Assembly: GCF_000299395.1 (NCBI RefSeq)
Contig: NC_018656.1
Span: 868,001 to 932,000 of the forward strand
Direction: 5' to 3'
Length of the DNA: 64,000 nucleotides
Source of the DNA: Candidatus Nitrosopumilus sediminis
GTDB lineage: Archaea; Thermoproteota; Nitrososphaeria; Nitrososphaerales; Nitrosopumilaceae
Below, piece after piece: positions 1-64,000 of the stretch; position 1 is the first letter of the stretch, and each line of letters begins with the position of its first letter. The notes under the pieces were generated by a model, which searched no databases, was not told the origin of the DNA, and saw nothing but the letters and a program-made list of their open reading frames with translations. Made by a program: the position numbers and the translations under genes.

Positions 1-2
1 TA

Positions 3-1199
3 GCAAAAATCAATTATTTTGCTATCAGGGATTTTGTATATCTTGGAAAAATCGAACCATTGATGAGAGATCATATGATTGAAGAAATTAGTTGTGATGG
101 AACAAACATTCCGTTATACATATGGCATCGAGAACACGAGTCAATGCCAACAAACATCATATTTGAAAAAGATGCAGAACTAAATAATTTTTCAAGAAAG
201 ATGGCATATATTTGTGGAAAACATGTTTCGATGGCAGACCCAATTATTGATGCATCATTACCAAATGGAAGTAGAATCAATTTGACATTAGGTCATGAAA
301 TTACCAAACGTGGGAGTACATTTACAATTAGAAGATTTAGAGCAGACCCAATTACGATTATTGATTTAATAAAATTTGGAACCATATCAGTGGATATTGC
401 TGCATACATGTGGTATTTAGCTGAAAAGAAAGCAACGATGTTAATTGCAGGAGGCACTGCAAGTGGCAAAACAACTGCATTGAACGCATTGGCCTCATTT
501 ATCAGACCAGGGGAAAAAGTAGTAAGCATAGAAGACACACAGGAACTCAATCTACCTCATGAAAATTGGATTCCTGCAGTCTCAAGACAAAATTTTACAG
601 ATACTCAAATTGGAGAAATTAATCAATTTGATCTTTTAAGAGCAGCATTAAGGCAACGACCAGACATCATCATAGTAGGAGAAACTAGAGGAAGAGAGGC
701 ATACACGTTGTTTCAGGCAATGGCAACAGGCCACGGGGGATTCTCATCAATTCATGCAGATTCAGTAGATGCAACATTAACCAGACTAACATCATCTCCA
801 ATGGATGTTCCAAAAGCCTTAATCTCAAATAGTCTTGATTTGATCACACTGCAACTGAAAATCAGAGTGGGTGACAAATCAGCAAGAAGAATCATCCAGG
901 TTTCAGAAATTGATGGTATCGATGAAGTGACAGGACAAATCAAAACTCATGAAATTTTCAAATGGAATCCTAAAACGGACACTCATGAATATATGGGAGA
1001 CAGTGTTATTTTCAAAAAACTCAAAGATAGAGATGGAGATTCAGAAGAAAAGATCAATTATGAATTGACAAAAAGAAGACTAGCACTAGAATGGATGGTA
1101 AAAAACGACATTCGTGATCATAAAGAAGTAACTGCAAATGTAATGGATTTCTATGCAGACCCTGAAAGATTCTATGAAAGAAAGAGACTCGAGGTATAA
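3..1199 (+). CDS. Type IV pilus/archaellum-type secretion ATPase (VirB11/FlaI-like), 5' truncated
   Basis: Hexameric assembly ATPase that powers type IV pilus, archaellum or related export at the cytoplasmic membrane. The frame is open to the left edge of the window, so the N-terminus lies outside; 398 residues are visible. The N-terminal part resembles the FlaI/VirB11 N-domain (Glu-Pro, then Arg-Asp and Ile-Glu-Glu-Ile-Ser). A Walker A motif GGTASGKTT lies near visible residue 155 and a Walker B-like IIIVGETRGREA near residue 220, followed by a Gly-His-Gly-Gly stretch typical of the family. Two T2SF membrane proteins follow directly, the usual order for an archaeal pilus motor and platform. 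Whether it drives pili or another appendage cannot be told because the pilin genes are outside the window. Confidence 0.9.
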   Translation, partial: AKINYFAIRDFVYLGKIEPLMRDHMIEEISCDGTNIPLYIWHREHESMPTNIIFEKDAELNNFSRKMAYICGKHVSMADPIIDASLPNGSRINLTLGHEITKRGSTFTIRRFRADPITIIDLIKFGTISVDIAAYMWYLAEKKATMLIAGGTASGKTTALNALASFIRPGEKVVSIEDTQELNLPHENWIPAVSRQNFTDTQIGEINQFDLLRAALRQRPDIIIVGETRGREAYTLFQAMATGHGGFSSIHADSVDATLTRLTSSPMDVPKALISNSLDLITLQLKIRVGDKSARRIIQVSEIDGIDEVTGQIKTHEIFKWNPKTDTHEYMGDSVIFKKLKDRDGDSEEKINYELTKRRLALEWMVKNDIRDHKEVTANVMDFYADPERFYERKRLEV

Positions 1200-1203
1200 T
1201 ATC

Positions 1204-2127
1204 ATGAATTTAGTTAAAAACAAACAAAGAAAAAGAAAACAAGAAGAATCAGTAGGTCAGATTCATGTTTATAGTTACAAACTGTTAAATGAACATGTAA
1301 AATTTTTACATCCTAAATTACGAACACTGGATAAAACAATCAAACAAGCAATGATGCCAATCCCATTTGAAGTATATGTTTCAAGTATGGTTTTCTTCAG
1401 TATGATTGCAGGAGTATGTGGAGGAATTATGGGATTAATTGCATCACAGTTTATCAATATTCAGCCGGCAAGTGTAGGGATGCTACTTCCAATATTAAGT
1501 GGATTAATGCTGTTTGGAATGACTTTTGGAATATTACAGATGATACCAACTGTCAAAGTAAAAAACAGAGCAGCAAAACTCGTTGAGGAAATCCCTCATT
1601 TTATTGGATATATGTCAACGCTGGCAACCAGTGGCTTGACATTGGAGGGGATTTTCAAAGCCATAGCGAAAGAAGAAACAGATGAAGACATCGTTAAAGA
1701 TGCAAGATTCATCGTAAGAAATATCGATATTCTAGGCATGGATTTGATTAGTGCCATAAAAGATTTGATTCAGAGGACACCTACAGGACCATACTCAGAA
1801 TTACTTGAAGGAGCAATAGTTACAGTTCAATCAGGAGGAGATCTCAAAGAATATTTCAATGCAACTGCAAAAGTTCAGCTTGAAGAAAAGAAGATGTTAA
1901 TGCAAAAAACTACAGAATCATTAGGTAGTGTTGCAGAAATTTATACTATTTTACTAATTGTTTTTCCATTGCTTGCAGTAATCATGTTATCAATCATGGG
2001 AATTATGAGTCCTAGTCTTGCAGGATTTGATTTGTTAACACTGATGAATATTCTAACTTTTGCAGTAATTCCGCTTAGCGGAGTACTGATGTTAGTTATG
2101 ATGGACACCATGGTGCCAAAGAGGTAA
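1204..2127 (+). CDS. T2SF/TadC-FlaJ-like membrane platform protein 1
   Basis: Polytopic inner platform protein of a type IV pilus-like machine, partner of the ATPase encoded just upstream. From this start it has 307 residues: a basic N-terminus, hydrophobic segments near residues 60-130, a cytoplasmic T2SF domain with the usual Leu-rich helices (IPHFIGYMSTLATSGLTLEG), and two C-terminal membrane segments. I chose ATG 1204, four bases after the ATPase stop; an in-frame ATG at 1153 would overlap the ATPase by 47 bases and seems less likely. Its stop is directly followed by the start of the second platform protein, so the three genes form one operon. Confidence 0.85.
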   Translation: MNLVKNKQRKRKQEESVGQIHVYSYKLLNEHVKFLHPKLRTLDKTIKQAMMPIPFEVYVSSMVFFSMIAGVCGGIMGLIASQFINIQPASVGMLLPILSGLMLFGMTFGILQMIPTVKVKNRAAKLVEEIPHFIGYMSTLATSGLTLEGIFKAIAKEETDEDIVKDARFIVRNIDILGMDLISAIKDLIQRTPTGPYSELLEGAIVTVQSGGDLKEYFNATAKVQLEEKKMLMQKTTESLGSVAEIYTILLIVFPLLAVIMLSIMGIMSPSLAGFDLLTLMNILTFAVIPLSGVLMLVMMDTMVPKR

Positions 2128-3051
2128 ATGAAAATGGAAATAATGGAGAAAAAACAAAAGAAAAAGCCAGAGTCGAAATTAGAACCAAGACAATCAATTT
2201 TAAAAAATGAGATCCTCAAGACACTAGCATTCTCATTAATTGCATCGATAAGTGTTCTGTCAATGAGTTTCTATTTTTCAGAATTTTCAAATTCCACAAC
2301 AATCAGGGATGTAGGACTAATCTTTGGAATTCTAGTAGGGATTATTCCATTAACAATTCACCAACTAAAAGAAGTCCAAAGGAGAGACAGTATTGATAGA
2401 AATTTGCCAGTATTCCTACTTGCATTACTAAGTTCAGTTCAGAGTGGGGCCAATTTGATCAAAGCCATAGAACAAGCAGGAGATAGAAATCTTGGGGCAT
2501 TGACTCCAGAATTAAAAAATCTTAGAGCAAACATAAGCTGGGGAACCCCAATCGAAGAAGCTTTTGAAAACTTTGCAACAAGGACAGGGACCAGAGTTGC
2601 AAGACGTGTTACTGTATTGTTAGAAATGGCAATGAAGATAGGAGGAGATGTATCAGAAAATTTAGAGATGATCCAAAAGCACGTATCTGAAATGCAAAAT
2701 ATTGAAAAAAGTAGAAAATCTGCTTTGGCCCCATATACTTATACAATTTACATTTCATTTGGAGTATTTTTGGCAGTAGCTGTATTGCTTACTACCAGTT
2801 TTTTCACCGAAATAGAAAAGGTTCAGGACGGATTACTTGCATCTGGAAGTGGCACTGAAGGATTATTTGGATCCCTTGCAAGCATGGAAATTGAAAAATT
2901 AGAATCAGCATTGTTTAATATGGCAATAATAGAGGCAGTTTTTGGTGGACTGGCGGCGGGAAAAATTGGTGCAGGCTCATATGTTGCAGGTACAAAACAT
3001 GTTGTAGCAATGATTGTAATAGCAGTAATTGCATTTAACATTCCAATGTAG
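2128..3051 (+). CDS. T2SF/TadC-FlaJ-like membrane platform protein 2
   Basis: Second platform protein of the same machine, also 307 residues. Archaeal Tad-like systems often carry two tandem T2SF proteins that together make the platform. Hydrophobic segments lie near residues 30-75, 205-230 and at the C-terminus, flanking a cytoplasmic T2SF domain (LPVFLLALLSSVQSGANLIK and a conserved Arg-Arg-Val-Thr-Val-Leu-Leu-Glu stretch). The ATG directly follows the stop of the preceding gene; ATG 2134 is an alternative. It is the last gene of the operon, and a hairpin follows the stop. Confidence 0.85.
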   Translation: MKMEIMEKKQKKKPESKLEPRQSILKNEILKTLAFSLIASISVLSMSFYFSEFSNSTTIRDVGLIFGILVGIIPLTIHQLKEVQRRDSIDRNLPVFLLALLSSVQSGANLIKAIEQAGDRNLGALTPELKNLRANISWGTPIEEAFENFATRTGTRVARRVTVLLEMAMKIGGDVSENLEMIQKHVSEMQNIEKSRKSALAPYTYTIYISFGVFLAVAVLLTTSFFTEIEKVQDGLLASGSGTEGLFGSLASMEIEKLESALFNMAIIEAVFGGLAAGKIGAGSYVAGTKHVVAMIVIAVIAFNIPM

Positions 3052-3063
3052 ATGCCATTTAAG

Positions 3064-3083
3064 ACATTTCAGTAAAGAAATGT
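3064..3083 (+). other. Hairpin after the pilus operon
   Basis: ACATTTC and GAAATGT form a perfect 7-bp stem with a six-base loop, 13 bases after the stop of the second T2SF gene. It could protect the 3' end or mark termination. No clean T-run follows, so I do not call it a terminator. Confidence 0.4.
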
Positions 3084-3132
3084 TCTAAAGGAGATCATCA
3101 AATGTTGTTACAACATAATCAAAAGAAATCAT

Positions 3133-3170
3133 ATCAATTACTTGTATGATTTTTTATGTTTGTAATTGAT
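3133..3170. promoter_or_regulatory. 9-bp inverted repeat upstream of the TrmB-like gene
   Basis: ATCAATTAC and GTAATTGAT are perfect 9-bp arms separated by 20 bases, about 100 bp before the TrmB-like start. A smaller palindrome TGTTGT-T-ACAACA lies just upstream at 3103-3115. Both could be operator sites. A 15-codon reading frame with a good ribosome site (AAAGGAG, ATG 3102) also lies here but shows no recognisable protein. Confidence 0.35.
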
Positions 3171-3211
3171 CTAACAAGCAGATCTTTTAGTTTGCAATAT
3201 TTCAATATTAA

Positions 3212-3227
3212 TTACCAAAAATGGGAA
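3212..3227. promoter_or_regulatory. Palindromic operator TTACCAAAAATGGGAA
   Basis: One of a family of near-identical palindromes in this window (arms TTNCCA and TGGGAA around AAAA). It lies about 25 bases after an AATATT box, so it would cover the transcription start of the TrmB-like gene at 3270. This is a typical position for a repressor, possibly autoregulation. Confidence 0.6.
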
Positions 3228-3269
3228 TCAAAAACGATACAAAACATAGGAATCATACGAAAATACTAA

Positions 3270-4154
3270 ATGCAAATAGGCAAAGTGAGCCTAGGGGAAA
3301 AAAATAGAATGATTTCATATCAAGAACAGGTAAGCGGAATTGCGTCGGAACTAGAAGATATTTTAGATTTGGATGATTTAGAAGCCAAAGTTTATCTTAA
3401 TTTGCTAAGGGCAGGCCCAATTACAGCAAGTGCCCTAGCAAAAGAACTTGATATAGACAGAGCAAGAATGTACAGAACGGTAGACAAGCTAGTAAGTAGA
3501 AATATTATTTCTACAACATTATCCAGTCCCAAATTATGTATTGCCGCAGATCCTCACGATGCATTAAAAATTGCACTAGGCAAAAAAGAAGACGAAGTAA
3601 ACAAAATCAAAAAGTCAGGGGAGGCAATTATTGATAAAATCAATAATGAAATCAGTACCAATCAAAACAGCACAGTGCCAACATTCAGAGTAGTTCAGGG
3701 CCGTCAGAATATTTATGCAGATATTTCACATGTAATTGAAAATTCTACAGGAATCATCTACATCGCTACAACCCTCGATGATGTTTCAAGAATGTATCAC
3801 AGTACAATACCTGAAAAAATCACCCTTTGTGAAAAGAATGGTGGCAAAGTGAGATTACTTGTAGACATGGATGATCCTAAACTTGCACCTTTTGTTAAAA
3901 GATTCAATGCTACTGAAACAAGAATTGGAAAGCTTCCATCTAAAGGAAGAATAATAGTTCAACAAGAGAAAAAAATGATTATGTCAGATTCTGCAGCATC
4001 ATTCCAAAACTCAAACTCAGACTCTGACTTTTCATTATGTACAAACTCATCAGAGATGGTAGATAATATTTTTACACTATGTACATTTTTGTGGGATACA
4101 TCAAAGCCATTAAAAACATTAGATGTTAAAAATTTTGTAAAGAAAATGAAATAA
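3270..4154 (+). CDS. TrmB-family transcriptional regulator
   Basis: Probable DNA-binding regulator of the TrmB type. Residues about 20-95 form a winged helix (LEAKVYLNLLRAGPITASAL, then ELDIDRARMYRTVDKLVSR), and the remainder matches the TrmB-like sensor half, with a short coiled region at about 108-130 (KKEDEVNKIKKSGEAIIDKI). The family often binds sugars, but thaumarchaeal members are numerous and their ligands are unknown. I use ATG 3270; ATG 3309 is also possible. The palindromic operator at 3212-3227 suggests self-regulation or control by the second TrmB-like protein (8449-9297). Confidence 0.8.
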   Translation: MQIGKVSLGEKNRMISYQEQVSGIASELEDILDLDDLEAKVYLNLLRAGPITASALAKELDIDRARMYRTVDKLVSRNIISTTLSSPKLCIAADPHDALKIALGKKEDEVNKIKKSGEAIIDKINNEISTNQNSTVPTFRVVQGRQNIYADISHVIENSTGIIYIATTLDDVSRMYHSTIPEKITLCEKNGGKVRLLVDMDDPKLAPFVKRFNATETRIGKLPSKGRIIVQQEKKMIMSDSAASFQNSNSDSDFSLCTNSSEMVDNIFTLCTFLWDTSKPLKTLDVKNFVKKMK

Positions 4155-4230
4155 AAAATACGAAAGTACAACAATAATACTTTCATAAACTTTCGAGCCT
4201 AACATTTTAGAAATCGTTAAAAGGGACTCA

Positions 4231-4246
4231 TTCCCAAAAATGGGAA
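4231..4246. promoter_or_regulatory. Palindromic operator TTCCCAAAAATGGGAA
   Basis: Perfect 6-bp arms (TTCCCA/TGGGAA) around AAAA. A TATA-like GTTAAAAGG at 4216-4224 puts the expected transcription start near 4243, inside the palindrome. Its right arm overlaps the candidate start codons of the HEAT-repeat gene. Confidence 0.65.
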
Positions 4247-4743
4247 TGGCAATAGAAATCTACGACGAAAACAATCTAAGAGACCTACCAGAAGCCCAAA
4301 GGTTTTCCATGTGTGAACGTATCATAAAAAATGATAGTGATGAGTCAAAACGATGGGATGCAGTTTGGCTTATTGGAGAACTAGCTGAAAACAGAGATCC
4401 AGAAGATCCAATGTTCATAAAATCTGCAGATTTGATGGAGTGGGTATTGAAAAATGATGACAATGGAGTAGTTAAACATGAAGCATGTTATCAGATTGCT
4501 GGAAGGAATATGAGATCAAAGATCCCAGCTCTTGTAGAATCGGCACTAAATGACAAAAGCATTCTCACAAAACACGAGGCAATTGAATCCCTTGGCCTAA
4601 TGAGAGCATTTGATGCAATTGATTTGATTAGAGATGCCGAAATTGATCCAAGTATCGACGTTAGAGAAACAGCAAGATTCGTAATCAAAAGATTGCAAAG
4701 ATTGCAAAATCAAGGCGAATACAAACCAGCTGAGATTCTCTAA
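4246..4743 (+). CDS. HEAT-repeat protein (PBS-lyase-like repeats)
   Basis: About 165 residues of helical repeats: WDAVWLIGELAENRD, VVKHEACYQIAGRN, LTKHEAIESLGLM and VRETARFVIKRLQR follow the PBS-lyase HEAT pattern. Such proteins are scaffolds or work with modifying enzymes, and no catalytic residues are visible. I prefer ATG 4246 because the predicted transcription start is at about 4243; ATG 4240 is two codons earlier. The start region overlaps the palindromic operator, so expression is likely controlled by the same regulator as the TrmB-like and transporter genes. Confidence 0.75.
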   Translation: MAIEIYDENNLRDLPEAQRFSMCERIIKNDSDESKRWDAVWLIGELAENRDPEDPMFIKSADLMEWVLKNDDNGVVKHEACYQIAGRNMRSKIPALVESALNDKSILTKHEAIESLGLMRAFDAIDLIRDAEIDPSIDVRETARFVIKRLQRLQNQGEYKPAEIL

Positions 4744-4837
4744 TCAAATAACAACATATGTTATTTTTATTTTGAAATAACAATTATATTTTTTAATATG
4801 ATAAAGACTTAACTAACTGAATTCAAAAGCGTAAACC

Positions 4838-5635
4838 ATGAAAGATTCAGACGAATCACCAGAAATAGTTCCAGAAAAAATAGAAAATTCATTTAACTAT
4901 AAAGCATTATTGGGAATTGCAATATTAGTAATATCATTTCATATTGGAATTAATTATTTTATTGAAACGGATGATGCAGACACAATTGTTTCAATTTTCT
5001 CAATGTTCGTCCCACTCACACTAGCAATAATTGGATTTAGTGTAGTTCGTAAGTATAAAGGAACACAAGTTTTTGGAAAAGCATACTTAGCTCTATCATT
5101 TGGATATTTGAGCATATTTTTTGCCGAAGTCACATATGCAATATACGACATTGTTTACAACATAGAACCATATCCATCGATTGCCGATATTTTCTTTTTT
5201 ATGTTATACCCATTATTGTTAGTATATCTTTTTATAAATATCAAATTCTTCAGCCCCAACCTAGGAAAAAAAGCAAAAGCATGGATCATAGTAATGCCAC
5301 TTATTGTATTACTAGCATATTCAGTGGTATCAACAACTGCAGGAGAAATCAGCATATTAGAATTCGATTTCTACTATGGAATAATATTTGTCTATGCAGC
5401 AACACTCACTTTAGCTGTATCTATTGTCGGAGCAAGTATTTTCAAACAAGGAGTAATAGGAAAAGCATGGTTGATTTTAGTTATAGGAATCCTGCTCAAC
5501 AATTTAGGAGATTTATGGTATTATAATTTAGAATTATTTGGAGAGTATGATTTGTTACATCCAGTAAACATGTTTTGGTATTCAGGATACATAGTTGTAA
5601 TATATGCATTAGTCATACATAAAAAAACACTGTAA
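4838..5635 (+). CDS. Integral membrane protein, eight predicted helices
   Basis: A 265-residue membrane protein with about eight hydrophobic segments, starting near residues 24, 50, 82, 115, 148, 177, 208 and 240, and a short charged N-terminus. I do not recognise the family. Polar residues inside the helices (Glu-Val-Thr-Tyr, Asn-Asn-Leu-Gly-Asp) suggest a transport or sensing role rather than a pure anchor. It stands alone, convergent with the minus-strand wHTH gene that follows. Confidence 0.7.
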   Translation: MKDSDESPEIVPEKIENSFNYKALLGIAILVISFHIGINYFIETDDADTIVSIFSMFVPLTLAIIGFSVVRKYKGTQVFGKAYLALSFGYLSIFFAEVTYAIYDIVYNIEPYPSIADIFFFMLYPLLLVYLFINIKFFSPNLGKKAKAWIIVMPLIVLLAYSVVSTTAGEISILEFDFYYGIIFVYAATLTLAVSIVGASIFKQGVIGKAWLILVIGILLNNLGDLWYYNLELFGEYDLLHPVNMFWYSGYIVVIYALVIHKKTL

Positions 5636-5668
5636 GTTAAAAGAAATAAAATTTAAAAATAGATTGAA

Positions 5669-6289
5669 TTATGAATTAATTTGTACAGTTTGTAAAATAG
5701 AGCTATTAGCAAGTAATGAAGTCTTAAGTTGAACTTTAACTTCAACATCATTTTTAATTATGTCAACTTTAACGTTATCAAAAATAGTTTCATATTTTTT
5801 TACTTTTTTGCCATCATGAGCTAATTCAAATCCATTAGATACCAACAACCCATTATTTATCAGATAATTTATTTTTCGGTATCCAGAAGTTTGAGGAATT
5901 CTACATGAATCTAAAATTTTTGCAATAATTAAAGAGTCATTCATCACGGAGCCAAGAATTGCTTTTTTATCTTGATCTGCAAAAGATTCCAAAAATATTC
6001 GAGCCAATTCAGGATCTTTCATCTGGATCCAATTAGAATCAGTTTGTTTTGATTTTTCAACACTGACAACTTTTTGTAAGAATTTTTGTTCCAACCCATC
6101 AGCACCAGCACCAAAAAATTCTCTCAAAACACTATCAAATTTATGGAAATTTTTTATTGCTTGAACTAGCCCAAGACCATGTCGTTCCATTAATCTTTGC
6201 TCAATTTTATTCAAAGTATCATTACCAAGATTTTCCTCTATAGATTTTCTTAAAGATGGAACTAAAAGAGTATCCAGGCCATTTTCCAT
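5669..6289 (-). CDS. Winged-helix regulator-like protein, paralogue of the gene at 13129
   Basis: 206 residues, aligning along the whole length with the 203-residue protein at 13129-13740: ENLGN near residue 20, FDSVLREFFGAGADGLEQ near 50, TSGYRKIN near 135, and a C-terminal strand region ending SSILQT in both. The TSGYRKIN-LI--GLL segment looks like the recognition helix and wing of a winged helix. The N-terminal 100 residues are helical and unique to this family. The 109-residue protein at 37672 has the same helix-plus-C-terminal-strand plan. Function unknown; a transcription regulator is the best guess. Confidence 0.65.
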   Translation of the reverse strand: MENGLDTLLVPSLRKSIEENLGNDTLNKIEQRLMERHGLGLVQAIKNFHKFDSVLREFFGAGADGLEQKFLQKVVSVEKSKQTDSNWIQMKDPELARIFLESFADQDKKAILGSVMNDSLIIAKILDSCRIPQTSGYRKINYLINNGLLVSNGFELAHDGKKVKKYETIFDNVKVDIIKNDVEVKVQLKTSLLANSSILQTVQINS

Positions 6290-6547
6290 GTATGGATTTA
6301 AGAATACGTGATTATAAAGAATGTGACATTAATTTTTATGACAAACAACTACTCAATAGGGTTTTGATCGATCAGTGCTTCTAAAACCATTCTAAAGCGA
6401 TCGGAAATATTACAAATTCATGCAAAGTAATTATTTGTACAATGTTGTATGTGTTGAAAATAACATACTAATCCATATGACTAGAAATACTGTAAAACAA
6501 TTGTAAGAAATGAGCAGTCACGTAACAATACAAGGAGAGAGTCAACT

Positions 6548-7105
6548 TTGACTTTACAGGAAAAGCAATTATTGAAAAAAACAGATAATGTTTCAATAAG
6601 AATTGATTCGGATCTAAGCAGTAAACTTCATGAAAAATGTTTAGAACAAAAAATTAGTCTTAACACACTCATCAATCACTTATTAGACAAACAAGTGAAT
6701 TGGCATGAACTGACAACAGAGATGGGATGGATTCCAATGTTTAGATCAACATTTAGAGAATTATCTGATTCAATACCTAAAGATAAAATGGAAAAAATCG
6801 CTGAGACGACGGGAACATCTGATCTAAAAAATTCATTAAATTATGTTTATGGATATATCGAACTAGATTCAATCTTAGATTTGTTCAAGAAGAGATGTCA
6901 AAGTATGAATGTTCAATACAGAGAAATGGAAGTGAACGGAAAGAACAAAATTATCATTCAACACGATTTAGGGAAAAATTGGCCATTTTTCATCGTAGGT
7001 CAAATGAATACAATTCTAAATGAAATAGGACACAGGATAATCAATGAGGAATACAACAAGCAAGGATTTTCCTTTGAGATTGTCAAAACGGAGGAAATTC
7101 AATAA
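6548..7105 (+). CDS. RHH-type DNA-binding protein with conserved C-terminal domain, paralogue of 37081
   Basis: 185 residues. An N-terminal ribbon-helix-helix-like segment (VSIRIDSDLSSKLHEKCLEQ, then SLNTLINHLL) is followed by a helical domain containing IIQHDLGKNWPFF. The protein at 37081-37665 shares this layout, with IIQHELGSNWSIF at the matching place. The start is TTG, supported by a GGAGAG ribosome site about eight bases upstream and the lack of a nearby ATG. The C-terminal domain may bind a ligand or partner. I infer a transcription factor family specific to this lineage. Confidence 0.65.
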   Translation: MTLQEKQLLKKTDNVSIRIDSDLSSKLHEKCLEQKISLNTLINHLLDKQVNWHELTTEMGWIPMFRSTFRELSDSIPKDKMEKIAETTGTSDLKNSLNYVYGYIELDSILDLFKKRCQSMNVQYREMEVNGKNKIIIQHDLGKNWPFFIVGQMNTILNEIGHRIINEEYNKQGFSFEIVKTEEIQ

Positions 7106-7166
7106 GATCGGAAATCGTGCCTAAATTTCCAAAAAATTAAAGATACTGCTATTAAGGATAATCTCA

Positions 7167-7182
7167 TTTCCAAAAATGGGAA
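7167..7182. promoter_or_regulatory. Palindromic operator TTTCCAAAAATGGGAA
   Basis: Same family as 4231-4246, ending three bases before the transporter ATG. A TATTAAGG box near 7151 predicts transcription starting within the palindrome, so a bound protein would block initiation. Confidence 0.6.
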
Positions 7183-7185
7183 TGA

Positions 7186-8253
7186 ATGATTTCTGAGAAG
7201 GTTTCCTTTAAAAAATCAAAGTACGGATATTATCTAATTATTCTAGCGGCAGCATTATCAGCACTTATTCATGTTATTTCAAAACCCATGCTTGAAAATT
7301 CAGAAAACATGGTTGAAATCAATCCAATAGTTATGGCATTTTTGATTTATTTTATAGGGGGGATTTTTTTCACACCTCTTGCAAAAAAAACAAACCCTAT
7401 TTCCAAATTTGGGAAAAAAGATTGGATGTTTATGGGATTGATAGGAATTGCAGAAGTAGCAGCGCTGATAACTTATTTTTACGGATTATCAACGGCTACG
7501 GCAATTAATGCATCGATATTTAGCAATAGTGAAATAATTTTTGCACTTGTGATAGGAATGATGGTGTTTAAAGAAAAATTACACATAAAAGAATGCATTC
7601 CATTTTCAATGATAATTATTGGCATGATGGCATTGCCAATTGGTAATGATCTATATCAACATGGATTTAATTTGGGGCATATTGTAACTGGAGATCTTTT
7701 AATAATTTTATCAGGAGTTTTGTATGCAATAGATATAACATTTTGTAAGTATGTTGGAGATAAATTTGATGCTAGAAGAGTAACGCAAATAGTATCATTC
7801 ATTTGTGCAGGAGTGGCAATTTCATTAATCATAGTATTTGAAATTCCCATGGATGTAGACATATCTCAATTACCAGGTATTTTTACAATGTCGATTCTAG
7901 GTACTGGATTATCAACCTTATTTTTCTTAATGGCTCTAAAAATGATAGGAACTGTAAGAACAGTGTTGTTATACTCCACAACAGCTGTGTTTGGAGTAAT
8001 TTTTTCAGGAGTATTTCTTGCAGAAACAATTAGCACTATAGACATTATTTCATTAGGATTAGTATTAACAGGTATTTTCTTGCTTCGAAACAAACTTGCA
8101 GGAGAAGGGTATGAAGAAGAAAAAGACAAGATTACATCAAATGTCACACCTAGAAGAAAAACAAGGAAACAATCCATGCAAACACCAAAAATATCATATG
8201 AAACTAGAATTAAAAATGAAATTGCATTACAAGGCTGGATTAGTGCAGGCTAG
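7186..8253 (+). CDS. EamA/DMT-family membrane transporter
   Basis: 355 residues with about ten hydrophobic helices in two EamA repeats, as in drug/metabolite transporters. The first repeat ends near residue 145 (VIGMMVFKEKLHIKECIPFS) and the second near residue 300 (FLAETISTIDIISLGLVLTG); both have the family's Glu after a long helix. A basic cytoplasmic tail of about 50 residues follows. The substrate is not predictable. The palindromic operator directly before the ATG suggests TrmB-type control. Confidence 0.8.
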   Translation: MISEKVSFKKSKYGYYLIILAAALSALIHVISKPMLENSENMVEINPIVMAFLIYFIGGIFFTPLAKKTNPISKFGKKDWMFMGLIGIAEVAALITYFYGLSTATAINASIFSNSEIIFALVIGMMVFKEKLHIKECIPFSMIIIGMMALPIGNDLYQHGFNLGHIVTGDLLIILSGVLYAIDITFCKYVGDKFDARRVTQIVSFICAGVAISLIIVFEIPMDVDISQLPGIFTMSILGTGLSTLFFLMALKMIGTVRTVLLYSTTAVFGVIFSGVFLAETISTIDIISLGLVLTGIFLLRNKLAGEGYEEEKDKITSNVTPRRKTRKQSMQTPKISYETRIKNEIALQGWISAG

Positions 8254-8271
8254 TCATTTCATTAATTGAAA

Positions 8272-8355
8272 ATGAGCACAACTAAAAAGAAAAGAAAACA
8301 TAAAGCAGGAGATTTAACAACCTACCAGAAAATTCTAGGCACAAAAAAGTCCTAA
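8272..8355 (+). CDS. Possible 27-residue basic peptide
   Basis: A short reading frame of 27 codons, 18 bases after the transporter stop, encoding a very lysine-rich peptide that begins MSTTKKKRKHKAGDLTTYQK. Strong basic composition and a clean ATG/TAA support it; there is no clear ribosome site. It may bind nucleic acid or be a chance frame. Confidence 0.4.
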   Translation: MSTTKKKRKHKAGDLTTYQKILGTKKS

Positions 8356-8439
8356 AATAATAATAAATTTTCGAATGTAGTAATTTGTAGTTAAATGTAT
8401 ACGATTGAACGATCAGGCTTTTAAGAGAAACATCGATCA

Positions 8440-8455
8440 TTACCATTAATGGAAA
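8440..8455. promoter_or_regulatory. Palindromic operator variant TTACCATTAATGGAAA
   Basis: Divergent member of the TTNCCA-N4-TGGNAA family, overlapping the ATG of the second TrmB-like gene. A CTTTTAAGAG box at 8418-8427 predicts transcription starting at about 8446, inside the site. The mRNA is probably leaderless. Confidence 0.5.
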
Positions 8456-9297
8456 TTAGTGTAAACACTATGCAGTTAGGAACATACCCAGTAGATAAGA
8501 ATAATTTTGAACAAGTACGGGATGCACTAGTTTCATTTGGATTAACACCAAACCAAAGCAAGGTATTTTTTTATCTAGGCAAGATAGGTGCAAAAACAGC
8601 ATCAGATATTGCAAAGGCTGTCAACATACCAAGAAGTGAGACATACCACTTACTAACGGCCTTACAAAACAAAGGTATCGTAGAAGCATCATTTCAGCAT
8701 CCAATTCAATTTACAGCATTGAGTATCAAAAACGCAGTAAATCTTCTTATCAGCACAGAAACTGAGCGTCTAAACAAACTCAAAAAAGCAGGACCAGAAT
8801 TAGAAGAAATCTGGGAAAAAATTCCAGGAGCCACATTAAATGAAGAGGAAGAAGGAGAAGAGAAATTCAAAGTATTGCAAGGAGGCAATCAAGTGAATAG
8901 TAAAATTTTTGATATGATTCTTAATGCTAAAAAAGAGTGCAGGATTTTAGGTTCAGAAAAAGATTTCATTAAATTTTATCATGCAAACTTTCTAGATGCG
9001 TTAGAAGAGCAAAAAATAGATTACAAATTATTAACATCAATAACAAAAAAATCAAATGGAATATTTGATGAAATAGATAAAACAAAGATCAAAAAACTTT
9101 GTTCATCAGTCAAAGAAAACTTGTGCTTTTTGATAAAGGACGATGACGAAGTGTTATTCTTTATTAAAAATGAGGGAAACAATAAAGAGATGAGAGCCAT
9201 ATGGACAAACTCTGAAACAATAATCTATTCCAAGGCATTGTTGTTCAATAGCATATGGTCAAAAACAGAATTAGGCGGAGAGGTATTCAATGAGTAA
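8449..9297 (+). CDS. TrmB-family transcriptional regulator
   Basis: 282 residues with an N-terminal winged helix (LVSFGLTPNQSKVFFYLGKI, then AKAVNIPRSETYHLLTALQN), a linker helix at about 100-125 and a C-terminal sensor-like half, as in the protein at 3270. Starts at ATG 8449 (leaderless) or ATG 8470. The gene overlaps the next small zinc protein by eight bases. The operator over its start suggests autoregulation. Confidence 0.8.
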   Translation: MEISVNTMQLGTYPVDKNNFEQVRDALVSFGLTPNQSKVFFYLGKIGAKTASDIAKAVNIPRSETYHLLTALQNKGIVEASFQHPIQFTALSIKNAVNLLISTETERLNKLKKAGPELEEIWEKIPGATLNEEEEGEEKFKVLQGGNQVNSKIFDMILNAKKECRILGSEKDFIKFYHANFLDALEEQKIDYKLLTSITKKSNGIFDEIDKTKIKKLCSSVKENLCFLIKDDDEVLFFIKNEGNNKEMRAIWTNSETIIYSKALLFNSIWSKTELGGEVFNE

Positions 9298-9406
9298 ATG
9301 CAGCTGCGGGTATTCTACAACATGCAGAGATGAATTTTGCCATCATTTAGCTGAATCTTGGAATGATCTTAGAGTCGATCATGAAATCAAATTATTAAAC
9401 CAGTGA
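9290..9406 (+). CDS. 38-residue Cys/His zinc-binding protein
   Basis: Small protein starting inside the end of the TrmB-like gene, hence translationally coupled to it. The Cys/His pattern C-x-C-x6-C-x4-C-H-H at residues 4-19 fits one zinc site, followed by a short amphipathic helix. Function unknown. The tail overlaps the convergent DUF2203 gene by 12 bases. Confidence 0.55.
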   Translation: MSKCSCGYSTTCRDEFCHHLAESWNDLRVDHEIKLLNQ

Positions 9407-9796
9407 ATCATCACTAACTTCGATAGGTTTTCTTCCCATAAAGCCAGAATCTTTTTCATGCCAAAATTTGATTTCAGTTTCACCGTATTTCCAGCATAGC
9501 CAAACCTCTTCTTCAAATCGTTTTGAGGGAAAATCCAATAGGCCTTGCTCTATACTTTTGACAACAACGCCCGTATTTTCCAAGATTTCAACAGATTCAT
9601 AGAATTTGGTGATTGCAGAATTTAGACGTTGTTTGATTTTCACATATGATTCAAAGGAATTTGTAGTCGACATACTCATTTGCAATTCTTGCTCTATTTT
9701 CTTAACTTCATTATTTTTTGCTAAAGCATACTCAAATTTTTTTATCACATCGGGTAATGCTTCATTTGCCTCATTTGTGGTAAAAAAAGAGAACAT
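9395..9796 (-). CDS. DUF2203 family protein
   Basis: 133 residues. The C-terminal signature is clear: GLLDFPSKRF near residue 85, EVWLCWKYGE near 97, and FWHEKDSGFMGRKPI near 111. The N-terminal half is helical, beginning FSFFTTNEANEALPDVI, typical of DUF2203. The family's function is unknown; conserved His, Glu and Cys suggest a metal or small-molecule site. It stands alone between the zinc proteins. Confidence 0.85.
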   Translation of the reverse strand: MFSFFTTNEANEALPDVIKKFEYALAKNNEVKKIEQELQMSMSTTNSFESYVKIKQRLNSAITKFYESVEILENTGVVVKSIEQGLLDFPSKRFEEEVWLCWKYGETEIKFWHEKDSGFMGRKPIEVSDDSLV

Positions 9797-9886
9797 GTGT
9801 ATTCCTTAGAAGCAGAGATTAAAAATCTTAGGTGCAAATGTTGACACATCTATAAATCACAAATTCTTTTAATTTGGACTATTGAT

Positions 9887-10069
9887 TTAATCCCACTTTA
9901 TCAAATCCCATTTGGACAAGTCAGTAGTGGTTTTTCCACATTTCACACATGATATGGTACCGTTTTTAGAAAATATGTGATCACATGTTTGAAATCCCAT
10001 GGCCATTCCAGATGGAAACTTGTCCAAATATTCTTGAACTAGATCCATTTTCATTCTGAGCCGTCTCAT
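9887..10069 (-). CDS. Small zinc-binding protein, about 60 residues
   Basis: Cys-x-His near residue 29 (CDHIF) and Cys-x2-Cys near 41 (CVKCGK) make a plausible Cys/His zinc site in an otherwise unrelated small protein. Alternative starts are ATG 10069 and ATG 10048. Unknown function. Confidence 0.55.
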   Translation of the reverse strand: MRRLRMKMDLVQEYLDKFPSGMAMGFQTCDHIFSKNGTISCVKCGKTTTDLSKWDLIKWD

Positions 10070-10238
10070 CTTTGTTTTTGAACCGACTTGATTATCCCGA
10101 TTCCCATTACTGCTTTAATCATGTGATGTTTAGAACTCAATTTGATAATAGTATCCTCTAGCAAACTAGCTAACAAATCAACAATTTAGCTAACCCAACA
10201 GGCATAATTTCAAAATCTCATGATCTGCTGACAATAGC

Positions 10239-10274
10239 CTTTGAACTCCCCGATTCAAAGTGATAAAACATCAC
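10239..10274. ncRNA. Two adjacent stem-loops, possible structured RNA
   Basis: CTTTGAA and TTCAAAG (7 bp, eight-base loop, 10239-10260) are followed directly by GTGAT and ATCAC (5 bp, 10260-10274). No known RNA family recognised, and the strand is undetermined. Confidence 0.3.
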
Positions 10275-10417
10275 ATTAGCATAAGCTTCCGAGTTACATC
10301 CGAGCATATTACAGATCATGAGAGACTATCTAGGATATTTTGAGACTAAAAGGGAGGGTTATTGTGAAATGTATACGATCTTAAATACAAATTTGGTTAT
10401 ACAAGATTAGTGTAAGT

Positions 10418-10449
10418 GAGAGAAAAGAGCGTCGAGACGTCATTCTCTC
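10418..10449. other. Hairpin GAGAGAA...TTCTCTC
   Basis: Seven-base perfect outer arms enclose an inner CGT/ACG stem with a CGAG loop, giving an interrupted stem. T-rich bases follow on the plus strand. It could be a terminator or part of a structured RNA. Confidence 0.35.
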
Positions 10450-10628
10450 CTTTGACACAAATTTTCAAGAGTTTAAAATTTTGAGATTATACCAAATTAC
10501 ATTTGGAGGAATTCCAACATACATCAATACAATCAAAGATATTCCAATTCCCAATACACTAGATTCAGAATATGCATATTCCTAGGCAGTCAAATGAACT
10601 ATTGATTTTGGTTTAAGACTCTTTTTTC

Positions 10629-10769
10629 TTATAATCCTTCTTCATCTGGATCTGGTTCAGCATTTACTTTTTCAAAACTCATATCCTTTCTTTGACAGGA
10701 CTCACATTTTTCCATAATACCAAATTCATTCTTGTATTGACCTTTTCCATCACATCTGAAGCAAACCAA
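10629..10769 (-). CDS. 46-residue double-CxxC zinc protein
   Basis: A small protein with CFRCDGKGQY near residue 3 and CESCQRK near residue 22, two CxxC knuckles like half of a DnaJ cysteine-rich domain. An acidic tail ends EPDPDEEGL. The only in-frame start after the upstream stop is TTG 10769, which is why it is easily missed; no ribosome site is obvious. Function unknown. Confidence 0.55.
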   Translation of the reverse strand: MVCFRCDGKGQYKNEFGIMEKCESCQRKDMSFEKVNAEPDPDEEGL

Positions 10770-10923
10770 TCACTGTTTGGTTTGTTAGTATTGCATAAAA
10801 ATTTTAGAATAAAATGCAAGGGTTTTGAAGTAAAATTTGAGGGCCTTCGAGGTGACTTGTCAAGTTAATTCAAGGCCCTAAATTCAGGTGCAGATTTATT
10901 AAGAAATATTTCAATGAAATAGT

Positions 10924-11202
10924 ATGAGTGAAGATCAATTAGAAGAAATAATTCTACAGACAATTAACGGTGCAGTTGCAACAATTCCAGCATATTTAGA
11001 AGAAATTAATCAAAATAAAGAAACACTCAAGGTAGAAGATCCAAAAGAATTCGTTTATGGGATTGTCATGGGAATGGCGCTTGGTATGAGCGGGGCAATA
11101 CTTAGTGCACAAAAAGAGATGCCTACAACAGAAGATCAAATTAAAGTAAGAGATATCGTATACAAACACATTCCAGAAATAAGAGAACGAATTTTCAATT
11201 GA
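10924..11202 (+). CDS. Conserved hypothetical protein, 92 residues
   Basis: Acidic, mostly helical protein with a Gly/Met-rich hydrophobic central stretch (residues about 44-62). I do not recognise a family. It overlaps the next gene (flavin-binding split barrel) by four bases in a TTGA arrangement, so the two are co-translated and may act together. Confidence 0.65.
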   Translation: MSEDQLEEIILQTINGAVATIPAYLEEINQNKETLKVEDPKEFVYGIVMGMALGMSGAILSAQKEMPTTEDQIKVRDIVYKHIPEIRERIFN

Positions 11203-11597
11203 TAGAATTCAAACAAAGTGAAATTGATTTTCTAAATTCATTAGAAGAAGCAAGAATTGCAACATCTCATAATGACATTCCACATGTCAAGCCGGTTTCA
11301 TTTGTAAAAATCAACAACAGTATAATCATTGCAACAGATTATGATACACGGACATATACCAATATCAAATTTAATCGTAATGTGGGTATTGTTATCGATA
11401 TTTACAAGTCAGGCAATCATAAAGCAGTATGCATCCAAGGTAAAGCAGAAATCATTGAAAATGGAGAAGAATTTAAAAAAATCTACGAAATATTCTTCAA
11501 AAAATTTCAATGGGTAAGAGATGATCCCTGGAATGAAAATGAAGCCCCTTTTTTGAAGATAGTACCAACCACAAAAATTAGTTGGGGTTTGGATTAA
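11199..11597 (+). CDS. Pyridoxamine 5'-phosphate oxidase-like FMN split-barrel protein
   Basis: 132 residues. The N-terminal pattern LEEARIATSHNDIPHVKPVSF, here starting near residue 14, is the PPOX/FMN split-barrel signature (a strand, then the substrate/flavin loop); RTYTNIKFNRNVGIVID and a late WGLD complete it. Likely a flavin- or deazaflavin-dependent reductase or a heme/flavin binder. It begins at TTG 11199, overlapping the upstream stop, and converges on the receiver-domain gene, overlapping it by four bases. Confidence 0.8.
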   Translation: MIEFKQSEIDFLNSLEEARIATSHNDIPHVKPVSFVKINNSIIIATDYDTRTYTNIKFNRNVGIVIDIYKSGNHKAVCIQGKAEIIENGEEFKKIYEIFFKKFQWVRDDPWNENEAPFLKIVPTTKISWGLD

Positions 11598-11959
11598 AAT
11601 GCTATTTCGGGTTCAACTTGTGAAAGCAATGATTGAACAGAGATAGGTTTTCTCAAAACAGAACGAATTCCCAAATTTAATAATTCTTGTTCTTGTATTG
11701 AGCTCATCGAGAGTCCACTTACAATGACAACTTTAGATAGCTCCGAAGGCTTTCTTGATTTTAAATCTAAAAGAAAATCAACGCCGCTATATTTTGGCAT
11801 ACACATATCAAGTAAAATTAGATCATATTCTTTGTATATTGCCAACTCCAATCCGGCTCGCCCATCCAATATACTATCAAAATCATAATTTTTAGTTGAT
11901 AAAATATCTGCAAAGATTTTACTTATTTCAGGAGTATCCTCCACATGAAGTATTTTCAT
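11594..11959 (-). CDS. Stand-alone response-regulator receiver domain
   Basis: 121-residue CheY-like domain: acidic pair in VEDTPE near residue 7, phosphoacceptor Asp in LLDMCMP near residue 51, and Lys in LRKPIS near residue 103. It has no output domain, so it must act by protein contact or as a phosphate shuttle. A second receiver protein lies at 12479; no histidine kinase is in the window. Confidence 0.9.
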   Translation of the reverse strand: MKILHVEDTPEISKIFADILSTKNYDFDSILDGRAGLELAIYKEYDLILLDMCMPKYSGVDFLLDLKSRKPSELSKVVIVSGLSMSSIQEQELLNLGIRSVLRKPISVQSLLSQVEPEIAF

Positions 11960-12113
11960 ATTATATGAAATATACTAGAATTGATAAAAACAAGTTTGCT
12001 CATTTGAACAAGCTATGAGATTTAAAATTAAAACCAGCAGTTAAATTTCATCATAGAACTCATCATTTCAAAACCATCATTACACGACAAGATTAATAGA
12101 ATTTGTCAAAATC

Positions 12114-12317
12114 CTATTCAGAATCTTCATTTTTCTGAATCATTTTGCAATCTTTTATCCAATTTTGAACATCAATGACAATACTAGATTGTAATGATTT
12201 TGTATGAAACCAGCAAAGTTCATCATTTGAAAGACACTTTTGGCAACTAGTAATTTCTTTTAATGATCTAGATATTTCAGACTGGGCAAACGGGTTTTTA
12301 TCAAATTGATATTTCAA
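12114..12317 (-). CDS. Small CxxC...CxxH zinc-binding protein
   Basis: 67 residues. SCQKCLSNDELCWFHT at residues about 24-39 gives C-x2-C-x7-C-x2-H, a compact zinc site; the rest is helical. Unknown function. It lies in a regulatory neighbourhood between two receiver-domain genes. Confidence 0.6.
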   Translation of the reverse strand: MKYQFDKNPFAQSEISRSLKEITSCQKCLSNDELCWFHTKSLQSSIVIDVQNWIKDCKMIQKNEDSE

Positions 12318-12385
12318 TGATTATTCCTTAACATTCTAACATTTATGAAAATGTAATTTAACATGAAGACATACATTTTTCATGA

Positions 12386-12402
12386 TTTCCCAAAGATGGG
12401 AT
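12386..12402. promoter_or_regulatory. Palindromic operator variant TTTCCCAAAGATGGGAT
   Basis: Arms TCCCA/TGGGA around AAGA, about 78 bp before the receiver-protein start and upstream of a CATATAAAG box at about 12419. Unlike the other sites it lies before the TATA-like box, so it may act differently. Confidence 0.45.
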
Positions 12403-12478
12403 TTGATCCATAGGATAATCATATAAAGTATGAATGTATGATTAAAAAGGATGTCAGACATCAGAGAAGGGACAACAA

Positions 12479-13102
12479 ATGGTTAATTGCATAGTCATTG
12501 ATGATGAACGAGATATCGTAGATTTGATATGTGAATTTTTAGATATTATCAAAGTTGATGTCATGGCAAAAGGGAACAACGGTAAAGATGCAGTTGAATT
12601 GTATAAAAAACATACCCCAGATATCGTGTTTACAGATTTGTCAATGCCTGACTATGATGGACTTTATGCCATAGAAAATATCAAAGATGAAAATCCAAAT
12701 GCAAAAATAATTGTGGTGACAGGAAATCCATATGATGAAAACAAATATTTTTTTGACTTGCTAAGAATACCCATAATATCCAAACCATTTGACATGGACA
12801 TACTAAAACAAGTTGTAGAAGAGATTTCTTCAACAGATACAGCACCCATAATGCCATTTGAAATCAAATACAAATTCAAAGAGGATTATGATTTTTACAC
12901 ATGTGTAGTAAACTATGAGCAATATAGAAATTTTAAAAAACTGCCAATCATACATGAATGTGAAATAGTAAAAAACAATGAAAAAAATATCAAATTAAAA
13001 AAAGAGGAAATGGAAAAAGCTTTGAATTTGGCTGTAAAGAACGACAGCAGCCATATTCGTAAATTATCAAAAATATCAACCGACGGAGGAATGAGATACT
13101 AA
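12479..13102 (+). CDS. Response regulator with unknown C-terminal region
   Basis: 207 residues. Residues 1-120 form a receiver domain (VIDDERD near 7, FTDLSMPDYDG near 52, ISKPFD near 101). The last 85 residues are lysine-rich and helical with no familiar DNA-binding motif. The gene is followed 26 bases later by a winged-helix protein in the same direction, which could be the transcriptional output of the pathway. Confidence 0.85.
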   Translation: MVNCIVIDDERDIVDLICEFLDIIKVDVMAKGNNGKDAVELYKKHTPDIVFTDLSMPDYDGLYAIENIKDENPNAKIIVVTGNPYDENKYFFDLLRIPIISKPFDMDILKQVVEEISSTDTAPIMPFEIKYKFKEDYDFYTCVVNYEQYRNFKKLPIIHECEIVKNNEKNIKLKKEEMEKALNLAVKNDSSHIRKLSKISTDGGMRY

Positions 13103-13128
13103 TAACATAGTATCAAGTAATAAAAGCC

Positions 13129-13740
13129 ATGGCAGAAGTTGACCAATTATTTGCATCAGCATTTGAAAAAACAATACAGGAGAATCTTGGCAATACAACA
13201 TTTCAAAGCATACAGAATAGATTATTTGAAAAATACGGCATGTCAATTACAGAATCGATTAAAGACTTTGAAAAATTAGATTCAGTTTTAACAGAATTTT
13301 TTGGATCTGGTGCAAAAGGTCTGGAGAAGAGATTTTTAGACAGCATTTGCAGCATTAAATCAGATAAAGACAAAGTTGAAAAAAGATTCACAATATTAAA
13401 TTCGTCAATTAATCAATCAATCATCAAAGCATTCAGTGATGATGAAATGTCAAAAATCCTCAATGCCTCAATTGGAGAACCATGGACCATTTCAGAAATT
13501 TTAGAAAAATTGGATATTCCAAAGACATCAGGGTATAGAAAAATCAATTTGTTGATAAAAGAAGGGTTATTGATCAAGTCAGGACAGGAGTTCACAGAAA
13601 ATAGACGAACTATAAACAAATACAAATCATTATTTGACAATGTAAATATCGATTTTAATAATAAAGTCACAGTAAATGTTCAATTTACACCAGAAGTTGT
13701 TTTGAACAGTTCAATTCTCCAGACAATATATAATAAATAA
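13129..13740 (+). CDS. Winged-helix regulator-like protein, paralogue of the gene at 5669
   Basis: 203 residues, homologous over the full length to the protein at 5669-6289 (ENLGN, LDSVLTEFFGSGAKGLE, TSGYRKIN, SSILQT). Helical N-terminal domain, then a winged helix around residues 120-150 and a C-terminal strand region. Closely follows the receiver protein, so they probably share a transcript. DNA binding is inferred from the TSGYRKIN recognition-helix-like segment. Confidence 0.7.
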   Translation: MAEVDQLFASAFEKTIQENLGNTTFQSIQNRLFEKYGMSITESIKDFEKLDSVLTEFFGSGAKGLEKRFLDSICSIKSDKDKVEKRFTILNSSINQSIIKAFSDDEMSKILNASIGEPWTISEILEKLDIPKTSGYRKINLLIKEGLLIKSGQEFTENRRTINKYKSLFDNVNIDFNNKVTVNVQFTPEVVLNSSILQTIYNK

Positions 13741-13760
13741 ATTTTCGAAAGAAAACTGAA

Positions 13761-13904
13761 TTATTTTAAACCTTTTTCCAGGACCTCATTTATGATTCTT
13801 GAAAAACTGACAGTCGATGAAGATTCTTTAATTTTTTTTGCTTGTAGTGCTCTTAGTTTTTTTGCAATATCACTATTTAGCATGATTGTGAGTCTTTCTG
13901 CCAT
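13761..13904 (-). CDS. 47-residue ribbon-helix-helix (CopG-like) regulator
   Basis: Reading the minus strand gives MAERLTIMLNSDIAKKLRAL at the start and VSFSRIINEVLEKGLK at the end, the canonical strand-helix-helix of a CopG/Arc repressor. A longer plus-strand frame (13792-14004) overlaps it but encodes low-complexity hydrophobic sequence and is likely a shadow. Converges with the winged-helix gene; acts as a dimer if it follows the family. Confidence 0.75.
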   Translation of the reverse strand: MAERLTIMLNSDIAKKLRALQAKKIKESSSTVSFSRIINEVLEKGLK

Positions 13905-14152
13905 AAGATTTGAGAGGGCAATAACGATTTTTAGCATTTACATGTTGATTATTTACAAACATGTCAAAGTGTATAGAATATTCCCGTTTGTGGAAATAAT
14001 GTAAAATCAACTATCCTAATACACTCACCATCTAACTCATGTGGCATTCGTATTTTGTGGTCTTTTTGTATTTATTATCTCAACTTCAAATGTAGAGTCA
14101 TCCCTGAAAATCATGATCATTGTTTATGAGATAATAACGCGTGATTAGATAC

Positions 14153-14791
14153 ATGTCTAGTTCTATAATTAAGGCATACAGAAAATATGCTGATAATTAT
14201 GACTTTGCAGTAAAACTCTACCGATTGTTGGGGATTAAAATAGGAAAATATCGGAAAATGACTGTTAATTCACTGGAACTGTCAAAAGGAGACACTGTAG
14301 TCGAGCTTGGATGTGGCACTGGTTTGAATTTTTCTTTGATTTTGGATAAAATTGGAGAGGAAGGAAAACTGATTGGAGTTGACATCACCGATAAAATGCT
14401 TGATCAAGCAAAAAAACGAGTAAATGGAAGGAGATGGAAGAATGTTGAATTGGTTGAAAGCGATTTTGCTAAATATCAATTTCCCCAAAAATTAGATGGA
14501 ATTTTTGCAACAGGTGCACTACAATACTCTATTCAATATGATAAAATAATCAAACAAGGACATGATGCACTAAAACCCAACAAGAAATTTGCCATCATGG
14601 ATTTTAAAATGTCACAAGGACCTGCAAAGATTTTTGCTCCATTAATTATATTCTTTACAAAACCATTTGGTGCAAATGAAGAATATCTTAAAAGAACTGC
14701 ATGGAAATCAATCGAAAAGTATTTTGAAAAAACTTCTTATCGTGAAGGTTGGGGAGGATTTTTATATCTTTCAGTAGGGACAAAGGTCTAA
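14153..14791 (+). CDS. Class I SAM-dependent methyltransferase (UbiE/Coq5-like)
   Basis: About 212 residues. SAM-binding motif I is VVELGCGTGLN near residue 45, motif II-like ends at GVDITDKML near 73, and an acidic residue in VESDFA is near 105. This fits UbiE/Coq5-type enzymes that methylate lipids, quinones or small molecules. I prefer ATG 14153; GTG 14141 is possible. No metabolic neighbour reveals the substrate. Confidence 0.8.
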   Translation: MSSSIIKAYRKYADNYDFAVKLYRLLGIKIGKYRKMTVNSLELSKGDTVVELGCGTGLNFSLILDKIGEEGKLIGVDITDKMLDQAKKRVNGRRWKNVELVESDFAKYQFPQKLDGIFATGALQYSIQYDKIIKQGHDALKPNKKFAIMDFKMSQGPAKIFAPLIIFFTKPFGANEEYLKRTAWKSIEKYFEKTSYREGWGGFLYLSVGTKV

Positions 14792-14983
14792 AATCAATTT
14801 CAGTCATACCCATTCTCATTGCAGACAATGTTCTTTTGTAATTATTGTAGGCGCCATTACCATTAAAAATTTGGGAGTAGATATTTAGGAAAAAACTCCA
14901 GATAAATTCTCAGACAGATATGATTTGATAATTACTAATTGTTAAACCATCGAATATTTTTTCAATTTTGTTTCCATGATAAT

Positions 14984-15082
14984 TTATTTTTCAGATTTAT
15001 GAATTGTTCTGATATGCCGGCGTAGGTGGCCTTCTCCCGCCAGATACTGTTTACAGTATTGGCATAAAATTCTCTCACTCAT
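14984..15082 (-). CDS. 32-residue C2H2 zinc-finger protein
   Basis: The whole protein is one classical zinc finger: C-x2-C-x12-H-x4-H (Cys7, Cys10, His23, His28), the TFIIIA-type spacing that is common in eukaryotes and rare in archaea. It has a short N-terminus MSERIL and a Lys-rich tail. The start is ATG 15082. The palindromic operator at 15161-15177 lies about 80 bp upstream. A one-finger protein could bind DNA weakly, or bind RNA or protein. Confidence 0.7.
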   Translation of the reverse strand: MSERILCQYCKQYLAGEGHLRRHIRTIHKSEK

Positions 15083-15160
15083 TTCTTAAACTCATACTTT
15101 ATGTGAAAATCATATATTAGAACATAGGTAAATCAAGAATAAGACATACAATAAAATGAA

Positions 15161-15177
15161 TTTCCCATTTTTGGAAA
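15161..15177. promoter_or_regulatory. Palindromic operator TTTCCCATTTTTGGAAA
   Basis: Reverse-complement member of the TTCCCAAAAATGGGAA family, between the C2H2 zinc-finger gene (minus strand, about 80 bp away) and the parvulin gene (plus strand, about 145 bp away). It could control either. Confidence 0.5.
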
Positions 15178-15322
15178 ATCAATCTTAAGAAACCTGAATG
15201 ATTTGAGATTAGTTGCTTATTGTTAAAGTGGGATTTGTGATTAAATTCAGGCTGTCAAAGGAAATTATTGTTTTAGTTCAAGACTCCAAACAATTAAGAT
15301 GTAGAATAGTTTAGAAATGTAA

Positions 15323-15601
15323 ATGAGTATCAAGATAAAGTGCGCCCACATACTAGTTGAAAAACAAAGTGAATCATTAGCAATTTTGGAAAAAATCAAA
15401 AAGGGTGAAAAATTTGGAAAGTTAGCTAAAGAATTTTCAACAGACAAAGGAAGTGGAAAAAAAGAGGGAAATTTAGGTTATTTTACCAAAGGTATGATGG
15501 TAAAGCCATTTGAAGACGCAGCATTCAAACTGCAAGTTGGAGAAATTTCAGAGCCAATAAAAACAGAATTTGGATATCATATTATCAAAAGATTAGGATG
15601 A
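15323..15601 (+). CDS. Parvulin-type peptidyl-prolyl cis/trans isomerase
   Basis: 92-residue single-domain parvulin, the length of the structurally characterised thaumarchaeal parvulins (CsPinA of Cenarchaeum, NmPin of Nitrosopumilus). Hallmarks: CAHILVEK at residue 7, [14 protein letters not shown] near 28, [20 protein letters not shown] near 49, and [10 protein letters not shown] at the end. It catalyses prolyl isomerisation during folding, in the cytoplasm or at the membrane surface. Its stop overlaps a small minus-strand frame. Confidence 0.95.
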
Positions 15602-15748
15602 TTTAGATAATTTCGATTGTTTTATCTTTTCAAAATCATCATTAATTTTCTGACTAATTTTCTCAAAATCATCATGAATTTCCTTGTGAAGTTTTTTCTC
15701 TTTTTGAATCAGATTTCTCATTTCTTCAGATTTATCAGAGTTTACCAA
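15593..15748 (-). CDS. Possible 51-residue coiled-coil protein
   Basis: A charged helical peptide: residues about 10-50 have heptad-like spacing, with a repeated HDDFEKI and NDDFEKI unit. Start is TTG 15748 or ATG 15721. It overlaps the parvulin 3' end by nine bases and is divergent from the next gene. The internal repeat is the best evidence; function unknown. Confidence 0.4.
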
Positions 15749-15762
15749 TAAATTATCTTAAA

Positions 15763-16128
15763 GTGGGAGATTTTGAAAGGTTTTATCAATTTCAGTATCT
15801 AAAAAACCAAAATAAAATACACAACATTTTTTGCAGTAATCAAATTAAATCTATCGTGGTCTTAACAGATGAAACAATGGATGAAATTTTAGATTATTTG
15901 GACAAATCTATAGAAAATTTATCAAAAGAAGCACTTGTAAATTTGGAAATGGATGATGGACTTTCAGGAATTTTGAGTTTTCTTCAAAACCAATTTGATA
16001 TCAGATTGGAAAATATTCTTCTTGCAAAAAAAAGCAGCATTCATCATTTAGAATCAGGAATGAAAAATAAGATCATTCAAAGAAAACAATTAGTGATTGA
16101 TAGGATGATCAAGCAATACAAAAATTAA
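15763..16128 (+). CDS. Hypothetical helical protein
   Basis: 121 residues from GTG 15763, the only suitable start. The sequence is helical with two Cys/Asp-rich stretches and no known motif. It ends against the convergent helicase gene. Weak start evidence lowers confidence. Confidence 0.45.
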   Translation: MGDFERFYQFQYLKNQNKIHNIFCSNQIKSIVVLTDETMDEILDYLDKSIENLSKEALVNLEMDDGLSGILSFLQNQFDIRLENILLAKKSSIHHLESGMKNKIIQRKQLVIDRMIKQYKN

Positions 16129-17632
16129 AGAAACGCATCCAGTCCTTGTTTTTGAGATTCAATCTCTTGATTTTTTTCTAATACTTGAGTCATTTTATCA
16201 CCCATGGATTTAGCAGCAGTCATTTTTCGTTTCCCAATCCAATAGTAAGTTTCATCAATAGTATTTTTTGCAATTAAAACTACTAGTTTACCAACATCTT
16301 TTCTACCAGTCCTCCCCCGCCTTTGAATGAATCTAACAGAACTTGGCACATTATCATAAAAGATCACCTGGTTTACTTCAGCAATATCCAAACCCTCTTC
16401 CCCTACACGAGTAGCAACCAATACTTGATAGAGACCATCCCGAAAATTTTGCACTGTCTCAATCTGTTTTTTTGTTTTAATCCTTTGTCACCTGCTTTTC
16501 CAATTAAGATGCCGGCACTAATTCCCAATTCAGTTAATTTATTGTAAATTAAATCAACCGAGTCCCGATAACTAGTAAAAATGAGGGCTTTCCCGGGAAC
16601 AGAATCAAGGATTTCTTTCAGTTTTGGAATTTTGGAATGCTCGATCCCATGGGCTTGTGCTTCTTTTGCCAATTGTATTGCTTTTGTGAAATTAGGATCA
16701 AGCTCAAACAAATCCTTTACACCTACACCTTTTTTTGCTTTAGTTCGTTCACAAAATTTTAGAAAAGGAGTAACTCCATGTGCCTCAAGCATGTTTAGTG
16801 CATAATGAATTCTGATTGCCGTAAACAATGGTTTTGCAGAGCGTCTATTTTGATTTAATACAAATTGTCTAATTCGAAGAAGTGCAGAAAAAGATTGTTG
16901 TTCTGCCAACCGGATTCCATTTTTTCTTAATTGATCATATCTTTCATCCAATGCAGATTTTAACAACGTTTGAATTGTTTTTAATTCCGGAGGAAGTTCA
17001 ACATTGACCCATTCTGTATTAGTTTCTTGAGTGTACGGTTTTACATCAAGACTATCTTCAGTTTTTTCTGCAACACTAGAAATTTTTAGTCTTGTCAAAA
17101 TTTCAGTTGCTTTTTCTTTTTCACTAGGCAAAGTAGCAGTCATTCCAACAATACGGGCAGGAGCATTTTCAAACCATTTGGCAATTCCAGAATAGGCATA
17201 ATCACCAATAGTTCTATGAACTTCATCAAACACTATAAGATTAAACTGGTTTGGAGATATGATTTCACGATTTAAATCATTTCTAGCAATCTCAGGAGTA
17301 GCACAAACAATACTATTATTCCACAACTTTGCTCTTTTTTGAATCGTATCTTCACCTGTAATTATAGAAATATCATCCAAAGTAAGATTATTTTTTAAGA
17401 ATTCATAATGCTGATGGACTAAAACTCGAGTAGGAGCTAAAAACAGAATACCACCAGTTCCTTTTGACAAATACTCGGCAATAACATGTAATGCAACAGC
17501 TGTTTTTCCAAGACCAGTTGGCAAAACAACAATACAATTTTCTTTAATTGCTTGATTTGCAAGATTTATCTGATAATCACGTTTTTCTATAGAATCATTT
17601 TTGACATATTTTTTTTTGATGAATTCAGTCAT
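16125..17632 (-). CDS. hef: Hef-type DEAD/DEAH helicase read through a -1 frameshift
   Basis: Superfamily 2 helicase of the archaeal Hef/FANCM type, acting at stalled forks. Walker A is PTGLGKTAVA near residue 39, the box II DEVH near 136, and GMTATLPSEKEK near 163. Reading from 17632 in one frame gives about 409 residues and stops at 16403, before the C-terminal helicase motifs. These continue in the -1 frame: RVGEEGLDIAEV and QRRGRTGR, ending at 16125. At the crossover is a perfect slippery heptamer (16466-16472). Joined, the protein is 502 residues, without an XPF nuclease domain, and ends in a PCNA-box-like GLDAFL. It is either a programmed frameshift, a real mutation, or a sequence error in a run of seven T; see findings. 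Confidence 0.75.
16431..16472 (-). other. Slippery heptamer A AAA AAC and downstream stem of the helicase gene
   Basis: In the minus-strand zero frame the codons are CAA AAA AAC, so the heptamer A AAA AAC (16466-16472) is exactly in phase for -1 slippage, after which reading CAG ATT GAG keeps the helicase sequence intact. Five bases later GAGAC (16456-16460) can pair with GTCTC (16431-16435), a weak five-pair stem. Location and phase are visible; activity is inferred. Confidence 0.5.
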
Positions 17633-17798
17633 GTGCCAATATAAGAACGAAATTTATTGATTTTATGCTTTCGCGTAACAAAATACTATCCACAACTCAA
17701 TAATTCACAAATAATCCAGTAAAAGATAGGCATGAAATATTCAGGATTGTTAATTAGAGTAATTTTTAAATCTCAAAAAAAGAAAATTGGCATAATTT

Positions 17799-17945
17799 AT
17801 GTCTAAAAAATCTAAATCAAATACTAATGAGAAAGAGTCAGAAATGAGACTGAAAGAAGAAAGGCAGATTTTGGAATTAGAATTAGCTTTAAAAAAAGAA
17901 AATTACAAAAAGAAAAAAAAGATTAAAACTAAAATTGATGTTTGA
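17799..17945 (+). CDS. 48-residue lysine-rich helical protein
   Basis: Small frame with ATG and TGA, encoding a very charged helix (KEERQILELELALKKEN at about 20-36, Lys-rich ends). Possibly a coiled-coil or nucleic-acid-binding peptide. No neighbour or motif indicates a role. Confidence 0.4.
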   Translation: MSKKSKSNTNEKESEMRLKEERQILELELALKKENYKKKKKIKTKIDV

Positions 17946-17947
17946 AA

Positions 17948-17961
17948 GAGATAAAAATCTC
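17948..17961. other. Short hairpin GAGAT-AAAA-ATCTC
   Basis: Five-pair stem just after the small protein's stop; a possible 3' structure. No T-run follows. Confidence 0.25.
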
Positions 17962-18149
17962 ATAAACGGCAATCAGACTTAAAGAATAGTTTTAGAAAAT
18001 ATCTGTTACCATTATAGATGGATTTATCATCTCAATACAAACTAGTTTTCAGCGAACCCAGACATTTATCTGCGACATAGTTTTAATCTGATCGCAAATT
18101 AGATTTCTATTAACGTGATCCATATATTGAGCAGTCAAACAGAGTTTGT

Positions 18150-18674
18150 ATGAGTTCTTTTGACAGACCTAACTGGGATGAATATTTTATGTTACAAGCA
18201 GAACTTGCCAAACTTCGCTCTAATTGTATGACAAGACAAGTAGGCGCAGTCATTGTTAGAAACCACAGACAGTTGGCAACAGGATATAATGGAACCCCAC
18301 CAGGAATCAAAAACTGTTTTGAAGGAGGATGTAAAAGATGCCAATTAAGAATGGAAGGGAAAATTGAATCAGGGGCATCATTAGACAGATGTTTGTGTAA
18401 TCATGCAGAAGCAAATGCAATAATGCATTGTGCAATTTTAGGAATAGAGGCAGGGATTAAAGGTGCAATTCTATACACGACATTTGTCCCATGTTTAGAA
18501 TGTACAAAAATGGCAATAACCATCGGAATTAGAAAATTTGTTTGTCTTGATGCATATCCTGAAACAGATTATGATTTGTTGGAAGAGGCAGGCGTGGAAG
18601 TTATTAGCCTTGACAAAAATAGAATTACAAAATGGGCAAAAGAACTAGTAAGCAAGTACGATAATTCAGAGTGA
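18150..18674 (+). CDS. Deoxycytidylate (dCMP) deaminase
   Basis: Converts dCMP to dUMP for thymidylate synthesis. 174 residues with the zinc signature CNHAEANAIMHC near residue 90 (catalytic His-Ala-Glu) and PCLECTKMAI near 117 (two zinc Cys). An inserted Cys-rich loop (CFEGGCKRC near residue 57) is common in this family. It lies four bases before polB in one operon, a sensible pairing of nucleotide supply and replication. Confidence 0.9.
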   Translation: MSSFDRPNWDEYFMLQAELAKLRSNCMTRQVGAVIVRNHRQLATGYNGTPPGIKNCFEGGCKRCQLRMEGKIESGASLDRCLCNHAEANAIMHCAILGIEAGIKGAILYTTFVPCLECTKMAITIGIRKFVCLDAYPETDYDLLEEAGVEVISLDKNRITKWAKELVSKYDNSE

Positions 18675-18678
18675 GAAA

Positions 18679-21237
18679 ATGCAAGTAAATTTGCCAGAAA
18701 CTAAGAAAATTGAATCAATGCCAGCATCAATGTTAGTATCAGCAACATATGACAATATTTCAAAATCTGCAGTTTTGAAATTCTATGATCCAGAATCTAA
18801 AAAATTATTCTTATGGAAAGATGAAACAGGGCACAAACCATATTGTTATTCAAGATTATCTCCAGACGAATTAGATTTTCTTCAAGAAAGAGATGACATT
18901 TTGGAAATCAAAACGGTTCGAAAATATGATTTAATGAAAGACAAAGAAATAGACATGTCAAAAATCACTGTTGCAGACCCGTTAGCAATAGGGGGAACAG
19001 CAGGAGACAAAAGTATTAGAAATGTGATTGAGACATGGGAATCAGATATCAAATATTATGAGAATTATTTGTATGATAGACAACTAATCGTTGGAAAATA
19101 TTATGAAGTCGTAAATGGGGAGTTAAAATCACATGATCTAGAAATTTCGGATGAAGTTAGACTTGCATTGAAGAGTTTGTTGTGGGATAAAGTAGATAGT
19201 GAGAGCATGGTTGATGCGGAAGAATTTAAAAAATATATTTCTGAATGGGCAGATTTACTAAACCAACCAATACCAAAAATAAAGAGACTAAGTATAGATA
19301 TTGAAGTAGAAGCAGAGATAGGGCGCATCCCAGATCCAAAAATTGCAGAAAAAAAGGTCACTGCAATAGGATTGAAAGGTTCTGACGGATTTGACCAAAT
19401 TTTTGTGCTCAAAACAGAAGGTACAGAAGAAGGAACAAATGAACTAGAACAAAATATCAAAATTACATTTTATGAATCAGACAAAGAAAAAGAAATGATT
19501 CAAGACGCATTTGAAATAATGAAGACATTTCCATTTGTTCTAACATACAATGGAGATGAATTTGATTTACCGTATCTCTACAACAGAGCAGAAAGATTAG
19601 GAGTAAAAAATTCAGATAATCCTCTTTATATGATGAGAGATTCTGCAACATTAAAAGAAGGAGTTCATCTTGATTTGTACAAAGTTCTTTCAAACAGATC
19701 ATTTCAAATCTATGCATTTAGTCAAAAATACACGGACTTTTCTTTAAACAGTGTATCAAAAGCACTTCTAGGCAAAGAAAAGATAGATTATGGATTAGAA
19801 TTTGACGAGTTATCACTCTACCAGACTGCAAATTATTGTTATAATGATGCTCTTCTAACATACGAACTAACCAGCTTTAACAAAGATTTGATGATGGACT
19901 TGCTTGTAATCATTGCAAGAATTGGAAGAATGCCAATTGACGATATTGCAAGAATGGGGGTGTCACAGTGGATTAGAAGTTTACTGTATTATGAACATAG
20001 ACGAGAAAATTGTTTGATTCCAAAACGAGAGGAGTTACAAAGAAGATCAGAAGGGGTAATGTCAGATGCCGTGATCAAAGATAAGAAATATCGTGGAGGT
20101 CTTGTTGTAGAACCTAAAGAAGGAATTCATTTTGATGTGGTAGTAATGGATTTTGCTAGTCTGTATCCAAGCATTATCAAAGTTAGAAATCTATCATATG
20201 AAACAGTTAGATGCCCTCACGAGGAGTGTAAAAAAAATACAATACCGGGAACAAATCATTGGGCATGTACAAAAAAGAATGGCCAGACATCAATGATTAT
20301 TGGATCGTTAAGAGATTTGAGAGTAAATTATTACAAAAGTTTATCGAAAAAAGAGACATTAACAGATGATCAAAGACAGCAATATACAGTTGTCAGCCAA
20401 GCACTCAAAGTGATTCTAAATGCCAGTTATGGGGTAATGGGAGCTGAAATATTTCCACTTTACTTCCTACCAGTAGCAGAAGCAACAACTGCAATCGGCA
20501 GATATACAATTTTAGAAACAATCAAAAAATGCGAAGAAGCAGGGATTGAGGTTCTGTATGGAGACACAGATTCATTATTTATTAAAAATCCAACAAAAGA
20601 GCAAATCAAAATTGTAATAGAGCAAGCAAAGAAAGAACACGGTGTAGATTTAGAGATAGATAAAACGTACAGATATTGTGTGCTCAGCAATAGAAAGAAA
20701 AACTATTTGGGAGTTACAAAGGATGGTAAAGTAGACGTTAAAGGATTGACAGGCAAAAAATCACACACACCTGCATTCATCAAAAATTTATTTTATGAAT
20801 TAATCGATGTCTTGTCCAGAGTCCAAACAGTAGAAGATTTCGTAAAGGCAAAGCAAGAGATCACAGAAAAAATTGCAACATGTGGTAAAAAAGTGGAAGC
20901 AAAAGAAATACCATTAAAAGATTTGACATTTAATGTAATGCTAAGTAAGGCACCATCTGAATATGTAAAAACAATTCCTCAACATATCAGAGCAGCCAAA
21001 CAATTAGAATCCATCAGAGAGATAAAGAAAGGAGACAAAATTTCATTTATCAAAATCCTAAACAAACCCGGCGTAAAGCCAGTTGAATTGGCAAAGAAGG
21101 AAGAAATTGATTCTAAAAAATACATGGAATTTATGGAATCAACATTAGAACAAATCACATCCTCAATGGATTTAGATTTTGACACAATGCTAGGAAAGCC
21201 AAAACAAACAGGATTAGATGAATTCTTTTGGAGCTAG
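18679..21237 (+). CDS. polB: Family B DNA polymerase (PolB)
   Basis: Replicative/repair polymerase with 3'-5' exonuclease, 852 residues. The exonuclease Asp/Glu are in IDIEVE (near residue 210) with YNGDEFDLPYL near 295. Polymerase motifs: DFASLYPSII near 490 (motif A), KVILNASYGVMG near 577 (motif B) and LYGDTDSLF near 632 (motif C). The last residues, QTGLDEFFWS, are a clear PCNA-interacting box (Q-x2-L-x2-F-F). The N-terminal domain may sense template uracil, as in other archaeal PolB, but I cannot check that pocket. Follows dCMP deaminase. Confidence 0.95.
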   Translation: MQVNLPETKKIESMPASMLVSATYDNISKSAVLKFYDPESKKLFLWKDETGHKPYCYSRLSPDELDFLQERDDILEIKTVRKYDLMKDKEIDMSKITVADPLAIGGTAGDKSIRNVIETWESDIKYYENYLYDRQLIVGKYYEVVNGELKSHDLEISDEVRLALKSLLWDKVDSESMVDAEEFKKYISEWADLLNQPIPKIKRLSIDIEVEAEIGRIPDPKIAEKKVTAIGLKGSDGFDQIFVLKTEGTEEGTNELEQNIKITFYESDKEKEMIQDAFEIMKTFPFVLTYNGDEFDLPYLYNRAERLGVKNSDNPLYMMRDSATLKEGVHLDLYKVLSNRSFQIYAFSQKYTDFSLNSVSKALLGKEKIDYGLEFDELSLYQTANYCYNDALLTYELTSFNKDLMMDLLVIIARIGRMPIDDIARMGVSQWIRSLLYYEHRRENCLIPKREELQRRSEGVMSDAVIKDKKYRGGLVVEPKEGIHFDVVVMDFASLYPSIIKVRNLSYETVRCPHEECKKNTIPGTNHWACTKKNGQTSMIIGSLRDLRVNYYKSLSKKETLTDDQRQQYTVVSQALKVILNASYGVMGAEIFPLYFLPVAEATTAIGRYTILETIKKCEEAGIEVLYGDTDSLFIKNPTKEQIKIVIEQAKKEHGVDLEIDKTYRYCVLSNRKKNYLGVTKDGKVDVKGLTGKKSHTPAFIKNLFYELIDVLSRVQTVEDFVKAKQEITEKIATCGKKVEAKEIPLKDLTFNVMLSKAPSEYVKTIPQHIRAAKQLESIREIKKGDKISFIKILNKPGVKPVELAKKEEIDSKKYMEFMESTLEQITSSMDLDFDTMLGKPKQTGLDEFFWS

Positions 21238-21245
21238 AATAGAAA

Positions 21246-21530
21246 ATGGAAGTAGATGGAACATTTCTAACAATATTAGGAATAACCGCAGGGATTTTTA
21301 TTTTGATGGGATGGATTGAACAAATCTACAAAGGGTATAAAACCAAAAGACTCAAAGATGTTTCGAAATTTTTAATGATCTTCATTGCAGCAGGTTCGAT
21401 ATTATGGCTAATTTACGGGATTATCGTAGATGACGTATTCATAATTGGTACAAACATGTCAGGGTTAATTTTAATGATCATAGTATTAGGAATGAAGAAA
21501 AGATATGACATGCATGCTAAACCATCATAA
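21246..21530 (+). CDS. SemiSWEET/PQ-loop-like membrane protein
   Basis: 94 residues with three hydrophobic helices, the SemiSWEET size. WIEQIYKGYKTKRLKDVSK near residue 22 takes the place of the PQ-loop motif (here Glu-Gln rather than Pro-Gln); SILWLIYGI near 50 and the following Asn match the conserved Trp/Asn binding site. SemiSWEETs dimerise to move sugars. Eight bases after polB. Confidence 0.75.
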   Translation: MEVDGTFLTILGITAGIFILMGWIEQIYKGYKTKRLKDVSKFLMIFIAAGSILWLIYGIIVDDVFIIGTNMSGLILMIIVLGMKKRYDMHAKPS

Positions 21531-21568
21531 TCAAGGAATAAATACAATACAAAAAATTTCAAAGAAAG

Positions 21569-22225
21569 ATGTTTGTAATTAATTGTAAAAATTATGAAGA
21601 AATTGCAGGAGATAAAATAGTCAAATTTGTAAAAACGGCAGAAAAAATTTCCAAAAAATATAAAATAAAAATAGCAATATCACCACCACAGCATCTAATT
21701 GGATTGGTATCAAATAGTTCAATTCCAATTTTAGCCCAACATGTTGATGACTCAAAGGTTGGAAGCACTACAGGATTTGTGATTCCAGAATTATTAAAAA
21801 AATCTAGAGTCAAAGGATCATTAATCAATCACAGCGAACATAGAATTTCCAGTAAAGAAATTGAAAAATTAATTTTAAAATTAAAAGAATTAAAAATGAT
21901 ATCTATTTTATGTGTAAAAGATGTTGCCGAAGTTAAAAAATATGCAAAATTCAATCCAGATTATATTGCAATAGAACCTCCGGAATTAATTGGATCGGGC
22001 AAAGCAGTTTCTAAAGAAAAACCAGAATTAATCGCTAAAGCCGCAAAAGCGATAAAGAATGCAAAAAATAGTACAAAATTACTTTGTGGTGCGGGAATTG
22101 TTTCAGGAGAAGATGTGTCAAAAGCCATAGAATTAGGATCCAAGGGAATCTTAGTTGCAAGTGGAATTATCAAAGCAAAAGACTGGAATAAGATTATGGC
22201 AGATTTTGCCAAGTCAATGGTTTAA
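21569..22225 (+). CDS. tpiA: Triosephosphate isomerase, archaeal type
   Basis: Interconverts glyceraldehyde 3-phosphate and dihydroxyacetone phosphate, here for gluconeogenesis. 218 residues, the short archaeal form. Catalytic Lys in NCKNY (residue 7), His in NHSEHR (near 89), Glu in AIEPPELIGSG (near 135), and the phosphate loop GAGIVSGED near 175. Upstream of PPDK, its pathway partner. Confidence 0.95.
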   Translation: MFVINCKNYEEIAGDKIVKFVKTAEKISKKYKIKIAISPPQHLIGLVSNSSIPILAQHVDDSKVGSTTGFVIPELLKKSRVKGSLINHSEHRISSKEIEKLILKLKELKMISILCVKDVAEVKKYAKFNPDYIAIEPPELIGSGKAVSKEKPELIAKAAKAIKNAKNSTKLLCGAGIVSGEDVSKAIELGSKGILVASGIIKAKDWNKIMADFAKSMV

Positions 22226-22258
22226 TACCCCCTTCCTAGGATTGGTTAATCGTAAAAA

Positions 22259-24925
22259 ATGAAACAAGTTTATTTTTATGATGAAGGAGACGGCAAAAAC
22301 AAGCAGCTTCTAGGTGGAAAAGGAGCAGGTCTATGCGAAATGACCAGATTGAAGCTACCCGTACCTCCAGGATTTACAATTACCACTGAAGTTTGTAACA
22401 AATATTATGAAAATAACAAAAAATTGCCAAAAACACTCATGGCAGAAGTAAAAAAGAATATTGCAAAAATAGAGAGAAAAACAGGGAAAAAATGGAATTC
22501 AAAAACAAATCCACTACTAGTATCAGTCAGATCAGGCGCAGCAATTTCTATGCCAGGCATGATGGATACAATTCTGAATTTAGGGTTAAATGATGAAACA
22601 GTTATCGGGTTATCTGAAAAAAGTAGCAATCCAAGATTTGCATGGGATTCTTACAGAAGATTTGTACAATTATTTGGAAAAGTAGTGTTTGGGGTGGAGG
22701 ATAAGAAATTCGATGATGTTTTAGAAGCAGCAAAGAAAAAACAAAACGTACAAGTGGACAGTGATTTGAATGAAGAGTCACTAAGAGAAATTGTTGCAAA
22801 ATACAAACAAATCTGTGACACTCATACAGGAAGGAAATTTCCAACAGACCCAACTGAACAAGTAGAACTTGCAATCAAGGCAGTATTTGGAAGTTGGATG
22901 GGAGAAAGAGCAATTGTATACAGAGAGAAAAATAATATTACAAAAGATATTGCAAATGGAACTGCAGTAAATATTGTATCCATGGCATTTGGGAACATGG
23001 GAGATGATTGTGCAACAGGAGTTGTATTTACAAGAAATCCTGGAGACGGAACAAGAAAGATTTACGGCGAATATCTAATTAATGCGCAAGGAGAAGACGT
23101 AGTAGCAGGAGTAAGAACAGGAAAACAAGTAGATGAGATGAAAAAGGACTTGCCAGAATCCTACAAACAACTAGTCAAAACATGTGAAAGGCTTGAAAGA
23201 CACTACAAAGAGCCACAAGATATTGAATTTACTATTGAGCAAGGAAAATTCTATTTGTTGCAAACAAGAAATGCAAAGATGAATGCAGTAGGAATGGTAA
23301 AAACATCAATTGACATGGTGAAAGAAAAATTAATTGATAAAAATAGAGCAATTACAAGATTACAAGCAGAACAATTAGAGCAATTATTACATAAAAGAAT
23401 AGATCCTAATGAAATCAAAAATCATACATTACTAGCAAAAGGAATTGCAGCATCACCAGGAGCAGCAAGTGGAATTGCAGTTTTGGATGTAAAAAGAGCA
23501 ACAATCATGGGCGAGAACGGGGCCAAAGTGATTCTAATTAGAGAAGAAACAAAACCCGAAGACGTTCCAGCATTCTTTGAATCAGTTGGAATTTTAACCA
23601 GTCGTGGAGGTAAAACATCTCATGCAGCAGTAGTTGCAAGAGGAATGGGAAAACCATGTATCGTAGGATGCTCTAATCTGAAAATTGATCTTGACAATAA
23701 ACAATGTAGCGTAGATGGAAAAGTTGTTCATGAGGGGGATTCGATTACAATAGATGGCAGTTCAGGAGCAGTATACATTGGAGACATTCCAACTATAGAA
23801 CCTAAAGTAAATACAGACTTTAAGCAAATTTTAGATTGGTCCCAAAAAGCAAAAAAAATAGGGATTAGAGCTAATGCAGATACGCCTGAGGGTGCAAAAC
23901 TTGCAAGAGAATTCGGAGGACAAGGAATCGGGCTCTGCAGAACAGAAAGAATGTTCAACGGCAGTGATAGAATCAATCTATTTGTAGAAATGATCATGGC
24001 AGAAAGCATCGAAGAGCGAAGTAAGATTTTACAAAAATTAGGAGAATTGCAAAAAAGCGACTTTGTTCAAATTCTAAAGGCAATGGAAGGATACGAAGTT
24101 ACCATTAGATTACTAGACCCACCACTACACGAATTCCTACCAAACCCAGAAGAACTAGCAGAGAAAATCCACAAATTAGAATTAAAAAAAGAAACTGCAG
24201 AAGTTGAAAAAGCAAAAATTGTTCTAAAAAGGGCAAGAGAACTTGCAGAAGTAAACCCGATGATGGGGCATAGAGGAGTCAGAGTAGGAATTACATATCC
24301 TGAAATATACGAGATGCAAATTCGTGCAGTCTTTGAAGCATTAGTAGAATTAACAAAGAAAAAAGTAAAGGCACATCCACAAATCATGATTCCTCAAATT
24401 AGTAGCATCGCAGAATTAAATCACATTAAGAAAATTTATGATTCCATTAAGAAAGAGACAGAATCAAAATACAAAATGAAATTAAAGATTAACTTTGGAA
24501 CTATGATCGAAGTTGTAAGAGCAGCATTAACAGCAAATGAACTTGCAACCACTGCAGAATTCTTTAGTTTCGGTACAAATGACCTCACACAAGGAACATT
24601 TAGTTTCAGCAGAGAAGATGTGGAAGGGAAATTCCTTCCAGAATATATGGAAAAAGAACTTCTTGAGAGGAACCCATTCCAATCAATTGATGTAAACGGG
24701 GTAGGCAGCTTGATAAAAATGGGAGTTGCAGCAGGAAGAAATCTCAGACCAAACATGGAGATAGGAATTTGTGGAGAACACGGAGGAGATCCTAATTCAA
24801 TTAAATTCTGTCATAGCATAGGTCTAAGTTATGTTAGTGCATCACCCCATCGAATTCCTATTGCAATAGTTGCAGCAGCACAAGCAGCAATTGAACAACC
24901 AAAAAATAAATCAAAGAAAAAATAG
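22259..24925 (+). CDS. ppdK: Pyruvate, phosphate dikinase
   Basis: Makes phosphoenolpyruvate from pyruvate, ATP and phosphate, the entry to gluconeogenesis in autotrophic thaumarchaea. 888 residues. The N-terminal ATP-grasp begins with LGGKGAGLCEMTRL; the swivelling phosphohistidine domain has GGKTSHAAVVARGMGKPCIV near residue 450; the C-terminal barrel has GLCRTERMF near 560 and GTNDLTQ near 770. Follows tpiA; the pair likely supplies hexose synthesis. Confidence 0.95.
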   Translation: MKQVYFYDEGDGKNKQLLGGKGAGLCEMTRLKLPVPPGFTITTEVCNKYYENNKKLPKTLMAEVKKNIAKIERKTGKKWNSKTNPLLVSVRSGAAISMPGMMDTILNLGLNDETVIGLSEKSSNPRFAWDSYRRFVQLFGKVVFGVEDKKFDDVLEAAKKKQNVQVDSDLNEESLREIVAKYKQICDTHTGRKFPTDPTEQVELAIKAVFGSWMGERAIVYREKNNITKDIANGTAVNIVSMAFGNMGDDCATGVVFTRNPGDGTRKIYGEYLINAQGEDVVAGVRTGKQVDEMKKDLPESYKQLVKTCERLERHYKEPQDIEFTIEQGKFYLLQTRNAKMNAVGMVKTSIDMVKEKLIDKNRAITRLQAEQLEQLLHKRIDPNEIKNHTLLAKGIAASPGAASGIAVLDVKRATIMGENGAKVILIREETKPEDVPAFFESVGILTSRGGKTSHAAVVARGMGKPCIVGCSNLKIDLDNKQCSVDGKVVHEGDSITIDGSSGAVYIGDIPTIEPKVNTDFKQILDWSQKAKKIGIRANADTPEGAKLAREFGGQGIGLCRTERMFNGSDRINLFVEMIMAESIEERSKILQKLGELQKSDFVQILKAMEGYEVTIRLLDPPLHEFLPNPEELAEKIHKLELKKETAEVEKAKIVLKRARELAEVNPMMGHRGVRVGITYPEIYEMQIRAVFEALVELTKKKVKAHPQIMIPQISSIAELNHIKKIYDSIKKETESKYKMKLKINFGTMIEVVRAALTANELATTAEFFSFGTNDLTQGTFSFSREDVEGKFLPEYMEKELLERNPFQSIDVNGVGSLIKMGVAAGRNLRPNMEIGICGEHGGDPNSIKFCHSIGLSYVSASPHRIPIAIVAAAQAAIEQPKNKSKKK

Positions 24926-25030
24926 GATTAAAATCAAGATATTTTGAATAATTTAGAATGCCATATGACTAGTTCACTTATCTAATCAGAAAAGAAATTT
25001 TTAAATCAATTAAAAACATTTCAAAGTGAA

Positions 25031-25588
25031 TTGTTACCTAGAATTGATTCAATTAAACAGATTAGACAAAAGATAGGCATAACTCAGAAAAAGCTTGCGG
25101 CAATGACAGGGGTAAGTACATCCATGATTAATCAAATAGAATCAGGAAGAAGTCAACCCAGCTATGAGACGGCAAAAAAGATTTTTGAGAGCCTTACTCA
25201 ATTAGAAGGGGAATCATCATCTCATACAGCAGGAGATTTTTGTAGCAGGGATATCGTAAAACTAAAACCAACAAATACACTTCATGATGCAATCAAGAAA
25301 ATGCATCAATTGTCAATCAGTCAGATCCCTGTTTTTGACAATTCAGATGTAGTGGGAGTAGTATCTGAAGATGGGATAGTAAAACATCTTGCAGATTTAG
25401 GAGAAGCAGAGTTGAAAAAAGCAAAGTTAGCAGACACAATGGATCCTGTACCACCCATAGTAGATTTTGATACACCAGCTAATGTGTTAGTCCCATTGAT
25501 CAGATATTCAAAGTGTATTCTAGTTTCAAAAAAATCGAAAATCATCGGAATAATTACAGCATCAGACACATTGAAAATGATGGAATGA
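25031..25588 (+). CDS. HTH (XRE-like) regulator with paired CBS domains
   Basis: 185 residues. Residues 5-55 form a helix-turn-helix (IRQKIGITQKKLAAMTGVST), then two CBS repeats at about 70-185 (DAIKKMHQLSISQIPVFD; VLVPLIRYSKCILVSK). The CBS pair probably senses an adenine nucleotide and sets DNA binding. Translation starts at TTG 25031, since no ATG precedes the HTH. Confidence 0.85.
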   Translation: MLPRIDSIKQIRQKIGITQKKLAAMTGVSTSMINQIESGRSQPSYETAKKIFESLTQLEGESSSHTAGDFCSRDIVKLKPTNTLHDAIKKMHQLSISQIPVFDNSDVVGVVSEDGIVKHLADLGEAELKKAKLADTMDPVPPIVDFDTPANVLVPLIRYSKCILVSKKSKIIGIITASDTLKMME

Positions 25589-25694
25589 AATTTCTTCATA
25601 AATAAATCATTTTTTAGATTGATGCCCATGTTTAAAAATCAGCAAAATAGTTTCATATCATCACAACACACTAAAGTTTAAGAGAGATGTTTTG

Positions 25695-25997
25695 ATGGCA
25701 TTTGAAAATTTTATTGTTACAGGATTTAAAAGAAGACAGAAAAATATCAATGAAGTAGAAAACAAATCTCAAAGATTAAGAAATGAGCGTCAAATTGCAG
25801 AATCACAACAGTTTGAAGAACATGCATTATTTTTGAAACAAGAATTAGGCAGATATTTTCAGCAATATCGCAAACTTCTTGTTAGTCATGGAATGGTGCC
25901 AATCCATCGTGTTGGAATTCCAGCACTCACAAAAGAAGAACTAAAGATAAAGGGTGAATATGATTTGAAAGATGGAAAAAAGAATCAGCAGGGATAA
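25695..25997 (+). CDS. Hypothetical coiled-coil protein
   Basis: About 100 residues; residues 15-55 are charged and helical (NINEVENKSQRLRNERQIAE). The C-terminus reads MVPIHRVGIPALTKEELK, with no known motif. TTG 25692 directly before the ATG is an alternative. Followed by a tiny membrane peptide. Confidence 0.55.
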   Translation: MAFENFIVTGFKRRQKNINEVENKSQRLRNERQIAESQQFEEHALFLKQELGRYFQQYRKLLVSHGMVPIHRVGIPALTKEELKIKGEYDLKDGKKNQQG

Positions 25998-26002
25998 TAA
26001 GA

Positions 26003-26092
26003 TTGGATTTTGAAATTCTAGTTCCCATATTCATAGTTCTGGCAGTAGGGATTTTTGTAGGTTCAAGAATATGGATGATGTTTAGGAAATAA
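26003..26092 (+). CDS. 29-residue single-helix membrane peptide
   Basis: Starts at TTG 26003. Residues 5-21 are a hydrophobic helix (ILVPIFIVLAVGIFVGS), flanked by an acidic start and a basic end (MMFRK). It lies six bases after the preceding gene and may be co-translated. Confidence 0.4.
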   Translation: MDFEILVPIFIVLAVGIFVGSRIWMMFRK

Positions 26093-26134
26093 ATGTAGTC
26101 AGTATGAACATAATTTTTCTAAAGAATGAAATAA

Positions 26135-26533
26135 TTATTCTTTAGGATGAGAGCAAAGTTCTGCCAATACCCCTTGAAGAGATTTTGGATGAATGAATGT
26201 GACTTTAGTTCCTGCAGAACCAGGTCGGATTTTTCCCAAGAATTGGATTCCACAACCTTCCATTCGTTCTACTTCACCCTCTATATTGTCAGTGTCTAGT
26301 GCCATATGATGTAATCCTTGACCTTTTTTATCTAAAAATTTCTTTATAGGACTAGAATCATTTGTAGGCTGCATTAATTCGACACGACCATTTTCCAAAT
26401 GAATGATTGCGACTTTAACACCTTCAGATTCCACTGTTTCAAATTCTACTGAATCAACTCCTAGTGCTTTCTGGTAAATTTTAGCAGATTCTTCCACATC
26501 ATTTACTGCAATTGCAATGTGATCAATTTTCAT
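26135..26533 (-). CDS. mce: Methylmalonyl-CoA epimerase
   Basis: Interconverts (S)- and (R)-methylmalonyl-CoA, in thaumarchaea within the 3-hydroxypropionate/4-hydroxybutyrate CO2-fixation cycle. 132-residue vicinal-oxygen-chelate fold: metal ligand His in MKIDHIAIAV, catalytic and metal Glu/Gln-containing ENGRVELMQP near residue 50, GLHHMALDTDNI near 75, and FIHPKSLQGVLAEL near 115. The mutase subunits are in the same window (29130, 39482). Confidence 0.95.
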   Translation of the reverse strand: MKIDHIAIAVNDVEESAKIYQKALGVDSVEFETVESEGVKVAIIHLENGRVELMQPTNDSSPIKKFLDKKGQGLHHMALDTDNIEGEVERMEGCGIQFLGKIRPGSAGTKVTFIHPKSLQGVLAELCSHPKE

Positions 26534-26599
26534 CTAAAAGACATCACAATTTACAGTATTAATGGATTTATTTTATTACAACACGAATCATTTTTGATT

Positions 26600-27037
26600 T
26601 TAGTTTAAAATTAAAATTGCACGATCAAAATTTTTTGAAACATCATCAATGGTGCTAGGATAGTGTCTTTTTTCATATCTAGTGCGCTTTTTCATCCCCA
26701 TGATTATCAAATCCACATCATATTTTTTTGCAAATTCAAGAATTTCATTGGCTGGCATACTACTCTTAGTAATTTTAAAAGCAGGGGAAATATCATGTTC
26801 TGTAGCATATTTTTCAAGTTTGCTATGTTCTAATTCGATCATTTTACATTCCTTATCAAATTCCTCTTTGTCTGTTTTTGTTTTGAATAACCCAAATGTG
26901 GCTCTATCTTCAACGCATGTCAAAACTGTTATTTTTGATTTTGTCAGTTGTGATAATCCAATTGCTTTTTTGAAAGCTTTTTGACTACCATGAAATCCAT
27001 TGTATGGAACCAATATATGGTCAAAAAGTTTTTTCAT
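26600..27037 (-). CDS. UspA-like universal stress protein
   Basis: About 145 residues. HILVPYNGFHGSQKAFKKAI at the N-terminus and DLIIMGMKKRTR near residue 108 are typical of UspA; the usual GxxG-x9-GS ATP motif is absent, so it may not bind ATP. ATG 27037 overlaps the stop of the next UspA gene in ATGA, which decides this start over the upstream 27067. The tandem pair is probably one operon. Confidence 0.85.
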   Translation of the reverse strand: MKKLFDHILVPYNGFHGSQKAFKKAIGLSQLTKSKITVLTCVEDRATFGLFKTKTDKEEFDKECKMIELEHSKLEKYATEHDISPAFKITKSSMPANEILEFAKKYDVDLIIMGMKKRTRYEKRHYPSTIDDVSKNFDRAILILN

Positions 27038-27504
27038 TTTCCAATATCCAGTAATAACACAGGGCAATTAGCATTTTCAACAATCTTTCTTGAAACACTA
27101 CCTAAAGATAATAATTTTTTTATCCCCTTCAATTTGCGTCGTTTTGACATTACTATTAGATCTACTTTTTCTTTTTCAACAGTATCTAAAATTATTTCAG
27201 CAGCATCTCCTATCGCCACTTTAATTTTTGATTTAACTCCTTTTTCTTTGCATTGCAGAGAATATTTTTCCATTTTTTTCTCCATATCTTTTTTCATTTC
27301 CTTATTTGCATTGCCAATACTCTTTAGCAATTTTTCTCTTTCAGAGGATGACAAAGCAAATGATGGAGGAGCATGTATTTCTTCTACAACGTGTAAGAGG
27401 ATTATTTTAGATGAATCATCTGAGGCATAAATTGCATGTTTAAGTGCCTCATCACCGGCAGGAGTTCCAGCATGTGGAACAAGAATTGTCTCATACATAG
27501 TCAT
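27034..27504 (-). CDS. UspA-like universal stress protein
   Basis: 156 residues. YETILVPHAGTPAGDEALKH, a charged helical insert (residues about 50-90), VDLIVMSKRRKLKG near 118 and SVSRKIVENANCPVLL near 137. The last part is the conserved ATP-site end of UspA, and a G-x-x-S-like motif is partly kept. First gene of the tandem pair. Starts at ATG 27504 or 27498. Confidence 0.85.
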   Translation of the reverse strand: MTMYETILVPHAGTPAGDEALKHAIYASDDSSKIILLHVVEEIHAPPSFALSSSEREKLLKSIGNANKEMKKDMEKKMEKYSLQCKEKGVKSKIKVAIGDAAEIILDTVEKEKVDLIVMSKRRKLKGIKKLLSLGSVSRKIVENANCPVLLLDIGK

Positions 27505-27548
27505 TCTAAAATCTGGGAGATAAATAAACTTGTAAGTTGTTTGTCAAA

Positions 27549-27929
27549 CTAGTGTCTATGAGTAATGTCAAATTTCTTTTTCTTTGAAGTGAGTGATTTT
27601 GCCACGGGAATTATTTTATCAGCTAATCGTCTAATTTCTTGTTCATTCTTTTTTGGATATTTGATGTGTAAGCATTCATGATACAACGTGTTTACAGTTT
27701 CAACTTTTGGCTCTGTTGCTAAATGTGGATTTAGCCAAATTGTACCACATTCTTTAATACATTCAGCCCAAACAGCATTTGGTTTAACGCTATTTTTGTA
27801 AAGATATTTTGAAAAATGTTTTCTATCATAAACTAAAACAGGTTGTATTTCCATGTTCAAGATATTTTCAAATGTATTGAGTAATGTTTGATGCCATTCT
27901 TTATCATTGGCTGAAAATTTATACTTCAT
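27549..27929 (-). CDS. Small putative metalloprotease-like protein with HExxH
   Basis: 126 residues with the zinc-peptidase motif HECLH near residue 90 (TLYHECLHIKYPK) and a second His-containing tail. The layout resembles SprT-like or small archaeal zinc peptidases. The third metal ligand is not certain. Alone between UspA genes and a zinc-ribbon gene. Confidence 0.6.
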   Translation of the reverse strand: MKYKFSANDKEWHQTLLNTFENILNMEIQPVLVYDRKHFSKYLYKNSVKPNAVWAECIKECGTIWLNPHLATEPKVETVNTLYHECLHIKYPKKNEQEIRRLADKIIPVAKSLTSKKKKFDITHRH

Positions 27930-27945
27930 ATTTTAAATAAGAAAA

Positions 27946-28092
27946 TCATTCTATTAATTCCTCACCTACATCTACAGTATCAAAATTTGTGCCATCGCAA
28001 TGAGGGCAGCTAGTTATCATGGTTACACCTGCTTTTTTGGTAAAAACATTACCACATGATTTACAGGCACGTAATTCACTTAAGGTAGTCAT
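27946..28092 (-). CDS. 48-residue zinc-ribbon protein
   Basis: Two CxxC knuckles: CKSCGN near residue 10 and CPHCDG near 29, with Gly-Val-Thr between, a rubredoxin-like ribbon. Acidic tail GEELIE. Start at ATG 28092. Its upstream palindrome (28132-28149) suggests regulation. Confidence 0.7.
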   Translation of the reverse strand: MTTLSELRACKSCGNVFTKKAGVTMITSCPHCDGTNFDTVDVGEELIE

Positions 28093-28131
28093 GAATCAAT
28101 TAGCCTACAAATCTAAATAAAGTGTATGCTC

Positions 28132-28149
28132 AATTCCAAATTTGGAATT
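28132..28149. promoter_or_regulatory. Perfect 18-bp palindrome AATTCCAAATTTGGAATT
   Basis: Related to the TTNCCA/TGGNAA family but with closer half-sites. It lies 40 bp before the zinc-ribbon ATG (minus strand) and about 130 bp before the methyltransferase (plus strand). Confidence 0.4.
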
Positions 28150-28277
28150 ATTTCTATGTTCACAAACTAATTACATAAAAGATGTTCTTTTAAAATATAA
28201 AAAATAATCAAATTTTTCTTTCACGACTAGAGAATTAAACGGGTTTTATTAAGGGGGGAATAGCATCATCACCCACG

Positions 28278-29096
28278 ATGAATGAATTAAAAGTAAAAAA
28301 AGATTTTACAGATATTTACATACAAGATTCCCCATGTAGTTATCTAAAAGAAATGGATAGATTGGAATACTTCATATCAGATTCAACAAAACCGTTATAC
28401 AACTCCATCATACAGCAACTTGAAGAGACAGTATCTAGACCAATTAATGTTTTAGATTTGGGAAGTTCATATGGTATCAATTCATCATTAATGAAATATA
28501 ATTTAACAATGTCAGAATTAAATGATTTCTTTTTAAACGGTACCGAACCTACAAAAAAAGAGGCTAAACAATTCTACGAAGAATGTACGATTAATGACAA
28601 CATGAATTTCTATCAAATAGATATTTCAGAAGAAGCTTTAAAATTTTCTGAAGAGATGAATTTGTGTGAAAGAGGCATAAATATTGATCTTGAAACTGAA
28701 AAATTAAATCTACTAGAATCATTACCGAAGATAGATGTGGTGATCGCAACGGGTTGTGTTGGATATATCGGACATCAGGCATTTTCAAATCTTCTAAAAG
28801 TAATTAAAAACAGACAATCTAATTCAATTGAAAATGGAAAAGAGTATGTTGCCCCAATCTTCGCATTCTCTGTTCTTAGAATGTTCGACATGAAGGACAT
28901 TAAAGAAGTTTTTGAGATGTTTGATTACTCTGTTGTAAAAAGCGACATAAAACCAATCCGTCAAAGAAGTTTTTCAGATTCTAAAGAAAAAGCACAGACT
29001 GTTTCAATATTACATGATATGGGAATTAACACTAAAAAATACGAAGATGACGGTAATTTCTACGCCGACTTTTATATTGCAAAACCCAAAAATTAG
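28278..29096 (+). CDS. Class I SAM methyltransferase-like protein
   Basis: 272 residues. VLDLGSSYGINSS near residue 57 is SAM motif I, and MNFYQIDISEEALKF near 113 fits the acidic loop of motif II. The second half (VVIATGCVGYIGHQAF near 154) continues the Rossmann fold. Substrate unknown. A TTTTATTA box precedes it, with a short leader. Confidence 0.65.
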   Translation: MNELKVKKDFTDIYIQDSPCSYLKEMDRLEYFISDSTKPLYNSIIQQLEETVSRPINVLDLGSSYGINSSLMKYNLTMSELNDFFLNGTEPTKKEAKQFYEECTINDNMNFYQIDISEEALKFSEEMNLCERGINIDLETEKLNLLESLPKIDVVIATGCVGYIGHQAFSNLLKVIKNRQSNSIENGKEYVAPIFAFSVLRMFDMKDIKEVFEMFDYSVVKSDIKPIRQRSFSDSKEKAQTVSILHDMGINTKKYEDDGNFYADFYIAKPKN

Positions 29097-29129
29097 TTTG
29101 ATAGTTTTAAAAAATAACTCAGTAAGGTC

Positions 29130-30731
29130 CTAAAAGACCTCTTTTGGACGATATTCCCCAAAGACCTCTCTGAAAGTATTACTAATTTCACCAGTGGTTG
29201 CAAATGCCTTAGCAGCTGTAACAATGTATGGCATGAGGTTTTTTTCAGTGTCAGCTGCACTCTGCATTGCAGACAATGCCTTTTCTAATTTTTTAGAATC
29301 TCGTTCTGCTCGTAATTTTTTGAGGGCTTTCTTTTGCTGCACTTCAATTCGACCATCAATTCTCAATAATTCTGGTTGCTCTTCTTCTTCGACATATTTG
29401 TTAACACCTACAATTACTCGGTCACCGTCATCTGTTTCTTTTTTAAGACGATATGCATTTGCTCTAATTTCAGATTGGAAAAATCCTTTCTCAATTGCTT
29501 TAACAGAACCACCCATCTTTTGAATTTTCTTCAGGTATTTCCATACACCATCTTCAATTTGATCACATAATTCTTCAAGATAGTAAGAGCCTGCAAGTGG
29601 ATCAGCAGTCTTTGTAATTCCACTTTCATGAGCTACAATTTGCTGTGTTCTAAGAGCAATTTTTGCAGATTCCTGAGTAGGAAGAGCAAGGGCCTCATCT
29701 CTAGAATTAGTATGAAGTGATTGTGTGCCGCCTGCAACTGCTGCCATTGTTTGTATCGCAACCCTCACAATGTTGTTGTTTGGTTGTTGAGCAGTTAGAG
29801 ATTCGCCACTAGTTTGAGTATGAAATTTTAATTGTAGTGAACGAGGGTTCTTTGCATGAAACATTTCTTTGAGTATTTTTGCATAAACTTTTCTTGCAAC
29901 TCTAAACTTTGCAACTTCTTCAAAGAACTCTATGGTACAACAAAAGAAGAATGAGAGTCTTGGAGCAAAGTCATCAATTTTTAATCCTTTATCAATACAA
30001 GTTTGAATATAGGCAATTGCATTTGCCAGAGTAAACGCAACTTCTTGAGTAGCAGTACAACCAGCTTCTCTCATATGATATCCAGAAATCGAAACTGGAT
30101 ACCACGAAGGAACTTTTTCTGCACAGTACTCTATCATGTCACCAATTAATCGCATGGATGGTTGAGGAGGATAAATGTAGGTATTTCTTGCAATGTATTC
30201 TTTGAGAATATCATTTTGTGTGGTTCCACGAAGCTCAGTGCTTTTGAAACCCTGTGATTCTCCAACTGCAATATAATATGCAAGTAATGTGGATGCTGTA
30301 GAATTAATTGTCATCGAAGAGCTGACTTTACCTAATGGAATACCATCAAATGCAGTCATCATATCTTTAATTGATGTGATTGACACCCCCACCTTTCCAA
30401 CTTCACCTTCAGCTTGTGGAGAATCAGAATCATATCCAATTTGGGTTGGCAAATCAAAAGCCATGCTAAGCCCAGTCTGACCCTTTTCAAGCATGAACTT
30501 GAATCTCTCATTAGTAAGTTTAGCATCACCAAATCCAGAATATTGTCTCATTGTCCAAAATCTTTCACGGAACATTTCAGGATGAATTCCTCTAGTGAAA
30601 GGATATTTTCCAGCATCCTCTACAGGCCTCTTTTTTGAGGATTTTTGATATATGCGCTTTACTGGAAAAGTAGAATCAGTAAAGATTTTCTTTTCAGTGG
30701 TTTTAGATTTTGATGATTTTTTTGCAGCCAT
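29130..30731 (-). CDS. Methylmalonyl-CoA mutase, catalytic large subunit (archaeal split type)
   Basis: Interconverts methylmalonyl-CoA and succinyl-CoA with B12. 533 residues, the TIM-barrel subunit without a C-terminal B12-binding domain, which is encoded separately at 39482. Recognisable blocks are MRQYSGFGDAKLTNERFKFM near residue 60, QPNNNIVRVAIQTMAAVAGG near 318, and SLHTNSRDEALALPTQESAK near 340. MeaB lies four bases upstream, making a meaB-mutase operon. Confidence 0.95.
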   Translation of the reverse strand: MAAKKSSKSKTTEKKIFTDSTFPVKRIYQKSSKKRPVEDAGKYPFTRGIHPEMFRERFWTMRQYSGFGDAKLTNERFKFMLEKGQTGLSMAFDLPTQIGYDSDSPQAEGEVGKVGVSITSIKDMMTAFDGIPLGKVSSSMTINSTASTLLAYYIAVGESQGFKSTELRGTTQNDILKEYIARNTYIYPPQPSMRLIGDMIEYCAEKVPSWYPVSISGYHMREAGCTATQEVAFTLANAIAYIQTCIDKGLKIDDFAPRLSFFFCCTIEFFEEVAKFRVARKVYAKILKEMFHAKNPRSLQLKFHTQTSGESLTAQQPNNNIVRVAIQTMAAVAGGTQSLHTNSRDEALALPTQESAKIALRTQQIVAHESGITKTADPLAGSYYLEELCDQIEDGVWKYLKKIQKMGGSVKAIEKGFFQSEIRANAYRLKKETDDGDRVIVGVNKYVEEEEQPELLRIDGRIEVQQKKALKKLRAERDSKKLEKALSAMQSAADTEKNLMPYIVTAAKAFATTGEISNTFREVFGEYRPKEVF

Positions 30732-30735
30732 AATA

Positions 30736-31653
30736 TCACTTTAACAAAGATTTTGTTATTTTATCTCCTGCTTGAAATGGATCAATGTCTTTTGATTGTA
30801 ATTTTTTAAGATATTTTGAAAAGGTTTTATCAGAAATCAGCATGTCATCAATCTTTTCTTTTATGTTATTTAAAACAATATCCTTTAGTTCTGCCTCAAG
30901 CCTCTCTTTATTTTTAGCATCTTTGAATTTCTTTTTCGATTTCATCATATCTTTCAAAGTTTTTGCAAATACAGTAATTCCAGAATTCTTTTTAACAGAT
31001 GTTTTTAGAATGATTGGATTTCTATCAGAGTCGCCAATAAAATCACGAACCGCATCAAAAAGTTGATTCGTTCCACTAAGGTCACTTTTGTTAACTAGGT
31101 AGATATCCCCTATTTCAGTCAAGCCAGCTTTGATAGTTTGAATGCTATCGCCAGTATTAGGATTAAAAACAACAACAGTAATGTCAGCAATATTTGAAAT
31201 CTCTACTTCAGTTTGGCCAGCTCCAACACTTTCGATAATTATTGGATTAAATCCAGCATATTCTAAAACACGAATACTGTTTCGCAATGAACGAGAAACA
31301 GCACCGGTTGCACCACGGGATGCAATACTTCGGATGTATGTACCAGAATCTGTGGATTCACTCATTCTAACCCTATCTCCCAATATCGCACCTCCAGTAA
31401 CATGACTTGTAGGATCAACTGCCAAGACGGCAGGCTTTGTGCCTAATTTTCTCATCGCAATCACTGTTTTGTTAATTAAAGAGCTTTTACCGGCTCCTGC
31501 AGGTCCAGTAATACCAATTATTGCAGAGTTTCCACTATCTTTGAAAATTTTCCGCAATAGTTTTTTTGCTTCTGTTTGATCATTTTCAACTATTGTTATC
31601 GCTTTTGCAATTGCTCCTCGCTTTCCTTTTTTTAGATCATTAAGTAAATCCAA
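30736..31653 (-). CDS. meaB: MeaB/ArgK-type GTPase, mutase chaperone
   Basis: P-loop GTPase that loads B12 and protects methylmalonyl-CoA mutase. 305 residues. Walker A is GPAGAGKSSLI near residue 47; AVDPTSH near 79 and NKSDLSG near 187 are further GTPase motifs; a Glu-Ser-Val-Gly-Ala-Gly-Gln switch is near 141. First gene of the operon with the mutase. Confidence 0.95.
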   Translation of the reverse strand: MDLLNDLKKGKRGAIAKAITIVENDQTEAKKLLRKIFKDSGNSAIIGITGPAGAGKSSLINKTVIAMRKLGTKPAVLAVDPTSHVTGGAILGDRVRMSESTDSGTYIRSIASRGATGAVSRSLRNSIRVLEYAGFNPIIIESVGAGQTEVEISNIADITVVVFNPNTGDSIQTIKAGLTEIGDIYLVNKSDLSGTNQLFDAVRDFIGDSDRNPIILKTSVKKNSGITVFAKTLKDMMKSKKKFKDAKNKERLEAELKDIVLNNIKEKIDDMLISDKTFSKYLKKLQSKDIDPFQAGDKITKSLLK

Positions 31654-31683
31654 GACATAGTAAATGATTCAGAGGTGCAATAA

Positions 31684-31723
31684 AATCTTGTGTAATATTA
31701 TTTATTTAACAGATAATAGGCAT
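31684..31723. repeat. Intergenic repeat element, copy A
   Basis: Contains AATCTTGTGTAAT followed by AACAGATAATAGGCAT. Copy B (32531-32583) shares both blocks, and copy C (33788-33808) shares the first. All lie just beyond the 3' end of minus-strand genes for small membrane or secreted proteins. Confidence 0.55.
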
Positions 31724-31749
31724 TATTTTATGTTATTAGAGTAATCAAA

Positions 31750-32154
31750 TTAGTTTAAAATTTCAATCTCTTTGATAAAAATTACGGGCGTAATCTCTAA
31801 TTTTGAAAAATCAGAACCTCTTAACATCATGTATCCTTGGTAATCTTTTTCAAAGTTCCCAATCACTCTAATTTCTTGACCCACAAAATCTTGATTTATA
31901 TTTTCATATTCCAAAAACACTCTTTCAACTTTTAATTCATTTTGTGATTCTGTTTCAAGGTATAATTTATAATCAAATCCCATTGATCCATTTTTTTCAA
32001 ATTCCACAACTCCAATTACATCCACGGTTGGAAGATTTGAGATATATTCTTGATTTGCCAGATAAACGGACAGATTATTAATTGGCAAAAATGATGCAGG
32101 AATCAAAATGCCGATGGCGATTATCACAATGGTTATTTTGTATCTTAATTTCAT
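31750..32154 (-). CDS. Membrane-anchored extracytoplasmic protein, 134 residues
   Basis: One N-terminal hydrophobic anchor (residues 8-25), then an all-beta-looking region (residues 40-134) with VEFEKNGSMGFDYKLYLE and GQEIRVIGNFEK, suggesting an OB-like barrel exposed outside. Function unknown. Followed by repeat copy A at its 3' side. Confidence 0.6.
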   Translation of the reverse strand: MKLRYKITIVIIAIGILIPASFLPINNLSVYLANQEYISNLPTVDVIGVVEFEKNGSMGFDYKLYLETESQNELKVERVFLEYENINQDFVGQEIRVIGNFEKDYQGYMMLRGSDFSKLEITPVIFIKEIEILN

Positions 32155-32214
32155 AGTATTTTCAAAGCGTACTTGTATGTTATAAAATCACGTGTGAAAT
32201 TTATTTTTAAATAA

Positions 32215-32505
32215 TCATCCAATGTTAAACCCTAGACTGTCTCTGTCTGTTGCATTTCTGCCATCATTTCTAATACCATCTATTGTCATCTTCAAAGTAT
32301 TCCTGCCTTCATCCAAAGACAACAAAATGGTTTCATATGTTCCTGCAATTGGATTGAAAGATGATGAAATATCCACCCCGTTCAATACAGCTTCAAAAGT
32401 AACTTCACGTTTTTGCTCATCATCAGTACGAACATGTATTGAAAATGATTATGATTGTACCTTTTTAGCTCAAAGATATACTTGACACTATTCTAATATC
32501 CATCT
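32215..32505 (-). pseudogene. Remnant of a secreted beta-rich protein
   Basis: Minus-strand reading toward the stop at 32215 gives a plausible protein C-terminus with FEAVLNGVDISSSFNPIAGT, then ILLSLDEGRNTLKMTIDGI and SLGFNIG. There is no start codon, and the frame upstream is broken by TAA. A neighbouring frame carries VKYIFELKRY, as if one frameshift separates the parts. Likely a decayed surface-protein gene. Confidence 0.45.
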
Positions 32506-32530
32506 GCATCTTTACTCTTCTCTACGAGAC

Positions 32531-32583
32531 ATGATTTAGAAATAGAATCTTGTGTAATTATACTAAACAGATAATAGGCATAA
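32531..32583. repeat. Intergenic repeat element, copy B
   Basis: Contains GATTTAGAAATAGAATCTTG (shared with copy C), GTGTAATTA and AACAGATAATAGGCATAA (shared with copy A). The most complete copy; lies beyond the 3' end of the 32712-33209 gene. Confidence 0.55.
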
Positions 32584-32711
32584 CATCATCGGCTACCGAG
32601 CCATCAGATTACGGCATATCTTCAGATAAACTTTTGAATTTAGCTAATCTAACAAAGCTAAGAAATTTAATTTTTAACATCAATGAGTGCCTGTTTTATC
32701 AAAAGTACTAC

Positions 32712-33209
32712 TTAGAAATGAGATGTACAAGCCCAATATTTTTTTCGATCATAATCCAAATCTAGGATTTTTAGTTGGGATATTTCATCTGAATTTTCTA
32801 AATGCATAAAGATGTCTTTTGCGACTAGTTTTCCTATAGTAGTTTTAATCTCAAATTCATTGTCATCATTTGTTTTTAGTTCTAAAATTTTTTCTCCATG
32901 TTCATTTTTCATTTTCATGTCACGATTTAGACCAAAGTCAGTTTTTCCATGTACTATACCGATAGGATTTTGGTTTTGATCTTTAACCGTATATCTGTAT
33001 GAATGAATTTTATTTTTATAAGATTTGATAAGGACTTTATCATTTGTGTCAGTGATAGAGATGTATCTATTTATCCAACCTCCTGCTTTAATGTGTCCTA
33101 AAAGTGTGCCATCCATTTTCTGAATAATGCCAGGGCCACTATGAAACACACCTTTACGCCAAATTATCTTAAAACTATCAATTTTTTGATCTAGTAATTC
33201 TGAAGTCAT
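32712..33209 (-). CDS. LURP-one/scramblase-like beta-barrel protein (tentative)
   Basis: 165 residues from ATG 33209. The segments GIIQKMDGTLLGHIKAGG, YRYTVKDQNQNPIGIVHGKT and ILELKTNDDNEFEIKT look like the repeated strands of LURP-one/phospholipid-scramblase-type (Tubby-like) barrels. The upstream small peptide's stop overlaps this ATG (ATGA), fixing the start over the more upstream ATG 33245. Role unknown. Confidence 0.55.
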   Translation of the reverse strand: MTSELLDQKIDSFKIIWRKGVFHSGPGIIQKMDGTLLGHIKAGGWINRYISITDTNDKVLIKSYKNKIHSYRYTVKDQNQNPIGIVHGKTDFGLNRDMKMKNEHGEKILELKTNDDNEFEIKTTIGKLVAKDIFMHLENSDEISQLKILDLDYDRKKYWACTSHF

Positions 33210-33322
33210 GTAAATCCACCAATCAACCACATAAAGAAATTCCAAATTTGATTACCCACATCCATTGCAAATTGTACCATTTCCCCCATTATTTTGAAAT
33301 TCCCTCCAATACCTACTCCCAT
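33206..33322 (-). CDS. 38-residue hydrophobic peptide coupled to the next gene
   Basis: Starts at ATG 33322 with a strong ribosome site GGAGG at 33331-33335 and ends overlapping the ATG of the following gene (33209). Gly-rich N-terminus, then a hydrophobic helix (residues about 12-36) ending NFFMWLIGGFT. The coupling and ribosome site make it a likely real small protein, perhaps membrane-active. Confidence 0.6.
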   Translation of the reverse strand: MGVGIGGNFKIMGEMVQFAMDVGNQIWNFFMWLIGGFT

Positions 33323-33398
33323 TTGTTATTCCTCCAAAATTGAGATTGTAAATCCAAACTCCTTAATTTTTTCACCGTTATTTTCCTAAGATTGCTAG

Positions 33399-33629
33399 TC
33401 ATTTCTTTTCCTCATCTAATATCTTGTTTAACCTATATTGAAATACCAGACCTCTAACACCCATGATTATCAAGACAGGTGAAAAAACAACAGCAAGCAA
33501 TACTCGAAATGTGCCATAACTAACATCATTTGTATTCATATCATTCAAAAACAAAAAAAGAGATCCTATAAGGAGCCCAACTCCAATAACAATTAAAGCA
33601 ATTCCAAGTTCTTTTGATTCAAAATTCAT
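33399..33629 (-). CDS. Small two-helix membrane protein
   Basis: 76 residues with hydrophobic helices at about 8-28 (GIALIVIGVGLLIGSLFLFL) and 40-62 (VLLAVVFSPVLIIMGVRGLV). Lys-rich C-terminus inside. No family recognised. Confidence 0.6.
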   Translation of the reverse strand: MNFESKELGIALIVIGVGLLIGSLFLFLNDMNTNDVSYGTFRVLLAVVFSPVLIIMGVRGLVFQYRLNKILDEEKK

Positions 33630-33787
33630 TGTTTGACCAACAGTATTTTTCTATGATTTTCATACATTATAGTCTGTATGTTATTTCAAATAACATAGAC
33701 ATAGAACCCATAAAGCATGAACAATTTTACTGACTAGTTTGAGATTAGTTGTTTATAATTAAATGGAAATTTAATGTTAAAAGATAC

Positions 33788-33808
33788 GATTTAGAAATAG
33801 AATCTTGT
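33788..33808. repeat. Intergenic repeat element, copy C
   Basis: GATTTAGAAATAGAATCTTG plus T, identical to part of copy B, seven bases after the stop of the gene at 33816 (minus strand). Confidence 0.5.
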
Positions 33809-33815
33809 ATCCGAT

Positions 33816-34223
33816 CTAAGGAGCAGAATAGATTACAGGAGGAATGGTCCCACCCACAGGATGAATTTCTGTTTTTAATTGAATGTGTCCAAATTCCTCA
33901 TGATCAATTTCTAAAACTATAGGATGAATCGACCAGCCATATTTTGGTTCATTTGAAAATGGAATGATTTCTATAAATTCTGAATCAGAAAAAGTTTTGT
34001 GAAATGTTTCATCCATGCCAAGAACCTCCATTGTAACAGCAATTGTTTTATCAGAATTATCTAGATAAGAGACTTCCACAAATCCAGCATCATAATAAAT
34101 TGCCTCAACATGAAATGTTTGACGAAGGGCATCTTTGTCATCAGATGCCCCACCGGTCAAAAATATAATTGCCAACACAGTAAAAACTCCCAAAAATATT
34201 GGAGGTCCAAGTTTTTTAGCCAT
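33816..34223 (-). CDS. Membrane-anchored extracytoplasmic protein
   Basis: 135 residues: an N-terminal helix (residues 8-24), then an all-beta domain with YDAGFVEVSYLDNSDKTIAV and a Pro-rich end. It overlaps the aminopeptidase by eight bases and is probably co-translated with it. Function unknown. Confidence 0.6.
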   Translation of the reverse strand: MAKKLGPPIFLGVFTVLAIIFLTGGASDDKDALRQTFHVEAIYYDAGFVEVSYLDNSDKTIAVTMEVLGMDETFHKTFSDSEFIEIIPFSNEPKYGWSIHPIVLEIDHEEFGHIQLKTEIHPVGGTIPPVIYSAP

Positions 34224-36717
34224 CTTTGAATTCTTTTCTCATACGTCTAAGGAATTTGGAGTTTATTCTTATTCGTTCAAGCGTTTGTGACTGAGTTCTT
34301 TCAGTTCCAGGAGTAGGATTTTTTTTGAAGAAAGTTTTAATTTCTTTTTCCATAGAATCGTCGGCTACAGATGCAATACTAGCTACAATTCTATTAAACA
34401 GAGGGTTGCCATGTCCAACCTTTTTGTTTATGCGCTTCCAATTTTTCTTTAACCACACCCACAAAACTTTATCGCCATATGGATTTGCAGCAACTTTCAT
34501 GATTGGTAATTGCATATTTTGTGAGCGAACTTGAGAAGTTTGAGAGAAATCAAGGGATTTGACAAGTAATTTTTTATCTTTGAAACTACACAGTGCACCC
34601 AGAAATCTCAGTTTTTCTTCCATAGTTTTTGCATTCTTGTATAATTTTGTCAATTCAGAATGAGTTTTTGCATTTCCATTCCATGCAGCAATTGAACAGA
34701 TAGATTCTATCAAATCAGGGGAAATAGAACTAGGAGATTTTAAGAATTTTTTATATCTTCTTAGGGCTTCTTCAGTAACTACATCATCATTCATTTTACC
34801 TAATACAGAAATGGTGAATCCACGAAGCAGTGCATCAGTATGTTTATCAGATTTTTTTGGATCCCATCCCAAATTGAATAAAATTTTCCTAAAGTAATTG
34901 ACAGCATACCCGCGAATTTCTTCTGCAAAAGGTTCATCAAAAGCACGGAAATATAATGATGCCAAATTGTGTGCAACGTTAACAGATGCAAGGTAACTAT
35001 CCTCTTCAAAATATGCATCAGAAAAATCAAGGTAATTCCTCACTTGTTCATCACCGGAAACACATAATGAAAACAAATCATTTTGGATTGCCCATCTATC
35101 AATTGCAGGAATACGCTTTTCATCTACCAACATTTTCAAATCAAGTAAAATTCCTTCATCATACTTTACACGAAAGAATCCTTTTCTTCCATAATTAGCA
35201 ACAAAACCCAAAGTATTTTTTGGTAATTTTATAGACATGGATTTTTTGGTAAACAATTTTTTAGAGATCTCAGATTCCAACCCCAAAGATAATGGAATTG
35301 ACCATAAGCCTTTGTTGAATTTTTTATCAGGTTCTAAAAGATACCTCTTTTGTTCTAATTTCAGTGTATTCCCATCTTGATTAATTTCAACTAGTGGAAA
35401 TCCAGGTTGTTTTAGCCATGTATTTACCATTGAGGAAACAGGCATTTTAGAGGCTTTGCCAATTGCATCCCACAAATCTTGACCCTTTGCGTTTTGATAT
35501 TTGAAATCAGACAGATATTTTTTTAATCCTTTTTGGAAATTTGGTTCGCCCACATAATGTTCTAGCATTCTCAGTATACATCCACCTTTGTCATAAGAAA
35601 TCGCATCAAAGATTTCTCTAATCTCAGCAGGGGAATTTACTTTAACATCAATCGGATGTGTTGTTTTAAGGGAATCAAGTCCCATTGCAACATTCATCGC
35701 ATCCTCAACAAATTGATTCCACAAATCCCATTCAGGGTAAAATTTATCAACAAATTTTGTGGCCATGAAAGTTGCAAAGCTCTCATTTAACCACAAATCA
35801 TTCCACCATTTCATCGTGACAAGGTTGCCAAACCATTGATGTGCAATTTCATGAGAGATTACTTCAGCGATGAATTGCTTGGTCTTTGTAGAAGATGTTT
35901 TAGGATCATATAGCAAAATAGTTTCTCTAAAAGTAATTGCGCCCCAATTCTCCATTGCTCCAGCTGCAAAGTCAGGAACTGCAATCAAATCCAATTTAGG
36001 TAAAGGGTATTTTATTCCAAAATATTTTTCATAGGATGTAAGAAGCTTCTTTCCCAAATCAAGGGAAAATTTCCCTTTGGATTTGTTTCCTTTTGTTGTG
36101 ATTACCCTAATCTGAATTTTTCCAACACGGCCAGTAAGATATTCAAATTCTCCAACTCCAAGATAGATCAAGTATGTTGAGACTATAGGAGTTTTTGAAA
36201 AATGGTAAATAGTTTTTGCCCCAATTTTTTTCTTTGATTTGATCGGCATGTTTGAAATTGCGGTAAATTTGTTATCTGCAATTATAGAAATATCAAAAGT
36301 TGCCTTAGCCTCAGGCTCATCCCAACATGGAAATGCACGTCTAGCGTCAGCAGCTTCAAATTGTGTGGTTGCAAGATATTTCGTCTTTCCATTTTGAACA
36401 TATTGACTCCTATAAAACCCAAGCAATCTATCATTTAGAATTCCTTGAAATTCCAAGTCAATTGTAATTTTTCCTTTAATTTTTTGAGATAGTTTGATTT
36501 GTAGTTCTTCTTTTTTCTCATTAGTTTTTGGAGATGATTTGACAATTTTCCCTTGAGACTTTACTATACAAGAGGTGATCTTGAGTTCGGCACAATCTAG
36601 AATTATTGTATTGTTGGATTTTTTACAATCTGCAGAAATAATTTCACTACCAGAAAAAGTGAATTTTTTGAGATCAGGTTCAAAAGTTAATTGGTAATTA
36701 ATTGGAATTATCTCCAC
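34216..36717 (-). CDS. M1 family aminopeptidase (tricorn-interacting factor type)
   Basis: Zinc aminopeptidase that finishes peptide breakdown after the proteasome. 833 residues. The substrate motif is GAMENWGAITF near residue 254, the zinc motif HEIAHQWFGN near 290 with NESFA near 312, and a Tyr in ISYDKGGCILR near 375. The C-terminal half is helical ERAP1-like. The 53-residue zinc protein lies 41 bases upstream and a membrane protein follows. Confidence 0.95.
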   Translation of the reverse strand: MEIIPINYQLTFEPDLKKFTFSGSEIISADCKKSNNTIILDCAELKITSCIVKSQGKIVKSSPKTNEKKEELQIKLSQKIKGKITIDLEFQGILNDRLLGFYRSQYVQNGKTKYLATTQFEAADARRAFPCWDEPEAKATFDISIIADNKFTAISNMPIKSKKKIGAKTIYHFSKTPIVSTYLIYLGVGEFEYLTGRVGKIQIRVITTKGNKSKGKFSLDLGKKLLTSYEKYFGIKYPLPKLDLIAVPDFAAGAMENWGAITFRETILLYDPKTSSTKTKQFIAEVISHEIAHQWFGNLVTMKWWNDLWLNESFATFMATKFVDKFYPEWDLWNQFVEDAMNVAMGLDSLKTTHPIDVKVNSPAEIREIFDAISYDKGGCILRMLEHYVGEPNFQKGLKKYLSDFKYQNAKGQDLWDAIGKASKMPVSSMVNTWLKQPGFPLVEINQDGNTLKLEQKRYLLEPDKKFNKGLWSIPLSLGLESEISKKLFTKKSMSIKLPKNTLGFVANYGRKGFFRVKYDEGILLDLKMLVDEKRIPAIDRWAIQNDLFSLCVSGDEQVRNYLDFSDAYFEEDSYLASVNVAHNLASLYFRAFDEPFAEEIRGYAVNYFRKILFNLGWDPKKSDKHTDALLRGFTISVLGKMNDDVVTEEALRRYKKFLKSPSSISPDLIESICSIAAWNGNAKTHSELTKLYKNAKTMEEKLRFLGALCSFKDKKLLVKSLDFSQTSQVRSQNMQLPIMKVAANPYGDKVLWVWLKKNWKRINKKVGHGNPLFNRIVASIASVADDSMEKEIKTFFKKNPTPGTERTQSQTLERIRINSKFLRRMRKEFKDG

Positions 36718-36758
36718 AGTTGAGATATTTCAAATGCACTTTAAGTAGATTTTCTATT

Positions 36759-36920
36759 TCATGTCCAAGGATCAGATTTTTCATCCCATGTGATTGCATT
36801 CGTTCCATATTCATCTAAAGACATACTGTTTTTGATGGTAATCAAAAGACACTCATCAGAACAATGAGTCATGTCGGGGTTTTTCATGAATTTCCCACAA
36901 TTTTTACAATATTGTCCCAT
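36759..36920 (-). CDS. 53-residue zinc protein
   Basis: CKNCGKF near residue 5 and HCSDEC near 19 form a Cys4-type zinc knuckle; the acidic tail ends ITWDEKSDPWT. The frame is clean from ATG 36920 to TGA. A longer plus-strand frame over the region is a shadow. It may share the transcript of the aminopeptidase. Confidence 0.6.
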   Translation of the reverse strand: MGQYCKNCGKFMKNPDMTHCSDECLLITIKNSMSLDEYGTNAITWDEKSDPWT

Positions 36921-37065
36921 ATCTCAAATGAATTAATGCTAAAAATTGCATATCTATTCCCTCAAAATAATAAAAGGAATGAGTTTATTTTAAAAGGGAA
37001 TATGATTATCAAATTTGAGAGCAAATTTCTAGTCACTTTTGAATCAACTTTATATTCAATTCATT

Positions 37066-37072
37066 GGAGAGG
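37066..37072 (+). promoter_or_regulatory. Ribosome site GGAGAGG that decides a TTG start
   Basis: GGAGAGG ends eight bases before TTG 37081. The in-frame ATG at 37039 would put this site inside the gene, so TTG is preferred. Confidence 0.55.
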
Positions 37073-37080
37073 TTTGTAAA

Positions 37081-37665
37081 TTGGATTCTACCATTAAACG
37101 GCAGCAACATCCCCCTAAAAAAGAAAAAACGCGTAGTGTAACATATCGCCTACCTGTAAAACTTGTAGAAGAAATCGAAACAGAAGCCATGAACAAGAAT
37201 ATCTCTCACAATGTAATGGCAAGGCAAATTTTAGAAAAATATATTCGGTGGGACAGATTTGCAGATAAAATTGGCATCATTCCAGTTCCTAAAAAAATTC
37301 TAGATACTTTAGGAGTGGATATGACTGCAAAAGAGATTAATGAAATAATCAACATCATAAAACCAGTCATCAAAGACACAGTGTTATTTATCAAAGGAAA
37401 ATATGATTTGAAAAGATGTATTGAGACATTAGAAGATTACATGAGAGCATCTGGAATGAAATCAGACCATAGAATTGAAGGAGAACTACATCATTTCATC
37501 ATCCAACATGAATTAGGAAGTAATTGGTCCATTTTTACAGAGCAATTATTACAAGAAATATTCAAAGAATTTTTACCAGATTCAAAAATGAAATGCCAAA
37601 CAACAGAATCTACAGTTATTGCATCAATTGCACTTGGTGGAGATTTTAGTGAGCATGAATATTAA
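37081..37665 (+). CDS. RHH-type DNA-binding protein with conserved C-terminal domain, paralogue of 6548
   Basis: About 194 residues: basic N-terminus, ribbon-helix-helix (VTYRLPVKLVEEIETEAMNK, then NVMARQILEKYI), then a domain with FIIQHELGSNWSIFTEQLLQ. The same organisation and the same QHxLGxNW motif occur in the protein at 6548. Likely a regulator. It converges with the winged-helix gene that follows. Confidence 0.65.
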   Translation: MDSTIKRQQHPPKKEKTRSVTYRLPVKLVEEIETEAMNKNISHNVMARQILEKYIRWDRFADKIGIIPVPKKILDTLGVDMTAKEINEIINIIKPVIKDTVLFIKGKYDLKRCIETLEDYMRASGMKSDHRIEGELHHFIIQHELGSNWSIFTEQLLQEIFKEFLPDSKMKCQTTESTVIASIALGGDFSEHEY

Positions 37666-37671
37666 AAAAGA

Positions 37672-38001
37672 TTAGTTTTTGGCGAAAACCACTTCAACAT
37701 CAAGTTTTCCACCACTAAAACGTGTATTTACTTCTTTGATTTTGCTTTTGTAAAGAAACAGTCTTTTACCCTCTTCTGTGATTACACCAGAAGTCCTAAT
37801 CATTTTTGAATCATGTAACTGCTGTATTCTTCTATAGACAGTACTCAATGGGATAATTTTTTCACGAGATACCTCTATAGCAGATTTTGGAGTATCCATA
37901 ATTGCTTCCAATATTGATCTACAGTATTTGTCAGAGAGAATTTCAAGAAAAGTTTCTTTTCTCTGAGGTTCTTCAATTTTTAATTGTGTAACTGTTTGCA
38001 T
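37672..38001 (-). CDS. Winged-helix transcription regulator (ArsR-like)
   Basis: About 109 residues from ATG 38001 (ATG 38046 possible). FLEILSDKYCRSILEAIMDT and STVYRRIQQLHDSKMIRTSG are helix-turn-helix and wing; the tail with strands FSGGKLDVEVVFAKN resembles the ends of the proteins at 5669 and 13129. Probably a DNA-binding regulator. Confidence 0.75.
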   Translation of the reverse strand: MQTVTQLKIEEPQRKETFLEILSDKYCRSILEAIMDTPKSAIEVSREKIIPLSTVYRRIQQLHDSKMIRTSGVITEEGKRLFLYKSKIKEVNTRFSGGKLDVEVVFAKN

Positions 38002-38071
38002 AATTACTGTAGGTGATTTTAGAATATAATTACTGGGCAGACACATGTGTGCAATGCAAGACAGAAAAAGA

Positions 38072-38974
38072 TTAAGTTTTTACAGATTGTTCAGCTTTTA
38101 ATCCCTTGTAACGGTTTCTGATAGTAACTTCAGTTACTCCTGCAGCTTCTGCAAGATCTCGTTGGGTAATAGACACACCATTCTTTACACATGACAGATA
38201 AAGTGCAGTTGCTGCAAGTCCCATTGGATCCTTACCGGCAGATTCTTTACGCTCTTGTGCTTCTTTGAGAACTTTGACGGCATATCGTTTTGTTTTTTCA
38301 GATATCTCAAGCTTACTTGAAATTCGTGCAATACACTGAATAGAATCAACCACAGGCATTTTTAATTCCAATTCATGATGTAATAATCTATAACAGCGTG
38401 CAATGTCTTTTCGTTTGACATTTGCAGCATCAGCAACATCTTTTAAAGTTCTAGGAGTTTCAGTGTCTCTACATGCAGCATAAAGTGATGCAGCAATCAT
38501 TGCAGAGATGGATCTTCCTCTAACTAATTTTTTTTCTAAAGCTTTTCTGTAAATGTAAGCTGCTTTCTCTAAAACATTGGCAGGGATGGAAACTTTATCT
38601 TTTAATTTATTTAAATCACTTAGAGCTTGTCTCAAATTTCTATCAACAGGAGCATGAACTTGACTTCTGCTATCCCAAGTTCTTAATCGTTCAATAGTAC
38701 TTTTCATAGAAGTCGAAAGAGGTTTTCCTGATGCATCCTTGTTTAACGGATTGATCACAGTAGATAACCCCATATCATGGATCATTAATGATGATGGAGC
38801 ACCAGTTCTTGCAGGATCAGCCCCCCCGTCTTTTTGAAATGATCTCCATTCGGGACCAGATTCTTGAGACTTTTCAGTAATTACATATCCACATTTTCCA
38901 CAAAAATTTTCTCCCGTAACTTCATCAGTCAAAAGAGAATTTTTTCCACATCTAGCACATGTTGGATTATCCAT
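38072..38974 (-). CDS. tfb: Transcription initiation factor TFB
   Basis: Archaeal TFIIB, which recruits RNA polymerase to TATA/BRE promoters. About 300 residues. The N-terminal zinc ribbon is complete (CARCGKN near residue 5, CGKCGY near 24); the B-finger/linker ESGPEWRSF follows; two cyclin repeats run from about 105 to 295 with GRSISAMIAASLYAACR and DPMGLAATALYLSCV. I take ATG 38974; ATG 38992 is possible. A second, divergent TFB is at 62928. Confidence 0.95.
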   Translation of the reverse strand: MDNPTCARCGKNSLLTDEVTGENFCGKCGYVITEKSQESGPEWRSFQKDGGADPARTGAPSSLMIHDMGLSTVINPLNKDASGKPLSTSMKSTIERLRTWDSRSQVHAPVDRNLRQALSDLNKLKDKVSIPANVLEKAAYIYRKALEKKLVRGRSISAMIAASLYAACRDTETPRTLKDVADAANVKRKDIARCYRLLHHELELKMPVVDSIQCIARISSKLEISEKTKRYAVKVLKEAQERKESAGKDPMGLAATALYLSCVKNGVSITQRDLAEAAGVTEVTIRNRYKGLKAEQSVKT

Positions 38975-39116
38975 TTTAATTTCTAACCTCATAGATTAGT
39001 ATATTTGTAATAGACATAGAGTAAGTTACGATACCTTCAGACATAATTTAAGAACATTTCTCATCTATAAGAAGTGTGAGTATTTTCGTTAAACGAGAAT
39101 AGGATGTTTTTTCGAG

Positions 39117-39380
39117 TTATGCAATAACAGTAATTTCAGGAGTAGAATTGCCACCATATCCAGGGTCGATAGTTTGTTTTGGATTTAATGTTGTGTCATG
39201 ATGACATGCTTTGTTACATACAGGACAGAATTTTCTATCAAGTACAATACATTGACAAATATGATTTTTCACATATGCTTGAGCAGCTTGATTCCATTCA
39301 CCAGTCCCATTGCAATACACACAGACATTTGTAGATGAAGAACCTACACCTTTGCAAAAATCACATACATCTTCAGTCAT
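39117..39380 (-). CDS. Small DnaJ-type zinc-finger protein
   Basis: 87 residues with four Cys pairs: CDFCKGVG near 6, CVYCNGTG near 20, CQCIV near 42 and CPVCNKACHHD near 52. The CxxCxGxG pattern is that of the DnaJ cysteine-rich domain, without a J-domain. It may be a thiol or zinc chaperone. Confidence 0.75.
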   Translation of the reverse strand: MTEDVCDFCKGVGSSSTNVCVYCNGTGEWNQAAQAYVKNHICQCIVLDRKFCPVCNKACHHDTTLNPKQTIDPGYGGNSTPEITVIA

Positions 39381-39481
39381 ATCTTATCTATACCATTAGG
39401 GATTAAATCAATATATTTGAAGAGGTGAAGATGTATAAATCAAATAAACCTTTTAAAATATCCCAAAATACAACTATAATC

Positions 39482-39904
39482 ATGAAACAAAAAGCCGCAA
39501 CAAGAAGCATCAAAATTTTAGTTGCCAAATTAGGATTAGATGGTCATGATAGAGGAGCACTCGTTCTATGTAGGGCATTCAGAGATGCAGGAATGGAAGT
39601 TATCTATTCAGGGCTTTTTGCGACTCCAGAAAGAATTGCACAGATTGCAGAAGATGAAGATGTAGATGCAATAGCAATGAGTTTGTTAAATGGAGCACAT
39701 GGGACACTTTTCCCAAGAGTTGTCAAGACACTAAAAAAGAAAGGGATCAATGATGTGTTAATAGTTGGGGGAGGAGTCATTCCAGAAGTTGATCATAACG
39801 AACTTGTAAAAGCAGGAGTTGATCATGTATTTGGTCCAGGGACACCATTGCCTACAATAATAGACCACATTACAACTGGAGTTTCGAAATTAAGAAAAAT
39901 ATAA
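39482..39904 (+). CDS. Methylmalonyl-CoA mutase, B12-binding subunit
   Basis: 140 residues; the separate cobalamin domain for the mutase barrel at 29130. The lower-axial motif is LGLDGHDRG near residue 19 (D-x-H-x-x-G), with SLLNGAH near 72 and GGGVIPE near 99. Upstream in-frame starts at 39425 and 39431 exist but add unconserved-looking residues; ATG 39482 gives the usual length. It is 8 kb from the large subunit and transcribed from the other strand. Confidence 0.9.
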   Translation: MKQKAATRSIKILVAKLGLDGHDRGALVLCRAFRDAGMEVIYSGLFATPERIAQIAEDEDVDAIAMSLLNGAHGTLFPRVVKTLKKKGINDVLIVGGGVIPEVDHNELVKAGVDHVFGPGTPLPTIIDHITTGVSKLRKI

Positions 39905-39913
39905 GAAAAAAGA

Positions 39914-40912
39914 TTATTCTGTGGAATCAGGCCACATCATTTTACGCATTTCTTTACCAACTTTTTCAATTTGGTGTTCGTCATATACTTTCATGTGTTT
40001 ATCAAATGCATCCTTACCATGTTTCTGATATTCAGAAATCCACTCGTTGTTGAATGTACCATCTTGAATCATGGTGAGAACTTTTTTCATATTCTCTTTG
40101 TTTGCAGAATCCATAACCATTGGTCCACGAGTTAATCCACCATATCGGGCAGTTTCACTAACACGTCTCCACATACCATTAATTCCATATCTCTGAATCA
40201 TATCTACAATGAGTTTGAGCTCATGTAAAACTTCAAAGTATGCAATTTCTGGTTGATATCCTGCTTCAACAAGAGTTTCAAATGCATTTGTAACCATAGA
40301 AGCTGCTCCACCACAAAGGTCTGCTTGTTCACCAAACCAATCAGTTTCTACTTCTTCTTTGAAAGTAGTTTTGATTAATCCAGCTCTTGCACTACCAATT
40401 GCTTTTGCAATTCCCAATGTTCTATCCCAAGCCTTTCCTGTAGAATCTTGTTCTACAGCAACAATTGCAGGAGTTCCAAAATTGTCAAGATATGTCTCTC
40501 TAACTTTAGAACCAGGGCCCTTTGGTGCAATCATGATTAAATCAACATTGCTTGGTGCTTCAATCCATTTCCAATAGATTGCAGCTGCATGAGAAAATGA
40601 CAATGCTTTTCCATCTGAAAGATTGGGGCCGATTTCGTCTTTGTATATCTGACCTTGAATCATATCGGGAATCAACATGTGAACAATGTCTGCTTGTTTT
40701 GTTGCATCTGCAACAGACATTACTTTGTGACCATCAGCTTCTGCCTTTTTCCAGCTGTTACCGCCTTCTTTAAGACCAATTATCACATTAAGACCAGAGT
40801 CTTTCATGTTGTTTGCTTGTGCATCACCTTGGATTCCGTAACCAATTACAGCAATTGTTTGATCCTTAATTGGATCAAGACTGATATCAGCATCTTTCCA
40901 TGTTTTTGCCAT
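39914..40912 (-). CDS. ilvC: Ketol-acid reductoisomerase, class I
   Basis: Second step of branched-chain amino acid synthesis: NADPH reduction and alkyl shift of acetolactate. 332 residues. Nucleotide motif GYGIQGDAQANN near residue 24; catalytic region includes APKGPGSKVRETY near 130 and the Asp/Glu metal ligands in TDWFGEQADLCGG near 190. The rest of the pathway is not in the window. Confidence 0.95.
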   Translation of the reverse strand: MAKTWKDADISLDPIKDQTIAVIGYGIQGDAQANNMKDSGLNVIIGLKEGGNSWKKAEADGHKVMSVADATKQADIVHMLIPDMIQGQIYKDEIGPNLSDGKALSFSHAAAIYWKWIEAPSNVDLIMIAPKGPGSKVRETYLDNFGTPAIVAVEQDSTGKAWDRTLGIAKAIGSARAGLIKTTFKEEVETDWFGEQADLCGGAASMVTNAFETLVEAGYQPEIAYFEVLHELKLIVDMIQRYGINGMWRRVSETARYGGLTRGPMVMDSANKENMKKVLTMIQDGTFNNEWISEYQKHGKDAFDKHMKVYDEHQIEKVGKEMRKMMWPDSTE

Positions 40913-40998
40913 GATTCTGAGACAAATATTGCAAATATTAACTAAAGCGAACCATAGTATTATTATATCAAAATTCTAGATAACCATGCTTTGATCCG

Positions 40999-41022
40999 AG
41001 AGTTCGCCATAACACGGACTCT
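40999..41022. promoter_or_regulatory. Hairpin upstream of ilvC
   Basis: AGAGTTCG and CGGACTCT form an eight-pair stem with one G-T pair and an eight-base loop, about 90 bp before the ilvC ATG. It could be an operator or part of a leader; no known riboswitch is recognised. Confidence 0.35.
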
Positions 41023-41104
41023 TGAGTCATTTTTAGACATATTTTTGAGATAATTCGACATGGATTATGAAAAGAGAATCGAATTAATTATGAAAGTCTA
41101 GTTT

Positions 41105-41986
41105 TCATTTTCTCAACATCCTTTTTAGAGTAACAGCATACAGCCCATAAACGAATTTTGTGCTCTTTATCATGTATCCAAAAACAAATCCCTTATTGAG
41201 TTTCATATTGTCTTTAGTTTTTTTGTATTCCAAGGACATTAGCAGATGCTCTGAATCAATCTCAGACTTGCTAAAAATTGAACAGATGTCAAGGATCTCC
41301 TGTTTTGTAGTGGACAGAGGTTTGTCTAATGCAAATAATACGTCATCACATGCCCAGAAATTTGCCTTTACTGCATGAGAGAATGCAGAGTTAAAACTGA
41401 ATGGAAATATCACAAAGCTCATCATCAAGAGCAACATCGCATTAAATGATGCCTTTATCTTCTCAAGAGTAGGAACCGTTTTTGGTATTTCTTTTCGTAT
41501 GTCACGTCCATACAAAATAATTCCAGTATTTTTTATTCTCTGCAAGAACAGACCAAGAGACACAATGGTTCTGGTTCCAATCTCCACTTTGAGGTTTTTT
41601 CTTATCTTAAATCCTTTCAGGTCAAGCTGATCCTCTGCTACCACATAAAACGGCTGTCCAAACATCATCTTGTTTTCAGTCTTAAAGATTAGATCAAGTG
41701 CAGGATTGTCAGTCTTTTTGTAGGATGTACATGTGTCTGATAGTTTTAGATTATATTTTGCATCAAGAGTGAGCAAAAGACTGCTTAGATAATTTTCAAT
41801 CTCTTTACATAATTTTTTATTTTTTATAATTACAATACAGTCAATGTCGGATTTTCCACGAATCCATTCACCTGTTGTTGCAGAGCCAAACAGTACAAAT
41901 GAAACAATCTCATCGGGAAATTTTGCAGTTAAATCTGCAACCATCTCTTTCATGAATTTTTCTAGTGATTTATTTTGAATAGACAT
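41105..41986 (-). CDS. Nucleotidyltransferase-domain protein
   Basis: 293 residues. The N-terminal NTP-transferase motif is FGSATTGEWIRGKSDIDCIV near residue 32 (Gly-Ser and Asp-x-Asp), as in Mnt/kanamycin-type enzymes. A helical C-terminal half follows. The target is not predictable; not a clear antitoxin, since no HEPN gene is adjacent. Confidence 0.75.
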   Translation of the reverse strand: MSIQNKSLEKFMKEMVADLTAKFPDEIVSFVLFGSATTGEWIRGKSDIDCIVIIKNKKLCKEIENYLSSLLLTLDAKYNLKLSDTCTSYKKTDNPALDLIFKTENKMMFGQPFYVVAEDQLDLKGFKIRKNLKVEIGTRTIVSLGLFLQRIKNTGIILYGRDIRKEIPKTVPTLEKIKASFNAMLLLMMSFVIFPFSFNSAFSHAVKANFWACDDVLFALDKPLSTTKQEILDICSIFSKSEIDSEHLLMSLEYKKTKDNMKLNKGFVFGYMIKSTKFVYGLYAVTLKRMLRK

Positions 41987-42042
41987 GATAAATCAAAAAC
42001 AGGTCAAGCGTACACACTCATAAATCATACAGATACAATTAC

Positions 42043-43257
42043 TTAGCAACCAAACTCCTTTGCCCATGATTCATTAGAAAACTCACTTGTCGTACAATAC
42101 TGTTTGAGGATATTTGCATGTCCTTCATAAAGAAGCTCAGAATTTAGCACACGGTCTATGCATGTTACTTTTCCCAATAGCCTGCCATACACATCATAAG
42201 GTTGCTTGTCGTCTTGGTCTACTGTCACAGTACTTGCTATTGGACACAGGTTTGCAGTAAATTGGCTGGCTTCATAGAATCCTTTCTCGTATCTTTCAGG
42301 CGTGTTTGTGAGTGATAATCGCACTTCGTATCCTCCCTGTAAATATAGTGTATCACCATCAATAATTTGAACTACTTTTTCTGTGAGACATAATTTCTCC
42401 CCACCACATGAAATACTGCTATGATCTGAGTTTGTTTTTTTAAGATTTTCTCTATCCACTGAAAATTCTATTTGAATTGGAGGAGACAATGCAGTTGGAT
42501 TATCAATGCTTTCCCATACAAAAAATGTAGTTTTGTAATCTCCAATCACTTCTGGGATCCACGAAGTCGAAGGACTAAATGATGATTGAGGGTTTATTGT
42601 TCCATTAATCCATGACAGTGATTGGACTCGTTTTTGAGAGTCTAAAGTTTGAACAATCCAGATAAATTCTTGAGGATGATCTTCTTGGCTTACAATATCT
42701 GATGTTAGTAAAACCTGCTCACCGATATTTGGAGAATCAATTTGATTTCCACTCAAATCTACAATTCTAGGATTGCTTGCAGGAAGACGCTCAACAGGGT
42801 ATCCAAGCAATCCTATCAAAGTAGTTTCCCTGAGACGTATCTCAGAAAATTCATGATTTAGAGGTAGGGTGTTATCAGTATACATAACAGTTGCAGTATC
42901 GCCCTCCATTGTATGCAAGATATTTGGAGCAGAGCGTTTATCACTAAATGAAAAAGTTCGCTCAAAGATTCCAGAATTTTTTTCTGTTTCATATAGCAGT
43001 AATGTTATGCCTTCAGGAGAACTATCTGAAAACACGAATACAGGAACAGTTTCAGCATAATGTGTAATCTTGTTTGAATCATAGTCTATTAGAATAATTT
43101 TTGCAGTTCCAGTTCCGTTGACAATACCAAAGATGTGTTCACTCCATTGCAGTTGTGCTTCAGTGTATTTAGGAGAATTTTCTGCATGGACAATGTAAAC
43201 AGGAAGTATCAAAACAATTCCAATAATTATCAAAAATCTAGTTTTTATCACCAACAT
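42043..43257 (-). CDS. Secreted protein with C-terminal staphylococcal-nuclease-like domain
   Basis: 404 residues. A signal peptide ends near residue 25 (IVHA), then about 260 residues of beta-rich surface sequence. Residues about 290-404 form a nuclease domain (VVQIIDGDTLYL; VRLSLTNTPER; YGRLLGKV). Compared with staphylococcal nuclease, the Arg35, Thr41 and Glu43 positions and the late Arg are kept, but the Asp40 calcium ligand is Asn. It may have reduced or altered activity. Confidence 0.75.
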   Translation of the reverse strand: MLVIKTRFLIIIGIVLILPVYIVHAENSPKYTEAQLQWSEHIFGIVNGTGTAKIILIDYDSNKITHYAETVPVFVFSDSSPEGITLLLYETEKNSGIFERTFSFSDKRSAPNILHTMEGDTATVMYTDNTLPLNHEFSEIRLRETTLIGLLGYPVERLPASNPRIVDLSGNQIDSPNIGEQVLLTSDIVSQEDHPQEFIWIVQTLDSQKRVQSLSWINGTINPQSSFSPSTSWIPEVIGDYKTTFFVWESIDNPTALSPPIQIEFSVDRENLKKTNSDHSSISCGGEKLCLTEKVVQIIDGDTLYLQGGYEVRLSLTNTPERYEKGFYEASQFTANLCPIASTVTVDQDDKQPYDVYGRLLGKVTCIDRVLNSELLYEGHANILKQYCTTSEFSNESWAKEFGC

Positions 43258-43316
43258 ACTAGATACTCACAGCTATAAGGGGCTGTGCATTAGATTCAGC
43301 AAATATTAACTATGAT

Positions 43317-43436
43317 TTAGATTTCAATTATTTTCTCACAAGAACGACATTTTACAGTAACCTTTTCACCAGAGAGTCGAATGAATCTCTTTGAACCACA
43401 TTTAGGACAAATTGGGCAAGCACGAATAGGTTCCAT
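43317..43436 (-). CDS. 39-residue zinc-ribbon protein
   Basis: ACPICPKCGSKRF near residue 6 and CRSCEKI near 29 give a double CxxC ribbon with a Gly-Glu-Lys turn between. Complete from ATG 43436. Resembles the ribbons of ribosomal or transcription proteins; function unknown. Confidence 0.7.
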   Translation of the reverse strand: MEPIRACPICPKCGSKRFIRLSGEKVTVKCRSCEKIIEI

Positions 43437-43474
43437 GAATAATCAATTATTACATTTGATTTAATTAAATCAGT

Positions 43475-44395
43475 CTATTGTATTGTGCCACTACCTAGAA
43501 TTCTAATTGTGGAAGATTCAGGTTTTAGAATCACAGCAATTTGTCCAGTCTTGCACACTATTGGTTTTTCAAAAATTAGTTTTAGTGGAGATATTGAGGA
43601 GAATTTTGCAGCTTTAATTTGTAACCCAATGCTAACTAGGCATCCCTGATTTTCAGCAATGTCATTTTTGTAAAAAGGGCTTTTTTGAAAATCAAGATCA
43701 ATTTCTGTTTTTACATCAACTGCACCTTCTTTAGAAATGACATCACCACGTCCAACTTCATCAGGTTTGACACCCTTTACTGCCAATCCAACTCTTGCAG
43801 GACACACAGATTCATTCACAGGATCATCGTGCATCTGAATAGATTTGATTAAAACATCAATTCCTAAAGGATATAATTTCAAATTATCATATTGTTTTAC
43901 AGTACCATTTGTCACTTTACCTAAAATGACAGTTCCAACACCTTTAACATCAAAACAATGATCAATTACCATTTCAGAAGGTTCATCATTTGTGATGGGC
44001 TCTAGTTTATCCATCTCTTCTTTGATTTTATCTTGATCAACTTTGACATATTTCTCAACTACAGTTCCTTTAATCATCATATCTAATTTAGATTCATCAA
44101 CATCAAAAGTGTGAGACAAGATTCCTTTCTCTTTTTTTAATGAATCAAGTGCAATAATTTGTTCTCCAGTGAATTTATCTAATTTATCAACATGAAGAAT
44201 AACATATTCAGCCAGATTAATTGCTTGGAAAAGAGGTTGGATTTTATCTGGAAACCCACTTGGAACAACCCAAGTTTTGATTATATCAGACTCTTTTCGG
44301 TCATAAAGAGTAAGATCAGTTTCAGTGCCTTTTTTTCCAAAATCAGATGCTATGTCCTGTTTTCCTAAAACAACAAAATTCACAGATCTAACCAT
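43475..44395 (-). CDS. aSelB-like (SelBL) elongation-factor relative with degenerate GTPase domain
   Basis: 306 residues. The first 110 correspond to the GTPase domain but have no P-loop Gly-x4-Gly-Lys-Ser. Residues about 140-306 match EF-Tu/SelB domains 2 and 3 (VKGVGTVILGKVTNGTVKQY; IKSIQMHDDPVNESVCPARV; GRGDVIS). This matches the described archaeal aSelBL family, reported also in Thaumarchaea, with a disrupted GTPase and no SECIS-binding tail. It may still bind tRNA or ribosomes. Confidence 0.8.
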   Translation of the reverse strand: MVRSVNFVVLGKQDIASDFGKKGTETDLTLYDRKESDIIKTWVVPSGFPDKIQPLFQAINLAEYVILHVDKLDKFTGEQIIALDSLKKEKGILSHTFDVDESKLDMMIKGTVVEKYVKVDQDKIKEEMDKLEPITNDEPSEMVIDHCFDVKGVGTVILGKVTNGTVKQYDNLKLYPLGIDVLIKSIQMHDDPVNESVCPARVGLAVKGVKPDEVGRGDVISKEGAVDVKTEIDLDFQKSPFYKNDIAENQGCLVSIGLQIKAAKFSSISPLKLIFEKPIVCKTGQIAVILKPESSTIRILGSGTIQ

Positions 44396-44454
44396 AAATT
44401 TTTGTTCAAAAATGGATCTTATGAAGTTTTGAATTTTTCAAAACATATGTCAGT

Positions 44455-44556
44455 CTAGTTTTTCATACAACTATCACATAATTCTGATCCACATTGTTCA
44501 AATGAAATTAATTGTTCTAGACGATATCCAGTAAAACGATTAGCATAACAGTACCA
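44455..44556 (-). pseudogene. Possible remnant of a small Cys-rich protein
   Basis: The minus-strand frame encodes WYCYANRFTGYRLEQLISFE and then CGSELCDSC before a stop, a plausible zinc-binding end. It has no start codon, and a stop precedes it, so it looks decayed or uses an unseen start. Confidence 0.3.
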
Positions 44557-44698
44557 TTAGCAATATTTTTCTTATTCCAAAAGTAATTTGTGAAATTTAG
44601 CATGGATAATCCGAGAGATCTGCATTTAGATCAGATTCCTCATCTAAAATTTGTAGATGATATAAGATAGATTTGTTACCAGAATTGGAATCAATACT

Positions 44699-44715
44699 AT
44701 TCATAAAGTATGAAT
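44699..44715. promoter_or_regulatory. Inverted repeat ATTCATA-AAG-TATGAAT
   Basis: Perfect 7-bp arms, followed on the plus strand by seven T. It lies between the aSelB-like gene and the hydrolase gene. An operator or a terminator are both possible. Confidence 0.3.
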
Positions 44716-44774
44716 GGTTTTTTTGTATAAAAAATTAACGTACTAATCATACTGAACCAGAGAGTTCAAGAAAA

Positions 44775-45527
44775 TCAAGGAAACGAACTCAAAACTGCAG
44801 CATAGCTTGCAAATCTATGATTTTTTGGCCTGACTAGCTTTTGATGATATTTCTTAACAGGCCTGCCAGTAGCACCATTTAGACCTAGTGGGCCTTTAAC
44901 ATATTTTTCATGATTTGCCCAACTAAGAACTTCATCTTTTGGAGCATAGTAATTTACAATTTTTGAGCGTACAACGGATTCAAGTATTTTACCATATTTT
45001 TTTGATGATGGAATATCTTCATTAATTGAAGCACCAAAAAAATATGCACCCTCTACAATTCCAATATTTTGTTTCTTTTTTGCAAGATATTCAAGAGTGC
45101 TCAAAATTACTTGAGAGCCCAATGAATGACCCATTAATCTGATCTTTGTTTTGGGACTGAGTTCTTTAAAATCTTCAATGAATTTACCAAGATTTTTTCC
45201 ATTTTTCTTTGCAATTTTTTGACCAACAGATAATGCATGTTTTGCTTGTTTTATCAAATGAGCTCCAGCAGTATTCGAATCATAGCTGAATCCAATTACA
45301 GGATGAAGGTATCCTAATTTACGTAATTGTTTTTTTGCTAGAACAACTTTTGCGATAGCTCCGGCGTTATCGTTTCTTAGACCATGAATCATAATGGCAA
45401 TTTCTTGCGAGCCGATTAATTTTTTAAAATCATTTTTTGGATATGTGTAGTACCTATTATTTTTTAAGGTGTTGCCATTAGAAAGATCATAATAACCCCT
45501 AGTAGAGATTCTTGGGACAGGTTTCAT
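44775..45527 (-). CDS. Alpha/beta hydrolase (lipase/esterase-like)
   Basis: 250 residues. The nucleophile elbow GHSLGSQV is near residue 135; IAIMIHGLRNDN near 44 provides the oxyanion strand. An Asp in YAPKDEVLS near 197 and a His near the C-terminus could complete the triad. No signal peptide, so cytoplasmic. The start is two bases from the MetRS stop, so the genes may be co-transcribed. Confidence 0.75.
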   Translation of the reverse strand: MKPVPRISTRGYYDLSNGNTLKNNRYYTYPKNDFKKLIGSQEIAIMIHGLRNDNAGAIAKVVLAKKQLRKLGYLHPVIGFSYDSNTAGAHLIKQAKHALSVGQKIAKKNGKNLGKFIEDFKELSPKTKIRLMGHSLGSQVILSTLEYLAKKKQNIGIVEGAYFFGASINEDIPSSKKYGKILESVVRSKIVNYYAPKDEVLSWANHEKYVKGPLGLNGATGRPVKKYHQKLVRPKNHRFASYAAVLSSFP

Positions 45528-45529
45528 TT

Positions 45530-47185
45530 TTACTCAGATGGGCCTAATTGACTTTTTAGTTTTTCAATATCGGATTCTTCAACTTTTGTAAACAAAGGAG
45601 TGGCATCACCTAATACATGGTTAGCCGAAATTCCCAAGACGGACATGTCATTCCATGATGACTCGTTTATATTTTCATTCAACCCAAGTTGATTCCAAAT
45701 TTTCTGGGAAGATTCAGGTAAGAAAGGAAACAAAGCAATTGCCATACTTCTAGCAGCGTTTACTGAAAGATACACACAGTTAGCAGTTCCAGGACCTTTT
45801 TTCCAAGGCTCTTTGTGCTGAAAATATTGATTGAAAAACGAGGAAAACTCCATAATTTTCTTCAAAGCCCTATCAAGATGGTTTTGCTCCATAAGAGAGC
45901 CTACATCAGATGCAAGGTTTTTGATTTTTTGTTCAGCCTCCAAATCATGATCATCAAAAGAATCAGGTTCAGGAACTTTTCCATCAAATGCTTTTTTTGT
46001 AAATCCAAGTGCACGATTAACAAAATTTCCAAGATTCCCAATTAATTCAGAATTAATTCGGGTTGTAAAATCATCCCAGTCAAAATTCAAATCATCTTGA
46101 GAGTAAGGGTTTATTGAAACAAGGTAGAATCTCAAATAGTCTGCAGGATAATATTCTAAAAATTGTTTTAATCCAATATACCAATTCCTGCTTTTAGAAA
46201 TCTTTTTTCCCTGTAATGTTAGATGTCCACGAGTTGGAATGTAATCAGGTAGCTTGTATTCACTATCAATTCCCAATCTCATGGCAGGCAAGAAGAGATA
46301 ATGATGATAAACGATATCCTTTCCAATAAAATGGTAAATATCAGCAGAATTCCAAAAGTCTTTTCCATCCATCCCTTTATCATTTAGAAATTTGATTGCA
46401 GTTGAAATGTAAGCTAAATGATTGTCAAACCAACCATAGAACACTTTGCCCTTTGCATCATCCAATGGAACAGGTACGCCCCAAGGAATATCTCTTGTAA
46501 CATCCCAATCAATTAATCCGGATTTTATCCAATTTTGAACATATTTTTTAACATCCTTTTGTAGATTTTGATTTTCATCCAGCCATTTTGATAAAGACTC
46601 ACCAAAGTTTTTGAGTTTGAAAAAATAGTGTTTTGTTTTTTCTTTAGTAGGAGGTTGACCACATAGAGAACATTTAGGATCAGTGATTTCCTCAGGGACA
46701 CGGCCACAACTTTCACAAAGATCAGAGTATTGATCTTCAGCCTTACAGTAAGGACAGATGCCTTTTACATATCTATCAGGGAGGAATTTTTTATCATTAT
46801 TGCAATAGAATTGAATAATTTCTTTTTCATAAATATGTCCAGAGTCATTTAATTTTTTGAACACATCCTGAACAAAAGCAATATTTTCTGAAGAACTAGT
46901 TTTGTAAAAATAGTCAAATCCAATATTAAAGGCAGAAAAGTCATCATAATCTCGTTTATTCCAGTATGCAACATACTCAGCAGGAGTTTTACCTTCTTTT
47001 TCAGATTGAATTAGGATAGGAGTTCCAAAATCATCAGATGCACAAACATAGTATGCTTCAACACCATTTAGTTTCAAGAATCTAGTAGTCACGTCAGCAG
47101 GAAGGTATGTGGAGGCCACATGGCCAAGATGAATTTCACCATTTGCATAAGGTAATGCACTTGTAATGATTGCTTTTTTGTTCAT
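45530..47185 (-). CDS. metG: Methionyl-tRNA synthetase
   Basis: Charges tRNA-Met. 551 residues, class I. The HIGH motif is HLGHVAST near residue 18, and the KMSKS counterpart is KKISKSRNW near 320. A zinc-knuckle insert (CPYCKAEDQYSDLCESCGR near 140, CSLCGQPP near 173) is typical of archaeal MetRS. No C-terminal tRNA-binding EMAP domain. Confidence 0.95.
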   Translation of the reverse strand: MNKKAIITSALPYANGEIHLGHVASTYLPADVTTRFLKLNGVEAYYVCASDDFGTPILIQSEKEGKTPAEYVAYWNKRDYDDFSAFNIGFDYFYKTSSSENIAFVQDVFKKLNDSGHIYEKEIIQFYCNNDKKFLPDRYVKGICPYCKAEDQYSDLCESCGRVPEEITDPKCSLCGQPPTKEKTKHYFFKLKNFGESLSKWLDENQNLQKDVKKYVQNWIKSGLIDWDVTRDIPWGVPVPLDDAKGKVFYGWFDNHLAYISTAIKFLNDKGMDGKDFWNSADIYHFIGKDIVYHHYLFLPAMRLGIDSEYKLPDYIPTRGHLTLQGKKISKSRNWYIGLKQFLEYYPADYLRFYLVSINPYSQDDLNFDWDDFTTRINSELIGNLGNFVNRALGFTKKAFDGKVPEPDSFDDHDLEAEQKIKNLASDVGSLMEQNHLDRALKKIMEFSSFFNQYFQHKEPWKKGPGTANCVYLSVNAARSMAIALFPFLPESSQKIWNQLGLNENINESSWNDMSVLGISANHVLGDATPLFTKVEESDIEKLKSQLGPSE

Positions 47186-47223
47186 TGGATATTAGCCAGT
47201 GACGGGATCAAGGTTAAGAAGTT

Positions 47224-48468
47224 TTACCAGTTGTTTGCATATTTTACTTGCTCTGGAGTAAGTTTGTCAATTTTAACATCCATTGCTTTTAGTGCATCAA
47301 CTGCTATCTGTTGATCAATTTCTTCAGGAACATTGATGATTTTATTTTCCATCTTTTTATGATTTTTAAGAATATACAAAACAGATAAAATCTGATTTGA
47401 AAATGACTGGGCCATTACTTCAGGAGGATGACCTTCTGCTGCAACTAAATTAGCAAGACGGCCTTGTCCAATAAGATAAACTATTTTCCCATTTTTCAAT
47501 GTACATTCATCAAGATTAGGTCTTACTTCTTTAACAGACTTTGATGATTTTAATAAAAATTTACTATCAATTTCAACATCAAAATGACCCACATTGCCCA
47601 TGATTGCACCATTTTTCATTTTCATGATATGCTCTTTTCGAATCACACTAGTCATTCCAGTACATGTGATAAACATGTCACCAATTTTTGCAGCTTGTGC
47701 CATCGGCATTACTTCAAATCCATCCATATGAGCTTCTAATGCTTTTACAGGATCAACCTCAGTGACAATAACTTTAGAACCCATTCCTTGACATCTAGAT
47801 GCAACACCACGTCCAACCCAACCATAGCCTACAACTACAACACGTTTTGACGCCATCAAAAGATTCATTGCGCGAAGATAGCCATCGATTGTACTTTGTC
47901 CAGTACCATATCTATTATCAAACATGTGTTTTGTGTATGCTTCATTAACCAAGATAACAGGATAGCGAAGTTTGCCTTGATTTTCTACTGCTCTAATTCT
48001 TGTTACACCAGCAGTGGTTTCTTCAGTGGCACCTAAAATTTTCATATTTTTAAATCGCTTATCAAAATGAGCTTTGATGTTCATATCAGCACCATCATCA
48101 GTTAGAATTGTCGGACTATGTTTTAACACCTGATCAATACACCAATCATATTCTTTGACAGATTGTCCATGCCAAGAATAAACATGAATGCCTTGAGAAG
48201 CCAAAAATGCAGCAATATTGTCTTGGGTAGTAAGAGGATTTCCACCACAACAAGCAACTGTTGCACCTAACTCTTTTGCACCCATTAGTAAAACAGATGT
48301 TTCTTTAGTAATGTGAAGACAAAATCCCAAAGTAATTCCCTTCAAAGGTTTTGTTTTTTTATAACGATTAATGGTATTATCAAGAATTTGCATATGAGAT
48401 CTAGCCCATTCATAAGACAATTTTCCTTCTTTGATTAATTTTGGACTGGATTTTACTTTACTCAACAA
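47224..48468 (-). CDS. ahcY: Adenosylhomocysteinase (S-adenosylhomocysteine hydrolase)
   Basis: Removes the methylation by-product SAH. 414 residues. NAD motif VVVGYGWVGRGVA near residue 210; GATEETTAGVTRI near 140 and NRYGTGQSTIDG near 180 are active-site blocks. Central to the methyl cycle; a methionine-linked neighbour, MetRS, lies beside it. Confidence 0.95.
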   Translation of the reverse strand: MLSKVKSSPKLIKEGKLSYEWARSHMQILDNTINRYKKTKPLKGITLGFCLHITKETSVLLMGAKELGATVACCGGNPLTTQDNIAAFLASQGIHVYSWHGQSVKEYDWCIDQVLKHSPTILTDDGADMNIKAHFDKRFKNMKILGATEETTAGVTRIRAVENQGKLRYPVILVNEAYTKHMFDNRYGTGQSTIDGYLRAMNLLMASKRVVVVGYGWVGRGVASRCQGMGSKVIVTEVDPVKALEAHMDGFEVMPMAQAAKIGDMFITCTGMTSVIRKEHIMKMKNGAIMGNVGHFDVEIDSKFLLKSSKSVKEVRPNLDECTLKNGKIVYLIGQGRLANLVAAEGHPPEVMAQSFSNQILSVLYILKNHKKMENKIINVPEEIDQQIAVDALKAMDVKIDKLTPEQVKYANNW

Positions 48469-48540
48469 ATTTAACTCATTTTACGTCTATATGATTCTAT
48501 CATGCGAATGTAAATAAATGACAAACATATCAGAAATTTA

Positions 48541-48843
48541 TTGACTTGGAAGAAAATCGCTGATAAAGGGGCAGTAGAAGCAGGCAAAGGGAAAGCATTC
48601 AAAGTCGACGGCAAACAAATTGCAATTTTTAATCAAGATGGATATCATGCAATGGATGATCTCTGTGTTCATCAAGACGGATCTATTGCACCAGGAAAAC
48701 TAGAAGGAGATATTGTAGAATGCCCATTACATTTTTGGCATTATAATATCAAGACAGGTGAACTGACAGATTATCTCAAAGATGTAAAACTTGAAACGTA
48801 CCCGGTAGAGGCCAGAGACGATGGCATCTATATCGACATTTAA
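48541..48843 (+). CDS. Rieske-type ferredoxin
   Basis: 100 residues with a [2Fe-2S] Rieske site: C-x-H at CVHQDG near residue 42 and C-x2-H at CPLHFW near 61. No membrane anchor, so a soluble electron carrier, as in NirD-like or dioxygenase-type ferredoxins. Starts at TTG 48541; the partner enzyme is not visible. Confidence 0.85.
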   Translation: MTWKKIADKGAVEAGKGKAFKVDGKQIAIFNQDGYHAMDDLCVHQDGSIAPGKLEGDIVECPLHFWHYNIKTGELTDYLKDVKLETYPVEARDDGIYIDI

Positions 48844-48987
48844 TCCCAAAAAATCACTGTAAATTAAAAAAAAGACATCGTAATTGTGGTCACAACTTGT
48901 GTTATGTTAAAAAATTACAAAATTGGCCAAGTTCCATTCATGGAATGTTTGCATATTTCTTTTATGTCTAGAAATAGGCATTTAATT

Positions 48988-49374
48988 ATGCAAAGTAAGA
49001 TAATTCTCCCAGTATTGTTGGGAGTTCTAGTAATTGGTATCTCACAGTTTGCATTTGCTGTAGAATCACAAACTACAAGCTACATTGCAGTAGATGAAGA
49101 AAAGTTTGAGCAGCCAAAATCAAAATACAATTATCAAGAAATTGTTTTTCTAGGATTTGTTGAAGACTATTCTAGAGGGGATCAAATTACCATAACAATT
49201 ATCTCACCAGACGAATCAGAAAATCAAATCAACTCATATGCCTCTAAAAACGGAGACATCTATACACTACTTCACATTACAAATGAATCACAAGTCGGAG
49301 TTCATCAAGTAAATCTAAGCTATCACGGGGTACAGATAGCATCAACAACGTTTGAAATTTTAGAAAATAATTAA
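48988..49374 (+). CDS. Secreted protein with signal peptide
   Basis: 128 residues from ATG 48988: signal peptide (SKIILPVLLGVLVIGISQFA, cleavage near FAVES), then an immunoglobulin-like beta region (DQITITIISPDESENQ; VGVHQVNLSYHGVQIAS). Typical of thaumarchaeal surface proteins. Upstream in-frame starts exist but would break the signal peptide. Confidence 0.65.
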   Translation: MQSKIILPVLLGVLVIGISQFAFAVESQTTSYIAVDEEKFEQPKSKYNYQEIVFLGFVEDYSRGDQITITIISPDESENQINSYASKNGDIYTLLHITNESQVGVHQVNLSYHGVQIASTTFEILENN

Positions 49375-49399
49375 GAAATATTAGATATTACATACTCAA

Positions 49400-49495
49400 T
49401 CTAAGGGAGCAAAAGAGAAGGGACAAATCTCCCTCCCCCAGTGCTAGGTATGGGTTATGTTGGGCACAGGTATTATTCTGTAATCCTACTACTCT
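49400..49495. ncRNA. G+C-richer intergenic segment, possible structured RNA
   Basis: By eye about half G+C in an AT-rich region. It can form AGGGA-CAAATC-TCCCT and, further on, GG-t-ATTA with TAATCC. It lies between the secreted-protein gene and nadE. No known RNA family recognised; the strand is undetermined. Confidence 0.3.
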
Positions 49496-49587
49496 AACAA
49501 AGTATATGGAATATTGTGTGTTCAAAATGAGCAAACTCAGATGGGATATTAAGCATAAGTTTTATTCTCATATATTCTCAAGAACAA

Positions 49588-50382
49588 TTGTTGAATCAAG
49601 AAATCATAAACGAGATCACAAATCAAGATTATTCAAAAATTACCAAAACAATTGAGAATTTTCTAGAAGAACAAATTGAAAAAAATCATGCAAAAGGAGT
49701 CATCTTAGGATTAAGCGGAGGTATAGATTCAGCAGTTTTAGCTTACATTTGCAAGAGGAATCTTCAAGATAAAACTCTTGCAATAATAATGCCAGACACA
49801 TCAATTACTCCAAAATCAGAAACAGAGGATGCACTCAAGATGATTGCATTAACTGGGATAGAATACAAGTTAATCGACATCGGTCCGATAATAAAGGAAT
49901 ATTCTATGTATCTTGAACCAAATGAAAAAGCAAAAGGGAATCTCAGGGCCAGAGTCAGAACAAACATTCTATATTATTATGCAAATATCAGAAACTACTT
50001 GGTGTTAGGATCAAGTGACAAAAGCGAATACATGATTGGGTATTTTACAAAATTTGGAGACGGAGCATCAGACATTACACCAATTATTTCACTATACAAA
50101 CTACAAGTAAGAGAAATTGCAAAGTATCTAGGAGTACCTGAAAAGGTCATTGCAAAAAAAAGCAGTCCCCACCTATGGAAAGATCATGAAGCAGAGGAAG
50201 AGATTGGGACATCATATGAGGAGATTGATTCAATTTTGTATTGCATGTTTGAAAAAAAGCTCTCAATAGATGAAACAGAAAAAAGTACTCAAATCGATAA
50301 AGAGGTTATAGAAAAAATAAACCAACTATACAAAAACAGTGAACATAAAAGATTACCGTCGCAAAAACCAGACAGAGATTAG
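49588..50382 (+). CDS. nadE: NH3-dependent NAD+ synthetase
   Basis: Last step of NAD synthesis. 264 residues. ATP-pyrophosphatase motif SGGIDSAVLAYI near residue 43; LGSSDKSEYMIGYFTKFGDG near 140 and KKSSPHLWKD near 190 are NadE blocks. No glutaminase domain. Starts at TTG 49588 or 49591. CysRS starts one base after the stop. Confidence 0.9.
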   Translation: MLNQEIINEITNQDYSKITKTIENFLEEQIEKNHAKGVILGLSGGIDSAVLAYICKRNLQDKTLAIIMPDTSITPKSETEDALKMIALTGIEYKLIDIGPIIKEYSMYLEPNEKAKGNLRARVRTNILYYYANIRNYLVLGSSDKSEYMIGYFTKFGDGASDITPIISLYKLQVREIAKYLGVPEKVIAKKSSPHLWKDHEAEEEIGTSYEEIDSILYCMFEKKLSIDETEKSTQIDKEVIEKINQLYKNSEHKRLPSQKPDRD

Positions 50383-50383
50383 A

Positions 50384-51772
50384 ATGAAACTTCAAGATAC
50401 ATTATCAAAATCAGAGCAAGAGGTAGACATTTCAAAAAAAGTCAAAATTTACCTTTGTGGAGTTACAGTTTATGACGAATCTCATATAGGCCATGCAAGG
50501 ACAATCATAGTTTTTGATGTATTAAGAAAATATCTTGAATCCAAGGGAATAGAAATTGAATTCATTCAAAACTTTACAGATGTAGATGATAAAATTATCA
50601 ATCGTGCCAATGAAGAAAACAAAACGGCAGACCAAATCAGTACAAAGTATATTGAAAATTACTATAAGGACTTTGACGGACTAAATGTGAAACGGGCTAC
50701 AAACTATCCTAAAGCAACAAAGCACATCCCAGAAATCATAAAATTTATTGAAAAATTAATTGCGAAAGGTGTTTCATATCCAACAAAAAATGGAGTGTAT
50801 TTCTCTGTATCAAAATTTCCAGAATACGGAAAATTATCTAAAAAGAAAATCGATGAACTTCAATCAGGGGCAAGAATCGAAGTAGACGAAGAGAAAAAAG
50901 ATCCACTTGATTTTGCAGTATGGAAAATATCAGACAAAGAACCAGTCTGGGATAGTCCTTGGGGCAAAGGACGTCCAGGATGGCACATAGAATGCTCTGC
51001 GATGAGCATAAAGTATCTTGGAGAAAATTTTGACATTCATGGAGGAGGACGTGACTTGATTTTTCCACATCATGAAAATGAAATTGCACAATCCGAATCA
51101 TGTACAGGTAAACAATTTGCAAAAATTTGGATGCATGTTGGAATGGTCACTATCGATGGGGAAAAAATGTCAAAATCCATTGGGAATGTAAAATCGATTA
51201 AACATGTTATTGAAAACTGGGGACCTAACATCATCAGACTATTTTGTTTATCAGGACATTATTCAAAGCCAATTGATTATTCTGAAGAATTACTTAAAGA
51301 AAATCTCATCAAATGGAGACAGGTAGAAACATGTCATTATGAATTGATTCATGCAAATAATGAAAATAGTGAAAACATAAATGAATTCGTCAATAAAGTG
51401 GTCGCAGAGTTCGATAATGCGTTAGATGATGATTTTAATACACACTTGGCATTATCGGCATTTTTCCAATTAGTAAAAGAAACTAACAGATTAGCTGCCG
51501 ATGAAAAACTCGGAAAAGAAAATTCCAGAATAATTAAAAAAGAATTGAAAAGGATGTTAGAAATTTTAGGATTAACTATTCCAGAAATAACAGACAGTCA
51601 GAAAGAAGAAATTGATAAATTAATTCGCCAGAGAGAACAATCAAGAAAAGAGAAGCAATTTGAAGTTGCAGACAGAATACGAGATAAATTAAATGAAATG
51701 AATATAGAACTAATTGATCACAAAGGCAAGACAATCTGGATGATAAAAGAGAAAATAAAAGCGGAAAAATAA
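50384..51772 (+). CDS. cysS: Cysteinyl-tRNA synthetase
   Basis: Charges tRNA-Cys. About 462 residues, class I. A zinc Cys and HIGH motif are in [17 protein letters not shown] (from about residue 24), then [11 protein letters not shown] near 63, zinc ligands in [11 protein letters not shown] near 205, and KMSKSIGN near 262. ATG 50384 is used because it follows the nadE stop; the in-frame ATG 50339 would overlap nadE. Confidence 0.95.
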
Positions 51773-51781
51773 AAAATAGAA

Positions 51782-52096
51782 TTAAGGATTAACCATCTTT
51801 AATTTATCCTCAATTCTGTCATAATATCCGTTGATTTCCATTGCAGGAATGTTGAATGTTGCAGAAACAGTATCTCCAACAGCAGCACTGCAATTAGTAA
51901 CAACAACGGAACGTCCAATAGCGGACTCTCCAACACAGCCATAGTTAGTTACTGCAATTACTGTCACATCTTCAGTAACAGAGATAGGAATCAGATTCCA
52001 AGGGGTGATTGTAAACACCAGTGTTACTGAAATCGCAACAGCTAAAATTGCTGCGAACTTTAACTGAGGGGTTTTTTGGTTTGTTGTTTGTTGCAT
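51782..52096 (-). CDS. Membrane-anchored protein, regulon member
   Basis: About 104 residues from ATG 52096 (ATG 52105 possible): helix at about 16-36 (FAAILAVAISVTLVFTITPW), then a beta-rich, Cys-containing outer region (TNYGCVGESAIGRSVVVTNC). Two Cys could form a disulphide. The TTAGCACTAG-type element and a TTATATCTC box lie upstream, placing it in the shared-promoter group. Confidence 0.65.
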   Translation of the reverse strand: MQQTTNQKTPQLKFAAILAVAISVTLVFTITPWNLIPISVTEDVTVIAVTNYGCVGESAIGRSVVVTNCSAAVGDTVSATFNIPAMEINGYYDRIEDKLKMVNP

Positions 52097-52132
52097 TTTT
52101 CTCACTCTTATTTACAATTCATGAGATATAAC

Positions 52133-52160
52133 CTAGGGGTAATTTTTTAGATAGTGCTAA
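52133..52160 (-). promoter_or_regulatory. Paired TTAGCACTAG-type element (distal TTAGCACTAT, proximal TTACCCCTAG)
   Basis: On the minus strand TTAGCACTAT (52160-52151) is followed 18 bp later by the weaker TTACCCCTAG (52142-52133), then a TTATATCTC box 36 bp before the ATG of the 51782 gene. Orientation and pitch match the other pairs. Confidence 0.55.
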
Positions 52161-52182
52161 CTTTACTGAGCTAAAATATACA

Positions 52183-52512
52183 TCATATTTTGCAATCACA
52201 GTTTTTGTTTTTTAGAATTTTGATTTGGTCTAACGGATCATCAATGAAAACGTCTTGAAGTGATTTTCCAGTAGCCTTCCTTTTATCAAGAGGGCTTTTA
52301 TGATTATAACCTCTAGAACACATCTCATTTGCCAATAATTCGTGCCTAAGATACAGGGCATTAAGCTTGCCATACCATCGAAGTGTTTCAGGGTGTAGAG
52401 AATATCCTTTTTTCTTTTCAGTAATTATTACCCACATTGCATGCAGTTCTCTATGTTCTCCTAACAAATGATTTCTACATAACAGATTTGGAGAAATATC
52501 CCAAATTCTCAT
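52183..52512 (-). CDS. Pyrimidine-dimer DNA glycosylase (PF03013 type, T4 endonuclease V-like)
   Basis: Cuts DNA at UV-made pyrimidine dimers. 109 residues. MRIWDISPNLLCRNHLLGEH at the N-terminus, RELHAMW with the catalytic-type Glu-His-Arg-Glu-Leu, then HPETLRWYGKLNALYLRHEL and EMCSRGYNHKSPL. Last gene of a four-gene minus-strand run whose promoter carries the TTAGCACTAG element, a direct link of this promoter group to UV damage. Confidence 0.85.
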   Translation of the reverse strand: MRIWDISPNLLCRNHLLGEHRELHAMWVIITEKKKGYSLHPETLRWYGKLNALYLRHELLANEMCSRGYNHKSPLDKRKATGKSLQDVFIDDPLDQIKILKNKNCDCKI

Positions 52513-52530
52513 TTAATAACACCCATCTTT

Positions 52531-52638
52531 TTATACAAACCAGAATTTTTTGCAATTGTTACAATAATTTTTTGCCTCTTCAAAAAGTGCGTTTTCAAAA
52601 TTTTTAGAACCACATGTTGGACAAGTATCATCTTTCAT
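52531..52638 (-). CDS. 35-residue zinc-ribbon protein
   Basis: CPTCGSK near residue 6 and CNNCKKF near 26 form a double CxxC ribbon. Complete ATG-to-stop frame, four bases after the flavin-protein stop and 18 bases before the glycosylase gene, so a likely operon member. Confidence 0.7.
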   Translation of the reverse strand: MKDDTCPTCGSKNFENALFEEAKNYCNNCKKFWFV

Positions 52639-52642
52639 AATA

Positions 52643-53077
52643 TTAAACATCCTTCATTCTTTTAGAATAATCATAATAGACGATTTTTTGAGGAGTTATT
52701 TCAATTGCAACTTCTGTGCTTAGATTTTTTTGCAAATATTGAGACAAGGTAGATGTTTTATCACCAAGATATTTTGCCATTAATAATGAAAGGATTTTTT
52801 TTCCATCACTTGGGATAATTTTTGCAAGACCAGTTCCACGAAATCCTTTGTATGGAGGTTTATCGGCGGCAATTTCAAATCCACAATGAGGATTTTTTTC
52901 CAAATATGAAACTATTTTTGCTTTTTTCTGTGTAGCGCAATAAATTTTTCCTTCAATTAGTTCATACCATAGTGATATTATATTTGGAGAGCCATCATGC
53001 TTTATGAATGCAATCCGTATCGGGATTCTTGAGTCATCAATCATGTTGTCGCAGAATTGCTTATCTAATTGTTGCAT
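52643..53077 (-). CDS. FMN-binding split-barrel protein (PPOX-like), regulon member
   Basis: 144 residues from ATG 53077. IRIAFIKHDGSPNIISLWYE is the split-barrel signature, with IYCATQKKAKIVSYLEKNP and FRGTGLAKIIPSDGKK following. Likely a flavin- or F420-linked oxidoreductase. It overlaps the zinc-ribbon gene upstream by 17 bases. Flavin plus UV-repair neighbours suit a light or oxidative response. Confidence 0.8.
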   Translation of the reverse strand: MQQLDKQFCDNMIDDSRIPIRIAFIKHDGSPNIISLWYELIEGKIYCATQKKAKIVSYLEKNPHCGFEIAADKPPYKGFRGTGLAKIIPSDGKKILSLLMAKYLGDKTSTLSQYLQKNLSTEVAIEITPQKIVYYDYSKRMKDV

Positions 53078-53189
53078 GATAATTACCTCCAATAAATTTT
53101 ATAATAGATTTGCTATAGCAATAATCACAAGACCATCCTTCAAAGGTATAACCACATTGATTACATTTTTGAGAGATAGCGTATTTCAT
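53061..53189 (-). CDS. 42-residue zinc-ribbon protein, first gene of the repair operon
   Basis: CNQCGYTFEGWSCDYCYSK has two CxxC knuckles, at residues 9-12 and 21-24. ATG 53189 lies 28 bp after a TTCATATATT box, so the mRNA is leaderless; a longer start at 53249 would run through the promoter element. Co-translated with the flavin protein. Confidence 0.65.
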   Translation of the reverse strand: MKYAISQKCNQCGYTFEGWSCDYCYSKSIIKFIGGNYHATIR

Positions 53190-53217
53190 AATCAATTTTT
53201 GATTTTTCAATATATGA

Positions 53218-53246
53218 ATAGTGCTCAAAATTATAACTAGTGCTAA
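53218..53246 (-). promoter_or_regulatory. Paired TTAGCACTAG-type element, divergent promoter
   Basis: On the minus strand TTAGCACTAG (53246-53237) and TTGAGCACTA (53228-53219) are repeated at a 19-bp pitch, directly before the TTCATATATT box of the zinc-ribbon operon. The plus-strand gene at 53297 may use the same region. Confidence 0.65.
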
Positions 53247-53296
53247 CACGGTTTAATCAAAGTCGAGTTAAAATACCATTTTAAAAAAAAATACAC

Positions 53297-53980
53297 ATGA
53301 AAGAAATTATAAGCATAATATCCATTATCATTCTTTTTGCTTCAAGTCCAGCTTACGCTCACAAATTGATTACACATGATGATTCCCATAGAGATATCGA
53401 TAACGCATTAAAGATTCCAGATCATAAAATTTCATGGGCAATCTATGAAAATTTAGGAGTGAACGAAGCCAAATTTTACTCATTTGATAGTAAAAAGGGA
53501 GAATCACTTTATGCAAGTATCGTGATTCCAAAAATTGAAGGATTGGAAAAATATTCTCCAACTCTTATTTTAGTTAGTCCAGAAAATAATCAAAATGTGA
53601 ATAATATACAATCACAAAACAACATTAAAAAATTTCCATATGAGGGAAATTTCCCATCAAATGAGTTCTATGAACCGTTTGGACAGGTAACCTATTGGGA
53701 AAGACAAGAAATCAATACAGAATTATCTGCAGATGGAGAATATTTCATCATAGTTCTAGATGAAAAAAACCAAAAGGGAAAATATAGTTTAGCGATAGGC
53801 ACGATAGAAGATTTTTCAAGTGAAAATATTTTTTTAATTCTCCCACAATCATGGTGGGAGACAAAAATATTTGTAAATGATTACATTTCAATCATGATTT
53901 TATTTTTCATAATAATAATCTTAATTTTGATCACAGCATTTGCAATAAAAAGAAAAATTAAAAACAAAAGCTTAAGCTAA
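53297..53980 (+). CDS. Secreted/surface protein with C-terminal membrane anchor
   Basis: 227 residues. The signal peptide ends near residue 21 (SSPAYA); residues 22-190 are a beta-rich outside domain with His/Asp-rich HKLITHDDSHRDIDN at its start, a possible metal site. A C-terminal helix (ISIMILFFIIIILILITAF) and a basic tail anchor it. Divergent from the zinc-ribbon operon. Confidence 0.65.
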   Translation: MKEIISIISIIILFASSPAYAHKLITHDDSHRDIDNALKIPDHKISWAIYENLGVNEAKFYSFDSKKGESLYASIVIPKIEGLEKYSPTLILVSPENNQNVNNIQSQNNIKKFPYEGNFPSNEFYEPFGQVTYWERQEINTELSADGEYFIIVLDEKNQKGKYSLAIGTIEDFSSENIFLILPQSWWETKIFVNDYISIMILFFIIIILILITAFAIKRKIKNKSLS

Positions 53981-54006
53981 ACATTCTAAAATTTATGCCT
54001 AAAAAA

Positions 54007-54036
54007 ATTAGGAGTGTCTAATTAGGAGAATCTAAT
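54007..54036. promoter_or_regulatory. Two tandem palindromes ATTAG-N6-CTAAT
   Basis: ATTAG-GAGTGT-CTAAT and ATTAG-GAGAAT-CTAAT overlap by two bases with a 14-bp pitch, 40 bp before the gene at 54076. A strong operator candidate that differs from the TTAGCACTAG element. Confidence 0.45.
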
Positions 54037-54075
54037 TTTCGAGGTGTTTAATATGGTAAAAAAATAAGTTACTAC

Positions 54076-54345
54076 ATGAATGTATGGAATAAATTTTGGA
54101 ATTGGTATGAAAACAAAATACTCGGCAGTGTTATTTTAATTGCAATTATTCAATTCATTCAAGTACCACATATGGTATGGAATGCAGACATCATGTTAGA
54201 GGCAGGAATTGTATCCAGAGTTCATCCAATAATAGACTGGTTCTTGTATGGAGTTGATCTAATAGAAATTATTTCAATTATCAATGTGGGGATGATCATG
54301 TTTAGTTTGATTAAGAAACGACGTGTTCAAAAAGTGACAGCTTAG
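54076..54345 (+). CDS. Small membrane protein
   Basis: 89 residues with two helices (VILIAIIQFIQVPHMVWNAD and LIEIISIINVGMIMFSLI) and a basic C-terminus. Unknown family. Tandem palindromes upstream suggest tight control. Confidence 0.6.
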   Translation: MNVWNKFWNWYENKILGSVILIAIIQFIQVPHMVWNADIMLEAGIVSRVHPIIDWFLYGVDLIEIISIINVGMIMFSLIKKRRVQKVTA

Positions 54346-54357
54346 ATTACTCACAAA

Positions 54358-55185
54358 CTATTCTTTTGCATTCCAAATAACACGTTGAGGGAATGGTATT
54401 TCTATACCATTTTCATCTAATGCCTTTTTAGCAACTTTGAGTAAAATTGGACCAACTTGATCCCAATCATTTCGAGGATGCCAAACCAAAATTTCAATAT
54501 TCACACTCGAATCAGCTAGCTCATTGATTCTAAATTCAGGTTTAGGAAGCATCAAAACAAATTTCATAGATTTACGAATTTCTTTAGCCATGACAGATAT
54601 AGCCCCCTCAATGTCTTCTTTGTACGCAATTCCAATCATAGCCTCAGATCTCCTTACAGGAGTTGAGGATAATGAACGAATATTTGATGTAAAAAAGGAT
54701 TCATTCGGAATTCGAATTATAGTTCCATCAAATTTTTTTACGCGAACAGAAAAAGTGCTAATATCAAGCAAAGTTCCAGTTACATCAGAACTAGGAATCT
54801 CAATTGTATCACCTTGTTTTACAGGTTTTTCAATCATCAAGAAGATGCCTGAAATTAAATTAGAAACAACCGATTGAGTTGCAAATCCAATCACAATACC
54901 AAATATCCCTCCTGCAACAAGCAATCCAGAGAAATCAAAACCTGTAGTGGACGTAAAAACCAAAAAGGAGATAACTATAATTCCAAAATAAATTAGCTTA
55001 CCAAAGTTTTTTGCCGAATCCTGAGGCAATTTTGGACCATAGTATTTTGCAAATAATACTCTAATAGTTCGTGCAATAATTACACCAACTCCCATGATTA
55101 TTCCCCCAATGAGTAGAGAGAGAAGAGTCAATCCACCAGTAATTTCAATTTCAGATAAATTTGATAAAAATTCCAAAACCATCAT
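54358..55185 (-). CDS. MscS-family mechanosensitive channel
   Basis: 275 residues. Three N-terminal helices; the pore-lining helix is GIFGIVIGFATQSVVSNLIS near residue 95, with the following beta domain starting GDTIEIPS. Releases osmolytes on osmotic downshock. Overlaps the DUF432 gene by four bases (ATGA), an arrangement seen in other archaea. Confidence 0.9.
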   Translation of the reverse strand: MMVLEFLSNLSEIEITGGLTLLSLLIGGIIMGVGVIIARTIRVLFAKYYGPKLPQDSAKNFGKLIYFGIIVISFLVFTSTTGFDFSGLLVAGGIFGIVIGFATQSVVSNLISGIFLMIEKPVKQGDTIEIPSSDVTGTLLDISTFSVRVKKFDGTIIRIPNESFFTSNIRSLSSTPVRRSEAMIGIAYKEDIEGAISVMAKEIRKSMKFVLMLPKPEFRINELADSSVNIEILVWHPRNDWDQVGPILLKVAKKALDENGIEIPFPQRVIWNAKE

Positions 55186-55937
55186 TCAACACCCATGTCC
55201 ATATGTTTTACTGTTTCAATTTTTTCATAAGTTGGAGATAAAGTAAAAGAAGTTTGAATTTTTTCAGAAACAACATCAATTATTTCAAGTGTGAGTTTTT
55301 TCTTCAAAACAGCATTCAAGGAATCAAGTATTGCATGCGAGTCTTGATAATAAATGGAATTATCAGATATTGGAAAAACAATTCTACTAATACTAAGACC
55401 TTTAGATAAGTCGTTTTTCAGGTTTACTTTTAAAACACCATTAACAAATGGAATAGAATCATCATAAGATTCAACTATCTCAGATTTTGCATATTTGCAT
55501 AGAGAACCAGATTCGGGGGAGCCATAGAGGCAAAATCTGGAATTGATAGGGTCACATGTAAAACAATCAAGTGAATCTTTATGATTATCATGTATAAAAA
55601 AGACACCTATCTCAATGGGACAGCGTAAGAAAACAGTGGCAGCAGAATTTTCAGATAAAAAGATAGGAGTCTCAACATCCAGATACATGTAAGCTGTACG
55701 TCTTGCAGGGTAATTTAACGGTCTTATTGGACACAATTCAATTTGAAGTTTAGAGGAATTTATAGGAATTATTTTCTCAATTAAATCATCATCAAAATTT
55801 TTTCTAGAATATGAAAATACGTTTTCGCTAATCTTTCTAATTCTAATCTCAGTACCAGGCAGGTTTAATTCAAGAGATTCACCAATATCATATAACCCAT
55901 AATTTGAAAAAGTATTTTCAATAGTTTCTTCAGTCAT
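55182..55937 (-). CDS. DUF432 family protein
   Basis: 251 residues, no membrane segments. The start NYGLYDIGESLELNLPGTEI, the LCPIRPLNYPARRTAYMYLD stretch near 75 and IGVFFIHD near 110 are the parts I relate to DUF432. A Cys cluster (CFTCDPINSRFC near 125, LCKYAKSE near 145) may bind metal. Coupled to the MscS gene, so perhaps a channel regulator. Confidence 0.65.
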   Translation of the reverse strand: MTEETIENTFSNYGLYDIGESLELNLPGTEIRIRKISENVFSYSRKNFDDDLIEKIIPINSSKLQIELCPIRPLNYPARRTAYMYLDVETPIFLSENSAATVFLRCPIEIGVFFIHDNHKDSLDCFTCDPINSRFCLYGSPESGSLCKYAKSEIVESYDDSIPFVNGVLKVNLKNDLSKGLSISRIVFPISDNSIYYQDSHAILDSLNAVLKKKLTLEIIDVVSEKIQTSFTLSPTYEKIETVKHMDMGVE

Positions 55938-56023
55938 CTTTTCAATGTCAACAATAGGATCTTGAATTTAATCTCTTGTATCATAAAAAATCAATCTATT
56001 TAAAAAAAATCGAAAATAGGGGA

Positions 56024-56923
56024 TTATTCCAGATTTAATGGAATAGAGATGCTGCCAAAGGATTCACTGCCTCTAAAGTAATAGTCTTTATTTGAATCGT
56101 ATTCAAATGTAGTTCCTCCACCACCAATATTAGGTCCAAAGAACATGTTGAATATTTTAGATTGTCCAGGGGGCAAAATTATTTGGCCGTTTGTAAAATC
56201 CATTCCTGAATATTTGTAATCAGTGTCACCATTGGTAACATCATAGTTACAAATTGCAGGTCCTGTACAGAAAAGGGCTTCTTGAATAGAACCGTTATTT
56301 TCAACTAAGATTCTAAGTCGGAGCATTGCTTGTCCCGAAGAGGTTATTTCAAAGCTATTTCCTTCAGTTCCAAATCCAGGCCAGTAGTAAGTAACAGGTC
56401 CGGCTTGATATGGTTGAGAAATCAGTTTGTAATTATATGCAGTGATTTCATGTTTTGCAGATCTTTCACAGTTTAGTCGGTCATAGGCTTTTGTGATCTT
56501 TGAGCATTCATCTAATTCACTTTGAAGTAAAGCCAATTCCAAATCCCCAGAGTCAGCAGAAACTTCACCTAGAGAGATTTCAGATGAAGGAACAGTTACT
56601 AATCCAATTTTCATCAAATGCTGAATCCCATTTACAAATTCACCATCAGAAATTGTTCCATCTGCCCACCATCCCGCGTTGTTTTTAACCCAACTAGGGA
56701 CTTTGTCAGAAGTTTCTGAAGATATAGATGTTGAAGGCACTTTGATTATTCCATCTTTTATTAGAAATGAAATCCCAGTAAGAAATTCAGATTCAGATAT
56801 TGTTCCATCTGCCCACCATCCCGCGTTGTTTTTAACCCAACTAGGGACTTCTGCATATGCAGTAGAAACAGTTGAAGCAATTATCAGAATTGATGCGATT
56901 GTAGTTATTGTGATTTTCATCAT
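56024..56923 (-). CDS. Secreted protein with two VPSWVKNNAGWWADG repeats
   Basis: 299 residues. Signal peptide to about residue 24 (STAYA), two copies of a 49-residue repeat (VPSWVKNNAGWWADGTIS, starting about residues 26 and 75), then a beta-rich C-terminal domain. The repeat is a common thaumarchaeal surface module. ATG 56923 is 26 bp after a TTATATAT box and the TTGGCACTAG element. Confidence 0.75.
   Translation of the reverse strand: MMKITITTIASILIIASTVSTAYAEVPSWVKNNAGWWADGTISESEFLTGISFLIKDGIIKVPSTSISSETSDKVPSWVKNNAGWWADGTISDGEFVNGIQHLMKIGLVTVPSSEISLGEVSADSGDLELALLQSELDECSKITKAYDRLNCERSAKHEITAYNYKLISQPYQAGPVTYYWPGFGTEGNSFEITSSGQAMLRLRILVENNGSIQEALFCTGPAICNYDVTNGDTDYKYSGMDFTNGQIILPPGQSKIFNMFFGPNIGGGGTTFEYDSNKDYYFRGSESFGSISIPLNLE
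56652..56703. repeat. Exact 52-bp repeat, copy 1
   Basis: Identical to 56799-56850; encodes the VPSWVKNNAGWWADGTIS part of the second protein repeat. Exact identity at the DNA level suggests recent duplication or conversion. Confidence 0.8.
56799..56850. repeat. Exact 52-bp repeat, copy 2
   Basis: Same as 56652-56703, 147 bp (49 codons) away, in the first protein repeat. Confidence 0.8.
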
Positions 56924-56950
56924 GAGTTATTATTTTTCATTATATATAAG

Positions 56951-56978
56951 CTAGTGCCAAGGTATTATCTAGTGGTAA
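56951..56978 (-). promoter_or_regulatory. Paired TTAGCACTAG-type element (TTACCACTAG, TTGGCACTAG)
   Basis: Minus-strand TTACCACTAG (56978-56969) and TTGGCACTAG (56960-56951), 18 bp apart, the second directly before the TTATATAT box of the 56024-56923 gene. Confidence 0.65.
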
Positions 56979-56998
56979 CATTCAACAGTGATTAAAAC

Positions 56999-57008
56999 AT
57001 AGTGCCAA
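56999..57008 (-). promoter_or_regulatory. Third TTGGCACTAT site, between divergent genes
   Basis: ATAGTGCCAA on the plus strand, 30 bp from the nearest site and about 25 bp before the TATA-like TTATATGC of the YbgA-family gene. May serve the plus-strand gene. Confidence 0.5.
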
Positions 57009-57059
57009 TTGATCAGAAAGAAGAATTTGCTTATATGCAAATTGAAAAGAACTTCAAAA

Positions 57060-57602
57060 GTGGATAAAAAACATGAAACAATAAACTCAGAAACACATTC
57101 AATTTCAGAAAAAGATGCGATTGAATTTGTAATGAAAAGATTTCAGGATGTAAAAAATTCAAATAAAATAGAAAATTTGGTTTCATTTCAAGCGATGAAC
57201 AAGTATATGGTCATGGCACATAATCAGCATGAATTAAAGATTTTAGGAAATATTGTTGCAAGTAACAAAAAAAATCAATTCCAAAAAATAGTAAAAGAAT
57301 TCGAGGTACATCTTAAAAAAGCATTAGAAAGCGAACCTACAATCAAGAAACACAGTAATGTGCTATTACATATTTTTGGGTATTTTTCAAATAATTTTAA
57401 TCAACAAGAGAAAGAATGGTTTTTTAATTTATTGGGAGAATTCAAAGAAGAAAGCATCACCATCGGAGAAATCCTGTCTGAAATTAATTCAGTGATTTAT
57501 CGATTCAATAACACATATCTTGCTGGTCAGACATATTTTTTACTATATTCAAATCTCAACTCAGGGAATTTGTTTAAACGGTTATCAAAAGAAAGATATT
57601 AA
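57060..57602 (+). CDS. YbgA-family protein (DUF1722), photolyase-associated
   Basis: About 180 residues: LVSFQAMNKYMVMAHNQHEL near 44, HSNVLLHIFGYFSNNFNQQE near 100 and YLAGQTYFLLY near 160 are the DUF1722 signature. In E. coli ybgA precedes the photolyase gene, but no photolyase is in this window. GTG 57060 fits a leaderless mRNA, 27 bp after TTATATGC; TTG 57009 or 57042 are alternatives. Shares a promoter region with the regulon. Confidence 0.8.
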   Translation: MDKKHETINSETHSISEKDAIEFVMKRFQDVKNSNKIENLVSFQAMNKYMVMAHNQHELKILGNIVASNKKNQFQKIVKEFEVHLKKALESEPTIKKHSNVLLHIFGYFSNNFNQQEKEWFFNLLGEFKEESITIGEILSEINSVIYRFNNTYLAGQTYFLLYSNLNSGNLFKRLSKERY

Positions 57603-58756
57603 AAAAAATCAGATATTGTTTTTTGTCTCATTAATTCAATAATATTACCATGAGATAGCCATTCAGACTTGCTAATACTCATCTTCTTTGATGCCAAAAA
57701 TAAAGCATGATCAAAATTATCGGCGACGACACAGTTTTGATTCATTGCCTCGCGAATTCCTTCTCGTACTTGCCATATACCAACTGGAATAGCATATTCA
57801 GGACGAATTTCTCGTAAAATCACAGCTCCTGCCTGAATTTTGTGCCTATTCAGATACTCCAAAACACCTAATTTTGCTGCAAAATATGCACCAGCAATTT
57901 TTGGGGGATGATCTATTCCACGTGCATCTTCATGATCAGAACCAAAACCGATAATATCATTAGAATACCATGCTTCAATCATTTCATAGACCCATCTATG
58001 CGGAAACAATACAACGGTGAAGATATTCCCCAAGTGCTCATATGAAAATACTCGATAAGAATCAATTAAACCGTAATTCAAAATATCCTCAGTGAGAGAT
58101 TTACAAATTATATCATCAGTTGCAGTGATGCTCCATTTAGTGGGCACTAGTTTCCTTTTTTGGCCCAACATTCCAATGCTAAAACATTTTTGAATTTTTG
58201 AAATTTCAATTCCAGAATTATATAAATTTAATACAGCATCTTGGGCTTTCAAATCTTTATCATAATATGTTTTTTCTATAGATTTGACAGATGTAGTTCC
58301 AGAGAATTTTGCAGATTTGATTTCACCAACAGGACCAAAAGGAGCACTCTCCCCATCCATAGAAATGTTGGGAGATGTAGCTTTTTGAAAAATCAAATCA
58401 GAATCTATAGGTTTTGAAGACATTGCAACCTCTTGAAGATTTTCAATGTAACGTCCATCAGTTTGGTCAATAGGTATTTTTTGTATGCCCCGAACTAAAT
58501 TCAATCTAAAATTAACAATGTCTTCCAAAGACTTTCCTTTCCACTGTTCAGGACTATCAAGTAAGCTTGTATCACCATGCAATGGAGGAACCATAGGACC
58601 AACAAAGACTTTAGGATAATCATACGAGCCAACAAAAACAGATGGAGGGCTTGTTCCACTAACAGAATCAGAAGAAAATAGATTCCCATGTTTTGAAATG
58701 GATTCATGCCATTTAGCCAAAATTGCATGACGAATGTTTTGAGAATCAAAAGACAT
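57599..58756 (-). CDS. Archaeal DNA repair protein NreA/NreB family
   Basis: 385 residues. The N-terminal GTSPPSVFVGSYDYPKVFVG and MVPPLHGDTSLLDSPEQW, central APFGPVGEIKSAKFSGTTSV and late PHRWVYEMIEAWY are NreA-like. It ends QKTISDFF, an exact PCNA box (Q-x2-I-x2-F-F). In haloarchaea NreA is needed after DNA damage by a PCNA-linked route. The N-terminal zinc finger of NreA is not evident, so it may be the NreB type. Confidence 0.85.
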   Translation of the reverse strand: MSFDSQNIRHAILAKWHESISKHGNLFSSDSVSGTSPPSVFVGSYDYPKVFVGPMVPPLHGDTSLLDSPEQWKGKSLEDIVNFRLNLVRGIQKIPIDQTDGRYIENLQEVAMSSKPIDSDLIFQKATSPNISMDGESAPFGPVGEIKSAKFSGTTSVKSIEKTYYDKDLKAQDAVLNLYNSGIEISKIQKCFSIGMLGQKRKLVPTKWSITATDDIICKSLTEDILNYGLIDSYRVFSYEHLGNIFTVVLFPHRWVYEMIEAWYSNDIIGFGSDHEDARGIDHPPKIAGAYFAAKLGVLEYLNRHKIQAGAVILREIRPEYAIPVGIWQVREGIREAMNQNCVVADNFDHALFLASKKMSISKSEWLSHGNIIELMRQKTISDFF

Positions 58757-58857
58757 GTTAATTTGTGCCTAAAATTGGCCTATTAATCTGCCTAATAAGA
58801 AAAATTGATGGTTTGTCAACGGATGGTGTTTAAAGGATAATTTTCACTAACAAAAAT

Positions 58858-59787
58858 ATGACAGTTGACAGAATTGTGTCTTTTTTGCCGAGTGCAACTG
58901 AATTACTTTACGAATTAGGTAAGCAAGATAATCTGTACGGAGTAACTCATGAATGTAAATTTCCCAAAGATGCATTATCAAAACCTAAGATTATCAGCAC
59001 TGTAATAAATTCAGACGAATTAACTAGTAAAGAGATCAACGATACAACATGTAAGTTGTTAAATGAAGGTAAGGATATTTTTGTTTTAAATGAAAGTAAT
59101 TTAAAAAAAGCAGAGCCAGATTTGATAATATCTCAAGAAACGTGTGAAGCGTGTGCTGCATATACTAATCAGGTAAACAAGGCAATCAAAATTCTAAAAA
59201 CAAAACCAATTATTCATTCAATGGATCCACACAATATAAAAGAAATCATAGAATCGGTGACAAAATTAGGAAGAATACTAAACTGTAAAGAAAAGGCCAA
59301 AGAGATTACAGATTCATTAGAAAAAAGAATTCAAAACATCAAAGAATCAACCATTAAAAAAAATCTAAAAGTTCTTGCAATTGAATGGATTGAACCATTT
59401 TTCACAGCAGGTCATTGGGTTCCAGAAATGATTGAAATCGCAGGGGGGATTAACATGATTAGTAAGACAGGAGAACACTCAAGAAGATTAACAATGAAAG
59501 AAATAACAAAATCAAACCCAGACATCATAATTTTAATGCCCTGTGGTTTTGATACTCATAGAACAATTTCAGAATACAATAAAGTCCTAAAAAATAATAA
59601 GATGTGGAATTCTTTAACTGCGGTAAAAAAAGAAAGGGTTTTTGCAGTGGATGCAAATTCATTTTTTAGCAAACCAAGCATCAGAACTATAGAGGGAATT
59701 GAAATTCTTGCAAAAATAATCCAGCCTGAAAAATTTATCAATTTAAAAGTCTCAGATAACTCATTTGTACATATTGTGAATAATTAA
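58858..59787 (+). CDS. BtuF-like cobalamin/iron-chelate binding protein, no signal peptide
   Basis: 309 residues of the periplasmic-binding-protein fold: IVSFLPSATELLYELGKQDN at the start, PDLIISQETCEACAAY near 85, and HWVPEMIEIAGGINM near 185, as in BtuF. There is no export signal, so it works in the cytoplasm or is misplaced. No ABC partner is adjacent. The nearby B12-dependent gene (61568) makes a cobalamin role attractive but unproven. Confidence 0.7.
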   Translation: MTVDRIVSFLPSATELLYELGKQDNLYGVTHECKFPKDALSKPKIISTVINSDELTSKEINDTTCKLLNEGKDIFVLNESNLKKAEPDLIISQETCEACAAYTNQVNKAIKILKTKPIIHSMDPHNIKEIIESVTKLGRILNCKEKAKEITDSLEKRIQNIKESTIKKNLKVLAIEWIEPFFTAGHWVPEMIEIAGGINMISKTGEHSRRLTMKEITKSNPDIIILMPCGFDTHRTISEYNKVLKNNKMWNSLTAVKKERVFAVDANSFFSKPSIRTIEGIEILAKIIQPEKFINLKVSDNSFVHIVNN

Positions 59788-59860
59788 AACAGGCTCAAAA
59801 AACGGCTGTCATATGAAATAACACACAATCTGTTATGTCTAATTTTCAAGGTAAACATGT

Positions 59861-59950
59861 ATGACAAGAAATTTTGCAGGAGATAGCAACATCAACGATT
59901 TGTTAAAAATGACTAATGAAATTATGTTAAAAATCAAAAAAATAGCCTAA
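59861..59950 (+). CDS. Possible 29-residue peptide
   Basis: Short frame with ATG, stop and a GGTAAA-like site a few bases before the ATG. Encodes an amphipathic helix (NDLLKMTNEIMLKIKKIA). Could be real or chance. Confidence 0.35.
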   Translation: MTRNFAGDSNINDLLKMTNEIMLKIKKIA

Positions 59951-59960
59951 AAAGACCAAT

Positions 59961-61340
59961 CTAGATAGGTCTTCCTTTGTACTGATAATCTATCACCTTA
60001 TGAAACAAGTTATGAGATGCAATGACAGTGATTGATGCAACTGCAATACCAATAAAATTTCGAATAGTCATCAATTCATTTGGTTGCGATGCAATCAAGG
60101 AAGTTTCAAAAACGACATAAAAGTCATCAAATAACCAAAATGCCAGAGTCACCCAAGAAATCATTCCTGCAATAAAATATCCTAAGCGGGTTTTATTTCG
60201 AATTAATAATATTGACATGAAAATAGCAACATACCATACAGATGAACCCAGTAACCAAAGAGTTTGATAAACTTCAGGTCTATCATCTAACCAATAGTAT
60301 GATGTTCCAATGACGGCCAATGCAAATAATGAAATTTGGATGACGTTTTGATTGATTTTAAAACCAGATTTTTCTTCTTTTAATTCAGATTTTGGAGGGG
60401 AAGATTCCATTTCTTTTGTAGCAATGTCAATTGATTCTCTTACAGATTTTAATTTTAGAGGAATAATTTGAGTAATTTTATCATCAGTGACAACAGTGTC
60501 ATGTACAAGACTATCAATGAGAGGTCTTGCAAGAGAGGCTTTCACAGGAGTAATCAGATCAACCCAGTAAGATGAAAGCCGAGTAGTTAAAAATGGAATT
60601 TGTAAAACGAATAAATTTTTGTTCAAATATGCAGCATAGATTCTCATCAATTCCTCATAAGTGATTTTATCAGGACCTCCAATTTCAAATATTTGGCCCA
60701 CGGTTTCAGGCTTTGAAAGAGATTCTGCCAAATAGAAAATTACATCATCTACAGCAATTGGTTGAGCTAGAGATTTTACCCAAGAAGGACAAACCATTAT
60801 CCGTAATCGCTCCACAAGATAACGGAGCATTGCATAAGAGCCACCTTGTGCACCAATTATCAAGGATGCACGAAACTCAGTTACAGGAATGTTGCCAGAT
60901 GCAAGAATCTCACCAACTTCTTTGCGACTCCTCATATGAGGTGATAAATCCAAACTGTCATTGACCAATCCGCCCAAGTAAATGATTCTTTTTACTCCGG
61001 CCTTTGTAGCAGCTTGGAGGAAATTTTGAGCCTGAATTCTTTCTCTAGATGCAAACTCTTGCCATTGATCTTTAGTTCCTTCCATAGAATGAAGTAAATA
61101 AAATGCGATTTCGATTCCTTTCATTGCTTGACATAGTTGATCATTGTCAAACACATCAGCTTGTACATATTTTACATTGTTTGTAATATCTAATTTTCTT
61201 CTACTCAATCCAGTAACAGTATATCCATTAGAAGCGAGTAATGATATCAATCTAGAGCCAATAAAACCAGTGGAACCAGTAACCATAATTGAAAAAGGAG
61301 ATGATTGTGGAATAGTTTTAGATAAAATTATCTTATCCAT
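59961..61340 (-). CDS. NAD-binding epimerase/dehydratase-like protein with membrane tail, regulon member
   Basis: 459 residues. N-terminal SDR Rossmann domain (VTGSTGFIGSRLISLLAS near residue 20, YLGGLVNDS near 120) of the NDUFA9/NmrA-like type; no clear catalytic Tyr-x3-Lys. Four hydrophobic helices fill residues about 345-450. A GAGAGG ribosome site precedes ATG 61340. The promoter has a TTAGCACTAG-type pair. Similar SDR genes sit in bacterial LitR light-regulated clusters, as I recall. Confidence 0.75.
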   Translation of the reverse strand: MDKIILSKTIPQSSPFSIMVTGSTGFIGSRLISLLASNGYTVTGLSRRKLDITNNVKYVQADVFDNDQLCQAMKGIEIAFYLLHSMEGTKDQWQEFASRERIQAQNFLQAATKAGVKRIIYLGGLVNDSLDLSPHMRSRKEVGEILASGNIPVTEFRASLIIGAQGGSYAMLRYLVERLRIMVCPSWVKSLAQPIAVDDVIFYLAESLSKPETVGQIFEIGGPDKITYEELMRIYAAYLNKNLFVLQIPFLTTRLSSYWVDLITPVKASLARPLIDSLVHDTVVTDDKITQIIPLKLKSVRESIDIATKEMESSPPKSELKEEKSGFKINQNVIQISLFALAVIGTSYYWLDDRPEVYQTLWLLGSSVWYVAIFMSILLIRNKTRLGYFIAGMISWVTLAFWLFDDFYVVFETSLIASQPNELMTIRNFIGIAVASITVIASHNLFHKVIDYQYKGRPI

Positions 61341-61437
61341 TAACAGAACCTCTCTTCAATGTCAATACAGAAAAGATTTTTTCAATATTGACAAACATAT
61401 TTCAATCAAATTTTCTTTAACAATTAAATTATTTAAA

Positions 61438-61466
61438 CTAGTGATAATTTATTTTACTAGTTCTAA
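61438..61466 (-). promoter_or_regulatory. Paired TTAGCACTAG-type element (TTAGAACTAG, TTATCACTAG)
   Basis: Minus-strand TTAGAACTAG (61466-61457) and TTATCACTAG (61447-61438), 19 bp apart; the second abuts TTTAAATAAT, the TATA-like box of the 61340 gene. Confidence 0.6.
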
Positions 61467-61511
61467 AACACCGCCAAAAAAATTCAATTATAAAAAAGTG
61501 TAAGTGATAAT

Positions 61512-61540
61512 TTAGCACTATACATTTTAATTAGCACTAG
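61512..61540 (+). promoter_or_regulatory. Paired TTAGCACTAG element of the B12-protein gene
   Basis: TTAGCACTAT (61512-61521) and TTAGCACTAG (61531-61540), a 19-bp pitch, followed by TTAAATAG. The ATG at 61568 is 27 bp after that box, so the mRNA is probably leaderless. The best-formed copy of the element. Confidence 0.7.
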
Positions 61541-61567
61541 TTAAATAGCAGTTGCCAAAAGAAAAGT

Positions 61568-62410
61568 ATGGTCTACATCAGAGCCAAGAAAGTAAAATCA
61601 GATCAGTATCTTTATCTCGTTAAAAGCATATGGGATTCAAAAAAAAGCACATCTAGACAAGAGATTGTAAAGTATCTTGGAAAGGCATCAGATGTAGTAA
61701 AAGACGATATACCAATAGAATACAGAAACGACCCCAAAGTGTTGTCAATTCTTGCATCACATAATCCAAAAGACATCAAAAAAAGAGAAGAGGCAACAAG
61801 AAAATCAAAGAAACGACTATACAAAAAATTAACTGAGGGGAATATCGAAGAATCTGTTAAAATTTACGAAGAATATGTTAAAATTTTTAATGAAGCAGAT
61901 TTTTTTGATAAAATCCTAAAACCAGTTATGTATGATATTGGCGAAGATTGGGCCAGTAACAAAATAAGTATAGCAACAGAGCATGTAGCCAGTAACATTG
62001 CCCAGACCCTAGTCAAAATTATCATGGATAAAGTTTCAGGAACAGCAAACAAGAAAAAAGTGCTAATATGCGTTCCATTAGGAGAAGAACATCATTTAGG
62101 ATGCGACGTATTGGAAACATATCTTTCAATAAAACGATTCAAAGTTTACAATATTGGGACTTCTATCCCAACAGAATCAATCATAAGTTTTATTGAAAAT
62201 AATAATCCCGACATAGTACTGATCTCAATAACATTACAAGATAATCTTTCTGCAGGTCAAAGACTAGTAAAAAAGATCAAAGAAAAACATAACATTCCAA
62301 TTTTAATTGGAGGGTGTGCCATGCAATCTAAAAAAATCCCAAAAATTGATGCCAAAATAGTATTAGATGTAAAATTAGAAGAGATTCCAAAAATTATACG
62401 AAGTGCATAA
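61568..62410 (+). CDS. B12-binding sensor with CarH/LitR-type motifs and a novel N-terminus
   Basis: 280 residues. Residues 1-45 (YLYLVKSIWDS, then RQEIVKYLGK) resemble the N-terminal segment of IS4/IS1634-type transposases; a Lys-rich helix (70-90) follows. Residues about 90-155 form the helical cap with W128-x9-E138-H139, the signature that holds adenosylcobalamin in CarH photoreceptors. Residues 162-280 are the B12 Rossmann domain with E173-x-H175-x2-G178, where H175 would be the lower ligand. A methyltransferase cap lacks the W-x9-EH motif. Likely a cobalamin, and perhaps light, sensor. Gene and divergent partner share the element region. Confidence 0.85.
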   Translation: MVYIRAKKVKSDQYLYLVKSIWDSKKSTSRQEIVKYLGKASDVVKDDIPIEYRNDPKVLSILASHNPKDIKKREEATRKSKKRLYKKLTEGNIEESVKIYEEYVKIFNEADFFDKILKPVMYDIGEDWASNKISIATEHVASNIAQTLVKIIMDKVSGTANKKKVLICVPLGEEHHLGCDVLETYLSIKRFKVYNIGTSIPTESIISFIENNNPDIVLISITLQDNLSAGQRLVKKIKEKHNIPILIGGCAMQSKKIPKIDAKIVLDVKLEEIPKIIRSA

Positions 62411-62418
62411 TTAAGATT

Positions 62419-62778
62419 TCAAGAGGTCAAATCCGATTCCAAATATTCTAACAAGTTTGTTTTTGAAATAGAAATATCAGGAAAGTGTTTTTTAATTTGA
62501 TGGTAAATTTTTACTAAAGAAGATTTAACTGCATTTGTCTTAACAGGATCAGTCATCGGGAATAAGCGGATAGTAGTTTTTTTTAGAGTTGTAGATATCT
62601 CAATTAAAAACTCTTGATGTTTTTCATCAATTATAACTGCAGGTAATAATGCGTTAAATCCATTTTTTTCCACATATATCGTCGAAATTTTTATCAGGGG
62701 GGATTTTTCAAATACAGAAGAAAAAGATTTGGCAAAATCAAATAGATCAATTTTCCTATCTAAAGAAATGTGAGGCAT
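62419..62778 (-). CDS. Hypothetical regulon protein
   Basis: 119 residues, mixed helix/strand, no known motif. It converges on the B12-sensor gene and is divergent from TFB; its promoter holds TTGGCACTAG. FNALLPAVIIDEKHQEFLIE and TTIRLFPMTDPVKTNAVKSS are the most distinctive parts. Could be a partner of the sensor or TFB. Confidence 0.6.
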   Translation of the reverse strand: MPHISLDRKIDLFDFAKSFSSVFEKSPLIKISTIYVEKNGFNALLPAVIIDEKHQEFLIEISTTLKKTTIRLFPMTDPVKTNAVKSSLVKIYHQIKKHFPDISISKTNLLEYLESDLTS

Positions 62779-62827
62779 TTACAATTTCATTTTTAATCCA
62801 TTATATTTATCAAATACAAAAAAAATA

Positions 62828-62837
62828 CTAGTGCCAA
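62828..62837 (-). promoter_or_regulatory. TTGGCACTAG site of the 62419 gene
   Basis: CTAGTGCCAA on the plus strand. Points to the minus-strand hypothetical gene, directly before an AT-rich TATTTTTT stretch. Confidence 0.55.
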
Positions 62838-62870
62838 CAATACCGTAACATCTCAAAAAAGTAGCCATAA

Positions 62871-62880
62871 TTAGCACTAG
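62871..62880 (+). promoter_or_regulatory. TTAGCACTAG site of the TFB paralogue
   Basis: Points toward the TFB gene at 62928, followed by ATTTTAGA. The TFB paralogue is therefore itself in the promoter group. Confidence 0.6.
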
Positions 62881-62927
62881 ATTTTAGAATGTTAGTTTCT
62901 TAAATAATTTAAAATCAACATCATAGT

Positions 62928-63848
62928 ATGTTGGCGGAATTAATACATCAAAAAAATTGTAAAAAAAATAAAATAATTACTGATACATACACGGGGGAAA
63001 TAGCATGTAGTAATTGCGGGGTAGTTTCACTAGAAAAAGCAGTGGATACAAGTACAGAAGCAATAGGTCTCACCGGAGAAGAATATCAAACTAATTCCAG
63101 AGTAGGAATGAAAACATCATTGAAGATGGCAGATAGAGGATTATCTACAATAATGGAATCTCAAGATAAAGATGCGACAGGAAAATCACTATCAAATGAA
63201 AATAAAAGAATGTTTTATCGTTTGAGGATGTGGGATAGGAATAGTCGTTCGGCAATATCAATTAAATCATTTCAGAAAGCATTTACATTGCTAGATGGAA
63301 TTAGTTCAAAATTAGCATTACCTGAATCAGTAGTTGAGGAAACGGCTTATTTGTTTAGAAAAATTGCAGCAAAAAAAATACTAGCAGGAAGATCCACCGC
63401 ATCTATGTTATGTGCAACAGTTTACATCACATGTAGATTAACAGACACGCCAAGAACGTTACAGGATATAGCAAATGCAGGAAACATAAAGAAGAAAAAT
63501 TTGCAAAGAATTTACAGATTTCTTGTAAAAGAATTGGATTTGTATCCAGAAGCTTACAGTCCAATCGAATTTGTCAATAGGGTGTCCAAGGCAGTTCAAA
63601 TTTCAGAAAAAACTGAAAGATTGGCATTTAAAATATTGCATATATCCATGAAAGAAAAAGTATCTACAAGTAAAAATCCAATGGCAATGGTAGCGGCCGC
63701 CATTAATTTAGCATCATTGATGAATAAAGAAAAAGTCACTCAGTTGAAAATTGCAAAAATTTCTGGAATAAGTGCAGTTACAATCAGAAACATAACAAAT
63801 GAAATTAAAGAAAAAGTAGGAGGTGAAATTAATGGGAAGAACTTGTAG
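62928..63848 (+). CDS. Divergent TFB (transcription factor B) paralogue
   Basis: 306 residues. Two cyclin repeats are clear (LAGRSTASMLCATVYITCRL near 157, NPMAMVAAAINLASLMNKEK near 250, SGISAVTIRNITNEI near 280). The zinc ribbon is altered: Cys11 is followed by Lys-Lys-Asn instead of a CxxC pair, then Cys27 and Cys30, so one ligand is missing unless His7 serves. The B-linker also differs from the main TFB at 38072. Probably a specialised initiation factor; it lies in the TTAGCACTAG group. Confidence 0.85.
   Translation: MLAELIHQKNCKKNKIITDTYTGEIACSNCGVVSLEKAVDTSTEAIGLTGEEYQTNSRVGMKTSLKMADRGLSTIMESQDKDATGKSLSNENKRMFYRLRMWDRNSRSAISIKSFQKAFTLLDGISSKLALPESVVEETAYLFRKIAAKKILAGRSTASMLCATVYITCRLTDTPRTLQDIANAGNIKKKNLQRIYRFLVKELDLYPEAYSPIEFVNRVSKAVQISEKTERLAFKILHISMKEKVSTSKNPMAMVAAAINLASLMNKEKVTQLKIAKISGISAVTIRNITNEIKEKVGGEINGKNL
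63818..63826 (+). promoter_or_regulatory. Strong ribosome site AGGAGGTGA
   Basis: Near-perfect anti-16S match ending five bases before ATG 63832, inside the TFB gene, fixing the start of the last gene. Confidence 0.7.
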
Positions 63849-64000
63849 AGGTATTTGTCAAATGCACAAAGCAGAGTCAGTGCCAAATAAGATCAGGTAT
63901 GAAATTGGGCAAAAAAGATGTACTTTTTGTGGTTTGTTTTTAAAAGTAGATGAAACACGCTGTATTTGCTGTAAAGCAGTACTAAGAACAAAACCGAGAA
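63832..64000 (+). CDS. Small zinc-finger protein, 3' end beyond the window
   Basis: Overlaps the TFB end by 17 bases and has its own strong ribosome site, so it is coupled to TFB. 56 visible residues include Cys5 and Cys9, then CTFCGLF near 31 and CICCKAV near 46, a double CxxC ribbon. Truncated by the right edge. May act with the TFB paralogue. Confidence 0.75.
   Translation, partial: MGRTCRGICQMHKAESVPNKIRYEIGQKRCTFCGLFLKVDETRCICCKAVLRTKPR

Follow-up and report, generated by a model that had tools for sequence, protein, structure and literature searches.

In the present study, we describe a 280-residue protein of the Nitrosopumilales, encoded in the window (the whole stretch of 64,000 nucleotides of Candidatus Nitrosopumilus sediminis DNA that was analysed), which is probably a B12-dependent, light-responsive transcription regulator whose N-terminal module reads TTAGCACTA and controls its own regulon. 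It is also reasonably likely that this protein joins an archaeal CarH-type photosensory domain to an undescribed beta-sheet DNA-binding module, and that it governs a light/UV-stress regulon including photolyase and a dedicated TFB. As far as the searched literature shows, a known sensor domain, light-responsive in type by published criteria, would here be combined with a new DNA-binding-like module in a new domain of life. Light inhibition of ammonia-oxidising archaea shapes the sites of nitrification in oceans and lakes, and these archaea make cobalamin; in the open-licence literature, we found no described light sensor or B12 photoreceptor for them.

The B12 domain and its signature residues

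The gene and the parts of its product are as follows.

61568..62410, plus strand: B12-domain regulator, 280 aa
61568..61765, plus strand: N-terminal module, residues 1-66, with three antiparallel strands (E2-9, E12-23, E28-39); putative DNA-binding part
61766..62035, plus strand: four-helix bundle, residues 67-156, with G125-x2-W128 and E138-H139 (the AdoCbl cap in CarH)
62051..62407, plus strand: Rossmann B12 domain (residues 162-280); it contains the putative lower-ligand His in G172-x2-H175-x2-G178, as well as G197-x3-P201, S220 and GG248-249

The Pfam profile search of the 280-aa protein identified B12-binding (E=1.4e-13) and the helical B12-binding_2 (E=2.1e-10), and the top NCBIfam match was CarH (E=1.6e-16, with 60.4 bits against a curated cut-off of 400); with these E-values the assignment of the B12 domain is not a chance result. 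The C-terminus follows right after the Rossmann domain, with no further domain in the Pfam search or the AlphaFold model. The original prediction, which was made from the letters of the DNA, had named W128, E138, H139, E173, H175 and G178 as a CarH-like signature. All six residues were found at these positions, each pattern occurs once in the protein, and in HMMER alignments W128 and E138-H139 fall on the Trp and Glu-His of Thermus CarH and on their equivalents in CtMerR and the photocobilins. In CarH and LitR, these cap and His residues hold adenosylcobalamin, and light breaks the Co-C bond and alters DNA binding.

According to Yu et al. 2024, light-responsive B12 domains are marked by a partly validated signature of GxxW, EH, GxxH and GxxxP (PMC11796333). 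By pattern check, this four-part signature is complete in the present protein (G125-x2-W128, E138-H139, G172-x2-H175 and G197-x3-P201). In the alignment of 55 orthologues, G125, W128, E138, H139, G172, H175 and P201 are invariant, and position 197 is G, A or S within the protein family. A look at the W-x9-EH motif in other Nitrosopumilales had been proposed as a check; W128, E138 and H139 are kept in all 55 orthologues, and the W, E, H and H also in more distant homologues (29-34% identity), which belong to other families of the order.

The AlphaFold model has a pLDDT of 89.6 and the helical bundle and Rossmann fold of CarH. The best 50 Foldseek PDB matches listed were all photocobilins, TtCarH or CtMerR; their target-normalised TM for the B12 domain reached 0.86, and 5c8a, 8c73, 8j2w and 8jbs matched with prob 1.00. 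The comparison of the predicted structure with CarH, also proposed at the outset, gave a match of the B12-domain fold with TM 0.82-0.86. In TtCarH, H132 is the upper Co ligand after illumination and is needed for the bis-His light state and full monomerisation. Its position is A129 here and is A, S, E, D, K, Q or V, never His, in the orthologues read; other confirmed light-responsive B12 proteins are also devoid of an H132 equivalent, and the position is variable (PMC11796333). A cobalamin adenosyltransferase is encoded in the window's own genome.

The N-terminal module

The MerR helix-turn-helix had been predicted to be absent, and indeed no MerR match was obtained in the Pfam scan. In its place, a different module precedes the B12 domain, with Y3, R5, K7, Y14, Y16, W22, Q31 and K35 conserved; its invariant residues are mostly basic or aromatic (R5, K7, K10, Y14, Y16, W22, Q31 and K35), and the module may bind DNA. 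No family was found for it in Pfam, no match among PDB sequences and no match to plasmids by tblastn; the best match of the sheet among PDB folds reached only E=0.47, with no known DNA-binding fold. On these PDB fold, PDB sequence and Pfam searches, the reading of the module as a known fold was rejected. In 200 genomes of the phylum, the module was confined to this protein family in the Nitrosopumilaceae, the sole outside match being the weak one of a Fic-like protein, in its N-terminal part (E=7.7e-5); homologues with the module were found also in other families of the order. Since residues 1-58 have no Pfam, PDB or plasmid relative and the module is, apart from the weak Fic-like match, confined to its family in these genomes, the label "transposase-N-terminus-like", which it had been given at first, describes at most a remote resemblance. 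The broader proposal, that of a B12 photoreceptor or B12 sensor with a new architecture, is supported: the signature residues, their conservation across several genera, a fold that matches photoreceptors and not methyltransferases, and the replacement of MerR by a different N-terminal module all speak for it.

The operator in the window and in related genomes

The promoter of the gene contains a direct repeat of 28 bp, TTAGCACTA-N10-TTAGCACTA, with a period of 19 bp, and each repeat is a near-palindrome (TAG-CA-CTA). The following sites were found in the window.

61512..61539, plus strand: paired operator TTAGCACTA-N10-TTAGCACTA in the regulator's own promoter (-56/-37), with repeats at 61512 and 61531; it abuts the TATA box TTAAATA
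61541..61547, plus strand: TATA-like box TTAAATA of a leaderless-type promoter, with the start codon about 21-27 nt downstream
61439..61466, minus strand: paired operator TTAGAACTA-N10-TTATCACTA of the divergent SDR promoter, with repeats at 61439 and 61458
53219..53246, minus strand: paired operator TTAGCACTA-N10-TGAGCACTA, with repeats at 53219 and 53238; start codon 29 nt downstream
52134..52160, minus strand: variant paired operator, 18-bp period, before the 107-aa exported-type ORF 51782-52105
56952..57008, minus strand: variant operator TTACCACTA/TTGGCACTA, 18-bp period, with a third TTGGCACTA at 57000, before the exported protein 56024-56923
62829..62837, minus strand: half-operator TTGGCACTA; ORF 62419-62778 starts 50 nt downstream of it
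62871..62879, plus strand: half-operator TTAGCACTA, at -57 of the TFB gene

Genome-wide operator scans were carried out as pattern searches. With up to 2 mismatches, the three pairs of the window are the only pairs with a 19-bp period in the 1.69-Mb genome. Half-operators in this genome also precede a DUF6659 protein (L302:570-990, G000:C1 about 1,348,570) and small Cys-rich proteins (L300, L301).

In orthologue promoters, the pair lies at -57/-38 from the start codon and its second repeat touches the TATA box. This pair, or in Nitrosopelagicus the variant TTAGCACTA-N11-TAGGCACTA, was present in the own promoters of 77 of 78 GTDB orthologues, down to about 46% protein identity, and in other genera of the family the operator recurs at most of the orthologues that were read. 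When 52 promoters were aligned with the first repeat as anchor, that repeat was near-100% conserved, a value which is partly due to the anchoring; the second repeat and the TATA box were not anchored and most of their columns were conserved at 70-100%, against about 40% in the upstream flank. The operator is a clear phylogenetic footprint within otherwise unconserved DNA.

Among 60 genomes of the Nitrosopumilus group, the operator pair (with up to 1 mismatch) was found in 33 of the 35 with the orthologue and in none of the 25 without it (Fisher 7e-15). The p-value overstates the independent evidence because the genomes are related, and part of the co-occurrence is built in, since a genome that has the gene also has the gene's own promoter. 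In the two remaining genomes with the orthologue, the site is present with 2 mismatches. The mean number of half-operators located 46-49 nt before an ATG was 7.9 in genomes that carry the gene and 0.96 in those that do not, and the reversed pattern, used as a control, gave a mean of 0.25. The pair is also found at SDR promoters that lie about 340 kb away from the B12 gene (in G022 and G086), so that the co-occurrence is not wholly built in, though these distant sites remove only part of the bias. In G030 and G088, which have no B12 gene, the SDR gene has no operator. The bin G037 contains two full orthologues (L113 and L114; 83% and 71% identity), each with operator and linked targets; this is possibly a mixed bin or a duplication.

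Target genes

The start codons of the putative targets are mostly 29-30 nt downstream of the second repeat. Target families comprise the regulator itself, an FAD-dependent amine-oxidase-like enzyme, whose gene is the convergent neighbour in many genomes, an SDR, and small exported or zinc-ribbon-like proteins. In the window, these features belong to the putative regulon.

59961..61340, minus strand: divergent target gene, which encodes an SDR-family NAD(P)-binding protein that has hydrophobic stretches in its C-terminal part
52643..53189, minus strand: target unit of the Cys-rich zinc-ribbon-like ORF 53061-53189, then the pyridoxamine-oxidase-like 52643-53092 (Pfam below cut-off)
62928..63848, plus strand: TFB (archaeal TFIIB paralogue), putative regulon member

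The half-site of the TFB gene lies at exactly -57 in 34 copies, a count which includes redundant loci of the same genomes, and the gene of the 119-aa neighbour (ORF 62419-62778 in the window) has a half-operator at -57/-58 among the copies examined. Half-operators at -57 were also seen before genes for UspA, for a ferritin of the Dps type and for a DUF523-type protein (2-thiouracil-desulfurase/DUF1722). The other neighbour genes were free of the operator (BtuF-like 0/29, Nre 0/22 and the DUF1722 ORF 0/47, copies including redundant loci), and no cobalamin-synthesis, transport or methionine-synthase gene was among the targets read. A general promoter motif was rejected as an explanation of the operator, as the pair is absent both from genomes without the gene and from these neighbour genes.

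We also observed that the window encodes DUF1722 (57009-57602, plus strand) and the archaeal DNA-repair protein Nre (57599-58756, minus strand) nearby, both without operators of their own; DUF1722 is a photolyase-associated family in bacteria. The TFB paralogue at 62928-63848, which carries the -57 half-operator in many relatives, is possibly a light-dedicated general transcription factor. The LitR of bacteria controls the sigma factor LitS.

Photolyase and the paralogue

Photolyase was encoded by 17 of the 37 genomes with the orthologue or a paralogue and by none of the 23 with neither (60 genomes; 17 in all). The photolyase genes are located directly behind a 183-aa gene whose promoter bears TTGGCACTA at about -58, and in L250, L251, L253 and L263 (48-53% identity) photolyase adjoins the B12 gene. 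Photolyase is missing from the window's own genome and from many genomes in which the B12 protein is encoded. The 183-aa family, which has no Pfam match, stands either directly before photolyase (L126:910-1461, on the photolyase strand) or behind its own operator (L082_1073p); its reading as a DICT domain was dropped for want of Pfam support. Two small proteins (MEKYEQLLNMLMDFNESVRF..., MSRYEKLLHMLMDY...) adjoin the photolyase operon in L126-L139 (about 1-320 and 394-800, minus strand), with TTGGCACTA upstream.

A paralogue with 36-38% identity was also seen next to photolyase in several genomes.

L144:5405-6265, minus strand; L148:3546-4406, plus strand; L119:11971-12831, minus strand; L150:3180-4040, plus strand; and others: paralogue beside photolyase

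The paralogue has kept the N-terminal module and the GEQHTLG motif, but neither the cap Trp nor the EH pair remains, and because of this loss it may be a light-blind B12 partner. In a study of Great Lakes nitrifiers, photolyases of Nitrosarchaeum were reported and a B12 sensor was not (PMC9239080).

Proposed mechanism and alternative explanations

In the mechanism that we propose, the CarH-type bundle and Rossmann domain would hold adenosylcobalamin; H175 would be the lower ligand, and the adenosyl group would lie under W128, E138 and H139. The lineage-specific N-terminal beta-sheet module would read TTAGCACTA, in most cases as a pair of direct repeats (19-bp period) next to the BRE/TATA. In the dark, by analogy with CarH, an AdoCbl-bound oligomer would sit on the operators; since each repeat is a near-palindrome, two dimers, and hence a tetramer, would fit. 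In the light, Co-C cleavage would release or rearrange the oligomer and so alter the transcription of the regulator's own gene and those of the SDR, the FAD oxidoreductase, the dedicated TFB, photolyase and stress proteins. Adenosylcobalamin binding, photolysis and light sensing, DNA binding and the sign of regulation are predicted here by analogy and comparative analysis. The Ala129 in place of H132, the failure of the N-terminal module to match a known DNA-binding fold, the lack of photolyase in the window's own genome and in many others that have the protein, and the built-in part of the co-occurrence are points against this explanation.

Where a promoter has both repeats, the BRE is covered by the second one, which also touches the TATA box, so that repression fits there, and repression is slightly the more likely sign. 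The same light regulator might act as an activator, recruiting TFB/TBP from upstream of the BRE/TATA in one light state instead of blocking them, and this somewhat less likely variant of our explanation, which does not exclude it, would fit the TFB, ORF 62419-62778 and photolyase operons, where only the upstream -57 repeat is kept, clear of the BRE/TATA. However, the second repeat of the own and the other paired promoters is placed as if for occlusion, and CarH and LitR are repressors.

It is unlikely that the protein senses cobalamin supply or redox state and that its Co-C photochemistry is incidental. Targets such as Dps, UspA, SDR and the FAD oxidoreductase would suit redox stress, B12 domains of the superfamily also serve in roles other than light sensing, and the use of light is not provable by sequence. 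Nevertheless, the signature that separates light-responsive B12 domains is present in full, the best 50 Foldseek matches listed are photoreceptors throughout, and the linkage and co-occurrence with photolyase and stress genes, together with the absence of cobalamin-synthesis, transport and methionine-synthase genes from the targets read and of the operator from the BtuF-like neighbour, speak for the sensing of light rather than of B12 as such.

A corrinoid methyl carrier or enzyme subunit, with the operator read by another factor such as the neighbouring TFB, is very improbable. The protein does have moderate similarity to MetH and to corrinoid proteins, the BRE position is overlapped by one of the repeats, and the TFB gene is linked, but the cap residues are of CarH type, MetH structures rank behind the photoreceptors (best 50 Foldseek matches listed), all NCBIfam corrinoid models score far below cut-off, there is no methyltransferase among the neighbour genes scanned, and the most constant half-site, at -57, is too far upstream for a BRE. 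TFB as the reader was rejected, as operators persist in G036, G084 and G020, which have no TFB above about 45% identity, and at Nitrosopelagicus loci with no TFB nearby.

The light-responsive regulator that we favour suggests B12 light sensing in marine and freshwater ammonia-oxidising archaea. With a candidate receptor, a likely chromophore (AdoCbl), a 28-bp operator and a target list, light sensing in these archaea becomes directly testable. If our explanation is true, B12 photoreception extends to archaeal BRE/TATA promoters, the parts list of optogenetics gains a new DNA-binding module, and a dedicated TFB under a light regulator parallels the control of a sigma factor by LitR.

Comparison with known systems

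The B12 modules of corrinoid proteins and MetH belong to the same superfamily and share the His-on B12 binding motif, but they are not among the best 50 Foldseek matches listed, and they are not known to have the W-x9-EH cap. AerR (7TE2), which acts via a partner regulator, is a B12-binding photoreceptor of the wider superfamily (profile match E=2.8e-9) and differs in that it is not known to have an N-terminal module of this kind. The photocobilins (SasPcob 8J2W and AbDPcob 8J2Y) gave the best profile and fold matches of the B12 domain and are likewise free of MerR; however, they have a bilin-binding domain and no such DNA-binding module, and since the bilin domain is absent here the protein is not a photocobilin. 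CtMerR of Chloracidobacterium thermophilum (8JBS/8JBT), whose light response has been confirmed (PMC11796333), has the same GxxW, EH, GxxH and GxxxP elements and the same absence of an H132 equivalent (Arg there, Ala here), but it is bacterial and has a MerR-type DNA-binding domain.

The AdoCbl-dependent MerR-family photoreceptor repressors CarH (Thermus thermophilus, Myxococcus xanthus) and LitR resemble the archaeal protein in the B12 fold (TM 0.82-0.86), in W-x9-EH and GExH-x2-G, in the fusion of the B12 domain to an N-terminal module, in the direct-repeat operator and in divergent or neighbouring targets. As MerR is absent and the curated NCBIfam model is not reached, the protein is not a CarH or LitR in the strict sense. 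Instead of the MerR helix-turn-helix it has an unrelated beta-sheet module, it has no H132 equivalent, and its operator has a 19-bp period and lies at a BRE/TATA promoter.
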